Part shown: one piece after another, positions 1 to 37,276 of the stretch
How positions within the stretch are numbered: position 1 is the first letter of the stretch
How the letters are laid out: each line of letters begins with the position of its first letter
Origin: a virus
Length of the DNA: 37,276 nt
IMG/VR virus record: IMGVR_UViG_3300031565_000157
Location: 1-37,276 of that record
Reading direction: 5' to 3' (one strand)
Program-made: the position numbers and the translations under genes
Notes under the pieces: generated by a model
What the model was told of the DNA's origin: nothing
Databases searched by the model: none
The model's input: the letters and a program-made list of their open reading frames with translations, nothing else

Positions 1-1
1 T

Positions 2-80
2 TAATAACGAATTTTCAGATAAGATACAGCTTGAACATTCAGGAGACATTAAAGTAAATATAAATATAAATGAAATATGA
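2..80 (+). CDS. Terminase small subunit, C-terminal tail (rest at 36879-37229)
   Basis: This is the in-frame end of the small terminase gene whose full copy lies at the right end of the window. It ends TGA at 78-80 and overlaps the large-subunit ATG by four bases (ATGA), indicating translational coupling. It is not a separate gene, only the result of where the circle was opened. Confidence 0.9.
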   Translation, partial: NNEFSDKIQLEHSGDIKVNININEI

Positions 81-127
81 AAGAAATCAATACTGATTTT
101 GACATACCTACAAAATTCAAGCCTATT
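2..127. repeat. Terminal direct repeat, left copy (circular overlap)
   Basis: These 126 bases recur at 37151-37276. The base just before each copy differs (t at 1, c at 37150). The repeat crosses the join between the small and large terminase genes, so both reading frames continue across the ends. This is what a circular or circularly permuted genome gives when cut at an arbitrary point; an exact short terminal redundancy is less likely because it lies inside coding sequence. Confidence 0.95.
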
Positions 128-1276
128 CTTAAAACTGACAAAAAATATATTATTTTGCGTGGCGGTCGTGGATCTGGTAAATCATGGCAAGCAGCAGATT
201 ACACAATTATCAATTCTTTAAAAGAAAAAAAGCGCATTCTTTGCGGTCGTGAGATACAAAATTCAATAAAGCAATCAGTACATAAACTTATATGTGATAG
301 AATAGAAACACATAAGCTGAATGATTTATTTAAAATAACTGATAATTCAATAAAAGTTTACAATGGTTCTGAGTATATTTTCATAGGTTTTCACAGAAAT
401 ATTGATAGTGTCAAATCTTGCGAGGGTGTTGACATATTCTGGGGAGAGGAAGCACAAAGCTTCTCACAAAATAGTTTAGATGTTTTAATACCAACAATAA
501 GAAAACCAGACAGTAAATTAATATTTACGTATAATCCCACTAATGAAGACGATCCCATACATAAAAAATTTACATTAACAGATAGAAATGATACATTAAA
601 TATATTAGCTAATTATTCAGATAATCCATTTTTCCCTGATGTTCTTAGAGCTGAATTAGAATATGACAAGCAATATGATTATGACAAGTATCTGCATATA
701 TGGGAAGGTCAATGTGTAGCTCACTCTGAAGATCAAGTATTTTACGGTAAGTGGGAAATATCAGATTTTGAAGCTCCTGAAGACGTAACTTTTTATCATG
801 GTTTAGACTTTGGATATTCAAACGATCCAACGGCTGCTGTAAGATGTTTTGTAAAAGATGATTGCTTATATATTGATAAAGAAAGCTTTAAAATTAAATT
901 AGAGATAACTGATACAGCCAAATACATAACAAATGATATACCAACGATTAGCAAACATCATATTATAGCAGATAGTGCAAGACCTGAAACTATAAGTCAT
1001 TTACGCAATATTAACGGAATGAATATTTCAGGTGCTAAAAAAGGGGCTGGCTCTGTAATTGACGGTATACAGAAAATTAGAGGATTCAAAAAAATATTTA
1101 TACATGAATCTTGTAAGGAAACTATTACAGAATTTAGATTATACAAATGGAAACGAAACACACAAACAGCAGTATTATTAAATGATCCTGAAGATAAACA
1201 TAATCATATTATAGACGCTTTACGCTACTCACTTGAAAAATATAATAAATCAAACTGGACGGTTCATCAGTGGTAA
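77..1276 (+). CDS. terL: Terminase large subunit (DNA packaging ATPase/nuclease)
   Basis: The motor protein that pumps phage DNA into the prohead and cuts it. The 399 aa carry a Walker A motif RGGRGSGKSW at residues 28-37, a Walker B-like GVDIFWGEEA at 117-126 and a coupling motif TYNPT near 151-155. An RNase H-like nuclease follows, with aspartates in HGLDFGYSND (D244), IIADSARPET (D299) and HIIDALRYSLE (D380). Length and motif order fit the Terminase_3/PBSX-type family, which usually goes with headful packaging. It overlaps the small subunit by 4 nt upstream and the portal by 7 nt downstream. The circular permutation of the window agrees with headful packaging, but that is inference. Confidence 0.96.
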   Translation: MKEINTDFDIPTKFKPILKTDKKYIILRGGRGSGKSWQAADYTIINSLKEKKRILCGREIQNSIKQSVHKLICDRIETHKLNDLFKITDNSIKVYNGSEYIFIGFHRNIDSVKSCEGVDIFWGEEAQSFSQNSLDVLIPTIRKPDSKLIFTYNPTNEDDPIHKKFTLTDRNDTLNILANYSDNPFFPDVLRAELEYDKQYDYDKYLHIWEGQCVAHSEDQVFYGKWEISDFEAPEDVTFYHGLDFGYSNDPTAAVRCFVKDDCLYIDKESFKIKLEITDTAKYITNDIPTISKHHIIADSARPETISHLRNINGMNISGAKKGAGSVIDGIQKIRGFKKIFIHESCKETITEFRLYKWKRNTQTAVLLNDPEDKHNHIIDALRYSLEKYNKSNWTVHQW

Positions 1277-2658
1277 ATAAAATAGAATTATCAGATAAGA
1301 ACTTTTACATATGGGATCAAGAAGAAAAGCTGAATAATGAAAGTATCGAAAGTTATATACAATCATATTTATCAGGAAACGAATTAAAAAGAATAACAGT
1401 ATATAATGATTATTATGGCGGTGACAATACCGAAATATTAAAGTATCATAAAGACCGGAAAAACAGACGGGTAACACCTAATAATTGTATTCCTACAGGA
1501 TACTATTCTACTATTATCGATACTATGGCAGGATTCATGTTTTCTAATATTCAGTATACGAGTGAACAAGAATCTGATGAAAATTTTATTGAATCATTAA
1601 ATGCAGTATTAGACAATAACAATTCAGATGTAAAAGACATGGAAAGCGGTGTAAATGCCCTTGCATATAACAAAGCTATTGAATTGGTCTATACAGTAGG
1701 TGATTCAGTAAATAAACCTGAAATTAAATTCACTTCGATAGATCCACGTCAAATGTTGCTTATTTATAATGATGATATTGAACCGTTGTTATTATGTGGT
1801 ATTAGAATAACACTTTCAAATAATAAAGATTATGATTATATGATAGATGTTATTTATAAAGACGAATGGCAATATTATTATTTAAAAAATGGGAAGTTGT
1901 CATCACGAAAAGAAAGTAAAACGTTATTATTTTCGGAATGTCCTGTCATAGTTTACAGAGCTGAAATCTTGACAGATAAAAGTCCGTTTAATATCGTTAT
2001 TCCGTATATTGTAGCACTTGACAATGTGGTAACTGGAAATAGTGACGACATTGACAAATTAACAGACGCTATTTTAATATTGACGAAAATGCTTGATGCT
2101 GACACTTTAAAGAATCTCAAAGAGCTTAAAGCCATATCTGGAATGGATGAAAAAGACAGAGTTGAATATGTCGAAAAAAATAACAGTCCTGAGTTTAGAC
2201 AATACGTTTCTAAGCTGCTTATAAATGAAATACACAAACATTCTCATGTGGTAGACTGGTATAATCCAGACAGTGGAATATCAGGAGATGCAAGCGCCAA
2301 GGCTTTAAGAACCCGATTATTCGATATGTCAATGTATTCTAAACGATTAGAGAAAGTATACATCAAAGGACTTAAAAAGCGTATTAAACTAATTGCTGAA
2401 ATGATGAAAATTACAGATCAAGGATATGGAAATATAAGCATAAAATTAAATAGAGAGATACCATCTGAATTTTTAGACCTTGCACCTGTATTAAATAATC
2501 TTGAATTTATTTCGACACCAAGTAAACTTGAAATGCTCGGAATGAATGTTGAAAAAGAAATTAAAAAACTTGATGAAGAAAAAACAGCAAATGTGGCACG
2601 GTTTATGCAAGAGTCAAGAGTGACAGACGGTGTGACAAATGAAGAGGATGATAATTAA
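1270..2658 (+). CDS. Portal protein (SPP1 gp6-like)
   Basis: Forms the dodecameric ring at the capsid vertex through which DNA passes. The frame opens with GTG at 1270, inside the end of terL; there is no ATG nearby, so GTG is the likely start. Residues about 45-95 have the pattern of the SPP1 gp6/PF05133 family: YYGGDNTEI, then NNCIPTGYYSTIIDTMAGFMF-like text. The 462-aa length and the place between terL and the head-morphogenesis gene fit. The C-terminus is rich in charged residues, typical of the internal crown. The family is assigned from pattern and order, not from a search. Confidence 0.9.
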   Translation: MVNKIELSDKNFYIWDQEEKLNNESIESYIQSYLSGNELKRITVYNDYYGGDNTEILKYHKDRKNRRVTPNNCIPTGYYSTIIDTMAGFMFSNIQYTSEQESDENFIESLNAVLDNNNSDVKDMESGVNALAYNKAIELVYTVGDSVNKPEIKFTSIDPRQMLLIYNDDIEPLLLCGIRITLSNNKDYDYMIDVIYKDEWQYYYLKNGKLSSRKESKTLLFSECPVIVYRAEILTDKSPFNIVIPYIVALDNVVTGNSDDIDKLTDAILILTKMLDADTLKNLKELKAISGMDEKDRVEYVEKNNSPEFRQYVSKLLINEIHKHSHVVDWYNPDSGISGDASAKALRTRLFDMSMYSKRLEKVYIKGLKKRIKLIAEMMKITDQGYGNISIKLNREIPSEFLDLAPVLNNLEFISTPSKLEMLGMNVEKEIKKLDEEKTANVARFMQESRVTDGVTNEEDDN

Positions 2659-2697
2659 AAACTGACTGCTCAAATAAAAATCAAATGGGCAATCCAT
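2614..2697 (-). CDS. 27-aa hydrophobic mini-protein (moron)
   Basis: A minus-strand ORF starting ATG at 2697 with a consensus AGGAGG (complement of 2703-2708) five bases upstream. That ribosome site is stronger than those of most genes here. The peptide MDCPFDFYLS... has a run of aliphatic residues (FLIIILFICH) that could sit in a membrane. Its RBS overlaps the stop of the gene at 2708-2941, so the two probably share a transcript. It runs 45 nt into the portal gene antisense. The size is small, so the call rests on the RBS and the operon position. Confidence 0.5.
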   Translation of the reverse strand: MDCPFDFYLSSQFLIIILFICHTVCHS

Positions 2698-2707
2698 AAT
2701 GTCCTCC

Positions 2708-2941
2708 TTAATCAAATTTGATTTTATAGTTTGGTAGTATTTTTTTAATTGGTTCATCAATAGCGCAATTAATGGGTAGAGAATATAAGTTTCCATAGGT
2801 GTCAGCAATTATATGATACACACATTCATCATATTTTTGGCATAAGAAACCATCTATGTCAATAAATAATCTGTCAGGTTCAACATCTTCTAATGTCGGG
2901 TTTTTTATACTTTCTTTTTCTTTTTCAATAAATTCAATCAT
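2708..2941 (-). CDS. Small acidic protein, minus-strand moron
   Basis: 77 aa, start ATG at 2941 with GGAGAC upstream. A longer in-frame start at 2983 would overlap the promoter, so it was not used. The sequence is acidic and hydrophilic (for example FIDIDGFLCQKYDECVYHII) and I do not recognise a family. It sits alone against the direction of the head operon, between portal and head-morphogenesis genes, with its own sigma-70 promoter. This is the usual layout of a moron, a later-acquired gene often expressed in the lysogen or early in infection. Confidence 0.75.
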   Translation of the reverse strand: MIEFIEKEKESIKNPTLEDVEPDRLFIDIDGFLCQKYDECVYHIIADTYGNLYSLPINCAIDEPIKKILPNYKIKFD

Positions 2942-2965
2942 AATAGTCTCCTTACTTTTTATTTC

Positions 2966-2994
2966 AATATACATAACAATCAAATAAATGTCAA
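2966..2994 (-). promoter_or_regulatory. Sigma-70 promoter for the 2708-2941 moron
   Basis: On the minus strand a consensus -35 TTGACA (complement of 2989-2994) is followed after 17 bases by TATATT (complement of 2966-2971). It faces the minus-strand gene starting at 2941 and sits in a short non-coding gap. Confidence 0.8.
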
Positions 2995-3010
2995 GTAAAA
3001 AAAGGAAAAA

Positions 3011-4063
3011 ATGTCATTTAAATCATTTCAAGAATTAGGGTATGACTTAACCGATGCAGAAATAAAAGCATACGAAAAACAGATAGTACAATCATATCAA
3101 ACAGTATTAAAAGAGCTTAAAGACAGCATTGAAAAAAGTTACTCTGTATTAGCAGGAATAACACCCGAAAACGGAAACTACTACAATGAATTTCTTAAAC
3201 ATGGACGTAAAGAAAAACTATTCATTGAAATAACTAAACAATACAATGATCTTTATAAACAACTTAATAGCACAGTTTCAAATGCTTCTAAAATTGCAAT
3301 CACTAACAACTATTATAGACAGCTATATTCAAAATCATGGTTAGCTGAAGAACTTAAATTTATTGTTATTCCTGAATCGATAGTTGAATTATCTGTTTAC
3401 GGTTCTGATACAGCATGGAAGGAAATTACAAAAAGTATAGCTGAAAAATTCGGGAAAGATCAATATAAAGCTCCTTATGGTACTTTATCAGATTTATTAC
3501 AAAATAACAAAGTTGATGAATTAAAAAAGATACAGACTTTAATAAGTCAGGGGTTACAAGCTGGTAAAAGTGCGAAAGATTTAGTAAAAGACTTATCTTC
3601 TATTATCGGTGGCATATCAGAAAAAGAAGCGAGTGGTTTTATTTCAAATGCAATGAGGATATTAAGAACTGAAACTAATAGAACTATGAACGACGCTGCA
3701 TTCGCAAGTGCGAAAGCTGCAGAATCGCAAGGAATAAATATTAAAAAAATGTGGTCGGCAACACTTGACAGTGGTACAAGACCTATACACGGACAACTTG
3801 ACGGACAAATAAGGGAACTCGATTCACCTTTTAATGGCGGCGGTTATGAAGTACAACGCCCCGGAACTTTCCCTTCAGCAGGTCAAAATATAAATTGCAG
3901 ATGTACGACAGTTGACATTATAGATGATACTTTACCAACCGCAAGACGTGGAAGAAATCCTGTAACTGGTGAAAATGAAGTATTTGATTATACTGACTTT
4001 ACAGACTGGGCAGAAAGTAACGGATTAGCATATAATAAGTCTGGTAGACTTGTTAAAATATAA
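3011..4063 (+). CDS. Head morphogenesis / minor capsid protein (Mu F, SPP1 gp7-like)
   Basis: 350 aa. The C-terminal part (about 225-310) matches the PF04233 pattern: arginine-rich RILRTETNRTMNDAA, then KMWSATLDSGTRPIHGQLDG, then GTFPSAGQNINCRCTTVDI with the cysteine pair CRC. These proteins bind the portal and stay in the mature head, where they help DNA ejection or head assembly. The N-terminal 200 residues are helical and variable, as usual. The start ATG at 3011 follows AAAGGA. Gene order (portal, F-like, scaffold, capsid) supports the call. Confidence 0.9.
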   Translation: MSFKSFQELGYDLTDAEIKAYEKQIVQSYQTVLKELKDSIEKSYSVLAGITPENGNYYNEFLKHGRKEKLFIEITKQYNDLYKQLNSTVSNASKIAITNNYYRQLYSKSWLAEELKFIVIPESIVELSVYGSDTAWKEITKSIAEKFGKDQYKAPYGTLSDLLQNNKVDELKKIQTLISQGLQAGKSAKDLVKDLSSIIGGISEKEASGFISNAMRILRTETNRTMNDAAFASAKAAESQGINIKKMWSATLDSGTRPIHGQLDGQIRELDSPFNGGGYEVQRPGTFPSAGQNINCRCTTVDIIDDTLPTARRGRNPVTGENEVFDYTDFTDWAESNGLAYNKSGRLVKI

Positions 4064-4074
4064 AGGATATTTAA

Positions 4075-4317
4075 ATGAAAGAAGAAATAAAAAAATTAGT
4101 TATAGATCGCTTAAGAGAAGAAAAAGATTTTACTGCTTTAAGTGTTAAGAATGTTATAGGCGATAATAAATTTATTGGTTATCCAGTTATAATATATATT
4201 AATGAAGGTGTTGATTTAATAATTAGCGAAGAAGTTTTTTATTCCAATTTTGATGAATACATAGACAAGGAAAATTCAAATAAAGATTGGATTGAACTAA
4301 AATATAAAGGAGATTAA
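4075..4317 (+). CDS. Conserved-position head-operon protein, unknown
   Basis: 80 aa between the head-morphogenesis and scaffold genes, start ATG preceded by AAGGA. It opens with a basic helix (KEEIKKLVIDRLREEKDF) and then shows alternating hydrophobic residues suggestive of a small alpha/beta fold. It has no membrane segment and no cysteines. The tight spacing (11 nt before, 2 nt after) makes it part of the head operon. I do not recognise the family. Confidence 0.75.
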   Translation: MKEEIKKLVIDRLREEKDFTALSVKNVIGDNKFIGYPVIIYINEGVDLIISEEVFYSNFDEYIDKENSNKDWIELKYKGD

Positions 4318-4319
4318 AA

Positions 4320-4937
4320 ATGGAAACAGATAAAAATCTGGATCAGGCTATACAGCAGGATACGGGAACAGAAGCTCCGAAGGGTGAAAACCAGTCAAAC
4401 GATTTAGAATCAAGATTAGCAGAATTAGAAAAAAGATATAAGTCTGAAATATCAGGACTTAACAGAAAAATTTCTGATACTGAGAAAGAAAAACAGGCTC
4501 TTGATAAAAAGGTTAGAGAATCTGAACTTGAAAAATTAAGTGACAAAGAGAGAGCCGAAGAAGAAATAAGAATAGCAAAAGAAAATATTGCAGAACTTAA
4601 AAAAACAGAAATGGAATTTATAACAAAAGACAGATTAAACAATTTAGGATTATCAAAGGAATCAGTATCAAAATTGATTGAGATTGTAAAAGGTAATGAT
4701 GAATCAGAAATTGACAAAATAGTTGAAATATTAGGATCTGTCATAAATGCAGAATCAGAAATAAGAAAAGAAAAAACTATAAATCAAGCTCTTGGTGGTA
4801 CAGCTCCAAAAATTGGACTTACTACAAATGCTAATAGTTTACAAACTTATTATGATAACGCAAAATCAAAAGGCGACACGGCTTTGATGGTGAGTATTAA
4901 AAGACAAGCCGGCAATGAAGGAATAAACATAATTTAA
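4320..4937 (+). CDS. Capsid scaffolding protein
   Basis: 205 aa, acidic and glutamine-rich N-terminus, then a long coiled coil (about residues 28-105: repeated LESRLAELEKRYKSEIS-like heptads), then a more compact C-terminus. This is the build of GP20/DUF4355-type scaffolds, which guide capsid assembly and are removed before packaging. It lies directly upstream of the major capsid gene, the standard place. There is no protease gene nearby, so the scaffold would have to leave intact or be cleaved by another enzyme. Confidence 0.85.
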   Translation: METDKNLDQAIQQDTGTEAPKGENQSNDLESRLAELEKRYKSEISGLNRKISDTEKEKQALDKKVRESELEKLSDKERAEEEIRIAKENIAELKKTEMEFITKDRLNNLGLSKESVSKLIEIVKGNDESEIDKIVEILGSVINAESEIRKEKTINQALGGTAPKIGLTTNANSLQTYYDNAKSKGDTALMVSIKRQAGNEGINII

Positions 4938-4950
4938 AAGAGGTAACAAT

Positions 4951-5901
4951 ATGGGATCTACAAGCGCAGTAGCGCAAAGTTATAATGACACTAACGTCTT
5001 AGGCGAAGTGCTTCAGATTGGAGCAACAAGAAACACCGGGCAGTTTCTATCTGCTATTTCAGCAAATGGAACTAAAAGAGTAAATTCTCAAAATTTCGTA
5101 ATGACAGCATCCTATTCACTTGATGCAGGAAGCCAAAATGTAATTGACGAAACAGCTTCTTTGACTGCTGGAACTTCAAAGTTCTATGCAAAAAGTCAAG
5201 AATATAATGTTTGTCAACTTAGCAAATTAGATCTTGCAGTTTCACATCTTAGACTTTCAGCAACTCAACAATTATCAAATCCAAATGCTGATATTGGCGG
5301 ATTCGCTCCAACAGTTTCAGAATTTGATAGAGCCGTTTCAAATGGCATGGCTCAATTTTCTGCAGACTGGGAATACTCAGCAATCAACGGAACTTTTGTA
5401 GATAGATCAGTAGTAACAACTGATGTGGCTATGGGCGGACTTCTTGATACAACTGTCGGAATTCAAACTAATACAGAAGCTGCTGGTGGTCTTACACTTA
5501 CAAGAACACATTTGAATAATCTACTTGTAACAATGACAGAAAACGGCGCTCAACTTCAAAGACCAGCACTATTATGCAGACCTAAATATCTACCTATTCT
5601 TTCAGGGCTTTTTGGATATCAGCCGGCTGATTGGAATATGGGTGGCGTGGCAATAAAAAATATACTAACTGACTTCGGCAATTTTGGTATTATATGGACT
5701 AATGCAGCTCCGGATAATACTCTTATTGTAGCTGACTTGTCATATATTTATCCTGTTGTACTTCCTCAACCAAACGGACAAGATGTTTCATTAGTTGAAT
5801 ATGTTGACGGCGGTTCAGCTCAAAAAGGTTATATTCAAGGTTTTATAGGTGTTGATTTTACAGCTGAATCATTCCATGGCAAAATCACAGGATTGGCGTG
5901 A
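4951..5901 (+). CDS. Major capsid protein (HK97-fold, by position)
   Basis: 316 aa that would form the shell hexamers and pentamers. The start is ATG after AGAGGTAAC. The sequence is rich in small and polar residues, with a segment NGTKRVNSQNFVMTASY near the N-terminus and paired aromatic/acidic strands near the C-terminus. The organisation resembles DUF5309/SU10-type capsid proteins, but I cannot confirm which HK97 subfamily. Its place after the scaffold and before a surface protein, and the near absence of cysteine, fit a capsid. Confidence 0.85.
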   Translation: MGSTSAVAQSYNDTNVLGEVLQIGATRNTGQFLSAISANGTKRVNSQNFVMTASYSLDAGSQNVIDETASLTAGTSKFYAKSQEYNVCQLSKLDLAVSHLRLSATQQLSNPNADIGGFAPTVSEFDRAVSNGMAQFSADWEYSAINGTFVDRSVVTTDVAMGGLLDTTVGIQTNTEAAGGLTLTRTHLNNLLVTMTENGAQLQRPALLCRPKYLPILSGLFGYQPADWNMGGVAIKNILTDFGNFGIIWTNAAPDNTLIVADLSYIYPVVLPQPNGQDVSLVEYVDGGSAQKGYIQGFIGVDFTAESFHGKITGLA

Positions 5902-5910
5902 GGTGGTTAA

Positions 5911-7092
5911 ATGAAAAATTATAATTTTAATAAATATTCAGGAATACAACCAGCAACAAGAGATGCATTAAACGGATTATATGAAAGCGGTGGACTACCT
6001 CAAATTAAAGGCAAATGGTTTTTTGTAGATCCTGCAAATAGCACAGCTACAGTAGGCGGTGAAGCTGATAGTCCAGTCGCAAGTATTGAAAACGCTTATG
6101 ATCTTTGTACTTCTGGAAATGGTGACGGTATTGTATTGTTATCAGGTGGTACAACTTCAGCTAAAACAACTTCATATTTAAAACAGCCTTTAGCATGGTC
6201 AAAACATGGTATTACTGTTGTGGGTGTTGCCGCTCCAACTCGTATGGGTGGACGTGCAAGAGTAGCGAATAAAACCGTTACAACAACAGCAGCTTTAACA
6301 GCAATTGCAAACACTTCTATTTCAAGGGCTGCAGGTTCTTTTATTACTGACGGTTGGGAAGTTGGAATGCAGTTTATTTCAAATGTTGATGCGGCTGCTA
6401 TTACAGTTACAGTTGTAACAGCTTTGAAAATTACTTGTACAGGTACTTTAACAGTCGGTGCGCATACTTCAATCACAAGTGTTGACACTAATCTTGTTAC
6501 AGTAAGCGGAGACAACAACGCATTTTATAATGTTCATTTTGGGAACTTCGGTTCTAATGTTCTTGAAGTCGGATGCGTAGAAGTTACAGGAAATAGAAAC
6601 TATTTCGGAAATTGTCATTTAATCGGTGCAGGACATGCAACACCAGCAGCCGCAACTGGTGCGTATGATCTAAAACTTAACGCAGCTGAAGAGACTACTT
6701 TTGAAAACTGTACTTTTGGGACTGATACAATTATCAGAGCTGCAGCAAACGGAAATATAGTTTATGATGGTACATGTTACAGAAATAGATTTTATGGATG
6801 CGATGTCATAAGCTATTCCGCTACTGCTGGGCATGGTGCTGTAAATATAATTGACGTTACTGCAATGTCAGGCGTTGATATATTTTCAGGATGTAGGTTC
6901 ATTAACTGGAAGCCGAACGGATACGGCGCTTTGACAAAAGCGGTTATCGGTTCAACTCCTACAAGTGGGCACTTGCTTTTTGATTCATGTTCATTCTTTG
7001 GATATACTGCAGTCGGTGCAACAAGTGCGGTTTATGTTGCTAACTCGGCGGTTGTAGCATCTGGAGCTGGTGGTATTGCAACAACTATTTAA
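5911..7092 (+). CDS. Beta-helix capsid surface / decoration protein
   Basis: 393 aa. From about residue 165 it shows repeated short strands with N/C/G turns (NNAFYNVHFGNFGS, NRNYFGNCHLIGAG, ENCTFGTDTIIRAA, NRFYGCDVISYSA, SGCRFINWKP), the pattern of a right-handed parallel beta-helix. It directly follows the capsid gene (9-nt gap) and is closed by a strong terminator, so it is probably made at high level and placed on the capsid as a fibre or decoration. A carbohydrate-binding role is possible. Identification rests on repeats and position. Confidence 0.75.
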   Translation: MKNYNFNKYSGIQPATRDALNGLYESGGLPQIKGKWFFVDPANSTATVGGEADSPVASIENAYDLCTSGNGDGIVLLSGGTTSAKTTSYLKQPLAWSKHGITVVGVAAPTRMGGRARVANKTVTTTAALTAIANTSISRAAGSFITDGWEVGMQFISNVDAAAITVTVVTALKITCTGTLTVGAHTSITSVDTNLVTVSGDNNAFYNVHFGNFGSNVLEVGCVEVTGNRNYFGNCHLIGAGHATPAAATGAYDLKLNAAEETTFENCTFGTDTIIRAAANGNIVYDGTCYRNRFYGCDVISYSATAGHGAVNIIDVTAMSGVDIFSGCRFINWKPNGYGALTKAVIGSTPTSGHLLFDSCSFFGYTAVGATSAVYVANSAVVASGAGGIATTI

Positions 7093-7104
7093 CGTAAAAT
7101 TTCA

Positions 7105-7126
7105 GGGGGCTAAATGCCCCCTTTTT
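7105..7126 (+). terminator. Rho-independent terminator after the capsid gene block
   Basis: GGGGGC (7105-7110), loop TAAAT, GCCCCC (7116-7121), then five T. It lies between the beta-helix gene and the next gene at 7140. It probably reduces read-through, so that capsid-block mRNA exceeds that of the connectors and tail. Confidence 0.93.
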
Positions 7127-7139
7127 AAAAGAGGTTCAA

Positions 7140-7682
7140 ATGAGTACTTCAGCAATTGTTGAAAATATGAATTTAGCTAAGGATACATTAACTAATTTTC
7201 CGATATCAATTAGCGGAGATCATGCATATATACACAAACAAAAAGCTTATACGGCATTAGTCAGTGTTGGTACTATTTCAGCAGCTTACAAAATAGGTTT
7301 TAAAACTCCAAGTGTTGCAAGCGGGAAATATGTACACTGGAGACCTACAGGTATATCTTCAAGCGCAAATTATGTAGCTGCTATTTTATATGAAGGTGAC
7401 GCTTTTACAGGTGGCGATGCAGTAACACCAATAAACAGATACAGAGCTTCTATAATAGGATCATCAATGCAAACATTTGCTAAAGGTGTTACGGTAACAC
7501 CATCAGGAACTATAATTGATTTGGACGGTTTTGGCACTTCAGGAACTCCGAATAATAGAAGCGGCGGTGGTTCAAAATCAGATGAAGAACTTGTTTTAAA
7601 AGCTAATACAAACTATGTTTTACAATTAACGCCAGCAGGTGAAACAGTATGCACAGCAAAATTATTCTGGTATGAAGAATAA
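7140..7682 (+). CDS. Virion surface protein A (paralogue of the next gene)
   Basis: 180 aa, beta-rich, starting MSTSAIVENM. The C-terminal half has GGDAVTPINRYR, then SGGGSKSDEELVL, then NTNYVLQLTPAGE and an aromatic end FWYEE. The same order of elements occurs in the next gene, so the two are tandem paralogues. Proteins of this size between capsid and connector genes are often capsid fibres or decoration proteins; the exact role is unknown. The start ATG follows AAGAGG, just behind the terminator. Confidence 0.75.
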   Translation: MSTSAIVENMNLAKDTLTNFPISISGDHAYIHKQKAYTALVSVGTISAAYKIGFKTPSVASGKYVHWRPTGISSSANYVAAILYEGDAFTGGDAVTPINRYRASIIGSSMQTFAKGVTVTPSGTIIDLDGFGTSGTPNNRSGGGSKSDEELVLKANTNYVLQLTPAGETVCTAKLFWYEE

Positions 7683-7686
7683 TAAA

Positions 7687-8211
7687 ATGACTATATCCAA
7701 AATTGTAGAAACATTAGATATCGGTATTAAAGATTATTTATGGGTGCTTAAAGAGCAGGGTAAAGAATTTTATCATCAGGGCATTTATGAAATTGCTGAT
7801 TCATCTTCTATAAATTTTTTAATTGATTTTTCAGGACATACAAGTAATAAAAAACAAATAATAGCAATACCAGCCGTATATCATACACTCTATGGATCAG
7901 TTAAAGTACAAGTTTATAGAAATACAAATTATACAGGTGGTTCTGTTGTTCCTTTTTATTGCACTAATACCATAATAAATTCTACAATGGAAACAGTTGT
8001 AAAAACAGGTGCATCTGGAGAAACACAAGGAGTTTTGACCGAAGCTCGTAATGTTGGTGTTGGTGCGACAAATCACTCAAGTGGCGGAGATGCTTCAAGT
8101 GTTGGAATAGAATTTATACGACCATCAACAAGCAAGACTTTAATAGTGATTACAAATAACTCAGGGGAAACAACAGAAGTAACATTTGCACAAGTATTTT
8201 ATGAAATATAA
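7687..8211 (+). CDS. Virion surface protein B (paralogue of the previous gene)
   Basis: 174 aa from ATG 7687; in-frame upstream codons at 7639 and 7672 would overlap the previous gene and have no better ribosome site. It opens MTISKIVETL (compare MSTSAIVENM), has TGGSVVPFYCTN, then HSSGGDASSVGIEF and ends with SGETTEVTFAQVFYEI, the same plan as its neighbour. Identity is low, so the duplication is old. Likely a second virion surface or fibre subunit. Confidence 0.75.
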   Translation: MTISKIVETLDIGIKDYLWVLKEQGKEFYHQGIYEIADSSSINFLIDFSGHTSNKKQIIAIPAVYHTLYGSVKVQVYRNTNYTGGSVVPFYCTNTIINSTMETVVKTGASGETQGVLTEARNVGVGATNHSSGGDASSVGIEFIRPSTSKTLIVITNNSGETTEVTFAQVFYEI

Positions 8212-8220
8212 AGGGTAAAT

Positions 8221-8757
8221 ATGAATATAAATTTAATAACGCTTGCAACGGTAAAGACTCATTTGGGATTATCAGCTACAACATACGATACGCAAATTAC
8301 TGCAATGATTCCTATTGTTTCAAGTGATGTAAGACGTATATTAAATAATAATTTCGATAAATATGTACTGTCAATATCAACCGAAGATAGTACTTCAATT
8401 GAACTTAATGAATACTATCCAGTCGGTCAGGTATTACAAGGAACTGGTATTCCAGACGATACTTATCTAACTGATTTTAATCCCGTTACTGAAGTTTATA
8501 CGATGTCAGCAGCTGCAACTTCAGACGGAACTTATGTCTATCCAACTGTTTTAATTTCGCAGTTTCCTACAATTGCGAAGATGATTTTTTATAGATTGTC
8601 AACAGCTACAACAGGAAACGCAAGCGAAAAAAATATTCAATCTATTTCATACGGTCCTATTTCTAAAACATTTTCAGAATCCGAAATAAATAAAAAATAC
8701 AACTATCCGCAAAGTTTAATAAACGATTTAGGCACTCCATACGCAAAAGTAGGATAA
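8221..8757 (+). CDS. Head-tail connector, gp6/gp15-like adaptor
   Basis: 178 aa, start MNINLITLATVKTHLGLSATTYDTQIT, the typical opening of the Phage_connect_1 / HK97 gp6-like family, where the ring sits beneath the portal. Residues about 45-110 form a beta-rich insertion (IELNEYYPVGQVLQGTGIPDDTYL) not found in the shortest members. The helical core resumes at QFPTIAKMIFYRLS. It lies between surface-protein and closure genes, as expected. Confidence 0.85.
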   Translation: MNINLITLATVKTHLGLSATTYDTQITAMIPIVSSDVRRILNNNFDKYVLSISTEDSTSIELNEYYPVGQVLQGTGIPDDTYLTDFNPVTEVYTMSAAATSDGTYVYPTVLISQFPTIAKMIFYRLSTATTGNASEKNIQSISYGPISKTFSESEINKKYNYPQSLINDLGTPYAKVG

Positions 8758-8778
8758 TAAAAAATAAGGAATGTACAC

Positions 8779-9042
8779 ATGACAATATCTTTGACATTTA
8801 CAATAATCGGTTTTTCAATTTCTTTAATCACAACATTAGTTATTATATCAATGTACATTCAAAAACTGAGGTCAGATGTGAACGCTACAAAAGACTATGC
8901 TTGTACAGAAATAAAACATTTATACATAAAATTAGAAGACTATAAAGAAGTCAACAGCGGAATTTTCAAAGAGATTAAAGACGAGCTTAAAGAATTGAAA
9001 AATCTTATGTTAGAGATTATCAAAAATGAAAGAAGAAGTTGA
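8779..9042 (+). CDS. Membrane-anchored coiled-coil protein
   Basis: 87 aa. An N-terminal transmembrane helix (about 3-28, LTFTIIGFSISLITTLVIISM) precedes a long charged coiled coil (29-87). Small proteins of this shape occur among phage lysis accessory proteins, but the usual XhlA order has the membrane helix at the C-terminus, so I do not assign it. The next ORF starts 17 nt inside its end. Confidence 0.7.
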   Translation: MTISLTFTIIGFSISLITTLVIISMYIQKLRSDVNATKDYACTEIKHLYIKLEDYKEVNSGIFKEIKDELKELKNLMLEIIKNERRS

Positions 9043-9145
9043 ACAAATAAAAACAGATTTAGAGAAATTGAAAGATCATATTAAAGATATTTTAATTGAA
9101 ATATTAGACATAGAATCAAGGATTAAAGAGATTGAAGAAATATAA
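9026..9145 (+). CDS. 39-aa coiled-coil protein overlapping its neighbour
   Basis: The ATG at 9026 opens a second frame inside the end of the membrane coiled-coil gene. The peptide MKEEVEQIKTDLEKLKDHI... is one amphipathic helix with leucine/isoleucine heptads. Its composition matches the coiled coil of the preceding gene, so it may pair with it. Start GAAAGAAGAAG context is weak, and translation would rely on coupling. Confidence 0.55.
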   Translation: MKEEVEQIKTDLEKLKDHIKDILIEILDIESRIKEIEEI

Positions 9146-9174
9146 TATATTTATCAATTCATAAATTACTTTTA

Positions 9175-9321
9175 CTATTCTTGACTTTCTATATATACAG
9201 CTACACTCGCTATGGCATATAATACATATACTAAAATAATTATAAGTAATGGCACATCATACTTAATTAAAATTAAACATCCTGATACAGAAAATAAAAA
9301 CGCTATAGCACGATTTATCAT
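9175..9321 (-). CDS. Small membrane protein, minus-strand moron
   Basis: 48 aa from ATG 9321, with GGAGG (complement of 9327-9331) at ideal spacing; the longer in-frame start at 9372 lies upstream of the promoter and is rejected. Two hydrophobic stretches (AIAFLFSVSGCLILI and PLLIIILVYVLYAIASVAVYI) make it an integral membrane protein. Because it has its own promoter and faces away from the operon, superinfection exclusion or another effect on the host envelope is possible, but nothing in the sequence shows this directly. Confidence 0.75.
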   Translation of the reverse strand: MINRAIAFLFSVSGCLILIKYDVPLLIIILVYVLYAIASVAVYIESQE

Positions 9322-9344
9322 AATAACCTCCTTAAATATAACTA

Positions 9345-9372
9345 AAAATAACAAATCTAAAATAAAAGTCAA
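9345..9372 (-). promoter_or_regulatory. Sigma-70 promoter for the 9175-9321 moron
   Basis: Minus strand: TTGACT (complement of 9367-9372), 16 bases, TATTTT (complement of 9345-9350). The -35 has the same CTTGAC context as the other promoters of this phage. The -10 is weaker than in the other morons. Confidence 0.6.
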
Positions 9373-9379
9373 GCGAAAA

Positions 9380-9610
9380 ATGAAAAAAATAATAAAATTC
9401 TTTAAAGAAATATATATTCAATCATTCACTAAAAACGGTAAAATACATTTACCTTATGTTTATATCTGGGTTTTATTATCTTTTGTTTTAACTGTAAACA
9501 TATTAAAAGTTTTTAAAATGCCGTTAATTACAGACCAATATGCTCTTGGATTATGCGGTTTTGTTGTTGCATGGATAGGAATATTCACACTTGGAGAGAT
9601 TAAAAAATAG
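9380..9610 (+). CDS. Two-helix membrane protein (holin-like topology)
   Basis: 76 aa from ATG 9380; the long in-frame extension to 9212 runs antisense through the moron and is a shadow. Membrane helices lie near residues 24-44 (LPYVYIWVLLSFVLTVNILK) and 53-71 (YALGLCGFVVAWIGIFTLG), with a basic N-terminus. Small size and two helices resemble class II holins, but the location amid connector genes and away from the lysozyme makes that uncertain. No clear Shine-Dalgarno precedes it. Confidence 0.65.
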   Translation: MKKIIKFFKEIYIQSFTKNGKIHLPYVYIWVLLSFVLTVNILKVFKMPLITDQYALGLCGFVVAWIGIFTLGEIKK

Positions 9611-9624
9611 CTCCCGAAGGAGCT
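9602..9624 (-). terminator. Rho-independent terminator for the 9629-9769 moron
   Basis: Read on the minus strand: AGCTCC, loop TTCG, GGAGCT (stem 9609-9624), then A and six T (complement of 9602-9607). The UUCG loop is especially stable. It ends the transcript of the minus-strand gene just upstream and overlaps the end of the facing + strand gene. Confidence 0.85.
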
Positions 9625-9628
9625 TAAA

Positions 9629-9769
9629 TCAATTTTCAAGAACACATGTAAAATCATGCAGATCGCAATTTTTTATAAGTTTAGCAAGGCTTGATTTAGA
9701 ATCTGTTGTAAATGAGAAAACATGAATTGAATTTCCTTTTGAATCAAATTTAAAAAATCCGTATTTCAT
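9629..9769 (-). CDS. 46-aa moron, unknown
   Basis: The reading frame runs MKYGFFKFDSKGNSIHVFSF... to ...FTCVLEN with stop at 9629-9631. GGGTGG lies upstream of the ATG at 9769. It has its own consensus promoter and terminator, so it forms a complete single-gene unit. The protein is a short beta-then-helix sequence with no membrane segment and two cysteines. No family is recognised. Confidence 0.7.
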   Translation of the reverse strand: MKYGFFKFDSKGNSIHVFSFTTDSKSSLAKLIKNCDLHDFTCVLEN

Positions 9770-9799
9770 AATGCACCACCCTTTATTTTATTTAATACA

Positions 9800-9827
9800 A
9801 ATATAATACAATATATAAAAATGTCAA
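9800..9827 (-). promoter_or_regulatory. Sigma-70 promoter for the 9629-9769 moron
   Basis: Minus strand: TTGACA (complement of 9822-9827), 16 bases, TATATT (complement of 9800-9805). It closely resembles the + strand promoter at 22048-22076. Confidence 0.8.
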
Positions 9828-9845
9828 GTAAAAAAGGTAAAAAAA

Positions 9846-10190
9846 ATGAGTTTTCTTGATGACTTTAATACTGAAAATAAATATACTGCAACTTTTGAAA
9901 AATATTCAGAAACATATTCTAATAATATTTTGACTGGTAAAACATGGTCAAGCGTTGGAACTGCTGAATGTCTATTATGGAATACTGCAACCGCAAAAAC
10001 AACAGTATCAGAAAAGTACCGACAGATAGTTGAAGCAATAGCAGTCTTTAATTATTCTGATATTACGTTTACTATTCCCGATTCAGGACGGGTAACAATT
10101 AACAGCAAAGTATATTCAATTGCGATATCTGAAAATATCGGAGAGCAGAATGAAGTAATTCAAGTACTATTAAAAATGTACGAGGAATAA
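9846..10190 (+). CDS. Head closure protein (head-tail joining)
   Basis: 114 aa, mostly beta: a strand pair around ATFEKYSETYSNN, a middle segment TTVSEKYRQIVEAIAVFNY and a C-terminal ...GEQNEVIQVLLKMYEE. This is the form of SPP1 gp16/HK97 head-closure proteins, which cap the connector and receive the tail. It sits between the gp6-like connector and the gp10-like gene as expected, and shares a 1-nt stop/start overlap with the next gene. Confidence 0.75.
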   Translation: MSFLDDFNTENKYTATFEKYSETYSNNILTGKTWSSVGTAECLLWNTATAKTTVSEKYRQIVEAIAVFNYSDITFTIPDSGRVTINSKVYSIAISENIGEQNEVIQVLLKMYEE

Positions 10191-10606
10191 TGTCATACAC
10201 TTATAAAAGATACGATGTTGAAACAGGGATTGCAAAAGGTACGCAAAAGGGAATGACAGAACTATGTTCAAAAATAGCAGCTCAAGCAAAAAATCTTGCA
10301 CCAGTCGCTATTAAATACGGTGGCACTCTTAAAGGTTCAATAGGTTATAAAACAACTGAAATAAATACGGCACAACCTAATTTGCAAGAACGAGTCAAAT
10401 TGTATTCTGGTTTCGTTGGAACTGCTGTTGATTACGGTATTTATCAAGAGTTCGGAACTCGAAAAATGAAAGCACAACCTTTTATTATTCCGGCTGTTGA
10501 TATCGTAAAGAACGGAACATCATGGCAGACCGCAGTAAAAAACGCTTTAAATTCTGAAATAGTTTTATCAATAGCTAAAAAGAGGTTTGAATTATATGGT
10601 CGGTAG
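10190..10606 (+). CDS. HK97 gp10-like tail-joining protein
   Basis: 138 aa. The family pattern is clear: a helix with repeated A/K (MTELCSKIAAQAKNLAPV), GTLKGSIGYK, a strand with VGTAVDYGIYQEFGT, then RKMKAQPFIIPAVD. The motif YQEFGTRKMKAQPF is the hallmark of PF04883. These proteins help complete the tail end that meets the head. It starts at ATG 10190, at the stop of the closure gene. Confidence 0.9.
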   Translation: MSYTYKRYDVETGIAKGTQKGMTELCSKIAAQAKNLAPVAIKYGGTLKGSIGYKTTEINTAQPNLQERVKLYSGFVGTAVDYGIYQEFGTRKMKAQPFIIPAVDIVKNGTSWQTAVKNALNSEIVLSIAKKRFELYGR

Positions 10607-10976
10607 TAATGAAATGTATTCTGCTTTAAATAAAACAACTATAACTAATCTACTAACTGCATATGGATCAAGAAAAGCAATATTTGAAGATACGCTTTTA
10701 CCTGAAGACGTACCAGCAACAGCAACCAGCATTTTATATTATCCGAACGGAATAAATAACGGCGCTCTTGATTATGGTCAATATTCATATTCTGTTAATT
10801 GCAGGGCTGCGGATTATTACGCAAGTCGTACGCTTGCCGAAACTGTACAATCAGAAATAAACAGGGTTTCAATTCCTGATTATAATATAGTAGCGAATGT
10901 TTTACAAACAATACAACCGCAAGATTCAACAGATAATTACAACACACCTGTAGCGGTTACTCTAAAAACAAGATAA
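10596..10976 (+). CDS. Tail completion protein (DUF3168-like)
   Basis: 126 aa from ATG 10596, with AAGAGG ten bases upstream; an in-frame TTG at 10587 lies too close to that site. The pattern MYSALNKTTITNLLTAYG, ALDYGQYSYSVNCRA and ASRTLAETVQSEINR is that of tail terminators of the gpU/DUF3168 type, which cap the tube. Its place between the gp10-like gene and the tube gene supports the call. Confidence 0.82.
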   Translation: MVGSNEMYSALNKTTITNLLTAYGSRKAIFEDTLLPEDVPATATSILYYPNGINNGALDYGQYSYSVNCRAADYYASRTLAETVQSEINRVSIPDYNIVANVLQTIQPQDSTDNYNTPVAVTLKTR

Positions 10977-10992
10977 ATAAAAGGAGAAAAAA

Positions 10993-11856
10993 ATGCCTAA
11001 TCAAACAACATTAACCGATTATATTTATTTTCCAGACGGCGCTCAGGTTTCAATTGATACAGCTGGTCTTGGATCATTTACAGATCTCGGTGCAATTTCA
11101 AGCGCAACAACAGCAGCTTTAAATTATGACGTTAATCAATTTGAAACTGCAAACGCAGGAAAACTTGAAAGACAAATAAGAAATATGACAATAGCAGGCG
11201 GTTTCACGCTTATCAATCTAAACATTGCCAATATCGTTTCTATGGGTGGCGGTCTGTTTACAAGCGCAGCAACCGCAGGAAGTGAACTTTCAGCAATTCC
11301 AGATCAAACAATAGCTGCTGCATGGACTGACAATAAACTTTATCCGCTCGACATGGAAACAACATCAACAGATGATACTAAATTAAAAATGGCAACTCAA
11401 CCAGTTTTGACTTCAGTAACATTAAATCATGGTACACCAGAAGTATTAGTTGAAGATACAGATTACGTAGTTGTTGCAGATTCTAACTCTTATTCTGGTT
11501 GGTCATTTCAATTTATATCTGGTAACATGGACAGCGCAGCTCCTACAACATACAGCATTACAGTTGTTTACGGTGCTAACACTCCAGTTGCAAGCACTAC
11601 TTTGTATTGTGGTTCAAGTACAGCAACATTAACTGCTTATGCAATGAAAATTAAACATACTGATTCTAATAGTAAAGTTAGGGAACTTAATCTATTCGCA
11701 GTCGATATGGATTCAGGTGCATTCGCTTTTAATTTTAAGGGAGCTAATGAAGATGGAGTTCAAGAAATGCCTTTAGTTTTTACGGCAAAAATCAATTCTG
11801 ATTTGACGGACGGTCGTCAGCTTATGTCTTTTAAAGTTGATACAGGCGCAGCTTAA
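10993..11856 (+). CDS. Major tail (tube) protein
   Basis: 287 aa, start after AAGGAG. The N-terminal 120 residues have the feel of a tail tube monomer (PDGAQVSIDTAGLGSFTDLG ... LERQIRNMTIAGGFTLI). Residues about 130-205 (VLTSVTLNHGTPEVLVEDTDYVVV ... YSITVVYGANTPVAS) look like an inserted Ig-like or lectin-like surface domain. Position just before the G/GT chaperones and tape measure is diagnostic. Confidence 0.88.
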   Translation: MPNQTTLTDYIYFPDGAQVSIDTAGLGSFTDLGAISSATTAALNYDVNQFETANAGKLERQIRNMTIAGGFTLINLNIANIVSMGGGLFTSAATAGSELSAIPDQTIAAAWTDNKLYPLDMETTSTDDTKLKMATQPVLTSVTLNHGTPEVLVEDTDYVVVADSNSYSGWSFQFISGNMDSAAPTTYSITVVYGANTPVASTTLYCGSSTATLTAYAMKIKHTDSNSKVRELNLFAVDMDSGAFAFNFKGANEDGVQEMPLVFTAKINSDLTDGRQLMSFKVDTGAA

Positions 11857-11938
11857 AAAATAGAATATGCTTGTGTAACAAACAGCATGAAAATTGTTAT
11901 TTGTTGCGCAGGCACTTAAAACAACAGGAGAATACAAA

Positions 11939-12397
11939 ATGATAAAAAGCGTAGATTTTAATTTAGAGTACCGTGAAAAAGGTGAACGAAAAAATAAAAT
12001 GCTAACCATTGATTTTATTTCAAACGGTGTTATAAAACGTTATGATAAACTTATGGGAGAGATTAACGAAATCTCACAAAAGAGTGATGAACGGCAAGAG
12101 CTTTTAATTGATATAGTTAATTTGAGAATGGAAAAGCCTGAAGGTTGGAAAGATTTACAAAAAGATAAAAAAAATAAAGTTGATGAAATAGAAACACTTA
12201 TAAAAAGCTTTCATAATAACGGACATTTCGAAAGACGATTTGAAATAATAAAAACTATATTAGAAGATAACGGAATTAAAGACGATAAATTTTTGACTTT
12301 TGATTTCTGGGAAAATTCAGTTGATGCAAGTTCAATGATTGAATTTATAAATATGTCAATCTGGAAAGATTTGCAAAGCGATAAAAAAAAAGTGTAA
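11939..12397 (+). CDS. Tail assembly chaperone, short form (gpG-like)
   Basis: 152 aa from ATG 11939 with CAGGAG upstream; the longer in-frame TTG at 11894 has no support. It is charged and helical, with ...KDLQSDKKKV at its end. The frame stops just after nine A residues (12383-12391). That run permits a -1 slip into the 12391-12600 frame, giving the long GT form. In lambda and many siphoviruses the G and GT chaperones bind tube and tape measure during tail assembly. Confidence 0.85.
   Translation: MIKSVDFNLEYREKGERKNKMLTIDFISNGVIKRYDKLMGEINEISQKSDERQELLIDIVNLRMEKPEGWKDLQKDKKNKVDEIETLIKSFHNNGHFERRFEIIKTILEDNGIKDDKFLTFDFWENSVDASSMIEFINMSIWKDLQSDKKKV
12383..12391 (+). other. A9 slippery run, programmed -1 frameshift site
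   Basis: Nine A in a row (codons AAA AAA AAA, then GTG TAA in frame 0) lie four codons from the end of the G frame. A -1 slip gives AGT GTA AAT..., which stays open for 69 codons to 12598-12600. The site lies between tube and tape measure genes, where such shifts are conserved in long-tailed phages. Confidence 0.82.
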
Positions 12398-12600
12398 ATA
12401 CTAAAATTAAAGCCTTTCATCCTGAGCGCTTAATAATGGCACTTAATAAGCAGGGAATAAACATAACACCTGATTCATACTGGAATGATTTCGATATTCC
12501 TACAATTCAAGCAGCTGTAAATGTCGCACAGTTTCCTAAAGAAGTTGAAGACTGGATATGGGAAAAAGATTATTCCGCATTTGAAGTAATAAAGAGGTAA
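12391..12600 (+). CDS. Tail assembly chaperone T extension (made only by frameshift)
   Basis: In the -1 frame the sequence reads SVNTKIKAFHPERLIMALNK, then ...GINITPDSYWNDFDIPTIQ and ...VEDWIWEKDYSAFEVIKR, a compact protein-like text with no good independent start or ribosome site. It ends two bases before the tape measure ATG. The full GT product would be about 220 aa (11939-12600 with the shift). Without the shift this 200-bp gap would be an unexplained coding-like segment. Confidence 0.8.
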   Translation, partial: SVNTKIKAFHPERLIMALNKQGINITPDSYWNDFDIPTIQAAVNVAQFPKEVEDWIWEKDYSAFEVIKR

Positions 12601-12602
12601 TA

Positions 12603-15059
12603 ATGGCAAATGTAATTGGTGAATTGGTTTATAAAATTACTGGCGATGCTACTCAATTAACATCATCATTAAAAAACACATCAAAATATACAGGTTCACT
12701 ACAAGAACAATTTGCAAAAATTGACAAATCAGCTTCTGTTTTTGGTGATACTTCAGGGGCGCTTGCTGCTAAACAAGCGCTTTTAAAATCTAAAATGGAA
12801 GAGCTTATTAACAAAGGTGTTAATCCTTCTAATAAAGGTTTTCAAAATTTAAAAAATCAATTTGATGCAAATACAATTGCGCTTAAAGGAACACAAAAGG
12901 GATTTGCTTCTTTAAGTACAGCAATGAAAGCTACAATTATAGGTGCTGCAATTGCTGCAATTATTAAATTAAAACAATTCGGTGAAAAATTAATAAATGT
13001 CGGTTCTGATGCTGAGGAAGTTGCAAATAAATTTAATGCTGTATTTTCTTCAATTCGTGGAGATGCTACAGAAGCAGTAAACGAACTTGCAAAAGCTTAT
13101 AATCTATCAAATACAGAAGCTCAAAAATTAGTAGGAAACACCGCCGATATATTAACAGGTTTAGGACTTGAACAAAAAGCGGCACTTGATTTATCTTTAT
13201 CTGTAAATTCCTTATCTGCCGATTTAGCATCGTTTAATAATATTCCAGTTGAACAAGCAAGTAATGCAATTACAAAAGCTTTACTTGGTGAACGTGAAGC
13301 TATTAAAACGCTTGGTATTGCAATAGGTGAGGAAGATGTTAAACAGAGATTGCTTGCTGAAGGGAAAGAAAATTTAACAGGTCTTTCTTTAAGACAAGCA
13401 AAAGCAGAAATAACTTTGAAATTAGCATTAGAACAATCTAAAAATGCACTTGGTGATGTTGCAAGGTCAAGCGAAAGTTTAGCAAATAAAAGAAAAGAAT
13501 TAACAGCAGTTGAAGATGATTATTATTCTTTAATCGGTGGTTTTTTACAAGGTCCAGCTAAACAGATGACTCAATGGCAAATTGATATAACGAGAAATAA
13601 TATTGCAATGGTGACTGCATTTGCTGAATGGGTTGACCAATTGAAACAAAGTGAAGGCGCTCAATATACATTTGCAGCAATTTCACTTGCAATTAAAACT
13701 ATTAAAGATGCTGCTGAAAAATCTAAACAAGCTTTTTCTGATTTTATAACATCATTAAAAGATAAAGCAATTGAAACAGCAAAAGACAAATTAAAATTAT
13801 TGACAGATAAATTTTCTGATTTAGGTTTCAGCATTTCGGATTCATTAACTCCATTAACAGTTTACACTTTAGCAGCTTCAGGTCTTGGAAATGTCATGAA
13901 GTTACTTGGTCAAATATTAGGCGGTGTTTTAAATGTATTTATAGACTTAGCAACATCAATTAAAACTGGCGGTTCTGCTGTATTAACTTTTTACAGAGCT
14001 TTATCAGGAAAGGCAACTTTTCAAGAATTTAAGGATTCCGTAAAAGACATAGGAACTTCTTTTGTAAATTTAAAAGATAACGCAGTTGATAATTTAAATA
14101 AAATAGGTACAGGATTCTCGACATTTACAGATAGAACAAAAACAGATGCGAAAGCATATGCGGATTCATTAAATAAAATAGTTGATTCAAATAAAAAAGT
14201 GAATGCTACTCCTATTGATAAAAAACCTATTACAGAAGCAGCTGAAGAAGTTGAAAAATTAGGAAATTCAACAGATAAAACAGGCAATAAGATATTAACA
14301 TTAAAAGATAAATTTGCAATATTAGCACAAACTATCGATATGTCGTTATCTGGATTATCTGGTTTAATTTCTTCTATTGGTGCATTACAACAAGCACAAT
14401 TTGATGCTCAAGCAGCAAGACTTGATGAACAATTACAAAAAGAACTTGAAAATGCAGGACTTGCAGAAGAGTCAACTATTGAAAAATATCAAAGAGAATT
14501 AGAAGAAGCTCAGGCAACAGGCGATAAGATAGCAATTGAAGAAGCTGAAAAAAATCTTGAACGTGCTAAAATTGAAGAAGAATACAGAAAGAAAAAAACA
14601 AAATTAGAATACGAAGGAGCGCTCGCAAACTGGGAAATTCAAAAATCATTAGCCAAGATTCAGTTGTTTCAAGCTCCTTTAAATGCGTTTAATTCAGCAC
14701 TTGCAATTCCTTTAATTGGAAATTTTATAGCTCCAGCACTTGCGGCGCTTGCATTCTCAACAGCAACAAAAAATTATAAAGCTGTTGAAACAGCAAAACC
14801 GCAGCCACCTAAATTCGAAAACGGTGGTATTATTCCGGGTTCTTCTTTTTCTGGTGACAATGTTGGTGTTTTAGCAAACTCAGGCGAGGTTATTTTAAAT
14901 AAAGATCAACAGGGGCAATTGTTAAATTTAGCAAATGGAAACTCAAACGGGAATAATTTACGTCCAGTTTATATAACTGATTCCGGAATGTTTGATATTC
15001 TTTTTACAGCTTCTAAAAATGGTCAACTACTTATTGATGAGAGGGCATTGACAAATTGA
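12603..15059 (+). CDS. Tape measure protein
   Basis: 818 aa, the longest gene. It has long alpha-helical stretches rich in A, K, E and Q, hydrophobic helices (IIGAAIAAIIKLK near 100; segments near 440-460 and 700-730), a coiled coil at 600-680 and a C-terminal glycine-rich element (FENGGIIPGSSFSGDNVGVL then NSGEVILNKDQQ). That last pattern is typical of tape measure C-termini. At roughly 1.5 Angstrom per residue it would set a tail near 120 nm. It follows the chaperones by 2 nt. Confidence 0.92.
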   Translation: MANVIGELVYKITGDATQLTSSLKNTSKYTGSLQEQFAKIDKSASVFGDTSGALAAKQALLKSKMEELINKGVNPSNKGFQNLKNQFDANTIALKGTQKGFASLSTAMKATIIGAAIAAIIKLKQFGEKLINVGSDAEEVANKFNAVFSSIRGDATEAVNELAKAYNLSNTEAQKLVGNTADILTGLGLEQKAALDLSLSVNSLSADLASFNNIPVEQASNAITKALLGEREAIKTLGIAIGEEDVKQRLLAEGKENLTGLSLRQAKAEITLKLALEQSKNALGDVARSSESLANKRKELTAVEDDYYSLIGGFLQGPAKQMTQWQIDITRNNIAMVTAFAEWVDQLKQSEGAQYTFAAISLAIKTIKDAAEKSKQAFSDFITSLKDKAIETAKDKLKLLTDKFSDLGFSISDSLTPLTVYTLAASGLGNVMKLLGQILGGVLNVFIDLATSIKTGGSAVLTFYRALSGKATFQEFKDSVKDIGTSFVNLKDNAVDNLNKIGTGFSTFTDRTKTDAKAYADSLNKIVDSNKKVNATPIDKKPITEAAEEVEKLGNSTDKTGNKILTLKDKFAILAQTIDMSLSGLSGLISSIGALQQAQFDAQAARLDEQLQKELENAGLAEESTIEKYQRELEEAQATGDKIAIEEAEKNLERAKIEEEYRKKKTKLEYEGALANWEIQKSLAKIQLFQAPLNAFNSALAIPLIGNFIAPALAALAFSTATKNYKAVETAKPQPPKFENGGIIPGSSFSGDNVGVLANSGEVILNKDQQGQLLNLANGNSNGNNLRPVYITDSGMFDILFTASKNGQLLIDERALTN

Positions 15060-15886
15060 AAATATTATATGATAATATCGATGCAACATTAACACCGTCA
15101 AGCGAAAACAGCAATTTCTTATTTGATACTGCATTTGATGATAATCGGCTTTCAAGATCTGGACGTTTTACGGGCATTACTTCAGAAAATTTATTATGGA
15201 ATAATTCTTCTGGTATTCCATTTAGTGAAATATTAGTAGCGAATAATAATTTTTCAGCAGCCGCTACAGTAAAATTTCAAGCGCATATTGAAAATATATG
15301 GACTGATCCATATATCAATGTCACTTTAACAAGATTAAACAACGGATATTATTATTATAATTTTGATCCTGTACCGTCACCAGCTACAGATAATGTTTAC
15401 ATGGATGGAAGCGACGATACATATGCAGATGAAGATGGAAATAATTATTCAGATTATGATAAAGAATATTATATCTACTGCAGAATATTAGTAACAGATC
15501 CAACTAATACTGAAACATATTTAAAAGTATCAAAAGTTTTTATCGGCGATTCTTTGACACTTCCCGGAATAGATCCTTCTTGTGATTTACCGATTGAAAG
15601 CAATTCGATAATTGACAGAAATCTAACAGGGCAAATATTCACAGATAGAAGAATACAAATTAAAAGTGGTAAATTTAAATTTCCTGTAATAACAGAAACA
15701 CAACGTCAGGAACTAATAACAATGTTTGAAACAGTTGACATAACAGATCCATTTTTTCTTCTGATATGGGAAAGTACGCTTGATGTTGAACCGCCTTTAT
15801 ATGCAGTATTAAACAGCAATCTAAATATTAAAAAATTACAAAATTTACTTTATACAGTTGATTTTGATTTTCAAGAGGTGAAATAA
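15056..15886 (+). CDS. Distal tail-like protein
   Basis: 276 aa, starting TTG at 15056 within the last codon of the tape measure (overlap 4 nt). It is beta-rich and acidic (for example MDGSDDTYADEDGNN) with many N and Y. Position after the tape measure is that of the Dit/baseplate hub component, but no sequence motif proves it. The C-terminal part (LTGQIFTDRRIQIKSGKFKFP) resembles a tube-like domain. Confidence 0.7.
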   Translation: MKILYDNIDATLTPSSENSNFLFDTAFDDNRLSRSGRFTGITSENLLWNNSSGIPFSEILVANNNFSAAATVKFQAHIENIWTDPYINVTLTRLNNGYYYYNFDPVPSPATDNVYMDGSDDTYADEDGNNYSDYDKEYYIYCRILVTDPTNTETYLKVSKVFIGDSLTLPGIDPSCDLPIESNSIIDRNLTGQIFTDRRIQIKSGKFKFPVITETQRQELITMFETVDITDPFFLLIWESTLDVEPPLYAVLNSNLNIKKLQNLLYTVDFDFQEVK

Positions 15887-16705
15887 ATGGCAGTTGCGAA
15901 AATAGGTTCATACGCTCCGGGTGATGAAAATTTAAACGATTTGATGACAAGCGCAAATTTGCAAGCGATCGGAAACGATAAAGTAACAGCTAACACATCA
16001 ACTGATGTTATGAATTCAGGTTCTGTTTTTGAATGCGGAGGTTCTTATTATCAGTTAACAAGCAATGTTTCAATATCAGGAAGTAAGACAAATCCGGTAC
16101 ATGTATATTTTAATCCTACAACGGAAGCGTTTTCTTATTCAACAACAGTTCCAACATATAATAATACATTGCAAGGTTATTACAGTTCAACTAATAAATG
16201 TTTACTTAGAGGTGACACAACAGGAGTGCATCAGCTTAAAAAACCTGAGACAATGACAATGACAACGGGAGCAGAAATAAACATGTCAACAGGTAGCGAA
16301 ATAAATCTTGCTACAGGTTCTGATATAAATATTGCAACAGGTGCTGATATAAATATAGCTACTGGTGGAGGTATCGAAGTTGCATCAGGTGGTGAAATAA
16401 ATATTGCATCAGGTGCTGAAATAAATATTGCATCAGGTGCTGATATAGTTGTTGACGGTGGAGAGATTTTAAATTCAGGCGCTATAACTACTGAATCCGG
16501 AGGATTTTTATCAGTTCTATCTGGTGGAAGTTTTACATGTGCTTCAGGTTCTTCAGCTTCTTTTAGTGGGACTTGTAAATTACCTTCAGGGACAAGCTCC
16601 CCTACACCAATAGGATCAGGAACTGCATATATTAACACATCCGATAATTATTTTTATTTCTATAATGGTTCGGCGTGGCGTAAAATAGCATCTTCGGCGG
16701 TTTAA
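15887..16705 (+). CDS. Tail fibre / spike with eight-residue beta repeats
   Basis: 272 aa. Residues 127-190 consist of eight near-perfect copies of the unit (T/S)G(A/S/G)(E/D)IN(I/L/M)A, followed by looser copies (GGEILNSG, ITTESGGFLSVLSGGS). Such eight-residue units suit a beta-solenoid or triple-stranded beta-helix shaft. The C-terminus (SDNYFYFYNGSAWRKI) is a typical tip of tail fibres and other virion spikes. It lies among distal tail genes and is a candidate receptor-binding or spike protein. Confidence 0.8.
   Translation: MAVAKIGSYAPGDENLNDLMTSANLQAIGNDKVTANTSTDVMNSGSVFECGGSYYQLTSNVSISGSKTNPVHVYFNPTTEAFSYSTTVPTYNNTLQGYYSSTNKCLLRGDTTGVHQLKKPETMTMTTGAEINMSTGSEINLATGSDINIATGADINIATGGGIEVASGGEINIASGAEINIASGADIVVDGGEILNSGAITTESGGFLSVLSGGSFTCASGSSASFSGTCKLPSGTSSPTPIGSGTAYINTSDNYFYFYNGSAWRKIASSAV
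16265..16456 (+). repeat. Eight tandem 24-bp in-frame repeats in the fibre gene
   Basis: Eight 24-base units encode TGAEINMS, TGSEINLA, TGSDINIA, TGADINIA, TGGGIEVA, SGGEINIA, SGAEINIA, SGADIVVD. Units six and seven are almost identical in DNA (shared core ATAAATATTGCATCAGGTGC). Such repeats can gain or lose units by slippage, so fibre length may differ between isolates. Confidence 0.92.
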
Positions 16706-18390
16706 TGAAAACTTTATTATTTGAATTATCTAAACAATATGATAGTGATGAATTTTATAATTATAGCCCTTTTGTGTATTATAAAAGATTCTATTCAGAT
16801 ATACTTTCGATAATTGACGATTATGGAATAACTGGAAATTATACTTTTCAATCTACTATCATGGTTAATATAGCAAGTTTACAAGTAGATACTATAAGTT
16901 TTGTTAAAACAGATACATTAGAAGATTGTCAAACACAAACAGGTTCTTTTTTCTGGAATTACTCAGAACAAAAATTATATATTCATTTTAGTAATAACGA
17001 CAGGCAACTTGATAAAGAAATTTTAGTCGGTGTTATTTTAGGTTTTTCAAATACATATAATGAAACTACTGAAAATTTTTATAATTCAATTTTATATGAT
17101 GAAAGATTAGTAAGTGTTTCAAATCCTAAAAAAGCGGTTGATCCTTTATTTTTTGGAAAGCTAAAATATAATAACGGTTCTGCAAAATTTATAAATACTG
17201 ATGGATATTTTGACAAATGGCGTGACGGTAATTATTATGGAACTGACTGCAGGATTTTATATTCAGATACTGGAAATGATTATAATGACTTTTTAGAAAT
17301 AGGATCCGGTTTTGTTTCTGATGATAGTACAACAGCAACAGATTTCACTATTACAATTGATGATCCGAGAAAAGGACTTGAGCAACCAGTTGCAACAAAT
17401 AATTTAACTGCAGATGAATTTGCAAGCCTTCCAGACGATTCAGCAGATGAAGTAAAGCCCGTAACATACGGTAAAGTCTATTATAGAAAATGTATACTTG
17501 TTAACGATACAACACATCAATATCTATTTTGTGATACTGAATTTAATGAACCTTCGAGTTTAGACGCTATTAGAAACGACACAGGAACTTTAGCAGCATC
17601 AACAACAAGCCTTTCAACTGGAACTTTTACGCTTGCGGCTGCAAGTGCATCGGATGTATTCGCAAGTTTTACAATGCCGATTGTTAATGGTGTTGAAATT
17701 ATAAAAGACTTAATGTTAAATTATGATAATAAAAATTACATATCTGCTTTCTGGGACATAACAGAAGTTGATGCAGCAAAAGCACTTTGTACAAATACAT
17801 CATACTATGACAATGAAGGTGATAAATTAAGCGATGCAATAGAATCAATTTGTTTTGATTGTGATTTGAGAATGTTCATAAAAGACAACGGAGTTTATAC
17901 AATACGTAAATATGATGTTGACCGTGTACCAGTTACGAGTATTTTATGGGATGATTGGATTGATGACTTTTCGGTAAAAAATACGGCTTCGGAATATTTA
18001 ACAGACTGTACAGTACAATATCAACGTGATGATTTTAAAGACGGATACCGAAAAAGATATAAAAATTCAGATTATAGAACTATAGCATATGACAGATATA
18101 AAAAATATAAAGCTAAAAACTTTGAAAGTGGATTATATGAATTAACAGCAGCAACTGCAAAATCAGAAACTATAATGCAGTTTAGTTCTGATATTTCAGA
18201 TATTATTGAAAGGACTGTAAACTGGAATTTTATAGATTTAGAACTATGTGATTTCGTTTATGCATCACCTAAAACAAGAGTACATAATGCAGAAAATGAA
18301 ACTCTTTCAATTTATGAAATAATTGGAATTACAAAAGATTTAGATAAGAAACAAATAAAATTAACTTTGAAATATATTAAGGAGTCATAA
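16705..18390 (+). CDS. Tail hub / tail-associated protein
   Basis: 561 aa, start ATG overlapping the fibre stop. It opens MKTLLFELSKQYDSDEFYNY and is largely beta, with DPLFFGKLKYNNGSAKFINTDGYF and later DDFSVKNTASEYLTDCTVQYQRDD, patterns seen in tail hub proteins of siphoviruses that thread DNA at the tail tip. No lysozyme or peptidase motif is visible. The role is inferred from size, position and beta content. Confidence 0.7.
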   Translation: MKTLLFELSKQYDSDEFYNYSPFVYYKRFYSDILSIIDDYGITGNYTFQSTIMVNIASLQVDTISFVKTDTLEDCQTQTGSFFWNYSEQKLYIHFSNNDRQLDKEILVGVILGFSNTYNETTENFYNSILYDERLVSVSNPKKAVDPLFFGKLKYNNGSAKFINTDGYFDKWRDGNYYGTDCRILYSDTGNDYNDFLEIGSGFVSDDSTTATDFTITIDDPRKGLEQPVATNNLTADEFASLPDDSADEVKPVTYGKVYYRKCILVNDTTHQYLFCDTEFNEPSSLDAIRNDTGTLAASTTSLSTGTFTLAAASASDVFASFTMPIVNGVEIIKDLMLNYDNKNYISAFWDITEVDAAKALCTNTSYYDNEGDKLSDAIESICFDCDLRMFIKDNGVYTIRKYDVDRVPVTSILWDDWIDDFSVKNTASEYLTDCTVQYQRDDFKDGYRKRYKNSDYRTIAYDRYKKYKAKNFESGLYELTAATAKSETIMQFSSDISDIIERTVNWNFIDLELCDFVYASPKTRVHNAENETLSIYEIIGITKDLDKKQIKLTLKYIKES

Positions 18391-19224
18391 ATGGCAAACT
18401 GGAGATTAAACGCAGATAAAACAGAAAAAACAACACCAGCATCAGATGATATTTTAATGATTGAAGATTCAGCAGATACTTATAATGTGAAGTACATTAA
18501 ATATAGTACAGTTGAAACAATGGCAGAAACAAGCGTTTCAAATGCTTTACCAATTGGAAGTATATTTGACAATGCAAGTGCAACACTTACAAATAGTCTT
18601 TTGTGCAATGGTGAAACTATTGGAGATGTTGGAAGCGGAGCGGATAATGAGTCAGCAGACTATGAGACACTTTTCGGAATTTTAAAAGATAGAACGGATT
18701 ACGGGAATGCAGGAACGGAAGTCTGGGCTGATGGTGATGTCGTTTATTTGCCGAATAAAGTTTATGAGTTTATAGTTGTACAGTTGTCAGCAACGCAAAC
18801 CGCTAATTTATCCGGTGGAGATCATGTCGAATTTGATACTGTTGCAAGTGGGAACATGACGCTTTCAACAGGAGCAGGACAAGCCGACGGTAAAGTATCA
18901 GTCAAAAAAAATAAAACATATAGCGGAGCTTTTTCTTTTGGGTTAACAGGATCGGCGGATTCAGCAAATTTGGCAATTCAGGCTTATATATCTGGCGGTG
19001 CGGCTATATCCGCAGTATCGGCACAGTTAAGGCCATATACAATCACAGGTGACGTAGCATATGCTGGTAATTTGCTGTTTACACACACACCAATCGCAGA
19101 CGGTCAAATTGAAATGTATTTATCAGCCTCTACAAATGTTACAGAAATTAGACAAAATAATACTTTTCTAAAACTGGAAACAATCGGAATAACAAAAGAA
19201 AATACTTTTATAAGGTATAAATAA
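18391..19224 (+). CDS. Tail collar-domain fibre protein
   Basis: 277 aa. Residues 70-125 have the tail-collar pattern: LPIGSIFDNAS, NSLLCNGETIGDVGSG, ADYETLFGILKDR and VYLPNKVYEFIVVQL. That domain is common in receptor-contacting fibres. The C-terminal half (SGGDHVEFDTVASG ... TNVTEIRQNNTFLKLETIGI) is a C1q/TNF-like beta sandwich text, a usual trimer-forming tip. It starts one base after the hub stop. Confidence 0.8.
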   Translation: MANWRLNADKTEKTTPASDDILMIEDSADTYNVKYIKYSTVETMAETSVSNALPIGSIFDNASATLTNSLLCNGETIGDVGSGADNESADYETLFGILKDRTDYGNAGTEVWADGDVVYLPNKVYEFIVVQLSATQTANLSGGDHVEFDTVASGNMTLSTGAGQADGKVSVKKNKTYSGAFSFGLTGSADSANLAIQAYISGGAAISAVSAQLRPYTITGDVAYAGNLLFTHTPIADGQIEMYLSASTNVTEIRQNNTFLKLETIGITKENTFIRYK

Positions 19225-19499
19225 TGAAAAAATATATTTTAGCAAGCTTTATAATAATATTCGCTTCATGCTGTACTATTAAAATGCAGGAAGGTGAAAG
19301 TGAATTAAGTTTTCAAATAAGATCCTGTATTGAGTCAGCTAAAAAAACAGGTCAATTTGAAATATGCAGACCGTTAATTGAACAGCAGTTAAAACTAATT
19401 GATGATAAAAGATTATATGATAGATATGAGTATGCAAAGTCAAGCAGAGATGAAAGTCAAAAATTTTCTGAGGCTTGGTTGATGCTTAACCAAAGATAA
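19224..19499 (+). CDS. Small lipoprotein at the end of the late operon
   Basis: 91 aa. The N-terminus MKKYILASFIIIFASCC is a lipoprotein signal: basic start, hydrophobic core and a FASC lipobox with cysteine at residue 16 (a second Cys follows). The mature part is charged and helical (ESAKKTGQFEICRPLIEQQ). It could be an outer-membrane spanin-like subunit or an exclusion lipoprotein; no partner gene of Rz type was found. It ends just before a strong terminator. Confidence 0.8.
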   Translation: MKKYILASFIIIFASCCTIKMQEGESELSFQIRSCIESAKKTGQFEICRPLIEQQLKLIDDKRLYDRYEYAKSSRDESQKFSEAWLMLNQR

Positions 19500-19517
19500 A
19501 AATAAGCTCCTGTTATC

Positions 19518-19552
19518 GCCGTATAGATATTTAGTCTATACGGCTTTTTTTT
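19518..19552 (+). terminator. Strong terminator ending the structural operon
   Basis: GCCGTATAGA (19518-19527), seven-base loop, TCTATACGGC (19535-19544), then eight T. The ten-bp perfect stem separates the rightward late operon from the leftward recombination operon, whose last stop is at 19555. Confidence 0.95.
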
Positions 19553-19554
19553 GC

Positions 19555-19809
19555 TCAAAACGGAAAATCTTCATCAGGAAATGCATTATTTACAGTTTCA
19601 CTTTCTTTTGTTTCGCTATCCTTAGTCCATACACTAACTGAATGGGTTTTTCCGAATTCATTAACTTCCCTTAATTTAGAAACATCGAAAGTTAAATATT
19701 TTTTTCCGTTGTACTCATAAATAAACGGTTTAGCTTTTTCGACATCAATTGAGACTTTGACAATATTTCCTTCAAATTTTTCAACACCATTCCCGATATA
19801 ATTTTTCAT
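19555..19809 (-). CDS. SSB-like single-strand DNA-binding protein (small)
   Basis: 84 aa. The middle (NGKKYLTFDVSKLREVNEFGKTHSVSVW) reads as a short OB-like beta sheet with aromatic and basic residues. The C-terminus PDEDFPF is the acidic, aromatic tip by which single-strand binding proteins hold partner enzymes. It is about half the length of bacterial SSB. It lies in one operon with an annealing protein and a RecB-like nuclease, which fits. The tip is the main evidence. Its ATG overlaps the stop of the upstream gene (20018-19806). Confidence 0.6.
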   Translation of the reverse strand: MKNYIGNGVEKFEGNIVKVSIDVEKAKPFIYEYNGKKYLTFDVSKLREVNEFGKTHSVSVWTKDSETKESETVNNAFPDEDFPF

Positions 19810-20018
19810 TCATTCTCCTTTAATTTGTTTATATTCATATTTATTTTTTGCAAAACATAAATTGACGGCATTTTTTTACTGTAAAATATTCCAGAACCTC
19901 CAACTTTAGCTTTATCATAGCTTGATAATTTGTCAAGCTTTTTTAATGTATGCTCGAACAATTTTTTTTCAATTTCTTCAATTTCTTTTATTCTGTCTTC
20001 TATGTCTATTATATTCAT
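19806..20018 (-). CDS. Small helical protein of the recombination operon
   Basis: 70 aa from ATG 20018; other in-frame starts at 20024 and 20039 are too near or inside the AAAGGAG ribosome site. It is helical and charged (IEDRIKEIEEIEKKLFEHTLKKL) and ends with ...INMNINKLKENE. It overlaps the nuclease gene by 4 nt and the SSB-like gene by 4 nt, so all three are coupled. Function unknown. Confidence 0.7.
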   Translation of the reverse strand: MNIIDIEDRIKEIEEIEKKLFEHTLKKLDKLSSYDKAKVGGSGIFYSKKMPSIYVLQKINMNINKLKENE

Positions 20019-20728
20019 TTCCATATCTCCTTTACCCATTTATTATTTTTCAATTTCCTTTTCTTTTCATGATAATAAAAATCTAATAAACATAAAAATG
20101 CTTTTTCTTTTTTATCAATATGTTTTGTCATATCTTTAAATTCGTATTCACCTGTTTCTTTGTCAAGTCTTAAAATGGCAACATTAAGATTATTTCCTTC
20201 AGTCATTCTATAAGCTGCTAATTGTAAAGCATACTCAGGATAAATATCTTTTGACGTTTTCCAGTCAATTATATATTTAGTTCCGTTAATAATAGCTACA
20301 GCATCACAAGTTCCAGCAAAACCATATTGGAAATTTACAAGCGTTTTTTCTGTTTCAATAACTTCAACTTTATTTAAAATTATCCAATCTAAAAAAGCCG
20401 TACAACAGTTATAAACTTCTGGTACTATTGGGAACTCGTGTTCAATTTGATATTCAATTCCTTTTTTTATTAAAATTTCTATTTGTTTATGAACTTCAGT
20501 TCCTATTTCTTTAGACGTGTCATTTTTATACGCTGTAATAGCATCCTGACAAATATTATCAAATGAATGAGTATGATCTTCAAAATGTGTTTTATTATTT
20601 TTGATGTATTCAGCAGCTAATTTAGCGGACCAATACATTAAAGCACTTGACTTGTCAATAATTCCTACAATTTGCGACACGCTCGGCAAATCCATTATTT
20701 CACCGTTTACATTTATATCTTTATACAT
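20015..20728 (-). CDS. PD-(D/E)XK nuclease, RecB/Cas4-like
   Basis: 237 aa. Motifs in order: GTEVH (76-80), GFAGTCDAV with D142, IDWKTSK with D155 and K157, then YALQLAAYR with Q169 and Y173. This is the RecB-type PDDEXK core, with the QxxxY motif. Such nucleases resect double-strand ends to give single strands for an annealing protein; here the ERF-type protein is the gene just upstream. No iron-sulphur cysteine set of Cas4 type is evident, so a phage exonuclease is preferred. Confidence 0.88.
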   Translation of the reverse strand: MYKDINVNGEIMDLPSVSQIVGIIDKSSALMYWSAKLAAEYIKNNKTHFEDHTHSFDNICQDAITAYKNDTSKEIGTEVHKQIEILIKKGIEYQIEHEFPIVPEVYNCCTAFLDWIILNKVEVIETEKTLVNFQYGFAGTCDAVAIINGTKYIIDWKTSKDIYPEYALQLAAYRMTEGNNLNVAILRLDKETGEYEFKDMTKHIDKKEKAFLCLLDFYYHEKKRKLKNNKWVKEIWK

Positions 20729-20729
20729 T

Positions 20730-21263
20730 TTACAACTCCATTACTTTTTTAATTTCATCTTCAGTATAAAGATGTTTAATAGTCTCAAAGTGTTTTAAAC
20801 TTTCAGCTTTTTTTTCAGGATTATTTTTAATATAATCAATTATAACTGAAATAGGCTTTTTCTCTTGTTTTTTTATTTCTTCTTTTGGATTGTGATTTTT
20901 ATTAAGTTCATCTGTTTCAACTATTTCAAATGCAGTCTGATAAAGATATCGCCTTATATATGTTTCAACCGCTCCGAGATTTTGAACTGGATGACAGCCT
21001 TTTAAATTTGCGGTTGACATAGGACTTGAAAATGTAATAATATCAGCAGGCTTTTCAACATCAATAAATGATAAATTCGCTAATTCATCATAAAAAGATA
21101 CTACACATGAGAATTTTAATTCTTTAGCAAGAATATTTATTTCTGGTATTATATCAGATAATTCATAATAGCTATACCCTGAAAATAAATTCTTACCAGA
21201 CATTTTAATTTTTTTATCTTGAAACATCTTTCTTGCTTCATTTAGTTTTTCGTAAACATTCAT
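20730..21263 (-). CDS. ERF-family single-strand annealing protein
   Basis: 177 aa. FSGYSYYELSDIIPEINILA near residue 27, a beta region with SPMSTANLKGCHPVQNLGA, then VETYIRRYLYQTAFEIVETDE match the ERF superfamily (PF04404: the GxxxTYxRRYxL pattern). The last 45 residues are a separate basic helical tail. ERF proteins anneal complementary single strands in phage recombination. It is next to the RecB-like nuclease, as in red-type pairs. Confidence 0.88.
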   Translation of the reverse strand: MNVYEKLNEARKMFQDKKIKMSGKNLFSGYSYYELSDIIPEINILAKELKFSCVVSFYDELANLSFIDVEKPADIITFSSPMSTANLKGCHPVQNLGAVETYIRRYLYQTAFEIVETDELNKNHNPKEEIKKQEKKPISVIIDYIKNNPEKKAESLKHFETIKHLYTEDEIKKVMEL

Positions 21264-21264
21264 T

Positions 21265-21543
21265 TTATATCTCCCCTTTTTTTAACAAATTAATATTATA
21301 TTGTAAATGATATAAATCATCTTCCATTTTGTCAATCAAATTTTCTTTGTTTCCAAATAAAAAATAACATCCGAAAACACTAATTATTTTATCATGACAT
21401 AAAGGATTGAAATTATTTTTGAACATCACTTCAATAGTATAAATTTTATTATTATTATAATTATCAATTTTTAAAATTAAAGCTTTTCTAATAATTCCAG
21501 AGTTATAATAATAAACATCCTGACCTACTTCAATTTCTTTCAT
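21265..21543 (-). CDS. Hypothetical protein, recombination operon
   Basis: 92 aa. The first half is beta-like (VGQDVYYYNSGIIRKALILKI), perhaps a small barrel; the second half is helical (NLIDKMEDDLYHLQYNINLLKK). It sits one base upstream of the ERF gene and overlaps the preceding small gene by 14 nt. I do not recognise the family. Confidence 0.75.
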   Translation of the reverse strand: MKEIEVGQDVYYYNSGIIRKALILKIDNYNNNKIYTIEVMFKNNFNPLCHDKIISVFGCYFLFGNKENLIDKMEDDLYHLQYNINLLKKGEI

Positions 21544-21673
21544 TTTCTAACCTCTCATAATAAAATTCCATCATTGCTTTTTCTTCTTTAATTGAATTTA
21601 GATTAAACAATCTTTCTTCTTCATCTTCTTGCTCGTCATAATTCAATTCGTGTAAATCTTCAAAGCTTATCAT
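21530..21673 (-). CDS. 47-aa acidic protein
   Basis: ATG at 21673 with AAGGA upstream; reading MISFEDLHELNYDEQEDEEE..., ending ...YYERLENERN at 21530. The strongly acidic helix (EQEDEEE) with aromatic residues could mimic DNA or bind a partner, but this is a guess. It overlaps the next gene by 14 nt, and lies behind a terminator-like hairpin. Confidence 0.65.
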   Translation of the reverse strand: MISFEDLHELNYDEQEDEEERLFNLNSIKEEKAMMEFYYERLENERN

Positions 21674-21686
21674 TTTGTTATCCTTC

Positions 21687-21713
21687 TAAAAAAATTGCTG
21701 GATTCGCTCCAGC
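21687..21713 (-). terminator. Terminator or attenuator inside the recombination operon
   Basis: On the minus strand GCTGGA, loop GCGAA, TCCAGC (stem 21697-21713), followed by AA and a run of T (complement of 21687-21694). It separates the first gene of the operon (21724-21897) from the rest. No second promoter is evident downstream of it, so it probably lets through part of the transcripts or is subject to antitermination. Confidence 0.8.
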
Positions 21714-21723
21714 TGGCGTTTTT

Positions 21724-21897
21724 TTAATATGGGTTTATTCTGATACTATTTTTTTTATATTTTCCTGTTTCTGTAAGTCTGCAATAATAGTCATTATAAC
21801 CATCAGTAAAATTTATAAAATCTTTGCATATTTTTTCAATAATTACTGTTCTTGATAATTCTTTTTCTATCTGGTCTTTTAATTTTTGGTTTGTCAT
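21724..21897 (-). CDS. 57-aa protein, first gene of the leftward operon
   Basis: ATG 21897 follows a consensus GGAGGAC. The sequence MTNQKLKDQIEKELSRTVIIE... has a helical half and then DGYNDYYCRLTETGKYKK. It is the promoter-proximal gene of the leftward operon and is followed at once by a terminator, so it would be the best-expressed. Its early position and size suit a regulator or host takeover protein, without direct proof. Confidence 0.75.
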   Translation of the reverse strand: MTNQKLKDQIEKELSRTVIIEKICKDFINFTDGYNDYYCRLTETGKYKKNSIRINPY

Positions 21898-21921
21898 AAT
21901 GTCCTCCGTTTTTATAATATA

Positions 21922-21950
21922 AATATAGTAAATATATCGTAACTCGTCAA
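21922..21950 (-). promoter_or_regulatory. Leftward early promoter
   Basis: Minus strand: TTGACG (complement of 21945-21950), 17 bases, TATATT (complement of 21922-21927), leading directly to the GGAGG of the 57-aa gene. It is divergent from the + strand promoter at 22048. Confidence 0.85.
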
Positions 21951-21986
21951 GTATTTTTTTACAAAATAAATAAAAAAGATAGATAT

Positions 21987-22002
21987 GTTAGTCTGCACTA
22001 AC
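21987..22002. promoter_or_regulatory. Palindrome between divergent promoters (possible operator)
   Basis: GTTAGT, CTGC, ACTAAC: a perfect six-base inverted repeat midway between the leftward (21922) and rightward (22048) promoters. It has no T run on either side. A dimeric repressor could bind here and control both directions; no repressor gene was identified with confidence. Apart from this and the promoters, 21898-22173 holds only AT-rich DNA and the leader hairpin. Confidence 0.45.
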
Positions 22003-22047
22003 TTTCACAATAAATTTATACATATTAAAAAAAAGTGCATAATTTAC

Positions 22048-22076
22048 TTGACTTTTTATATATGTTGTATTATATT
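22048..22076 (+). promoter_or_regulatory. Rightward promoter before the secreted barrel-like gene
   Basis: TTGACT (22048-22053), 17 bases, TATATT (22071-22076). The transcript would begin near 22083 and run about 90 nt through a hairpin before the gene at 22174. Confidence 0.8.
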
Positions 22077-22113
22077 TGTTTTATGCGTTATTATCAAATC
22101 CCTCTTATTTTTT

Positions 22114-22151
22114 CTACAGGGTATATTTTCATTTTATACCCTGTAGTTTTT
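22114..22151 (+). terminator. Leader terminator / attenuator
   Basis: CTACAGGGTATA (22114-22125), nine-base loop, TATACCCTGTAG (22135-22146), then five T. This perfect 12-bp stem lies between the promoter at 22048 and the gene at 22174, so it must block or meter transcription into that gene. No competing antiterminator stem is obvious. Confidence 0.8.
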
Positions 22152-22173
22152 AAATTTTAAAAGCGAGGTTAAA

Positions 22174-22905
22174 ATGAAAACTAAAATAATAATAATTTTC
22201 ATACTATTTTCAACAAAATCATTTTGTGATCTTGGCGGTTCTGCTTCAATTGCAACGCCTGAAATATACAATAATTATAATATTTTAATAACCGATATAG
22301 GATTGTCATATGATTATAATGTCTATGATTTAACATTAACGCCTTTTACTAACATCAATACTTGGATGGCACATAAAGAAAATTCATTTTTCAATTATCC
22401 GTTCCGAGATATTTATACACTCGGAATAATTGCAAATTATAAAAATTTTACTTTATCAATAGATCATTACTGCAGTCATTCTGTATATTCGAGTAAAGTG
22501 TGGGAATGGAATAAAAATTATATTGATGATGATGTTTACATAATGTCTTTATCAGTATTATCAAAAGCTATGTTTCAATATTCATATATCAATAATAATT
22601 TTAATATTGATTTATATATTGCAAAAATTATTGATAATAAAGATTATTATTTTTCATCTGATATATCTTATAAAACATCATATTATAAAATTGGTGTTGC
22701 TGCTTCTTATTGGTCGGGAATATCAGAAAAAGAAAGAAGTCAATTTAAGATTTACACTAAATTTGAATACAACAATACATTTATTGAATTATCATTTACT
22801 GACAACAGCAGAGAAATAAAACAAATATTCGATAACAATCATTTATATGATGAATACACTCTTGATAAAACTTGTTATATGATTAAGATAGGATATAAAA
22901 TTTAA
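22174..22905 (+). CDS. Secreted outer-membrane barrel-like protein
   Basis: 243 aa. A signal peptide (MKTKIIIIFILFSTKSFCDLG, cleavage likely near residue 18-20) precedes alternating hydrophobic/polar strands with many aromatic residues (YNILITDIGLSYDYNVYDLTLTPF; NYKNFTLSIDHY; FNIDLYIAKII; YKIGVAASYW), ending YMIKIGYKI. The strand periodicity and the short C-terminal strand suit an outer-membrane beta-barrel. It is placed alone behind its own promoter and attenuator. A phage-coded surface protein could exclude other phages or alter the host surface. A periplasmic lipocalin-like protein is the alternative. Confidence 0.7.
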   Translation: MKTKIIIIFILFSTKSFCDLGGSASIATPEIYNNYNILITDIGLSYDYNVYDLTLTPFTNINTWMAHKENSFFNYPFRDIYTLGIIANYKNFTLSIDHYCSHSVYSSKVWEWNKNYIDDDVYIMSLSVLSKAMFQYSYINNNFNIDLYIAKIIDNKDYYFSSDISYKTSYYKIGVAASYWSGISEKERSQFKIYTKFEYNNTFIELSFTDNSREIKQIFDNNHLYDEYTLDKTCYMIKIGYKI

Positions 22906-22922
22906 AAAAATAATTAAATTAC

Positions 22923-22951
22923 TTGACAGATTTTTTATTAAATATTATAAT
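22923..22951 (+). promoter_or_regulatory. Full-consensus sigma-70 promoter
   Basis: TTGACA (22923-22928), exactly 17 bases, TATAAT (22946-22951). It is the only promoter in the genome perfect in both boxes and spacing, so it is likely the strongest. It drives a structured 5' region, the 60-aa ORF and a terminator. Confidence 0.92.
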
Positions 22952-22989
22952 ATCTTAATTCATTCTTATGAAGGTGGATTCTTTATAAT

Positions 22990-23118
22990 CGAACTCATAT
23001 CGAGTTGACGTTACATATAGACATTAACGGGCTCATGCACTTTAATGTAAAATTTGATCTTGTATACAGCTCTATCAAGTAAGATCATTCCGCAGGTGAA
23101 TTGATAGTTATAACCTGC
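22990..23118 (+). ncRNA. Structured 5' leader with four successive hairpins
   Basis: Four inverted repeats follow each other with hardly a gap: AACTC/GAGTT (22992-22996, 23002-23006), ACATTAA/TTAATGT (23021-23027, 23042-23048), TGATCTT/AAGATCA (23055-23061, 23081-23087) and GCAGGT/ACCTGC (23092-23097, 23113-23118). Tandem hairpins of this density do not occur elsewhere in the AT-rich non-coding DNA here. The region starts some 30 nt past the strongest promoter and ends just before a ribosome site. It matches no riboswitch class I can name. Confidence 0.6.
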
Positions 23119-23135
23119 TTTAAAAGGTGGTTAAA

Positions 23136-23318
23136 ATGACAGAAAAACAATATGAAACAAGACAGCAGATGTTAGCTGAATATTATAATACAAATAAACC
23201 ATTATATATAAATGAATCATTTGAATTTTTTCTGATTGACAAAATTACTGAATTAAATGAAATGTTAAAGAATACAAAAGTGCTTCAGGATAGAATGAGA
23301 ATTTTAGATATATATTAA
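23136..23318 (+). CDS. 60-aa helical protein in the structured-RNA unit
   Basis: ATG 23136 after AAAGGTGG; an in-frame GTG at 23127 lies inside that site. The sequence (MTEKQYETRQQMLAEYYNTN..., ...DKITELNEMLKNTKVLQDRM) is helical and charged with no cysteine. It is the only ORF between the strong promoter and the pseudoknot terminator. Function unknown; it might bind the flanking RNA. Confidence 0.7.
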   Translation: MTEKQYETRQQMLAEYYNTNKPLYINESFEFFLIDKITELNEMLKNTKVLQDRMRILDIY

Positions 23319-23340
23319 ATAATCAAATAAAAAAATTTAA

Positions 23341-23456
23341 TCTATTTCTGAGTACTGTGAATTTTCCAGCATTTTCATAGTCCTCCGAAGACTAAAATAG
23401 AGCGTTATAAGTACAGGCTGGAATCCGAAAGGATCTGTATTTATAGCGCTTTTTTT
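23341..23456 (+). ncRNA. Folded RNA with a terminator that can form a pseudoknot
   Basis: Terminator stem: AGCGTTATAAGTACAG (23401-23416) pairs along 16 positions (two G-U) with CTGTATTTATAGCGCT (23435-23450), then a T run. Inside it lies ATCC-GAAA-GGAT, a GNRA-capped hairpin. Upstream, TCTATTT (23341-23347) pairs with AAATAGA (23395-23401) around a TAGTC/GACTA hairpin (23378-23394). TTCCAGC (23364-23370) pairs perfectly with GCTGGAA (23417-23423), which lies inside the terminator hairpin, giving a pseudoknot. This is more elaborate than a plain terminator. Confidence 0.7.
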
Positions 23457-23480
23457 ATTTTAAAATTTAAGGAGATATAA

Positions 23481-23885
23481 ATGGATCTTAGTCAAAAAAT
23501 AAGAAGAGAAATTTTTGATAAATATGAAGGGAAGTGTTCTTATTGTGGTAAAGAAATATTATTCAAGGATGATGCAAGATTAAATGGTAAGACCTATATC
23601 GATTATAACTCATATATTGAATATTTAAAAGTAGTTATGAATATAGACCATATAAAACCATCTTCAAAGGGTGGAAGTAACAATATAGAAAATTTAAATC
23701 CATGTTGTAGGGCTTGCAATTCCGGTAAAAAAAATATGTCATTAGAAGATTTTAGAATAAATATTACATTAACTCAAAATAGTATACCATTTAAAAGACG
23801 GCAATATTATTATTTAATTGACAATTACGGTTTTGATTTATTAAGTAATATAGATAAACATAAATTTTATTATGAGGTGATATAA
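23481..23885 (+). CDS. HNH endonuclease
   Basis: 134 aa. Zinc-binding CSYC (19-22) and CRAC (76-79) frame the catalytic IDHIKPSSKGGSNNIENL (DH at 56-57) and CNSGK. This is a complete HNH core with the two knuckles. It is followed at once (1-nt overlap) by the replication gene. It could be a homing-type free-standing endonuclease or a phage nicking enzyme; the packaging HNH of cos phages normally sits by terminase, so that role is unlikely here. Confidence 0.9.
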   Translation: MDLSQKIRREIFDKYEGKCSYCGKEILFKDDARLNGKTYIDYNSYIEYLKVVMNIDHIKPSSKGGSNNIENLNPCCRACNSGKKNMSLEDFRINITLTQNSIPFKRRQYYYLIDNYGFDLLSNIDKHKFYYEVI

Positions 23886-24655
23886 TGAACTGGTTTAAAC
23901 ATGATACTAATGCGGTTACAGATGCTAAAATAAAAAAACTAATACTTAAATACGGTGCTGAAGGATATGCAATATATTTTCACTGTATAGAATTGATAGC
24001 AAGCGATATATCAGAAACAAATATAAATTTCTGTTTAGAACATGATAGTGAAATAATAGCTGATAATCTTAAAATTAAAGGAACTGCTGAACAGTCAGGT
24101 ATTAACAAAGTTGAAGAAATAATGAGATATTTAATTGAATTAAAATTATTTGAAGAAAGAAATAATATAATTTATTGTTTTAAATTATTAAAAAGACTTG
24201 ATACTTCCATGACATCAAACGTTAAATTTAGATCAATAATAAAAAACGCTAAAAAAAGTCATGATTTAGTCATGACTGAGTCATGCAAGATAAGAAGAGA
24301 TAAAATAAGAATAGATAATATGAAAGAAGATAATAAACCAGATCGTACTAATTTATTAAAAGCAGTAATTAAAGATAAGTTTTTTGAATACGGTAAAAAA
24401 TATAAAGAAAACAAGAACACCGACAATTATATTATTGACAATATATATAAAGAAAAAATATTTGATGAAGAAGTATTAAAATGTCTTGACAATTTTTTTA
24501 AATATAAGTACTTTTTTAATAATGATGGAACTGAATATAATTTAAATTCTTTTCTTGCTAATATACAAAATTGTAAAAAAGAACCTGAAAAAAATAAACA
24601 AGATGCTATTAAAAAATCGATTGCAGACAAAAATAGTAACTACCCGAAACTTTAG
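23885..24655 (+). CDS. Replication initiator-like protein (DUF4373 / Lin1244-type)
   Basis: 256 aa. The opening NWFKHDTNAVTDAKIKKLILKYGAEGYAIYFHCIELIA is the characteristic N-terminal winged-helix domain of DUF4373, found in phage DnaD/replication initiators. The C-terminal half (FFEYGKKYKEN ... FLANIQNCKKEPEKN) is lysine-rich and probably contacts DNA or helicase. It lies 8 bp before the DnaB gene, the usual initiator-helicase pair. The origin may be in or near it. Confidence 0.82.
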   Translation: MNWFKHDTNAVTDAKIKKLILKYGAEGYAIYFHCIELIASDISETNINFCLEHDSEIIADNLKIKGTAEQSGINKVEEIMRYLIELKLFEERNNIIYCFKLLKRLDTSMTSNVKFRSIIKNAKKSHDLVMTESCKIRRDKIRIDNMKEDNKPDRTNLLKAVIKDKFFEYGKKYKENKNTDNYIIDNIYKEKIFDEEVLKCLDNFFKYKYFFNNDGTEYNLNSFLANIQNCKKEPEKNKQDAIKKSIADKNSNYPKL

Positions 24656-24663
24656 GAGATTAC

Positions 24664-25914
24664 ATGAATATTGAAAATGCTTTATTATGTTCAGCAATTA
24701 CAAATAATGAAAGAGCTATTATTTTAAGTTCTGAATTGACTGAAAAATATTTCACTTGTTTTGAACAACGTCAAGTATTTAATAATATTTGCAACCTATT
24801 AAAAAAGAATGAACCGATAAATACAATATCTTTAATTTCACTTGAAAAAGAAGAAACTAAGCAGCAGATTATGAATTTTATTCTTTACATAATAAAAGAA
24901 ACTGGATTTATAAATTTTGAGCAATGCATAAGAATAGTAAAAGAAAATTATAATAAAAAGATATTAGAAGGTCATGCAATTGACCTTGTAAAAGCTGTTA
25001 AAGACAATAATAATATAAACGAAATAATGGATAAACTATATCAGACATATATAGATATTAGTACACCTGTTGACAATACACAAAAGAAAATTTGTGAATA
25101 TGCAGAAATAGGTTATAAAAAATTATTTGAAAATCTTAACGTTGTTAAAACTGGAATAAAAGAAATCGATGATAAAATTCACGGCTTTTTAGGTGGTCAA
25201 CTAATTACAATTGCGGCACGTCCTCGAATGGGAAAATCGGCACTTGCTTTGCAAATTGCAAATGGCATAGGTGAAGGATGTATTTTTTACGGTCTTGAAA
25301 TGAAAGCGGTTGATAATTATGCTCGTATGCTTGCTAAACATTCAGGAATACCAGTAACGAAAATAATAACCGGAAATATAACAGAATATGAAGAAGAAGA
25401 ATTAAAAAAAGTTGAAACTAAAATGTTAAGTAATAATTTAAGAATTGTCGATAATGTAAATAACATACGCGATATAATAATTGACATTAAAAATAAATCT
25501 ATACGTCAAAATGTAAAATGTATTATTATTGATTACTTACAAATTATAAGATGTTCTGAAGGATTCAACAGGGATACACAGATCGGAATTATAACAAAAG
25601 AATTAAAAACAATTGCAATGCAATATAATGTACCGATCGTTATTCTTGCACAGCTTGGACGGGATTATGAAAAATCAGACCGCAAGCCTATTTTATCAGA
25701 TTTACGGGAAAGCGGAAACATAGAAAATGATTCTGATATAGTAATGTTTATACATTCTGATGACGATACAAATAAGCCAGTTATGAATGTTGATTTAATA
25801 ATTGCAAAAGGTAGAAACTTCGGAACTGGTTTTATTGAAATGGTATTTGATAAACCTAAGTTTACTTTTAAAGATAGAATTTCATCTGTAAATTTTAATA
25901 ATGATATATACTAA
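24664..25914 (+). CDS. dnaB: Replicative DNA helicase (DnaB family)
   Basis: 416 aa. An N-terminal DnaB helical domain (1-130), linker, then a RecA-type core: GFLGGQLITIAARPRMGKSAL with Walker A lysine 191, Walker B KCIIIDYLQII, and the arginine/sensor region LSDLRESGNIENDSDIVMFIH. The walker lead ARPRMGKS is typical for DnaB (ARPGMGKT). It unwinds DNA ahead of the host polymerase, since the phage has no polymerase of its own. The start follows AGGAG. Confidence 0.96.
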   Translation: MNIENALLCSAITNNERAIILSSELTEKYFTCFEQRQVFNNICNLLKKNEPINTISLISLEKEETKQQIMNFILYIIKETGFINFEQCIRIVKENYNKKILEGHAIDLVKAVKDNNNINEIMDKLYQTYIDISTPVDNTQKKICEYAEIGYKKLFENLNVVKTGIKEIDDKIHGFLGGQLITIAARPRMGKSALALQIANGIGEGCIFYGLEMKAVDNYARMLAKHSGIPVTKIITGNITEYEEEELKKVETKMLSNNLRIVDNVNNIRDIIIDIKNKSIRQNVKCIIIDYLQIIRCSEGFNRDTQIGIITKELKTIAMQYNVPIVILAQLGRDYEKSDRKPILSDLRESGNIENDSDIVMFIHSDDDTNKPVMNVDLIIAKGRNFGTGFIEMVFDKPKFTFKDRISSVNFNNDIY

Positions 25915-25949
25915 AATTAAACTTTTTTTAAAAAAAATTAAAAATTGTC

Positions 25950-25977
25950 TTGACATTTTACGATAATGAATTAGATT
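25950..25977 (+). promoter_or_regulatory. Internal promoter after dnaB
   Basis: TTGACA (25950-25955), 16 bases, TAGATT (25972-25977). The predicted start point (about 25984) coincides with the ATG of the next gene at 25985, so the mRNA may be leaderless. Confidence 0.65.
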
Positions 25978-25984
25978 GTTATTT

Positions 25985-26344
25985 ATGAATAAGCAGATAA
26001 AACAAATAAGAACACCGAAGATTAAAAAGCCTACAATAAGATATGATAGGTTTTGTAAAAAGCTTTTAGAAGAACATTATAATAATCATATTGACACTTG
26101 TATATTTTGCGGTGATAAAATATGGAATTATAACGGTCAAAGAAAAACTTGTTATAGCTGCTTAGAATTAAAAAATAGAATTTCTAAAAGGGTTACAGGT
26201 GAAAGACGTTTTCAAAGATACGGAAAACAAATTGATATTTTAACGAGCTTAGAATATTCAGATGAAAGCTTTACAACTGAATTATGCAATATGGATTGTG
26301 AAAACTGTATTTATGAAGATTGTATTTTGCCTATTGAAAATTAA
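25985..26344 (+). CDS. Cysteine-rich zinc-binding protein
   Basis: 119 aa from ATG 25985; an in-frame TTG at 25976 lies within the -10 box. CIFCGDKIW and CYSCLEL form a four-cysteine zinc site in the middle, and a second cluster CNMDCENCIYEDC lies at the C-terminus. The N-terminus is very basic (QIKQIRTPKIKKPTIRYDRF). The basic tail and zinc sites point to DNA or RNA binding. There is no Shine-Dalgarno, consistent with a leaderless start. Confidence 0.75.
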   Translation: MNKQIKQIRTPKIKKPTIRYDRFCKKLLEEHYNNHIDTCIFCGDKIWNYNGQRKTCYSCLELKNRISKRVTGERRFQRYGKQIDILTSLEYSDESFTTELCNMDCENCIYEDCILPIEN

Positions 26345-26364
26345 TAAAATAAAGAGGCAATATA

Positions 26365-27108
26365 ATGTTATACCATGATCATTTCCAGAATTTTAAACAA
26401 TACAATATACCACGTGCGCAACTAATTATAGCTGATATTCCATATAATTTAGGAAATAATGCGTATGCTTCAAATCCTTCTTGGTACAAAGATGGAGATA
26501 ATAAAAACGGTGAAAGTAAATTGGCTAATAAAGAATTTTTTGATACTGATAAAGATTTTAGAATATCCGAATTTTTATCTTTTTGTTCAAAACTTATGAA
26601 ACCAGAACCAAAAGAAAAAGGATCATCACCTTGCATGATTGTATTTTGTGAGTTTGAGCAGCAATTTGAATTGATACATAAAGCTAAAGAATTTGGTTTA
26701 AATAATTATATAAATTTAGTTTTTAGAAAAAATTTTTCAGCTCAAGTTTTAAAAGCTAATATGAAGGTTGTCGGAAACTGTGAATATGCAGTATTATTAT
26801 ATCGTGAAAAATTGCCGAAGTTTAATAATAATGGAAAAATGATTTTCAATTGCATGGATTGGCTAAAAGATACTAAATCAGAAAAAATTCATCCTACTCA
26901 AAAACCTATTTCTGTTTTAAGTAATTTAATAAATTTATTTACAGATGAAGGTGATATTATAATTGATCCTGTAGCTGGGAGCGGTTCGACATTTATAGCA
27001 GCTATGGAAAACAATAGAAAATGTTATGGTTTTGAAATTAAGAAAAACTTTTATAATGATGCAATTAAAAGAATTGAAAAATATAAAGAGCAGGGTAAAC
27101 TTTTTTGA
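26365..27108 (+). CDS. DNA adenine/cytosine-N4 methyltransferase
   Basis: 247 aa. The catalytic motif IV IADIPYNLG (DIPYN 24-28) precedes HPTQKPISVLSNLI and motif I DPVAGSGSTFIAA (201-213), the order of the beta class of amino-methyltransferases. DIPY in place of DPPY still falls in the (D/N/S)PP(Y/F)-like group, with one change. No restriction partner is near, so it is a solitary enzyme, probably protecting phage DNA from host restriction. Confidence 0.9.
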   Translation: MLYHDHFQNFKQYNIPRAQLIIADIPYNLGNNAYASNPSWYKDGDNKNGESKLANKEFFDTDKDFRISEFLSFCSKLMKPEPKEKGSSPCMIVFCEFEQQFELIHKAKEFGLNNYINLVFRKNFSAQVLKANMKVVGNCEYAVLLYREKLPKFNNNGKMIFNCMDWLKDTKSEKIHPTQKPISVLSNLINLFTDEGDIIIDPVAGSGSTFIAAMENNRKCYGFEIKKNFYNDAIKRIEKYKEQGKLF

Positions 27109-27130
27109 AAAAATTAAATAGGAGAATAAA

Positions 27131-27607
27131 ATGAAACATTTAATATTATTCATATCAACATGCTTATTAGTTTATTCAGTAATACTTTCAGCAGACATTT
27201 TAGAAGATGCGGAAATTTATAAGACTGACACGCAAAGATTTATTGAATTGTCGAATAACTTTGACTGGCTAACATCTTATGAATACGAAATTATTAAAAC
27301 AGCATGTGCTGAATATGGTGTTGATATAAAAATAATTTGCGCTATTATTCAAACTGAGTCTGGTGGCAATCATAAAGCATTTAATAGAAATAGAAATCAT
27401 ACTGCTGATTATGGTATTATGCAAATAAATTCTGTACACGGTATTAAAAAAGACATTGAAAGCAATATCAATTTCGGAGTAAAATATTTCTCAAAGTGCA
27501 TGAGAAAATATAAAAATATTGAAAGATCAATTTCAGCTTATAATACTGGATTAAATGCAAAATGGATAAATGAAAGTTATGTAAATAAAGTAAAAGGATG
27601 GTTATAA
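27131..27607 (+). CDS. Secreted SLT-type lysozyme (lysis)
   Basis: 158 aa. A signal peptide or signal-anchor (residues 1-20, LILFISTCLLVYSVILSA) is followed by a soluble lytic transglycosylase domain: IICAIIQTESGGN with catalytic E76, ADYGIMQINSVHG (94-100 YGIMQIN), then SISAYNTGLNA. It cleaves the glycan strands of peptidoglycan. With its own export signal it may need only a pinholin-like trigger. A second enzyme, an amidase, lies at 30842. Confidence 0.92.
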   Translation: MKHLILFISTCLLVYSVILSADILEDAEIYKTDTQRFIELSNNFDWLTSYEYEIIKTACAEYGVDIKIICAIIQTESGGNHKAFNRNRNHTADYGIMQINSVHGIKKDIESNINFGVKYFSKCMRKYKNIERSISAYNTGLNAKWINESYVNKVKGWL

Positions 27608-27608
27608 T

Positions 27609-27764
27609 ATGACATGGTTTGAATATATGGTAAGGTTTAAACTTGACCTTACACGAGATGAAGCGGATTATATTTTATTTAATGAAACTTGCTATCCTTG
27701 CGGAACTGTTGAGATGACAAAAGAATGTATAAAAGAATATTTTAAAAACAAGAAACAGGATTAA
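27609..27764 (+). CDS. 51-aa protein, unknown
   Basis: ATG 27609, two bases past the lysozyme stop. Sequence MTWFEYMVRFKLDLTRDEAD..., with CYPCGTVEMTKEC giving three cysteines of a possible zinc site. Its close spacing suggests coupling to the lysozyme gene. No family is recognised. Confidence 0.65.
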   Translation: MTWFEYMVRFKLDLTRDEADYILFNETCYPCGTVEMTKECIKEYFKNKKQD

Positions 27765-27771
27765 AATATTT

Positions 27772-27948
27772 ATGAAAAAATTACCTACTGAATCTGAAAG
27801 AATAATCGGAATATTAGGATTAGACAAAACCGATAAAAACCCTAAAAAAAAGATTGACTATGTATTAGTAAAATGCTTAAAATGTAACAAAACTGTATTT
27901 GTAGATTTAAAAGATTTTGAAAATTATAAATGTGAGTGTGAAAAATGA
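27772..27948 (+). CDS. 58-aa zinc-ribbon protein
   Basis: ATG 27772. KCLKCNK and YKCECEK at the C-terminal half provide a CxxC/CxC metal site with a strand (TVFVDLKDFE) between. The next gene starts inside its stop (ATGA at 27945). Unknown role. Confidence 0.65.
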   Translation: MKKLPTESERIIGILGLDKTDKNPKKKIDYVLVKCLKCNKTVFVDLKDFENYKCECEK

Positions 27949-28106
27949 AAAAAATTAAATGTGGAGTTTTTTATAATCATATGCACGAAAAAGAAACATT
28001 AAAACAGATAGAAGCATGGGAGACTTTCTGGAGGAAAATGCATAATTTAGAATACTTAAATTATGAAATGCAGGAGCTTGAAAATGATAGAATTGAACTT
28101 AGTTAA
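27945..28106 (+). CDS. 53-aa protein, unknown
   Basis: Begins MKKIKCGVFYNHMHEKETLK with a long helix (QIEAWETFWRKMHNLEYLNY) and ends ...ELENDRIELS. It overlaps both neighbours by a few bases (4 nt before, 23 nt after), the usual packing of this block. No known family. Confidence 0.6.
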   Translation: MKKIKCGVFYNHMHEKETLKQIEAWETFWRKMHNLEYLNYEMQELENDRIELS

Positions 28107-28572
28107 ATTTGATACAGGGCTTGTTGCTGCTAATAACGGGGATAGTATTACATTAAATCAGATTACAGAAGGTGAGTTTGTTAATTGCAAATTAGATTTT
28201 ATTCATCAAAGAAGCGCTGAGCAATTAAATTTATTTTGGGCTTGCTGCGGTGTTATAGCTGATAATACCGAAAATATAAATTATAATACAAAAGATAAAG
28301 TTTATGAACAGCTTAGATTAAAACTCGGATTTATAGATTATAGGATAAGTCATCATGATCCAGAAACTGGAAAATTAACAACACACTATAAAACTAAAAG
28401 CCTTTCGAAGTCTAATTGTAACCATCAAGAAGCTACACAATTTATAAACGATGCTATAAAATATATGGCTGATGTTATGAAAATGACTGAAGAAAAATTT
28501 ATCAGCGAAGTAAAATCACAAATGTGTATAAAAAAAATTACAAAAGAATTTAAAGGAGCTGAAATAAAATGA
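28084..28572 (+). CDS. Phage recombination-type protein (uncertain, NinB-like position)
   Basis: 162 aa from ATG 28084 with CAGGAG upstream; the in-frame ATG at 28063 lies before that site. DFIHQRSAEQLNLFWACCGVIADN recalls the RSxxQNxxYW stretch of NinB-type recombination proteins, but the match is loose. The rest is helical with a conserved-looking HHDPETGKLTTHYKTKSLSK. It precedes a small nuclease gene and an HNH gene, in keeping with DNA processing. Confidence 0.6.
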   Translation: MIELNLVKFDTGLVAANNGDSITLNQITEGEFVNCKLDFIHQRSAEQLNLFWACCGVIADNTENINYNTKDKVYEQLRLKLGFIDYRISHHDPETGKLTTHYKTKSLSKSNCNHQEATQFINDAIKYMADVMKMTEEKFISEVKSQMCIKKITKEFKGAEIK

Positions 28573-28634
28573 TAACAAAATCAGATATAACAAATGAACT
28601 AAATAAATTAAAAAATGAGGAAATAAAATATTGA
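28569..28634 (+). CDS. 21-aa coupled ORF (tentative)
   Basis: ATGA overlap with the upstream stop; MITKSDITNE... to ...KNEEIKY, ending at TGA 28632-28634, which in turn overlaps the TTG start of the next gene. Perhaps a translational bridge rather than a functional peptide. Confidence 0.35.
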   Translation: MITKSDITNELNKLKNEEIKY

Positions 28635-28936
28635 ATGAAGCTGAGCTAATAATAAAAAATTTTTTTCATACCGTAGTAAAAGAGTACAGAATTTGTAAAG
28701 ATCGTAAATGGAAATTTGATTATGCAATTCCTGAAAAAATGATCGCCATAGAAATAGAGGGTGCTGTATGGTCAAATGGTAGGCATACAAGAGGTTTAGG
28801 TTATACAAAAGATATAGAAAAATATAATAGAGCTATTCTTGACGGGTGGAAGTTAATTAGATTTACATATGATCATATCAAAAATGGGTATATGTATGAT
28901 ACGTTAAATACATTACAGAGAATAATAAACTTATGA
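28631..28936 (+). CDS. PD-(D/E)XK-type small endonuclease (DUF559/VSR-like)
   Basis: 101 aa, start TTG 28631 with TGAGGA upstream. The core KWKFDYAIPEKMIAIEIEGAVW has D (of FDYA) and ExE (EIEG), then RHTRGLGYTKDIEKYNRAILDGWKLIRFTYDHI, the standard VSR/DUF559 layout with the late strand and tyrosine. It may serve as a junction resolvase substitute or repair nuclease. It overlaps the next HNH gene by 4 nt. Confidence 0.8.
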   Translation: MNEAELIIKNFFHTVVKEYRICKDRKWKFDYAIPEKMIAIEIEGAVWSNGRHTRGLGYTKDIEKYNRAILDGWKLIRFTYDHIKNGYMYDTLNTLQRIINL

Positions 28937-29268
28937 ACGATCAAGATATATTTGAAAATCGAATGAAAATCTATTCAAGAGATTATTTTGTCTGTCAATT
29001 TAAAGGCTGCACTGTTTGTGGTGCTGATAATTTACAACTTGCTCATAGAATTTCGAAAGGTCATTCTGGTGTAAACTGGGTAAAAAATTATATTTATAGA
29101 GAATACTGTATCAGTTATAAAGATTCAGAAATCAAGAGATTGTTTATAAACAACACAAAAAATATGATTACAAGCTGCGCAAAGCATAACGATTATTTTA
29201 ACTGCTTGAATAAACCTGAAGAAGCTAAAAAAATAATTGATGATATTATGCATGATATTTTAGGATAA
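28933..29268 (+). CDS. HNH-like nuclease
   Basis: 111 aa. CQFKGCTVCGADNLQLAHRISKG gives the zinc knuckle and catalytic AHR (usual DHI/AHI), and MITSCAKHNDYFN supplies the second knuckle and N/H. The centre between is expanded with a helix (YIYREYCISYKDSEIKR). It shares a 4-nt overlap with the PDDEXK gene, so the two nucleases are made together. Confidence 0.8.
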   Translation: MNDQDIFENRMKIYSRDYFVCQFKGCTVCGADNLQLAHRISKGHSGVNWVKNYIYREYCISYKDSEIKRLFINNTKNMITSCAKHNDYFNCLNKPEEAKKIIDDIMHDILG

Positions 29269-29280
29269 AGAGGTGATGAA

Positions 29281-29679
29281 ATGAGAAAAATTAAATTCAG
29301 AGCATGGTTTATAGATACATACTATTATAATCCAAAACTTGATTTTGCAAATTTAGCATGTGGCGATTACAGAATAAAATTAGTAAACATTAAATTTCCT
29401 GTTTCAATAATATCCTCTGATTATGATGATTTTTTACTTGAACAGTTTACAGGATTAAAAGACAAAAACGGAAAAGAAATTTATGAAGGTGATATCATAA
29501 AACTTAGTAAAGATGCAGATGATTTATATTATCACCCGTCTCAAAATGTAGTTGTAGAGTGGGATTATAACTATACAGGTTTTAAACCTTTTCAAAGTAC
29601 CCATTCAGATTATCGTGGAATAGATAATGAAAATTGTGAAATAATTGGTAATATAAACGAAAATAAAAACTTAATATAA
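29281..29679 (+). CDS. YopX family protein
   Basis: 132 aa. It begins MRKIKFRAWFIDTYYY and has LLEQFTGLKDKNGKEIYEGDIIKLS, the signature of YopX (PF09643): FRAW followed by QFTGLxDKNGKxIYEGDI, then a beta region with VVVEWDYNYTGF and EIIGNINENKNL. Function is unknown across the family; common in early phage regions. RBS AGAGGTG. Confidence 0.93.
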   Translation: MRKIKFRAWFIDTYYYNPKLDFANLACGDYRIKLVNIKFPVSIISSDYDDFLLEQFTGLKDKNGKEIYEGDIIKLSKDADDLYYHPSQNVVVEWDYNYTGFKPFQSTHSDYRGIDNENCEIIGNINENKNLI

Positions 29680-29712
29680 AAACAATTTTTTTTAAATTTT
29701 TACATTTTTTTC

Positions 29713-29741
29713 TTGACAAGATTTTAAAAATATTTTAGAAT
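29713..29741 (+). promoter_or_regulatory. Sigma-70 promoter after yopX
   Basis: TTGACA (29713-29718), 17 bases, TAGAAT (29736-29741). It opens a roughly 100-nt leader before the small gene at 29848. Confidence 0.82.
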
Positions 29742-29807
29742 ACATTAAAATCTAAATAAAAAGGATAAAATCGGATACAACAAAGACAAATCAAAATTTA
29801 ATTCAAT

Positions 29808-29829
29808 CTGGGTGCAGGTATGTACCCAG
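29808..29829 (+). other. Leader hairpin before the 29848 gene
   Basis: CTGGGT (29808-29813), ten-base loop, ACCCAG (29824-29829), with AAAGCCTGAGA just after. It has no T run and is in the 5' leader, so it may set mRNA stability or translation. Between 29742 and 29807 the leader is plain AT-rich sequence. Confidence 0.55.
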
Positions 29830-29847
29830 AAAGCCTGAGATAATAAT

Positions 29848-30021
29848 ATGTACGAATTTAAAATAGTAACAGATGATATTGAAGAAATTAAAAGACATGC
29901 AAAATGTAATGATGCTTTTCATGCTTTACATAAAATTGTCTGTGCTGATAATATAAAATATAGCGACATAATAAATATTTTGGAAAATGCAAACATTGAC
30001 TTAGAAGAATTATGGAGTTAA
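29848..30021 (+). CDS. 57-aa helical protein
   Basis: ATG 29848, MYEFKIVTDDIEEIKRHAKC..., ...IINILENANIDLEELWS. The N-terminal FKIVTDD strand and the following helices resemble small phage proteins of unknown role. Read from its own promoter. No strong Shine-Dalgarno (CTGAGATAATAAT). Confidence 0.65.
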   Translation: MYEFKIVTDDIEEIKRHAKCNDAFHALHKIVCADNIKYSDIINILENANIDLEELWS

Positions 30022-30062
30022 TATACTAAATTATTATAAATTTTTTAAAAATGGAGTATGCA

Positions 30063-30254
30063 ATGAATAAAAAATTTTCAGTAGGTTTTGCGTTTTATGA
30101 AATAATATTATATTTATGTTTTTCTTTTGTTACCCTGCATTTAGATTTTCGGCTATGGAGTGAACCAGCAAGACTTATTTACATATTCTTAAGTGTTTTT
30201 ATTTTGCCTTTATCTTTTTTAACTATAATACGATACTTAAATAGTGATATATAA
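30063..30254 (+). CDS. Small two-helix membrane protein
   Basis: 63 aa from ATG 30063 (GGAG five or six bases upstream; an ATG at 30051 lies before the site). Hydrophobic segments VGFAFYEIILYLCFSFVTL and LIYIFLSVFILPLSFLTII give two membrane helices. Holin-like in shape and between lysozyme and amidase genes, so it is one of three holin candidates (with 9380 and 35847). Confidence 0.68.
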   Translation: MNKKFSVGFAFYEIILYLCFSFVTLHLDFRLWSEPARLIYIFLSVFILPLSFLTIIRYLNSDI

Positions 30255-30258
30255 TAAT

Positions 30259-30420
30259 ATGCTAAATGATTATAAATGTCCTAAATGCGGAATAATAATT
30301 GAATATGATGATAAAACAGATCATATATGTAAAGACTGCAATTGTGTTATGATAAAAGTTTATAGTAGTTGTAATGTAATAATAAGCTGTAAAGGCACTT
30401 ATAAAGGAGATAGCAGATGA
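30259..30420 (+). CDS. 53-aa zinc-ribbon protein
   Basis: MLNDYKCPKCGIIIEYDDKT then HICKDCNCVMIKVYSSC: the CPxCG...CxxC ribbon of FmdB-type small proteins. Its stop overlaps the next ATG (ATGA at 30417). Confidence 0.72.
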   Translation: MLNDYKCPKCGIIIEYDDKTDHICKDCNCVMIKVYSSCNVIISCKGTYKGDSR

Positions 30421-30611
30421 CTATTAAATGTATGAATTGTAAAAAAAATATTAAAAAAACAAATTATATAAAATTTGAATCGGGTGGACTTTCTGAATGT
30501 GCTTATTTAGAAAGCATAGGGCGTGATTTTTATTTTTATTTTGATGAATTGGATGGATATTATTGCAATAAAAATTGTTTCTTGGAAAAATTGAAACTTA
30601 AAATAGGATAA
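30417..30611 (+). CDS. 64-aa zinc-finger protein
   Basis: MTIKCMNCKKNIKKTNY opens with CxxC, and GYYCNKNCFLEK supplies the second pair. The centre is a beta hairpin rich in tyrosine and phenylalanine. Resembles small treble-clef or TRASH-like fingers (C-x2-C...C-x3-C). Coupled to the previous zinc-ribbon gene. Confidence 0.7.
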   Translation: MTIKCMNCKKNIKKTNYIKFESGGLSECAYLESIGRDFYFYFDELDGYYCNKNCFLEKLKLKIG

Positions 30612-30617
30612 TAAAAA

Positions 30618-30812
30618 ATGAAAGAATCAGATAAAATATTATTAGATTTATTAGATCAGTATACCTGTAGTATGATTGATGATAATTTACCAAACAGAAC
30701 TCAATATAATGCTGAAGCTATAGCAGTAATGTATCTGGAAAATTTAGGACTTGTTAAGCGAATCGAAGGTAAATTTCCAGAAACGAAATTTATAACATTC
30801 AAGATTTTATAA
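30618..30812 (+). CDS. 64-aa winged-helix-like protein
   Basis: MKESDKILLDLLDQYTCSMI..., then AEAIAVMYLENLGLVKRIEGKFPETKFITFKIL: helix, helix, then strand pair, as in a winged helix. Could be a small regulator. No firm family. Confidence 0.6.
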   Translation: MKESDKILLDLLDQYTCSMIDDNLPNRTQYNAEAIAVMYLENLGLVKRIEGKFPETKFITFKIL

Positions 30813-30841
30813 AAATAAATAATTAAGGAGATTTTAAGTAT

Positions 30842-31417
30842 ATGAATTACATAGTAAACAGGGAATTAAGAAAATTCCACGAAGGATTTTCAAGAAATGA
30901 TTATGATATAGATACTTTAATTATACATTGTACTGCTGGGGGAAGCTCTGCAAATAGTTGTATAAAATGGATGTCGAACGGTGGATTATTGGCAGATGGC
31001 ACTAAAAGAGAAAAAGATTACAAAAAAGGTATTGCGCTATTTCATTATTTAATTGATTTGAATGGTGATATTTACGAAATTATAAACCCTCATAATTTTG
31101 TATATCATTCGAGCACTGGAATTTTTGATAAAACAACAATTGGAATTGAACTTGTAAACACAGATAGAAATAATAGTAAACCTGTCACTAAAGAACAATA
31201 TAAAGCACTCGCAGAATTATATTTATTTATAAACAATAATATAAATAAGATTGACAATATTTATGGTCATGGAGCTATTAAAATGATTAAAACTGGTAAA
31301 AATAAAGTATGCCCCGGACTCGGCTTTGATTGGTACAAATTTCTTTTAGAATTAACTAAAAGTAATATTAATGCTAAATTATTCAACAATGATAAGCACA
31401 TAGAAATAACAGTATGA
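30842..31417 (+). CDS. N-acetylmuramoyl-L-alanine amidase (Amidase_2, T7 lysozyme-like)
   Basis: 191 aa. Zinc ligands are H29 in LIIHCTAG, H143 in IYGHGAIK and C157 in KVCPGLGF, in the T7 lysozyme spacing; E103 in TIGIELVN lies in the conserved strand. The enzyme cuts the bond between sugar and stem peptide of the wall. No export signal is seen, so it depends on a holin. It follows AAGGAG and overlaps the next gene by 4 nt. Confidence 0.94.
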   Translation: MNYIVNRELRKFHEGFSRNDYDIDTLIIHCTAGGSSANSCIKWMSNGGLLADGTKREKDYKKGIALFHYLIDLNGDIYEIINPHNFVYHSSTGIFDKTTIGIELVNTDRNNSKPVTKEQYKALAELYLFINNNINKIDNIYGHGAIKMIKTGKNKVCPGLGFDWYKFLLELTKSNINAKLFNNDKHIEITV

Positions 31418-31620
31418 TTTGTAGTAAATGTAATAGAGAATTACCAGAAACAGAATTTCATAAATCCGGATACAAGCCTACACGAGCTAGAAGAACAGAT
31501 TGTAAAGAGTGCAGAAAAAAACAACGGCATGAATATTATTTAAAAAATTCGATTAAAGAGGCTGTTTATGCAAGAAAAAATTATAGAGAAAAAAAAGAAT
31601 TTATTGCAAATACCTTGTGA
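31414..31620 (+). CDS. Zinc-ribbon protein, endonuclease VII-like N-terminus
   Basis: 68 aa. MICSKCNRELPETEFHKSGY ... RTDCKECRKKQRHEYYLKN has the CxxC...CxxC plus basic helix common at the start of recombination endonuclease VII and of HNH regulators, but the catalytic part is absent. The last 53 nt overlap the next gene in another frame. Perhaps a DNA-binding remnant. Confidence 0.65.
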   Translation: MICSKCNRELPETEFHKSGYKPTRARRTDCKECRKKQRHEYYLKNSIKEAVYARKNYREKKEFIANTL

Positions 31621-31771
31621 AATTTGGCAAAGGGTAGTCGGATTTTATCGCCCATTAAGTGAAGCCAATAAAGGGAAACAATCAGAAATAAAAGATAGAA
31701 AATTATTTGATGTAAACATGAAAAACAAAGAATATGATAGATGGAATAAAAAAAAGCTTGACAAGTTTTAA
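31568..31771 (+). CDS. Stand-alone glycyl-radical domain resembling the NrdD C-terminus
   Basis: 67 aa, ATG 31568 with AAAGAGG five bases upstream. Residues 17-43 read CEIWQRVVGFYRP then LSEANKGKQSEIKDRK. The same pattern ends class III (anaerobic) ribonucleotide reductases: RVxGY with the radical glycine, followed by an N-x-GKQ-E-x-K-x-R run. The rest of NrdD is absent here. It may repair or activate a host NrdD, in the way GrcA/YfiD serves pyruvate formate-lyase, or be a remnant. The C-terminal codons (KKLDKF) contain the duplicated promoter at 31758. Confidence 0.72.
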   Translation: MQEKIIEKKKNLLQIPCEIWQRVVGFYRPLSEANKGKQSEIKDRKLFDVNMKNKEYDRWNKKKLDKF

Positions 31772-31785
31772 GGTTCGTATATATT
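31751..31785 (+). repeat. 35-bp repeat carrying a promoter, copy 1
   Basis: Identical to 33749-33783. In both places it codes the last residues (KLDKF, stop) of the gene before and contains TTGACA (31758-31763), 16 bases, TATATT (31780-31785). It is followed in both copies by a base change and then AGTT. Confidence 0.9.
31758..31785 (+). promoter_or_regulatory. Promoter in front of a cassette-like gene (copy 1)
   Basis: TTGACA, 16-base spacer, TATATT. It reads into the core-like GTTGTGT at 31788 and then the gene at 31812, the same arrangement as at 33756. Confidence 0.78.
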
Positions 31786-31787
31786 TA

Positions 31788-31794
31788 GTTGTGT
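31788..31794 (+). promoter_or_regulatory. Integron core-like site (copy 1)
   Basis: GTTGTGT, one base from the core GTTRRRY. Its position relative to the promoter is close to that of GTTAGAT at 33786 (overlapping AGTT). The inverse partner ACATAAC at 32025 pairs with it except for one wobble position. Confidence 0.5.
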
Positions 31795-31811
31795 GAAAGG
31801 CGGTTTAAAGT

Positions 31812-32012
31812 ATGAAAATTAGAAAAATTAAAACTAAAGAAAGGGCTAATGGTATGAAGTATTGCACCTTTTGCAAGCCTGCCAGAGTTGACGCTGTATA
31901 TAGAGATTTAAACATGAAGTTTGCGTGTGAAGAACATAAGCATTTATTAACAGAGGATAATGATGACGGATATATGTCAGATGGTGATTATCAATCATGG
32001 GGCAGGCTTTAG
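31812..32012 (+). CDS. Cysteine-containing protein in a cassette-like unit
   Basis: 66 aa, MKIRKIKTKERANGMKYCTFCKPARVD ... KFACEEHKHLL; CxxC and a later CxxH form a probable zinc site. It lies between core-like GTTGTGT (31788) and inverse core ACATAAC (32025), as a cassette gene does. GGCGG serves as ribosome site. The inverted repeat GGGCAG/CTGCCC (32000-32005, 32016-32021) spans its stop. Function unknown. Confidence 0.65.
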   Translation: MKIRKIKTKERANGMKYCTFCKPARVDAVYRDLNMKFACEEHKHLLTEDNDDGYMSDGDYQSWGRL

Positions 32013-32024
32013 GAACTGCCCATC

Positions 32025-32042
32025 ACATAACAAAGATTAGAT
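32025..32042 (+). other. Collapsed attC (stem region missing)
   Basis: ACATAAC followed by AAAG, then directly ATTAGATGAAATAGAGG. The first part equals the left end of the attC sites at 34252 and 34826 (TAACAAAGA), the second equals the start of cassettes 1, 2 and 4 (TTAGATGAAAT, AGAGGTT). The imperfect palindrome between them, some 60 nt in the complete sites, is absent. It looks like an attC reduced by deletion. Confidence 0.55.
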
Positions 32043-32058
32043 GAAATAGAGGTTTAAA

Positions 32059-32184
32059 ATGATAACTTGCACAGTATGTAATAGTAAAATAAGTGTATCA
32101 AATCCAGATCATAAATTCAATTTTAATTGCTGTATAGTTTCATATCTTGACAATTTGAGAAGAAAATTCAAGGCGGTAAAATGA
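32059..32184 (+). CDS. 41-aa zinc-ribbon protein
   Basis: MITCTVCNSKISVSNPDHKF then NCCIVSYLDNL; CxxC plus CC. Preceded by a cassette-type head (ATTAGATGAAATAGAGG at 32036) whose AGAGG is its ribosome site. The stop overlaps the next ATG. Function unknown. Confidence 0.65.
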   Translation: MITCTVCNSKISVSNPDHKFNFNCCIVSYLDNLRRKFKAVK

Positions 32185-32942
32185 AAAGACTTTTGATTAT
32201 AGCTGATACACATACCAATCACCAATTAGGATTAACTCCACCAGAATATCAAAATATATTTTACAAGGAAATTCAATCTATTGGATGGAATTTTTATTCT
32301 AAAACTGTTAAAGAACTTAATGCTGATGCTGTTTTATTTAATGGCGATATAATAGATCTTGCTAATTTCCATGATAAAACAGAATTTATAACAACTAATA
32401 CAGAACACGCTCGTCAAATGGCTATAGAAGTAATATATGAAATACCTAATATCAACAATATTGAAAAGATATTTATTCGTGGAACTGGTGTCCATACAAA
32501 ACAGAATGAAGAGCAAGAGGATTTAATTGCTGAAAATTTTGATTGTGTTGCTTATGACTCTAAAAAATTTAAAATTAACGGAACTATTATCCATGCTCGG
32601 CATACTTCGTCAAAAGGTGGAACTGCTTATGGTTCTGTAACACCTTTACAAAGATCTGCAGTGATTCAAATTTTAAATGATATATCAAAAAATCAGGTAA
32701 AAGCGGACTTGTATATACGCAGTCATTGCCACGATTTCAATATAGTGCAACGGTCATTATTTACAGCTATGACAACACCAGCCTTACAATTTGCTGGCTC
32801 AACTTATGGAAGGGGCTTGACTGGTTTCTATGATTTCGGGATCTCATGGATTGATTTTGATGATGAAGGAAATTTCAATATTTATCATAAAATATTAAAA
32901 ACATCAACAGGGCATAAAGAAGAAATTATGGAGATAAGATAA
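32181..32942 (+). CDS. Calcineurin-like metallophosphoesterase
   Basis: 253 aa. LLIIADTHTNH (D9, H11), VLFNGDIIDLANF (GD 55-56), FIRGTGVHTKQ in the place of GNHD/E, IIHARHTSS and YIRSHCHDF complete the two-metal site. The altered GTGVH keeps the histidine but lacks asparagine; members with such changes exist in phages. Possible substrates are nucleic acid ends or nucleotides. It shares ATGA overlaps with both neighbours. Confidence 0.88.
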   Translation: MKRLLIIADTHTNHQLGLTPPEYQNIFYKEIQSIGWNFYSKTVKELNADAVLFNGDIIDLANFHDKTEFITTNTEHARQMAIEVIYEIPNINNIEKIFIRGTGVHTKQNEEQEDLIAENFDCVAYDSKKFKINGTIIHARHTSSKGGTAYGSVTPLQRSAVIQILNDISKNQVKADLYIRSHCHDFNIVQRSLFTAMTTPALQFAGSTYGRGLTGFYDFGISWIDFDDEGNFNIYHKILKTSTGHKEEIMEIR

Positions 32943-33163
32943 TGCTTTCAGGAATAGAAACATATATTTTGTCTGATGAAATGTTAAAAAAAATAAATAG
33001 CTTGACAGATAGCGCAAAAAAGAATATAGTATTTACAAAAGAACAAGATTACATTATCAAAGAATATTATCATAAAAAAAGCAAACAAGAACTTTCTAAA
33101 CTTTTAGGAATCTGTGAAAACACATTAAGAAAAAGATTTAGAGAGCTTGAAACGGAGGTTTAA
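32942..33163 (+). CDS. Small helix-turn-helix protein
   Basis: 73 aa. FTKEQDYIIKEYYHKKSKQELSKLLGICENTLRKRFREL is a helix-turn-helix of the homeodomain/resolvase type: helix, turn LGICENT, recognition helix. It is a candidate regulator for early or late switch. It follows the phosphoesterase with a 1-nt overlap. Confidence 0.75.
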   Translation: MLSGIETYILSDEMLKKINSLTDSAKKNIVFTKEQDYIIKEYYHKKSKQELSKLLGICENTLRKRFRELETEV

Positions 33164-33164
33164 A

Positions 33165-33242
33165 ATGATTTTTTTAATATGTTTAATAGTATTCATTATT
33201 TTGGCGCTTGTTATGTATTTTTTAATGGCATACTTTGACTGA
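33165..33242 (+). CDS. 25-aa single-pass membrane peptide
   Basis: Consensus GGAGG lies six to nine bases before ATG 33165. MIFLICLIVFIILALVMYFLMAYFD is one membrane helix. Its stop overlaps the next ATG. Such peptides may act as holin partners or small inhibitors. Confidence 0.6.
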   Translation: MIFLICLIVFIILALVMYFLMAYFD

Positions 33243-33604
33243 TGTATTTATACAAAGAAATTAAATTGACACCGTTCCCGATTACACTACATACTTATAT
33301 CGGCAAAGATGTTAAAATTTTTGAAGACATACAAAAAGACTTTGATTATAATTTATTATCTGGTTTTAATATGGAAATAACAAAGGGTATATGTTCATAC
33401 GATACAGATCTTAACGGTAATTATATAATATGGGTAATGTGCAAAAAATATTTATTGCATGAAATTGTACATTGCGTTGATGCTTTAATGCAGAATATTG
33501 AAGTTGAAAGCATGGAGTTTCGAGCTTATTATGTTGACTATTTATTTAATTATTTGAAAAACGATAAAATATATAAAAAAAATCATTGTAAACAAGGAGT
33601 TTAA
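33242..33604 (+). CDS. HExxH zincin-like protein
   Basis: 120 aa. YLLHEIVHCVDALMQ holds HEIVH (73-77), the zinc-binding site of metallopeptidases, and VESMEFRAYYVDYL gives a glutamate after a short linker as a possible third ligand. The compact size is that of minimal gluzincin-like phage proteins. Substrate unknown; host regulator cleavage (ImmA-like) or wall peptide are options. Confidence 0.75.
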   Translation: MYLYKEIKLTPFPITLHTYIGKDVKIFEDIQKDFDYNLLSGFNMEITKGICSYDTDLNGNYIIWVMCKKYLLHEIVHCVDALMQNIEVESMEFRAYYVDYLFNYLKNDKIYKKNHCKQGV

Positions 33605-33616
33605 AGTGAAAAATAA

Positions 33617-33769
33617 ATGTTAAAAGAATCTGGAATGGATGAAGTTTATTGCATGTGGTATTGCTGCCCTAAATGCGGTTATGACATGATAATGATATCG
33701 TTTAAATACTGTCCTAATTGCGGTGTTAAATTAAATGTTAAAAAAAATAAAAAGCTTGACAAGTTTTAA
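33617..33769 (+). CDS. 50-aa zinc-ribbon protein
   Basis: MLKESGMDEVYCMWYCCPKC... with CPKCGYD and CPNCGVK, a classic zinc ribbon. It ends KNKKLDKF, whose codons form the repeated promoter. The ribosome site AGGAG (33594) is distant; a five-codon GTG ORF at 33606 lies between, so coupling is possible. Confidence 0.65.
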   Translation: MLKESGMDEVYCMWYCCPKCGYDMIMISFKYCPNCGVKLNVKKNKKLDKF

Positions 33770-33783
33770 GGTTCGTATATATT
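33749..33783 (+). repeat. 35-bp repeat carrying a promoter, copy 2 (TTGACA / TATATT)
   Basis: Identical to 31751-31785. The promoter is TTGACA (33756-33761), 16 bases, TATATT (33778-33783). It reads straight into the cassette array, so it plays the part of an integron Pc promoter although no integrase is present. Confidence 0.9.
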
Positions 33784-33785
33784 CA

Positions 33786-33792
33786 GTTAGAT
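33786..33792 (+). promoter_or_regulatory. attI-like core site at the head of the cassette array
   Basis: GTTAGAT fits the core GTTRRRY exactly and follows the -10 box by two bases. It marks the left end of cassette 1; its complement ATCTAAC is at the start of attC1 (33980). Confidence 0.72.
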
Positions 33793-33808
33793 GAAATGGA
33801 GGCTAGAC

Positions 33809-33985
33809 ATGGTAAAATACAAAAAAGGCGACAGGGTTATTGTAGATAATGACAGGGTTGGAACTATTGTAAAATGTGAACAAGTCTACACGGCGGTCGT
33901 AGAGTTCGACCATGAGTATATAAGTTCTTCGCTTCGCTGTGTTGATAAGATGGAGGTTGAGCAAAACCGCCTCCACTTCATCTAA
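33809..33985 (+). CDS. Cassette 1 protein, SH3-like small barrel
   Basis: 58 aa from ATG 33809 with GGAGG upstream; an earlier in-frame ATG at 33791 overlaps the core site. MVKYKKGDRVIVDNDRVGTIVKCEQ ... AVVEFDHEY reads as a KOW/SH3-like barrel of five strands. The stop TAA lies in the inverse core of attC1. Function unknown; small barrel proteins often bind nucleic acid. Confidence 0.75.
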   Translation: MVKYKKGDRVIVDNDRVGTIVKCEQVYTAVVEFDHEYISSSLRCVDKMEVEQNRLHFI

Positions 33986-34059
33986 CAGCAATTAAACGGT
34001 TTCGCTCCGCTACATGCGAATCCACTTCGTGGACTTCGTTTAATTGCGGAACATTAGAT
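33980..34059 (+). repeat. attC site 1
   Basis: Inverse core ATCTAAC (33980-33986) and core ATTAGAT (34053-34059) frame an arm AGCAATTAAACG that pairs with CGTTTAATTGC, and a tip TCCAC-TTC-GTGGA. Size 80 bp. The core has A instead of the usual G at its first base, which may lower recombination. Confidence 0.82.
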
Positions 34060-34085
34060 GAAATAAAAATTAAAGAGTATTTACA

Positions 34086-34241
34086 ATGAGGACAGAATCC
34101 GAAATAAAAAAAGAAATTGCTGCTATGAAAAGAGATTTAGAGTTTATGGAAAAAAAGCCAATTCATAGTGAAGAGGCACGAGAGAACGCTATGTTTTGTC
34201 AGCGTCAAGTCATTAAAGTATTAGAATGGTGTGTAGAATAA
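34086..34241 (+). CDS. Cassette 2 protein, 51 aa
   Basis: ATG 34086, AAAGAG upstream. MRTESEIKKEIAAMKRDLEF ... EEARENAMFCQRQVIKVLEW is a helical coiled-coil hairpin. No known domain. It ends 10 bp before attC2. Confidence 0.72.
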   Translation: MRTESEIKKEIAAMKRDLEFMEKKPIHSEEARENAMFCQRQVIKVLEWCVE

Positions 34242-34251
34242 TTTTTACTTC

Positions 34252-34334
34252 ATCTAACAAAGAATATCTGGTTCAGCCTGTGGCTTCACCCAAACCGTGA
34301 GTACACGGCTTCAGATATTCTTGGAACGTTGTCG
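34252..34334 (+). repeat. attC site 2
   Basis: Inverse core ATCTAAC (34252-34258); arm AAGAATATCTG pairs with CAGATATTCTT; tip CCGTG-AGTA-CACGG; core GTTGTCG (34328-34334). Size 83 bp. The core departs from GTTRRRY, but its last six bases belong to cassette 3, whose own inverse core is CGACAAC, the exact complement. Confidence 0.85.
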
Positions 34335-34360
34335 GAAATAAGTTTTTAAAGGAGATAAAA

Positions 34361-34633
34361 ATGACAGAAGAAAGATGTAAACAAATTATGGAGCAACTTG
34401 GACAGCCTCATAGTAGGTCTTTAATGCAAGTAATTTTCCAAGTTGCAAACGAGACAGAGCAGGAAGTGAGAAAAAAACTTACATCCGACAACAGCGATTA
34501 TGAGGTTCAGCTAAAGGCTTCACCCAAATTGCCGAGTTTAGAAGATGTTATTGACGAAGTTTCAGACCATGTGCATCGAGAAACAATTAAGGAAACATAC
34601 TATGCAATACAACGACTCGGCAACTTCGCATAG
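34361..34633 (+). CDS. Cassette 3 protein, C-terminal half coded by the attC hairpin
   Basis: 90 aa, ATG 34361 after AAAGGAG. MTEERCKQIMEQLGQPHSRS ... TEQEVRKKLTSD is helical; from about residue 42 the frame passes through inverse core CGACAAC (34486) and on through the arm and loop of attC3, reading ...LPSLEDVIDEVSDHVHRETI..., to stop in the right arm (34631). Both halves look protein-like. Either the attC loop expanded by taking in coding DNA or the gene gained a mobile C-terminus. Confidence 0.72.
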   Translation: MTEERCKQIMEQLGQPHSRSLMQVIFQVANETEQEVRKKLTSDNSDYEVQLKASPKLPSLEDVIDEVSDHVHRETIKETYYAIQRLGNFA

Positions 34634-34648
34634 TAGCAAACGTTAAAT
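34486..34648 (+). repeat. attC site 3, very long, with a coding loop
   Basis: Inverse core CGACAAC (34486-34492), left part GGTTCAGC and GGCTTCACCCAAA as in attC2, then TTGCCGAGT (34529-34537), a 77-nt loop, ACTCGGCAA (34615-34623, perfect complement), CTTCGC as in attC4, and core GTTAAAT (34642-34648). Size 163 bp against 80-83 for the others. The lower arm pairs imperfectly (GCGATTATG with CATAGTAGC). Confidence 0.7.
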
Positions 34649-34664
34649 GAAATAGAGGTTAGAC

Positions 34665-34841
34665 ATGGAACCAGAAGAAAAGTTAGGTTTAAACAAAGCG
34701 TTAGATATTCTAAATAAAATTCAAAGGTTTGATTTATGTTGGCAACAGATGGATGAAACAAAAGACGGGGAGTTTGTTAGATATAGCGACATAAAGAGGT
34801 CTATTATAGAACTCCTCCAAACTTCATCTAACAAAGAATAA
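34665..34841 (+). CDS. Cassette 4 protein, 58 aa
   Basis: ATG 34665 with AGAGG upstream in the same head sequence as cassette 1. MEPEEKLGLNKALDILNKIQ ... WQQMDETKDGEF ... SIIELLQTSSNKE is mainly helical. Its last codons (TCA TCT AAC AAA GAA TAA) lie in attC4. Function unknown. Confidence 0.72.
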   Translation: MEPEEKLGLNKALDILNKIQRFDLCWQQMDETKDGEFVRYSDIKRSIIELLQTSSNKE

Positions 34842-34905
34842 GCGTTTCGCCTTCGGCTCTCCCAAATTGCCGTTGGCAACTTCGCTTATTCTCGGAACGT
34901 TATAC
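34826..34905 (+). repeat. attC site 4
   Basis: Inverse core ATCTAAC (34826-34832); arm AGAATAAGCG pairs with CGCTTATTCT; tip TTGCC-GTT-GGCAA; core GTTATAC (34899-34905). Size 80 bp. It shares CCCAAATTGCCG and GGCAACTTCGC with attC3. Confidence 0.85.
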
Positions 34906-34924
34906 AAAAATGAGAGGTGAATGA

Positions 34925-35119
34925 ATGGAAAAAATAGACGTTAAATCTGTACAAATGAGTTTAGAAGAACACCTCTCAACTATGGTAGAAGGAATTGAAC
35001 CAGATTGGGGCTGTATTGGAGAGTTTGATGAAGAAAGTGGTTTTGAACCTGAGTGGGACGAAATAGAACATAATAGTTGGGAATGTCACTCTTGTAACAA
35101 TGGACCTTGTTATCAATAG
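34925..35119 (+). CDS. Cassette 5 protein, acidic, cysteine at the C-terminus
   Basis: 64 aa, ATG 34925, GAGAGGTG upstream. MEKIDVKSVQMSLEEHLSTM..., very acidic centre (FDEESGFEPEWDEIEHN) and an end CHSCNNGPCYQ. It is the last gene of the array; no complete attC follows. Confidence 0.7.
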   Translation: MEKIDVKSVQMSLEEHLSTMVEGIEPDWGCIGEFDEESGFEPEWDEIEHNSWECHSCNNGPCYQ

Positions 35120-35120
35120 T

Positions 35121-35145
35121 ACATTTGAAATTATACAATAAATGT
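35121..35145 (+). other. Right boundary of the cassette region (possible core remnant)
   Basis: ACATTT...AAATGT forms a weak hairpin with T-rich DNA after it. Inside lies ATTATACAATAAATG (35130), similar to the start of cassette 5 (GTTATACAAAAATG, 34899). It may be the decayed right-hand core of cassette 5, whose inverse core GTATAAC is absent. Confidence 0.35.
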
Positions 35146-35179
35146 CTTTAAATATTTTTAGAAAAACCATAAAAAAGAC

Positions 35180-35208
35180 TTGACAGAATTTTACAGAAAT
35201 GTTATGAT
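35180..35208 (+). promoter_or_regulatory. Promoter of the rightmost small-gene operon
   Basis: TTGACA (35180-35185), 17 bases, TATGAT (35203-35208). It lies right after the cassette region and reads into eight tightly packed small genes and then terminase. Confidence 0.85.
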
Positions 35209-35228
35209 TTGAACAATTGGAGCTATGA

Positions 35229-35543
35229 ATGTATATTTTAATGCTATATGACAATAACGGTTCAGAAAAAGAATTTAAAGAAATGTTTTATTATGATGAT
35301 ATTTCAGATATTTCTGACATGTTAAGTACGCTTGATTATTTAATAAATATATCTTTTATATATGAAAATGAAGTAGTAAACAGCGATATTCTTTTTTTAG
35401 AAAAAGTTGAAAACTTTCAATGTGATGAATATTACAAACAGCCTGCAGGAGTTATTTCAACACGTGACGTATATATGAGAATATACAAAACTGATTTTGT
35501 CAATGCAGATGATAAAGCCGTTTGTGAGAAGATAATAGAATGA
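35229..35543 (+). CDS. 104-aa protein, unknown
   Basis: ATG 35229 with GGAG nearby. MYILMLYDNNGSEKEFKEMF ... ISDISDMLSTLDYLINISFI is a mixed alpha/beta sequence, acidic. First gene of this operon; its end overlaps the next ATG (ATGA). No family recognised. Confidence 0.75.
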   Translation: MYILMLYDNNGSEKEFKEMFYYDDISDISDMLSTLDYLINISFIYENEVVNSDILFLEKVENFQCDEYYKQPAGVISTRDVYMRIYKTDFVNADDKAVCEKIIE

Positions 35544-35680
35544 AAGAACTGACGACAGCCGAAATGCTGAAAGAAGTAATAAATAGAAAGAACAATGAAA
35601 ATAAAGAAACTGATAAAGATTTAAAAGATAAAGAAAAAGAATCTGTAAATATATTAAAAGACATGTTCGGGTTTAAATGA
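35540..35680 (+). CDS. 46-aa charged protein
   Basis: MKELTTAEMLKEVINRKNNE ... LKDMFGFK. Highly charged helix; MFGFK end may be a short binding motif. Coupled by ATGA overlaps on both sides. Confidence 0.62.
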   Translation: MKELTTAEMLKEVINRKNNENKETDKDLKDKEKESVNILKDMFGFK

Positions 35681-35850
35681 AAACAATTAAATGTTTATAT
35701 AATTATTACAAAGCTTGTAGAATGTTTGGATGTTCTATTAAATATTCTTTGTCTTTAATTATATTTAATAAAAACATTATTATAAAAAATAACGAACTGT
35801 CTAATAATTACGTTTCTGATTTAATTAAATTTGGTGTCAGGTTAAAATGA
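35677..35850 (+). CDS. 57-aa basic protein
   Basis: MKTIKCLYNYYKACRMFGCS ... NNYVSDLIKFGVRLK; three cysteines, basic, possibly a small nucleic-acid binder. ATGA overlaps both neighbours. Confidence 0.62.
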   Translation: MKTIKCLYNYYKACRMFGCSIKYSLSLIIFNKNIIIKNNELSNNYVSDLIKFGVRLK

Positions 35851-36062
35851 ATTTTATAAAAAAAACAATATTATCAATACTTTTCATAATAGCAGCTGTT
35901 TTATTTATTCCATGCGGAATAATTTTGTTGCTTATATATGCTATGACATTAGGAAAAACAATGAATGACGTTGCTGGCTTAGCTCATAAGTTGAATGAAA
36001 TAAATAAACTGAATGAACTAAATGAGTTCAAAAATAGAAAAGGAACGGAAACAGTACAATGA
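35847..36062 (+). CDS. Small membrane protein with charged tail
   Basis: 71 aa. Two close hydrophobic segments (TILSILFIIAAVLFIPCGIILLLIYAMTL) followed by a polar coiled tail (LNEINKLNELNEFKNRK). Another holin candidate by size and form; in an operon reading towards terminase. Confidence 0.68.
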   Translation: MNFIKKTILSILFIIAAVLFIPCGIILLLIYAMTLGKTMNDVAGLAHKLNEINKLNELNEFKNRKGTETVQ

Positions 36063-36265
36063 ATTTTAATTTATTAGAAATTGACATAGACTGGATTGAT
36101 GAATGGAAATACATAGCTGCAAGGACTTTGCGATATAATAACAGATCTTTATTTAGTTTAGAAATTGAAATAGATAAAGTTGAAGAAAAAGATAAAATAC
36201 TTCTGGTTTTGTCTGGGTGTTTATTATTTATAAAATGGTGTAGAGTGTTTAGATGGTCAAGATAA
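36059..36265 (+). CDS. 68-aa protein, unknown
   Basis: MNFNLLEIDIDWIDEWKYIA ... LLVLSGCLLFIKWCRVFRWSR. Aromatic-rich, with a short hydrophobic segment near the end and a basic C-terminus. Coupled to neighbours. Confidence 0.6.
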   Translation: MNFNLLEIDIDWIDEWKYIAARTLRYNNRSLFSLEIEIDKVEEKDKILLVLSGCLLFIKWCRVFRWSR

Positions 36266-36387
36266 TTAAAGACGCTATACAGCTATATATATTACATGCT
36301 GATATAGATAGAATGTACTATTGCGGTAAATTGTCTTTTATAGAATGTCTTAAATACGCTATATATGCGAATAGAGAGATAAAATGA
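36253..36387 (+). CDS. 44-aa protein
   Basis: MVKIIKDAIQLYILHADIDR ... YAIYANREIK. One amphipathic helical peptide. It overlaps the previous gene by 13 nt and the next by ATGA. Confidence 0.58.
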   Translation: MVKIIKDAIQLYILHADIDRMYYCGKLSFIECLKYAIYANREIK

Positions 36388-36695
36388 GTACGCTCAAAAT
36401 GCTTTTAAAAAAAGAAAATTTATTTATGAATCAAATTTTAGATATTAACAGCATAACAGAAAAATATAAAGATATTAAAATTGAATTAGATTTTGAAGAA
36501 TATGAAGCAAAATTTTATTATGAATGTGTGGGTGTGCGTAATTGTGGTAAAGTTATAAAAATAATTAAATATATTGAAGTTAAAGATTATATAAATATAG
36601 GTCAATCAGAAAGTAATAATTTGATTTTTAATGGTGGTAAGCACTCGTGTATAATAAACGGCAATATGTTGGAAAGAATAGAGAGATATAAATGA
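36384..36695 (+). CDS. 103-aa protein, unknown
   Basis: ATG 36384. An N-terminal helix (STLKMLLKKENLFMNQIL), then beta-like DIKIELDFEEYEAKFYYECVG and IIKYIEVKDYINIGQSES. An internal ATG (residue 15, 36426) could also start it. Two cysteines in VRNCGK and HSCIING. No family recognised. Confidence 0.68.
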   Translation: MSTLKMLLKKENLFMNQILDINSITEKYKDIKIELDFEEYEAKFYYECVGVRNCGKVIKIIKYIEVKDYINIGQSESNNLIFNGGKHSCIINGNMLERIERYK

Positions 36696-36853
36696 ATAAA
36701 TTTCCAGAAAATGCAAATATAACAGTTAAAGGTAATTCAAATAATATACACATAGCAGATACTGAAGTAAATCAAATATTTAATGATGTATGCAGAATAA
36801 TATTTGAAGCTGGTAAAAATATTACTATTACAGATAAAGGGATTGAATTTTGA
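36692..36853 (+). CDS. 53-aa protein before terminase
   Basis: ATGA overlap with the previous stop. MNKFPENANITVKGNSNNIH ... IFEAGKNITITDKGIEF: beta strands at both ends around a helix. It is the gene just upstream of terS, in the same direction. Confidence 0.62.
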   Translation: MNKFPENANITVKGNSNNIHIADTEVNQIFNDVCRIIFEAGKNITITDKGIEF

Positions 36854-36878
36854 CAAAAAGAGTAGCGGATAATAATTT

Positions 36879-37229
36879 ATGAATATTAGCGGTGTTATGC
36901 ATAATTTTACAGAAGAACAATTAAGAGAAGCTATAAAGAATACTGATTCAGTTATAAGCAATTTAGCTATAAATTTAGATTGTGACTGGCATACTGCACG
37001 CCGATATTTAGATAAATTTCCTGAAGTCAAGACGGAATTTGTCCGAGAATCCGAAAAAACAAGCGATAAAGCAAAAAGAAATATATCTAAAGCAATTGAT
37101 GAAGGTGATTTAAATCTTAGTAAATGGTATTTAGAAAAAAATATAAATACTAATAACGAATTTTCAGATAAGATACAGCTTGAACATTCAGGAGACATTA
37201 AAGTAAATATAAATATAAATGAAATATGA
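36879..37229 (+). CDS. terS: Terminase small subunit
   Basis: 116 aa. An N-terminal helix-turn-helix (EEQLREAIKNTDSVISNLAINLDCDWHTARRYLDKFPEV) recognises packaging sites; a helical middle (SDKAKRNISKAIDEGDLNLSKWYLEK) suits oligomer formation; the end IQLEHSGDIKVNININEI has the EHSGD motif seen at the C-terminus of many small terminases. It overlaps terL by ATGA. An in-frame ATG at 36897 is a possible alternative start. Confidence 0.9.
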   Translation: MNISGVMHNFTEEQLREAIKNTDSVISNLAINLDCDWHTARRYLDKFPEVKTEFVRESEKTSDKAKRNISKAIDEGDLNLSKWYLEKNINTNNEFSDKIQLEHSGDIKVNININEI

Positions 37230-37276
37230 AAGAAATCAATACTGATTTTGACATACCTACAAAATTCAAGCCTATT
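37151..37276. repeat. Terminal direct repeat, right copy
   Basis: Same 126 bases as 2-127. Joining the copies restores intact small and large terminase genes and a circle of about 37,149 bp. Confidence 0.95.
37226..37276 (+). CDS. terL: Terminase large subunit, first 17 codons (rest at 77-1276)
   Basis: The ATG and first codons of the packaging ATPase, cut by the window end and identical to the start of the gene at 77. Not a second gene. Confidence 0.93.
   Translation, partial: MKEINTDFDIPTKFKPI

Follow-up and report, generated by a model that had tools for sequence, protein, structure and literature searches.

Can integron cassettes enter a phage at a defined site, and does such a site place them under a phage promoter? 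Phage-borne cassettes were known before; the manner of their entry and expression was not. Qi et al. (2023, PMC9892861) report 17 integrase-less cassette clusters (CALINs) among 10,705 phage genomes; of six phage attC sites that they tested, five were active with IntI1. The locus considered here lies in a 37,276-bp virus sequence (IMG/VR record IMGVR_UViG_3300031565_000157; the whole stretch was analysed and is called the window), and an earlier note had proposed that a 35-bp sequence present there twice, about 2 kb apart, acts as a promoter plus cassette landing site in the manner of a Pc-attI cartridge. We consider it likely (roughly 70%) that this phage carries a CALIN whose cassettes came in at a core that lies 3 nt downstream of a phage-type promoter present in two copies.

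The record is a whole virus sequence of the IMG/VR type. It bears a 126-bp terminal repeat (2-127 identical to 37151-37276), so the genome is probably closed. The genes seen include those for TerL, portal, head and tape-measure proteins and DnaB, and an ERF-type single-strand-annealing protein is encoded at 20730-21263. Overall G+C is 29.8%; a tRNA search and an Rfam search of the phage DNA found no match. The nearest TerL proteins, from Manatee Spring and Nitratiruptor phages, share 42-45% identity, too distant to name a host. Treponema was a first guess, prompted by the AT-rich DNA and by integrons reported there (PMC3607928).

A promoter-like repeat ending at a cassette core

The 35-mer AAAAAGCTTGACAAGTTTTAAGGTTCGTATATATT occurs on the plus strand at 31751-31785 (copy 1) and 33749-33783 (copy 2), identical in both places as had been claimed, 1998 bp apart and nowhere else in the record. 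With one copy of the terminal repeat set aside, it is the longest exact repeat of the genome; the longest repeats in 50 dinucleotide shuffles measured 14-18 bp. Directly after it the copies differ in a single base (T or C), share AGTT and then diverge. The resulting TAGTT (31786-31790, plus strand, entry site 1) and CAGTT (33784-33788, plus strand, entry site 2) hold the crossover cores G31788/TT and G33786/TT, in agreement with the core-like GTT noticed earlier behind both copies. Each copy also supplies the KLDKF-stop codons at the C-terminal end of a different upstream gene, again as first read, and these two small ORFs (31568-31771 and 33617-33769) are unrelated; in a six-frame translation of the record, KLDKF-stop occurs in just these two places. 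The earlier note had named one finding that would count against its reading, namely that the 35-mer is a widespread coding motif. This was not borne out, as both the 35-mer and a 20-base inner piece of it gave 0 exact matches in IMG/VR.

The TTGACA-16-TATATT element that had been recognised in the repeat is indeed present, scoring 11/12 against a sigma-70-type promoter consensus in each copy (TTGACA at 31758 and 33756, TATATT ending at 31785 and 33783). Three further 11/12 matches fall within 29000-35500 (at 29713, 33002 and 35180), and the phage has 68 promoter-like matches versus a mean of 41.7 in shuffles. Because DNA this rich in AT often matches the consensus, we treat the repeat as a putative promoter. 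The attI R box GTTRRRY is fitted by GTTAGAT at copy 2 and partly by GTTGTGT at copy 1; at both, what follows GTT counts as cassette sequence. By eye, nothing to the left of the core resembles the attI1 L box CCCTAAA, a box that may not be that of the host.

Cassettes behind copy 2 and a probable one behind copy 1

In an integron cassette, the first bases past the G/TT crossover are complementary to an R'' box that belongs to the same cassette and lies towards its end. The sequence after copy 2 reads CAG/TTAGATGAAATGGAGG and continues as four short tandem units on the plus strand (33787-34899). Cassettes a (33787-34053, attC 33979-34060) and b (34054-34328, ORF 34086-34241, attC 34251-34335) both start with TTAGATGA and pair in 8/8 positions with their R'' boxes, which end at 33986 and 34258; the left core of b is ATT, not GTT. 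Cassette c (34329-34642) starts with a sequence of its own, TTGTCGGA, and this unusual start is paired, again in 8/8, with an equally unusual box, CCGACAAC, which ends at 34492 and is absent from all other units. The ORF of c (34361-34633) crosses a long or broken attC (34485-34649). Cassette d (34643-34899, ORF 34665-34841, attC 34825-34906) starts with TTAAATGA and pairs in 7/8 with a box ending at 34832.

How often does such pairing arise in this DNA? Every GTT in the window (543) was scanned for an AAC box 150-300 nt downstream. Fourteen reach 7/8, four of them at the starts of units named here (31789, 33787, 34329 and 34643), and we take the remaining ten as chance. A full 8/8 is reached at just 2 of the 543, both of them cassettes; cassette b, with its ATT core, lies outside this count. 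The bottom strands of attC a, b and d fold with z scores of -6.56, -4.43 and -3.80, and none of 200 shuffles was as stable. Their top strands fold alike (-6.97, -3.93 and -3.77), so the folds show no strand preference and none of the asymmetry between strands that real attC sites have; their stems, where an attC site would carry extrahelical bases, are close to perfect. A 180-nt segment spanning attC c was no more stable than expected at random (z -0.07). A simple scan for sites built like attC decides little, since its three plus-strand sites (none on the minus strand) equal the maximum of 40 shuffles, which averaged 0.9; two of the three are real and one is chance, and attC b is missed by the scan's rule. 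The G+C content of units a-d, 34-43% versus 29.8% for the phage, adds little weight because 12% of windows along the phage also reach 36%.

With several attC sites close together, three of them folding and the boxes matching cassette by cassette, the units behind copy 2 clearly read as four tandem integron-like cassettes. The second mark of a CALIN, the absence of an integron integrase nearby, extends here to the whole record: TIGR02249 (integron integrase) and PF00589 (tyrosine recombinase) gave 0 matches in its 37,276 bp. Both searches were positive in 14 of 14 control genomes, TIGR02249 exceeding its cut-off in none of them. Any integrase would have to act in trans. Cassette protein a had no match in phages or plasmids and the cassette DNA none in plasmids, and a defence scan of ten proteins from the array and the block between the cores gave no convincing match (best E 0.0022).

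To the right of the array (34900-35119, plus strand, 36% G+C) lies ORF 34925-35119, in a stretch that may be original flanking DNA or a final cassette lacking attC; no R'' box pairs with its first bases. Joining the two flanks of the array places TTATACAAAAATGAGAGGTGAATGAATGG and ORF 34925-35119 behind the promoter, making copy 2 the would-be natural promoter of that ORF.

Behind copy 1 the picture is less clear. After it come TAG/TTGTGTGAAAGG, ORF 31812-32012, CACATAAC, AAAGA and, directly, TTAGATGAAATAGAGG at 32037. The segment 31789-32036 (plus strand, 36% G+C) is a probable cassette, c0, whose start matches its R'' box (32024-32031) in 7/8 (the 31789 entry of the GTT scan) and whose attC is truncated to that box, AAAGA and the next core. 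The attC remnant gave no fold. We regard c0 as probably a cassette in which a deletion took the part of attC between L'' and the next core, L'' included; cassettes cut down so far that just R'' remains are described in PMC12901181. Homologues of its gene occur in 31 of 50,697 phage records, and in the collection searched the gene is known from phages alone; no attC adjoins the homologue in two phages inspected by eye. It may be a phage gene turned cassette, or merely resemble one.

These features of c0 bear on the question of whether copy 1 ever received a cassette. The promoter alone might have been duplicated, by illegitimate or ERF-type recombination, leaving c0 an ordinary phage gene and copy 2 the sole cassette site. 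The phage homologues free of adjoining attC sites would fit such a history, as would the unfolded remnant, the ERF protein and the ten other GTT in the window that also reach 7/8. It accounts poorly for the repeat terminating exactly at the core and for what, by eye, stands at the far end of c0: a box, AACAAAGA, with which attC b and d also begin, followed at once by TTAGATGAAATAGAGG, which agrees with the first 16 bases of cassette a at all positions but one (15 of 16). A duplication of the promoter alone is on balance doubtful.

Proposed loading and loss, and known systems

Both cassette junctions lie at the same G/TT relative to the repeat, and the preferred reading is that cassettes seem to have been loaded at two promoter-linked sites. 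The integron integrase would come in trans, from the host or from another element residing there, and would recombine incoming attC hairpins with the promoter-linked core much as it does with attI. This would put the cassette genes at the head of transcripts that start at the phage promoter, with the promoter in the role of Pc. The sequence to the right of the copy-1 core differs from that to the right of the copy-2 array, which implies that copy 1 was also recombined at its core or else was copied exactly up to it.

The same junctions could have a more accidental origin. An ordinary promoter may have stood beside a chance GTT that a host integrase once hit, in the manner of attG; expression would then have been selected, and the promoter with its core copied later by mosaic recombination. 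The missing L box, the lack of an integrase gene next to the site and the other CTTGACA promoters of similar type in the phage all suit such an off-target event, and insertion at attG sites outside integrons is described in PMC12901181. We nevertheless think it improbable, as cassette-type junctions occur at the same base behind both copies and the right flanks differ, so that one event plus copying would be insufficient unless copying happened to end precisely there. That the repeat or the array order is an assembly chimera, a concern with any metagenomic virus record, is scarcely credible given a one-base difference between the copies just past the repeat, a terminal repeat that fits a closed assembly, and a 35-bp repeat that is shorter than the usual sequencing read.

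The 1998 bp between the two cores (31789-33786, plus strand, G/TT to G/TT) formally constitute one large cassette with the layout of the delta-attI type, bounded by G/TT on both sides and ending in a copy of the entry site in place of attC. Beyond c0 it comprises the cassette-like start TTAGATGAAATAGAGG and phage-like genes (32037-33748, plus strand, 26-31% G+C, no R'' box seen): a 41-aa ORF, a metallophosphoesterase-like ORF, a short HTH-like ORF with a weak match, an ORF with an HEIVH motif (33242-33604), and small Zn-finger-like ORFs including a Zn-ribbon ORF. The earlier note had assigned a metallophosphoesterase and a zincin to this block. The former survives as a weak call (PF00149, E 0.0026, short of the Pfam cut-off), whereas the latter is a reading of the HEIVH motif that has no Pfam match.

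The left arm at the two ends of the block is the same over 38 bp with one difference. Recombination at both cores would remove 1998 bp and join arm 1 to cassette a. With near-identical arms, G/TT cores at both ends and an ERF-type protein in the phage, the 2-kb deletion proposed earlier is a fair prediction from the sequence. Either an integrase or homologous annealing between the 35-bp arms could delete the block or turn it into a circle; annealing is a route that the ERF-type protein may open to the phage itself. The second copy might have come with the insertion of such a block, or from mosaic recombination of related phages at a shared promoter.

How close is this to an integron? As in Pc-attI (attI1, PMC12901181), a promoter lies directly upstream of a GTT core at which cassettes begin. 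The likeness to a Pc-attI cartridge is well supported at copy 2 and probable at copy 1 (R'' match 7/8); identity with a true attI is not, as intI does not adjoin the site, neither an L box nor direct repeats can be recognised, and the setting is one of phage genes. The phage CALINs of Qi et al. (PMC9892861) likewise have tandem attC cassettes in one orientation, no integrase and small genes of unknown function; the available text of that report describes no duplicated promoter-core entry, whereas here the core and its promoter arm are visible, twice. Delta-attI-type cassettes, in which the sites are partial, are published for class 1 and class 2 integrons, and an attI1-ORF-attI1 form was excised by IntI1 at 100% (PMC12901181). 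They too have an entry site on both sides of a block running from G/TT to G/TT; the present block differs in its 1998 bp of mainly phage-like genes and in a 38-bp arm, with one difference, that is only a putative attI. The attG sites mentioned in PMC12901181 share insertion at a GTT outside an integron, and differ in that one arm stands at two sites here. Several points sit awkwardly with loading at promoter-linked cores: the unfolded attC c, the R'' box that is all that remains of attC c0, the even folding of both strands, the poor separation from shuffles in the simple attC scan, the missing L box, the frequency of promoter-like matches in this DNA, the restriction of c0's gene to phages in the collection searched, the negative searches for informative relatives (below) and the single genome.

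A further step would be to regard the phage as an integrase-less integron that keeps two promoter-linked entry sites, through which a host integrase loads host cassettes under phage promoters, the duplicated site making a block of phage genes into an excisable and re-insertable cassette. This proposal, drawn from one genome, is tentative and on present evidence rather unlikely. Phage CALINs are already known; the duplicated promoter-core and the block between its copies look new, as we found no report of a phage with such an entry site in the literature searched (preprints excluded, few subscription papers covered). With an entry point that can be seen, twice over and 3 nt past a phage-type promoter, capture, expression and loss become accessible to short junction PCRs. 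Should the sites work, phages could acquire integron cassettes without an integrase of their own, and could pass their own genes to integrons.

Relatives and similar sites elsewhere

Searches with the 35-mer and its inner piece, the metallophosphoesterase, TerL and attC patterns brought up no relative in which the site is empty or refilled. As single-protein queries, TerL returned no relatives and the metallophosphoesterase returned seven stretches, none confirmed as relatives; three attC patterns gave 0 matches each in IMG/VR. By alignment of TerL, at least 586 relatives were confirmed, from which 80 loci with 40-49% identity were kept. A core scan then covered 95 sequences (the window, L006, the 80 TerL loci and others) for GGAAC[AG]TT with a matching upstream R'' or CTAAC, a rule that misses attC b and d, in which R' belongs to the next unit. 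It was positive in the window (and in L002, L004 and L005, which are pieces of it), in L006 and once in L026. The R'' of the L026 core is mismatched, and that core is taken as chance.

Outside viruses, the attC frame CATCTAACA(50-80)GGAACGTTAGATGAA had one match in a collection of species genomes, on a Saccharibacillus contig with several such hairpins between genes. The same genome encodes a 395-aa IntI-like recombinase, matched by TIGR02249 in two pieces and under its cut-off. This array favours taking the motif as attC, without implying that the phage's host is Saccharibacillus. Covariance modelling of attC was dropped, as a MAFFT alignment puts the pairing positions of the phage sites out of register with those of Saccharibacillus. 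Among 398 genomes from the Saccharibacillus phylum, a pattern search had matches in 28; a few of these show the hairpin type of Saccharibacillus again, and most of the other matches look like chance.

Sequences in and beside the cassettes

The recombination site of cassette c (attC c, 34473-34652), the third of the tandem cassettes behind copy 2 of the 35-bp promoter repeat, retains the stretch GGTTCAGCNNNNGGCTTCACCCAAA of attC b, with its far half lying ~100 nt from this stretch. The ORF of cassette c passes through the site, which may be either an attC that has turned coding or an enlarged attC. The 67-aa ORF whose 3' end overlaps copy 1 of the repeat (31568-31771) aligns solely to the final 30 positions of the anaerobic ribonucleotide reductase NrdD (PF13597, E 2.4e-6) and thus looks like a stand-alone C-terminal piece.

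A probable integron from a Gram-positive genus

On one contig of Saccharibacillus sp. CPCC 101409 (L006, NZ_JAULSA010000036.1), several attC-like hairpins stand in tandem, and hairpins like these also occur in a few further genomes of its phylum. A different contig of the genome (L102, 138-1322, minus strand) encodes a 395-aa IntI-like recombinase, the gene for which is oriented toward a GTTATATG core. The array and the recombinase probably represent an integron of a Gram-positive lineage.

Other phage genes and repeats

The ERF recombinase and an adjoining ORF that weakly matches a Cas4-like nuclease (20015-21263, minus strand) are likely a phage recombination pair. The gene at 29281-29679 encodes a YopX-family protein (PF09643, E 7.8e-18), and its DNA shares 79-85% identity across 53-72 bp with Campylobacter, Lactobacillus and Vibrio phages. 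An imperfect repeat of the TATTGCATCAGGTGCTGATATAAA type, with seven 24-nt steps, lies within a structural gene close to the tail genes (16263-16471).

Follow-up and report, generated by a model that had tools for sequence, protein, structure and literature searches.

Closest described systems

Clusters of attC sites without an integrase gene (CALINs) are already known from phages: Qi et al. 2023 (PMC9892861) reported 17 of them, and five of the six phage attC sites that were tested recombined with IntI1. P12002L_attC2 is a phage site that works with IntI1 (PMC9892861). Like the phage genome that we describe here, the phages in that study carry small, attC-flanked cassettes and no intI. The original prediction for our sequence held that such arrays were undescribed in phages, and this claim fails because phage attC clusters without an integrase had been published (PMC9892861). 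Other parts of that reading (integron-type cassettes that vary between phages, a promoter in front of them, and no integrase) are supported, with the changes given below.

Two other systems are useful for comparison. In the chromosomal integrons of Treponema (Wu et al. 2013, PMC3607928), T. phagedenis has attC sites and small cassettes but no intI, as in our array; those integrons are chromosomal, whereas our array is borne by a phage. The chromosomal integrons of Pseudomonadota and the class 1 integrons share with our array the AAC/GTT cores, the R and L boxes, cassettes led by a promoter, and an AG|TT junction. Our array differs from them in that it has no intI, its spacers are unequal, and a covariance model of the chromosomal sites (R1, described below) does not match it.

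The phage genome and its array

The window (the whole stretch of DNA that we analyzed, a 37,276-base virus record from IMG/VR) looks like the complete, circularly permuted genome of a tailed phage, because it has a 127-bp terminal repeat (positions 1-127 and 37150-37276, with 126 of 127 bases matching). Its proteins match phage families for terminase, portal, minor and major head proteins, tape measure, and DnaB-like helicase, and it also encodes an Erf-like annealing protein and an exonuclease from phage families. Its TerL is about 40-45% identical to those of phages of Nitratiruptor, Bdellovibrio, and others, and a search of IMG/VR with this TerL as the single query did not find a close relative. 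The suggestion that the host is a treponeme is unsupported. We also noticed a 65-bp direct repeat (86% identity; 16287-16447) within a gene that has repeated glycine-serine-rich motifs.

At positions 33786-34905, four attC-like hairpins (s1 to s4) separate four cassettes, all on the plus strand, whose site-bounded open reading frames encode 58, 51, 90, and 58 amino acids. Cassette 1 (33787-34053; ORF 33809-33985, 58 amino acids, no family) has ends that are complementary over 17 nt; the right core of its site, s1 (33980-34059), is ATT and not GTT. The ends of cassette 2 (34054-34328; ORF 34086-34241, 51 amino acids, no family; s2 at 34252-34334) and of cassette 3 (34329-34642; ORF 34361-34633, 90 amino acids) are each complementary over 19 nt. 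Site s3 (34486-34648) has a long loop, and its hairpin includes the 3' end of the ORF of cassette 3. The end complementarity of cassette 4 (34643-34899; ORF 34665-34841, 58 amino acids, no family) is weaker, and its site, s4 (34826-34905), is nearly identical to a site in another phage, G004 (90% over 99 bp). A repeat search also found complementary starts and ends within the cassettes (33774-33803 with 33969-33998, 34054-34072 with 34239-34257, and 34328-34347 with 34473-34492). Integron cassettes are expected to be arranged in this way, because the segment that follows G|TT is joined to the segment that precedes AAC once the cassette is a circle.

Five small cassette genes had been predicted. 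Four are separated by sites, but the fifth ORF (34925-35119, plus strand, 64 amino acids) lies after s4, has no attC of its own, and showed no end pairing. It is either the last cassette, with its attC lost, or phage flank. Two other features lie next to the array: a putative zinc metallopeptidase (33242-33604, with the motif HEIVH/HEIIH) adjoins it, and a strong promoter-like match (TTGACA-17-TATGAT, 35180-35208) lies just 3' of it.

The sites had also been predicted to have RYYYAAC and GTTRRRY ends. The AAC/GTT cores are indeed present in s2, s3, and s4, but the right ends of s1 (ATTAGAT), s2 (GTTGTCG), and s4 (GTTATAC) do not fit GTTRRRY, so these three sites do not have the strict pair of RYYYAAC and GTTRRRY boxes of attC. 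The sites do have other features of attC: the R and L boxes pair and are kept by compensatory change, and the cores are AAC/GTT except in s1. The two spacers that separate the R box from the L box are unequal (about 4 nt on the left and about 8 nt on the right). With four structurally supported sites within 1.1 kb and no intI, the array is a CALIN.

The hairpins are not due to chance, as indicated by covariation of the arms, by complementarity of each cassette's own ends past the R box, and by a step in GC content (35-41% in the cassettes versus 24-29% in the flanks). For the covariation, we aligned the window sites and five more that came from other phages. Among the cells in the arms, 83% are paired (versus 65% in shuffles) and 28 have changes on both sides (versus 12 in shuffles); if the partner is slid by one column, then pairing falls to 33-36%. 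In the L arm, 95.8% of cells are paired, both sides have changed at seven of the eight pairs, and no slid version comes close. The original observation, of hairpin sites that alternate with small genes behind a promoter, is confirmed.

The palindromes might instead be terminators, RNA structures, or transposon ends that resemble cassettes by accident; phages commonly carry small genes, and there is one weak terminator-like match inside a site. We consider this very improbable, given the AAC/GTT cores and the duplicated leaders with exact junctions (see below); also, terminator-like matches are not in excess (2 versus 1.0 expected), and an Rfam scan of the window found no family. We rejected terminators on account of the cores and the exact junctions. 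We rejected transposon TIRs because each cassette has complementary end sequences of its own.

Extended pairing between cassette ends

To describe the ends of the cassettes, we compared the start of each one with the reverse complement of its end, using 19 cassettes from five phages that were picked without reference to their ends. Agreement is about 0.8-1.0 at positions 1-8, 0/19 at position 10, and 0.74-0.95 at positions 11-17, and it fades beyond position 23 or so. In 65 ordinary chromosomal cassettes, the ends agree only to about position 11. Across positions 12-24, the phage cassettes have on average 7.9 matches of 13, versus 3.1 for the ordinary chromosomal cassettes (p = 4e-7) and 3.5 if ends are taken from different cassettes of the same phage (p = 5e-7). 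Overall, the complementarity spans about 17-24 nt in the array phages, as compared to about 11 nt in Pseudomonadota integrons.

The mismatch at position 10 has a consistent form: the start has A and the reverse complement of the end has G, which gives A.C on the top strand and, on the bottom strand, a G.T wobble. Of 46 end pairs, 40 have A/G or G/A at position 10, and several further mismatches in the ends are of the same kind. In the predicted fold of the circular form, the bottom strands of cassettes 1, 2, and 4 have a near-continuous outer stem that is separated by a bulge of 4 nt from an inner stem of about 11 bp. Folding energy favors the bottom strand only modestly (25 of 40, with a mean of 1 kcal/mol).

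A scan for end pairs, run without the position-10 rule, found 43 in 377 kb from ten array phages, versus 1 in 302 kb of integron regions from Pseudomonadota (our chromosomal comparison); there was also 1 in phage loci that are related by TerL (790 kb). New arrays were predicted from the end signature, and a single scan with a DNA pattern gave several of these. Among 15 pattern hits, we took L144/L155 and L146/L148/L153 to be chance, and checking the end pairing of L147, L150, and L154 gave no confirmation. The same pattern had one match in 398 Pseudomonadota genomes, apparently by chance.

In the phage L061 (4883-6460), the mismatch at position 10 and the asymmetry of the spacers are both reversed, so the attC array seems to be oriented against its genes. 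Judging by the position-10 wobble, the attC sites of P12002L (L157, 39242-41000) are also oriented opposite to the genes. P12002L has the end signature at three places, which may or may not include the attC2 site that was tested with IntI1. Among the published phage CALINs (PMC9892861), P12002L has the same extended ends as our array phages, while TJE1 and MW202573 do not have this signature. As we read it, Qi et al. 2023 (PMC9892861) describes neither extended ends nor duplicated attI-like leaders. Similarly, in the open-access papers that we searched, we found no description of wobble-marked extended ends or of duplicated leaders.

Searches with covariance models

A covariance-model search had been proposed as the check on the four sites. 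We built a model (R1) from 13 attC sites of Pseudomonadota chromosomal integrons, which were collected beside TIGR02249 integrases. R1 recovers about 120 sites in the chromosomal integron regions that it was built from, but it had no match at any of the four window sites. It also had no match in the other phage arrays that we searched, and therefore R1 is insensitive to the phage variant of attC. The proposed check is negative with this model, but R1 misses other phage arrays as well.

A second model (R2) was built from nine phage sites, including those of the window, so its matches in the window array are to training sites. In a held-out test on three phages, R2 found seven new sites, which lie next to known ones. 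It found none in chromosomal integron regions and none in G001, a relative with 48% identity in TerL. With filters off, nothing in the window beyond the trained sites scored above 15 bits. R2 had no match in the 398 Pseudomonadota genomes, in a search that used stricter filters and had no positive control.

An initial attC pattern that included the complete R boxes had two matches in viral contigs, both due to chance and inside a coding gene, and none in the genome collection; the only match to the VTS motif in the genome collection was a chance match in an Erythrobacter coding gene. We found no DNA similarity to the whole array among INPHARED phages or PLSDB plasmids, and site s4 alone as a DNA query gave only short chance matches. 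A simple stem score without stacking failed to separate attC from AT-rich background.

Duplicated leaders

The original prediction placed the cassettes behind one sigma-70 promoter. That promoter is present (TTGACA-16-TATATT at 33756-33783), but a second platform (31756-32031) had been overlooked. The window has exactly two copies of a 30-bp leader, GCTTGACAAGTTTTAAGGTTCGTATATATT (31756-31785 and 33754-33783), with none expected by chance. Both copies form a promoter that ends in YAG|TT, with a cassette directly after. Platform 1 (31756-31790, plus strand) has the promoter TTGACA-16-TATATT and an attI-like insertion point TAG|TT, with the G at 31788. It is followed by cassette 0 (31789-32031, plus strand; ORF 31812-32012), whose ends pair with A/G at position 10. 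The attC of cassette 0 has shrunk to AACAAAGA, after which the next cassette starts with TTAGATGAAATAGAGG. Platform 2 (33754-33788, plus strand) is the one in front of cassette 1; its attI-like insertion point is CAG|TT, with the G at 33786.

Two other phages also have duplicated leaders, and in both of them the copies diverge exactly at G|TT. In G004, the leader TGTCGTCTATCCACAAG|TT precedes both of its arrays, which are on opposite strands. In G410 (IMGVR_UViG_3300031707_002920), a platform of 319 bp is duplicated (99.7% identity), and the copies diverge at G|TT. All of the leader ends that we compared are AG|TT, while most attC ends are CG|TT. The attI1 site of class 1 integrons likewise ends in AAG|TT. 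Leader copies that diverge exactly at G|TT are the pattern expected of attI-type docking sites. Given the duplication of leaders in these three phages and their AG|TT junction, we infer that the leaders are putative attI-like docking sites. A search of other viral contigs for the 35-base window leader gave no match.

Exchange of cassettes between phages

We identified at least ten phages with such arrays, and most of them are unlike each other. The nearest relative by TerL is L061 (55% identity). Its array also lies upstream of the terminase genes, and its array genes, which include an ASCH protein, differ from those at the same spot in the window. This contradicts the idea of one block that stays unchanged in related phages. 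The relative G001 has no site. In four phages (G004, G005, L061, and the window), the array is upstream of the small terminase gene; in the array-free G001, a metallopeptidase-like gene (L004 2979-3296) directly abuts the small terminase gene.

Some sequences are common to different phages. In an all-against-all comparison with blastn, the sole match between the window and G004 was 99 bp around s4 (90% identity). G003 and G405 have 108 bp in common where two cassettes meet, and G005 and G406 share one cassette and part of its attC. A methyltransferase gene is common to G405, where it is in a cassette, and P12002L. A large array is in G410, an 86-kb phage with at least 13 cassettes at 40.9-50.0 kb; the ends of one of its cassettes are present once more at 20.7 kb. 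Because the cassettes of mostly unlike phages have this unusual folded-end signature in common and some stretches are the same in sequence, these comparisons suggest that phages keep and exchange their own pool of cassettes.

Part of the window array may have decayed, because the core of s1 is changed, the attC of platform 1 is lost, and cassette 3 carries a gene fragment. These signs of decay, and the absence of an integrase from the phages, would fit passive relics: blocks of a host's chromosomal integron that entered each phage through illegitimate or homologous recombination and have since been fixed and inert there. We consider this unlikely. Within a phage, the cassettes behind duplicated leaders differ, and their G|TT junctions are exact; the cassettes of the nearest relative differ as well; cassettes and attC sites are common to unlike phages; and the end pairing of 17-24 nt is maintained although the sequences differ.

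Cargo of the cassettes

The proteins of the window array had no significant family in Pfam or PHROGs. Over residues 1-40, the protein from cassette 3, whose gene is truncated, has 62.5% identity to the product of a G005 gene that is not in a cassette, so some of the cargo is derived from phages. MT-A70, N6_N4, and Dam-type methyltransferases are among the cargo of other array phages, as are a Lar-like protein and zinc-ribbon proteins; the matches for Dam, Lar, and the zinc ribbons fall below the Pfam cut-offs. Methyltransferase cargo is also found in the published phage CALINs (PMC9892861).

How the cassettes could move

As had been predicted, the phage has no integrase gene: nothing in the window matches TIGR02249 or PF00589, so this is not a complete integron. 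Nor did we find a tyrosine recombinase (PF00589) in 15 phage records, most of which bear arrays and several of which are fragments, and for this reason it is plausible that IntI acts in trans on the phage cassettes. The genes that are common to the array phages do not include a shared recombinase. Indirect support for an integron integrase comes from P12002L, a phage that shows the end signature and has an attC that recombined with IntI1 (PMC9892861).

We think it probable that the window phage carries two integron-like platforms without an integrase, whose cassettes are moved by an integrase from outside. An integron integrase would be supplied by the host or by a co-resident element. The circular cassette would fold as a long hairpin, with 17-24 nt of pairing that extends the R box, the G.T at position 10, a bulge, and the L-box stem. 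Cassettes would be excised and inserted via this folded, single-stranded attC. Insertion would take place at the attI-like point of the phage, and the cassettes would then be expressed from the phage promoter there. The cargo would be small phage-type genes and counter-restriction genes.

Another mover is conceivable, either annealing recombination by the phage or an unknown recombinase that reads the long paired ends. The window phage does encode an Erf-like annealing protein and an exonuclease, no record has an IntI, the outer stem is outside the known recognition features of attC, and the classical attC model does not score the sites. However, annealing requires homology, yet the junction sequences differ, and a recombinase of the phages' own is not among the genes that the array phages share. 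The AAC/GTT cores, the R and L boxes, and the G|TT junctions are the signature of an integron integrase. A mover of another kind therefore seems improbable to us, and we prefer an integron integrase that acts in trans.

Implications

Phage attC clusters without an integrase were already known; the docking sites and the extended ends look new. We would give even chances to a broader proposal, which is that diverse phages maintain integrase-less integrons, with duplicated attI/Pc docking sites that the phages encode, a shared pool of mobile cassettes, a distinct form of attC whose outer stem is extended and marked by a wobble, an integrase that acts in trans, and swapping of small counter-defence and accessory genes between phages. 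The end signature is simple enough that such arrays could be detected in bulk. It also raises a question about how attC folds, namely the role of the 17-24-nt outer stem and its conserved wobble in excision and integration. If the proposal is correct, then phages would be regular users of the integron system and not accidental carriers of it, with their own docking sites and promoters and a common pool of cassettes that includes DNA methyltransferases, a Lar-like restriction-alleviation protein, and an ASCH protein.

Follow-up and report, generated by a model that had tools for sequence, protein, structure and literature searches.

A row of short open reading frames and intervening hairpins in a phage genome raises the question of whether these units are integron-type cassettes and whether they are independently mobile. 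Integron cassettes move as circles, which are inserted and excised (PMC3053210), and it is established that in the circle the head of a cassette completes its own attC (PMC2674596). A match between head and inverse core within a cassette is standard knowledge and is relied on to distinguish real cassettes (PMC4909258, PMC6557892). The original prediction for this locus built on such a match: it held that heads and inverse cores covary within cassettes and not across junctions, and took this as evidence of independent mobility. Judging from the sequence anatomy, we argue that the locus is very probably an integrase-less (CALIN-like) array of a variant integron class in a caudovirus, situated behind promoter/attI-like sites and operating by the mechanism proposed below.

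The phage and its array

The DNA analyzed, called the window here, is an entire IMG/VR virus record of 37,276 bases. It encodes a large terminase, a portal, a possible major head protein, a DnaB-like helicase, a methyltransferase, and an amidase/endolysin, and because of the terminase, the portal, and other such genes, it can be assigned to a tailed phage. An identical 126 bases are found at both ends (1-127 and 37150-37276, with the preceding base differing), as expected of a complete circular or terminally redundant genome. Single-protein searches recovered no close phage relatives; in the TerL alignment, the closest TerL in Patescibacteria stands at 41% and those in IMG/VR at no more than 49%, and no attC sites are present in the examined DNA of these TerL relatives (at most 49%).

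All features of the array lie on the + strand. Four attC sites stand in tandem and in the same direction, with one short ORF each, and no integrase lies within reach across the whole 37-kb record, the combination by which a CALIN is recognized. A phmmer search with an array-linked recombinase (G003) as the query found no homolog of such enzymes among the window ORFs of at least 120 aa. The sites have RYYYAAC...G^TTRRRY cores with complementarity in the cassette's own circle, the exceptions being attC1 (A for G) and cassette 4 (one mismatch). Cassette 1 (33787-34053, 267 bp; head TTAGATGAAATGGAGGC) contains an ORF at 33791-33985 and an inverse core at 33980-33986, and its attC1 extends to 34053, where the cut has A in place of G, as is also the case in several Patescibacteria array sites. 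It is followed by cassette 2 (34054-34328, 275 bp; head TTAGATGAAATAAAAATTA; ORF 34086-34241), with an inverse core at 34252-34258 and attC2 reaching to G34328; cassette 3 (34329-34642, 314 bp; head TTGTCGGAAATAAGTTTTT; ORF 34361-34633), with the inverse core CGACAAC at 34486-34492 and its end at G34642; and cassette 4 (34643-34899, 257 bp; head TTAAATGAAATAGAGG; ORF 34665-34841), with an inverse core at 34826-34832 and attC4 reaching to G34899. The right flank (34900-35119; TTATACAAAAATG; ORF 34925-35119) has no matching tail and is therefore taken as the end of the array, being either phage sequence or a decayed cassette.

Under the covariance model R1, which was built from three phage sites (cassettes 1, 2, and 4, with cassette 3 and the upstream unit left out) and four Patescibacteria/Bacillota sites, attC1, attC2, and attC4 score 84.9, 80.2, and 75.2 bits, values that are not independent because the model was trained partly on the window; attC3, a nontraining sequence, scores weakly at 23.3 bits. 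It measures 150 nt from R'' to G, with an extra 80-nt insert relative to the other attC sites, and the cassette 3 ORF runs through most of it. With regard to the extrahelical base in the L stem of attC, the individual predicted folds of attC1, attC2, and attC4 have unbroken inner stems. No Rfam family fits, two matches falling far under the gathering score, and none of the cassette proteins of the window is named by Pfam.

Two near-equal stretches of 43 bases end directly at a G^TT junction and a cassette head (31788 and 33786). Copy A (31745-31788, repeat D1) comprises a promoter, TTGACA-16-TATATT (31758-31785), and an attI-like junction, TTCGTATATATTTA followed by G^TT; copy B (33743-33786) comprises a promoter at 33756-33783 and the attI-like junction TTCGTATATATTCA followed by G^TT. 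The latter resembles the sequences that lead into the first cassettes in arrays of Patescibacteria (TTCGGATAAAAATGA, TTCGCATAAAAACGA, and TTCGGATAATAAACTA), and TTCGNATA, located 10-12 nt before the phage junctions, resembles what precedes Patescibacteria first cassettes in a comparison of few sites. We tentatively interpret both junctions as promoter-attI sites. Strong promoter-like sites (11/12) number four within 3.5 kb of the + strand (31758, 33002, 33756, and 35180), and two near-identical copies among them adjoin cassette heads. Copy A leads into an upstream unit, u0 (31789-32036; head TTGTGTGAAAG, ORF 31812-32012, tail CCATCACATAAC), which is without an attC hairpin, there being just 5 nt from AAC to the next TT (window 32025-32042). 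The hairpin appears to have been lost by deletion, and the unit would then be locked where it stands. Behind u0 lies a further cassette-head motif, ATTAGATGAAATAGAGGTT (32036-32054), with no matching tail before cassette 1.

Matching of cassette ends within the window

As predicted, the head of cassette 3, TTGTCG (34329-34334, after G34328), is the exact complement of its own inverse core CGACAAC, and the u0 head GTTGTGT differs at one position from complementarity to its ACATAAC (32025-32031). The other cassettes had been said to combine TTAGAT with ATCTAAC; this is exact in cassettes 1 and 2, whereas cassette 4 has TTAAAT with ATCTAAC and hence one mismatch. Similarly, the absence of a match across junctions stands for tail 2/head 3, tail 3/head 4, and tail 4/right flank, but not for tail 1/head 2, which match because the cores of cassettes 1 and 2 are alike. 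Because three cassettes share nearly one core, statistics confined to the core are weak in the window: at the four free core positions, own pairing is equaled by 6 of 24 permutations for cassettes 1-4 and by 6 of 120 when u0 is included.

The core complementarity is real, but the 7-bp core on which the prediction focused is only part of it, since the complementarity takes the form of two boxes over 18-25 bp. In the window it continues to about 18-20 bp in cassette-specific sequence, with a fixed mismatch at position 11, giving the ~20-nt pairs GTTAGATGAAATGGAGGC/GCCTCCACTTCATCTAAC, TTAGATGAAATAAAAATTA/TAATTTTTACTTCATCTAA, and GTTGTCGGAAATAAGTTTTT/AAAAACTTACATCCGACAAC. Cassette 1 matches at 17 of the first 18 positions and cassette 2 at positions 2-10 and 12-20, and the cassette 3 tail AAAAACTTACATCCGACAAC (34473-34492) is complementary to 34328-34347 at 18 of 20. 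The head and tail of u0 show three matches, a mismatch, five matches, two mismatches, three matches, a mismatch, and three matches, in that order. The position-11 mismatch and the two-box plan are present in all five window units, and at positions 8-20 own pairing is the best of all 24 permutations and of all 120. The cassette ends also show up as inverted repeats I3 and I18, the latter in cassette 3. Across both strands of the 37 kb, the tail motif AC[AT]TCNNN[CT]AAC is present at just four places, all of them inverse cores within the array.

These observations bear on the possibility that the sites are duplicated hairpins or transcription terminators whose matches arose by chance. Two weak terminator-like stems do overlap attC1 and attC4 (2 found, 1.4 expected); yet the tail motif is confined to the array, the junctions lack covariation, and the permutation tests agree with the original view that such elements can hardly explain the covariation. 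The statistics in relatives, presented next, already refute this explanation, and we accord it practically no probability.

The two-box rule in host arrays

An initial pattern with both cores 50-80 bases apart found single sites in one Patescibacteria MAG and in several Bacillota. R1 sites are present in 38 of 286 Patescibacteria genomes and 20 of 299 Bacillota genomes, many of the host genomes being MAGs. The sites number 91 over the window and the fetched Patescibacteria loci, 106 in Bacillota, and 76 in Paenibacillaceae, and the densest clusters reach 12 sites per locus in Patescibacteria and, in one Paenibacillaceae genome, 25 sites within 19 kb (L184). Large arrays are seen in Patescibacteria, Clostridia-like Bacillota, and Paenibacillaceae loci (L161-L175, L229-L236, and L181-L188). 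The DNA of the phage array, searched against Patescibacteria, yielded no homolog or donor of its cassettes, the matches being at the level of attC only. Searching viral contigs for exact attC patterns produced nothing beyond chance hits within unrelated genes, and a 22-base pattern had zero matches in the genome contigs searched.

For the comparison of ends, cassettes were cut mechanically, from the G of one site to the next inverse core, with complementarity not consulted; because R1 rewards cross-junction pairing, detection was biased against the within-cassette claim being tested. This provided 206 cassettes: 59 from 12 Patescibacteria arrays, 63 from 7 Paenibacillaceae arrays, and 84 from 9 locus-level arrays of other Bacillota. 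At positions 4-7, the own match is 0.83 in Patescibacteria, 0.92 in Paenibacillaceae, and 0.87 in other Bacillota, versus 0.575, 0.60, and 0.60, respectively, with tails permuted within arrays. At positions 12-18, the corresponding values are 0.72, 0.83, and 0.73 versus 0.41, 0.41, and 0.375, and none of 5,000 within-array permutations attained the observed values in any of the three groups. Where neighboring cores are unlike, a cassette's own tail beats the junction mate 147 to 16 (43:4, 48:5, and 56:7). Across the 206 host cassettes, the within-cassette statistics are overwhelmingly positive and junction neighbors do not match; they uphold the proposal of integron-type cassettes that covary within and not across junctions.

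Position 11 behaves very differently from the boxes on either side of it: it matches at a rate of 0.08 in Patescibacteria, 0.00 in Paenibacillaceae, and 0.02 in other Bacillota, and in 142 of the 145 cassettes that pair well, the head has A and the tail C (denoted A/G). Beyond it, pairing stops at positions 17-18 in Paenibacillaceae (match of 0.56 at position 18 and 0.08 at 19) and fades toward position ~25 in Patescibacteria. The consensus of the ends is G^TTRnnnGA(A/C)A(T/G)nnnnnn ... nnnnnn(A/C)C(A/T)TCnnnYAAC. If the matching ends were a relic of cassette birth, for example by palindrome copying, and movement no longer needed them, the boxes should be cassette-specific without a common consensus, as birth or template-switch correction would give, and this is indeed what is seen. 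However, the fixed mismatch at position 11, together with the abrupt end of pairing at 18 in Paenibacillaceae, gives the impression of a recognition structure that is being maintained, and we consider such a relic quite improbable.

The imperfect terminal inverted repeats on each unit (I3 and I18) could also be read as the 18-25-bp terminal inverted repeats of transposon-like units mobilized by a transposase. Yet the repeats vary by unit whereas the boundary motif is constant, differing genes stand head to tail with a hairpin between them, the array heads carry tyrosine recombinases rather than transposases, and no target duplication is seen in the window; a transposon-like origin is, in our estimate, highly improbable. 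As for integron-type cassettes, homologous whole cassettes are found at differing array positions and in two Bacillota species (L230 2235 and L236 13322; 91.5% over 1,037 nt), a recurrence that may be taken as indirect support for cassette movement. Near-identical cassettes are repeated within arrays (L166 at 1596 and 4587; L231 at 8244 and 11708).

Proposed mechanism and the case for mobility

In the mechanism that we favor for these arrays, the inherited unit would extend from the T after the cut in G^TT through the G that ends its own attC. In a putative free circle, the head would directly follow its own attC, and head and tail would flank the hairpin and complete an outer stem; because the two would complete one and the same stem, they would have to match each other and not their neighbors. 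This stem would comprise two cassette-specific boxes, at positions 4-7 and 12-18 (to ~25 in Patescibacteria), surrounding a conserved GA and the fixed pair at position 11, with A in the head and C in the tail. The substrate would presumably be the folded bottom strand, with tail against head: at position 11, the top strand has an A.C clash where the bottom strand can form a T.G wobble, a difference that would favor the bottom strand. Folding energies computed for 186 host cassettes favor the circle form of the bottom strand over its array form in 181 of them and the bottom strand over the top in 176. Within the window, the circle is computed to stabilize the bottom strand of cassettes 2 and 3 by about 14 kcal/mol, and in cassette 3 the computed top strand is slightly better than the bottom. 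Insertion of the cassettes at the attI-like sites of the phage might be carried out by a host tyrosine recombinase of the array-linked type.

Identical within-cassette covariation would be predicted if, with no circle involved, the 5' and 3' transcript ends of each cassette paired as RNA for stability or translation control. The second box of cassette 1 includes the ribosome-site sequence GGAGG, and the wobbles among free mismatches favor neither strand (27 bottom-type versus 22 sense-type, p = 0.57), both of which would fit this explanation. It accords poorly, however, with the near-invariant position 11, which is A.C on the RNA strand and can form a T.G wobble solely in bottom-strand DNA, and with the prevalence of better folds on the bottom strand. 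Moreover, the boxes sit exactly at the recombination ends and extend the attC stem, and classical cassettes are likewise paired to position 12. We therefore regard RNA pairing as unlikely.

With integron-type cassettes as the preferred interpretation, the claim of independent mobility holds in part. The stretch from head to G is well accounted for as an inherited or mobile unit, but movement of these particular cassettes in the phage does not follow from this: the window has no array-type recombinase, attC1 has A for G, the unit at 31788 has lost its hairpin, and neither an excised circle nor an empty site was observed. We infer from their anatomy that the cassettes may be mobile in the phage.

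Array-linked recombinases and known integrons

The heads of the host arrays carry tyrosine recombinases related to IntI, oriented away from the array in Patescibacteria and toward it in Paenibacillaceae. In an alignment, the ~36-aa IntI insertion present in IntI1 and Vibrio IntIA is absent from six Patescibacteria and two Paenibacillaceae recombinases. The array-linked enzymes score 175-207 bits against the integron integrase model TIGR02249 (cut-off 265) and score best against recomb_XerA_Arch (NCBIfam NF040815), at 202-223 bits (cut-off 220). Despite this likeness to Xer/XerA, they stand at array heads and, in a small tree, fall together with IntI, apart from E. coli XerD and two other recombinases (100/99). 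The IntI-specific domain has been named as a defining feature of IntI (PMC9668308), and by this criterion the host arrays are not integrons, because their recombinases lack the insertion; nevertheless, they resemble integrons and presumably work like them.

Classical integrons, both class 1 with IntI1 and those of Vibrio, are similar in the extent of the cassette, from the T of G^TT to the next G, in the RYYYAAC/GTTRRRY cores, in one small ORF per cassette, and in a hairpin attC with the bottom strand favored; their IntI proteins have the specific insertion, which the array-linked recombinases lack. Class 1 cassettes also have own complementarity beyond the core, which in roughly three quarters of them continues unbroken through position 12 and is 0.00 at 13 (11 cassettes), and in Vibrio own pairing extends to about position 10 (4 cassettes). 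Pairing past the 7-base core is therefore not peculiar to the new type. In contrast to class 1, the window cassettes are mismatched at 11 and resume pairing from 12 to 17-20; the fixed mismatch and the second box are what is peculiar to the new type, as measured against a small, partly redundant control of named class 1 junctions (some repeated between plasmids) and a few Vibrio junctions. An automatic attC caller for classical integrons proved too noisy and was replaced by these named junctions. In L191-L193, the heads of class 1 resistance cassettes match their own tails as far as position 12, with no match at 13 in any of them. The chromosomal integrons of Treponema (Wu et al. 2013, PMC3607928) are comparable in having AT-rich hosts, long attC sites, and head/inverse core complementarity (PMC4909258); their integrase direction, toward the array, is shared by Paenibacillaceae arrays and is the opposite of that in Patescibacteria.

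Tailed phages with attC sites and integrase-less cassettes have been described in 17 cases (Qi et al. 2023, PMC9892861), in phages of Vibrio, Shewanella, Tetrasphaera, Polaribacter, Pseudoalteromonas, and others, and some phage attC sites recombine with attI1 (PMC9892861). The present phage differs from these in having another attC type, with a model of its own, and attI-like/promoter sites. Thus, the completion of its own attC by the head in the circle and the existence of phage cassettes (2023) are already known. The second box with its invariant mismatch and the array-linked recombinases without the IntI-specific domain appear to be new, with priority uncertain: in the searchable literature, with subscription papers and preprints lying outside it, we found no description of either or of integrons in Patescibacteria or large Paenibacillaceae arrays. 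Integrons have been described as rare in Bacillota, the IntegronFinder 2.0 survey having turned up a single complete integron among Firmicutes, along with a few CALINs (PMC9024848).

Other viral contigs and implications

A motif pattern independent of the cores gave four matches in viral contigs, and all four contigs contain matching-end cassettes, in which the best own head matches at 16-18 of 18 positions and the runner-up at 9-13. Tail tube genes beside the array in two of them (L243 and L245) identify two further tailed-phage contigs. L243 (IMGVR_UViG_3300014208_000003) is a 158-kb phage contig whose two-box cassette adjoins genes for the tail tube, nicotinamide phosphoribosyltransferase, NAD synthetase, and a NUDIX protein. 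Another contig classed as a virus, L246 (IMGVR_UViG_3300000568_000548), carries a recombinase and a long array of at least six cassettes and may be bacterial integron DNA rather than a virus.

On balance, we lean slightly toward a broader scenario in which these arrays represent a second integron branch, spanning Bacillota, Patescibacteria, and phages. Its integrase would lack the IntI domain, the second pairing box with its invariant bottom-strand T.G at position 11 would take over part of site recognition or strand choice, and phages with promoter-attI sites would act as cassette shuttles. If these arrays prove active, a large gene-capture system has escaped notice because integrons are recognized by a domain that its enzyme does not have. 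The two-box rule offers a simple sequence signature for cassettes in any genome, one that marks their boundaries to the base and that yielded two more tailed phages at one try. It also opens to testing the question of how site and strand are chosen by an integrase that lacks the extra domain. Finally, phages with such cassettes would be vehicles for them between hosts.

Follow-up and report, generated by a model that had tools for sequence, protein, structure and literature searches.

Arrays of attC sites without an integrase (CALINs) have been described in phages, and Qi et al. (2023; PMC9892861) report such arrays, with attC sites active with IntI1, in phages TJE1, P12002L and PH101. The tips of attC sites can vary in length, since replacement of the 65-bp tip of the Vibrio VCR by 3 nt alters recombination about two-fold only (PMC2727003), and we infer from this that an inserted segment may also be tolerated. 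Cassette ORFs sometimes overlap their attC (PMC11014356), and the ACID permits an overlap of up to 15 bp (PMC2674596). Cassette genes can moreover be fused with each other, as in AAC(3)-Ib/AAC(6')-Ib (PMC3656343).

The phage locus studied here can be compared with each of these systems. As in the phage CALINs, an attC array without an integrase lies in a phage genome; however, its attC family is different, and a coding attC tip is not mentioned in the accessible part of the paper cited (PMC9892861). Like the VCR, the site attC3 has R and L arms and a long variable terminal structure; the tip of the VCR is branched, however (PMC2727003), while the loop of attC3 lacks structure and has an ORF running through it. 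The ORF of its cassette (c3) enters the site as in other overlapping cassettes, but over 145-148 nt, covering both L boxes and the entire tip. A single ORF of cassette-derived parts is also present in the fused cassettes, but there two known genes are joined (PMC3656343), while c3 keeps a complete attC around a short segment of unknown kind. Fused cassettes are thus already known, as are phage CALINs, long attC tips and slight ORF/attC overlaps, the last three being combined here in a new way. In a literature search of partial coverage, no description was found of a cassette gene drawing half of its protein from its own attC.

The cassette array in the phage genome

The whole stretch of DNA analysed (the window; 37,276 bases of a virus record) has a terminal repeat of 126 bases, positions 2-127 being identical to the final 126, and is considered an essentially complete phage genome because its ends repeat in this way. 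Its gene content includes terminase, portal, capsid, DnaB-like helicase, methyltransferase, transglycosylase and amidase/endolysin. The GC content is 30% in the genome and 38% in the cassette region. With four attC sites inside 1 kb (at least two close sites without intI define a CALIN) and no tyrosine-recombinase (Phage_integrase) domain found on searching the phage, the cluster at 33786-35119 is a CALIN and not a complete integron, in which intI is present. The features are as follows.

31788-32035, plus strand: cassette remnant A1, separate from the array, with an ORF at 31812-32012 and an eroded attC
33756-33783, plus strand: sigma70-like promoter TTGACA-16-TATATT, 11/12 match, its end 2 nt short of the boundary of c1
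33786-34053, plus strand: cassette c1, ORF from 33791 or 33809 to 33985, attC1 at 33977-34062
34054-34327, plus strand: cassette c2, ORF at 34086-34241, attC2 at 34249-34337
34328-34642, plus strand: cassette c3, 5' boundary GTTGTCGG, complementary to its own R'' over 18/20 nt
34642-34898, plus strand: cassette c4, ORF at 34665-34841, attC4 (the short-tip sibling) at 34823-34908
34899-35119, plus strand: cassette-like unit c5, the last in the array, ORF at 34925-35119, without an attC of its own

Judged from its sequence, the promoter ahead of the first cassette could drive transcription of the array. Sigma70-type promoters were enriched over the whole window (37 versus 18.7 expected, a number reached by none of 100 shuffles), whereas Bacteroidota-type promoters were not (13 versus 15.1 expected); this pattern may speak against a host in the Bacteroidota, even though the attC family is shared with that phylum. 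An exact direct repeat of 28 nt with TTGACA-16-TATATT occurs at 31757-31784 and 33755-33782. Each copy is followed, after 2-3 nt, by the GTT boundary of a cassette group (A1 and c1). The arrangement resembles a portable promoter with an insertion point, and the ORFs upstream of both copies end in KKLDKF. Also near A1, a 67-aa ORF at 31568-31771 resembles the final 30 positions of the anaerobic ribonucleotide reductase NrdD (Pfam, E=2.4e-6), i.e., a short C-terminal piece. In A1 (31788-32045) the R'' TCACATAAC is kept, and the few bases left up to the next boundary ATTAGATGAA represent the eroded attC.

Pairing of R'' with the 5' end of its own cassette is expected if the cassette is genuine. 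Out of 20 positions, 14 were paired in A1, 17 in c1, 18 in c2 and 18 in c3, with a weaker pairing in c4 (12), and only 2 of 2520 permutations, including the true arrangement, attained the sum over these five cassettes. The test is strong for c3 because its R'' box is private: the pair CGACAAC/GTTGTCG, formed by R'' and the cassette's own 5' end, occurs in this cassette only. In c1, c2 and c3 the end-to-end complementarity extends over ~20 nt, beyond the 7-nt R boxes, and in c1 it overlaps the Shine-Dalgarno sequence. For comparison, 51 of 58 saliva cassettes had full R-box complementarity (PMC4909258). The bottom strands of the sibling sites folded much better than shuffled sequences did, with z scores of -6.8 (attC1), -4.0 (attC2) and -3.9 (attC4).

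The structure of attC3 and the ORF running through it

The first-pass annotation had described attC3 as a 163-bp site with a tip loop of 77 nt, sharing its skeleton with attC4, the loop of which has 3 nt. On re-reading the sequence, all of these details were confirmed, and the layout of the site is given below.

34361-34633, plus strand: c3 ORF, 90 aa, Shine-Dalgarno AAAGGAG, stop codon TAG at 34631-34633
34486-34648, minus strand (the bottom strand is the folded form): attC3 from R'' to R', 163 bp, recognised by arm matches and held-out models
34486-34492: R'' CGACAAC, with AAC core
34494-34504: L'' GCGATTATGAG, pairing at 8/11 positions with L'
34529-34537: left half of the tip stem, TTGCCGAGT
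34538-34614, plus strand: tip loop, 77 nt, unstructured, coding-like in the ORF frame
34615-34623: right half of the tip stem, ACTCGGCAA
34627-34637: L' CGCATAGTAGC, holding the stop codon of the ORF
34642-34648: R' GTTAAAT, with GTT core, crossover between G34642 and T34643

attC3 is a real attC site of the phage CALIN. Both R boxes are present with their AAC and GTT cores; the left arm resembles attC2 and attC4 and the right arm resembles attC4, each to a degree found in 0 of 2000 random phage pieces, and the loop compared with the sibling sites gave no match. A first covariance model was built from attC1, attC2 and attC4, with 11 pairs changed on both sides. A second model (R2) consisted of these three and six new Bacteroidota sites, attC3 being left out; 20 of its 26 pairs changed on both sides, its covariation score was reached by none of 500 shuffles, and it located attC3 at 34483-34648 (39.1 bits, E=1.1e-8). 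A third model (R3), made of Bacteroidota sites alone, although these were gathered using models containing attC1, attC2 and attC4, detected all four phage sites, attC3 with 48.3 bits (E=1.6e-10). The held-out models match attC3 over its full length. The alternative that the attC likeness arose by chance inside one uniform gene, for which the open frame and nothing beyond it speaks, has a negligible probability: it was ruled out by the two held-out model matches, the arm matches and the own-end pairing. The attC nature of the site, as first annotated, was therefore upheld.

The terminal structure between the L arms of attC3 consists of the 9-bp stem and the 77-nt loop, within the skeleton CCCAAATTGCCG ... 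GGCAACTTCGC that is common to attC3 and attC4 (34823-34908). An inverted repeat of 9 bp comparable to the tip stem occurred in 14 of 4429 phage windows. Published attC lengths are 57-142 nt, with an upper end of about 142-150 nt, and attC3 exceeds the 57-142 nt range. By inspection, 8/11 Watson-Crick pairs are formed in its L stem versus 11/11 in attC1, 11/11 in attC2 and 10/11 in attC4. The loop folded alone had no structure (z +0.86). The tip stem is perfect over its 9 bp. On folding of the bottom strand, a check suggested in the first-pass annotation, the energy of the whole site was unexceptional compared with shuffles (z -0.4). The three mismatched L-stem positions and this fold energy could also mean that attC3 has decayed and persists merely because it codes for protein, having lost the ability to recombine. 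However, R'' and the own 5' end still pair at 18/20 positions and the tip stem and both cores are intact; such decay is possible, though somewhat doubtful, and it would be compatible with the gain of a tip discussed below.

The c3 ORF enters the site at R'', crosses L'' and the loop, and terminates in L'. Of its 90 codons, 48-49 are supplied by attC3, in agreement with the earlier claim that about 48 residues come from the site and that the ORF ends in the right arm. Residues 42-59 correspond to the left arm, 60-85 to the loop and 86-90 to the right arm. If the ORF is translated at all, it is translated into attC3, because there is no stop before 34631. Since the stop lies in L', ahead of the crossover, the protein is independent of the neighbouring cassette and would be left unchanged by excision and re-insertion.

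Codon use was scored with 19 phage genes as the reference. The 25 loop codons scored 8.2, which is the 34th percentile of coding windows and a value reached by 9.9% of the stop-free non-coding windows and about 1.7% of all non-coding windows. When the loop was scored by frame, the ORF frame (+0) gave 11.1 and the other frames -5 to -33. The 18 left-arm codons fell at the 0.4th percentile of coding windows, and the entire attC-coded part at the 0.6th, which is low because of the arms. A coding-like stretch is thus embedded in attC arms that look non-coding; the frame is open across attC3 as first annotated, and it is the loop, not the arm, that shows coding-like codon use. A single-sequence AlphaFold2 model of the protein (pLDDT 64, low confidence) placed helices within residues 3-40 and 60-86, those at 60-65 and 70-86 being loop-coded, and its least confident stretch (52-56) is arm-coded. 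The model is consistent with an attC-coded linker between two helical parts, although it is no proof of this.

These features could possibly be explained by a cassette fusion, in which the gene tail and right attC half of a second cassette were brought by a deletion next to the left attC half of a first one, with no insertion into a tip. The incomplete pairing of the L stem, the coding-like loop, the left arm nearest to attC2 (also matching attC4) with a right arm matching attC4 and not attC2, and the existence of fused aminoglycoside-resistance cassette genes (PMC3656343) would all agree with it. However, the tip stem is fully complementary, its AGT/ACT extension included, no relic of the left arm of a second attC is present in the loop, and R'' matches the 5' end of its own cassette. 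A fusion is therefore considered quite unlikely.

Related attC sites and the direction of change

Very few integrons were found in Bacteroidota in a survey of complete genomes (PMC9024848). The model of attC1, attC2 and attC4 matched 7 of 395 genomes in Bacteroidota, the phylum to which a locus titled Tannerella belongs, 0 of 298 in the phylum of a locus titled Sulfurovum, and 0 of 290 in that of a locus titled Bdellovibrionales. A covarying attC family was observed in 21 of 123 genomes of one Bacteroidota order and 8 of 98 of another. At one Bacteroidota locus (L027), a split integron-integrase/Xer-like gene lies near a short ORF and two sites; together with the covariance models, this indicates that the structure of the sites, and at one locus also their surroundings, is that of attC. 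Polaribacter phage P12002L had only weak scores with the attC model (E 0.1-1.4), some of which fall at methyltransferase gene borders (within 30002-38941 of that locus).

The Bacteroidota sites share the skeleton of the phage sites, and their tips are short, form a hairpin or belong to a 138-nt subfamily. None of the 79 distinct sites compared exceeds attC3 in length (166 nt as called). Counting upstream ORFs with 35 or more codons, read-through is also by far the deepest in attC3 (148 nt), followed by 64 and 41 nt. The second deepest was observed where a 349-codon ORF enters a 138-nt attC by 64 nt (L099:1501-1638). Where an ORF reaches a related site, the overlap is mostly 0-16 nt, versus 145-148 nt in attC3. 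In the 31 sites matching the CCAAA...CTTC pattern (the skeleton class), tips are mostly 11-36 nt long, whereas the attC3 tip has 95 nt; the hairpin tip TTGCC-NNN-GGCAA is found in attC4 and several Bacteroidota sites of this class. Its long-tip exceptions are a 52-nt pure hairpin, some 138-nt sites and attC3. A 163-nt site of L027, outside the pattern, has a structured tip, and structure is present in most other long tips but absent from the attC3 loop.

A separate subfamily (L039, L030:1758-1895, L070, L072 and others) has a near-constant length of 136-141 nt and tip repeats resembling GTTCAGTG; its copies are sometimes close together (L070/L085, L090). Its long tips are not consistently open in frame. 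A general tendency of long attC tips to be coding in the frame set by the AAC of R'' was suggested by 8 long sites but not upheld on 33, where 16, 8 and 3 were open in the respective frames, nearly all within one similarity cluster.

The long tip of attC3 is likely the derived state because most skeleton-class tips are short, in a comparison made between loci rather than between orthologous cassettes. Loop gain would then be the likely direction of change. The first-pass proposal that a cassette gene gained its C-terminus by attC loop expansion is supported by these short-tip relatives as to the gain of the loop. It could also be that the loop is a non-coding spacer, open by chance, and the C-terminus has no role. 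About 10% of shuffles leave the tip open in the ORF frame, long tips without a consistent open frame are common among the related 138-nt sites, and the left arm is not coding-like. On the other hand, the loop scores as coding in the ORF frame only, and it lacks the structure typical of most other long tips; a neutral read-through is accordingly rated as rather unlikely.

Searches of phages, plasmids, viral contigs and 84,980 species genomes found no homologue of the 90-aa c3 protein, the two scans of contigs being sensitive to close relatives only. Matches in Bacteroidota genomes (395 sampled phylum-wide and 98 in one order) were at chance level, and nothing significant was found in Pfam, PHROGs, NCBIfam or, with Foldseek, in BFVD. 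The pre-attC piece (41 aa) and the loop plus right arm (31 aa), searched separately against phages, gave chance matches only, so the suggested search with the C-terminal part was negative. DNA patterns of the attC skeleton likewise gave chance matches only, the array DNA had no match in phages and plasmids, and no source of the 77-nt loop was found. The c3 cassette with a short attC, which the first-pass annotation had also recommended looking for, was not found in the phages, plasmids, viral contigs and genomes searched.

Possible origin and meaning of the coding tip

Based on the results above, we favour, with a probability of about two in three, an ordinary short-tip attC that acquired a coding-like segment of ~77 nt in frame with the ORF, by which c3 takes 48-49 of 90 residues from its site, while the site can probably still fold and recombine. 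The attC identity, the open frame, the coding-like loop and the rarity among the 79 sites are observed, whereas the direction of change, residual recombination and any new function of the C-terminus are the parts that we infer. The starting point would be an ordinary short-tip attC in the phage CALIN, the hairpin tip of which gained the new DNA. With the reading frame preserved across this gain, the cassette ORF would then extend through R'', L'' and the loop to the stop in L'. The bottom strand probably still folds, and recombination could be mediated by an integrase supplied in trans, as mobility of c3 would require because none was found in the phage; it may be less efficient because of the mismatched L stem.

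attC3 would then be an uncommon form of a known element, and it may illustrate how genes can gain new ends. It is unlikely, although conceivable, that tip expansion is a route to new C-terminal segments in the full sense, with the hairpin tolerating coding inserts, mobility being kept and the product being selected in the phage. The covarying attC family across Bacteroidota genomes, present also in a phage, is a separate outcome of this study. attC3 itself offers a natural test of how long and how unstructured an attC tip may be. Provided that the site still recombines and that the longer protein is functional, attC tips would be points at which protein sequence could be added without loss of mobility, and this would be a concrete mechanism of innovation for cassette genes.
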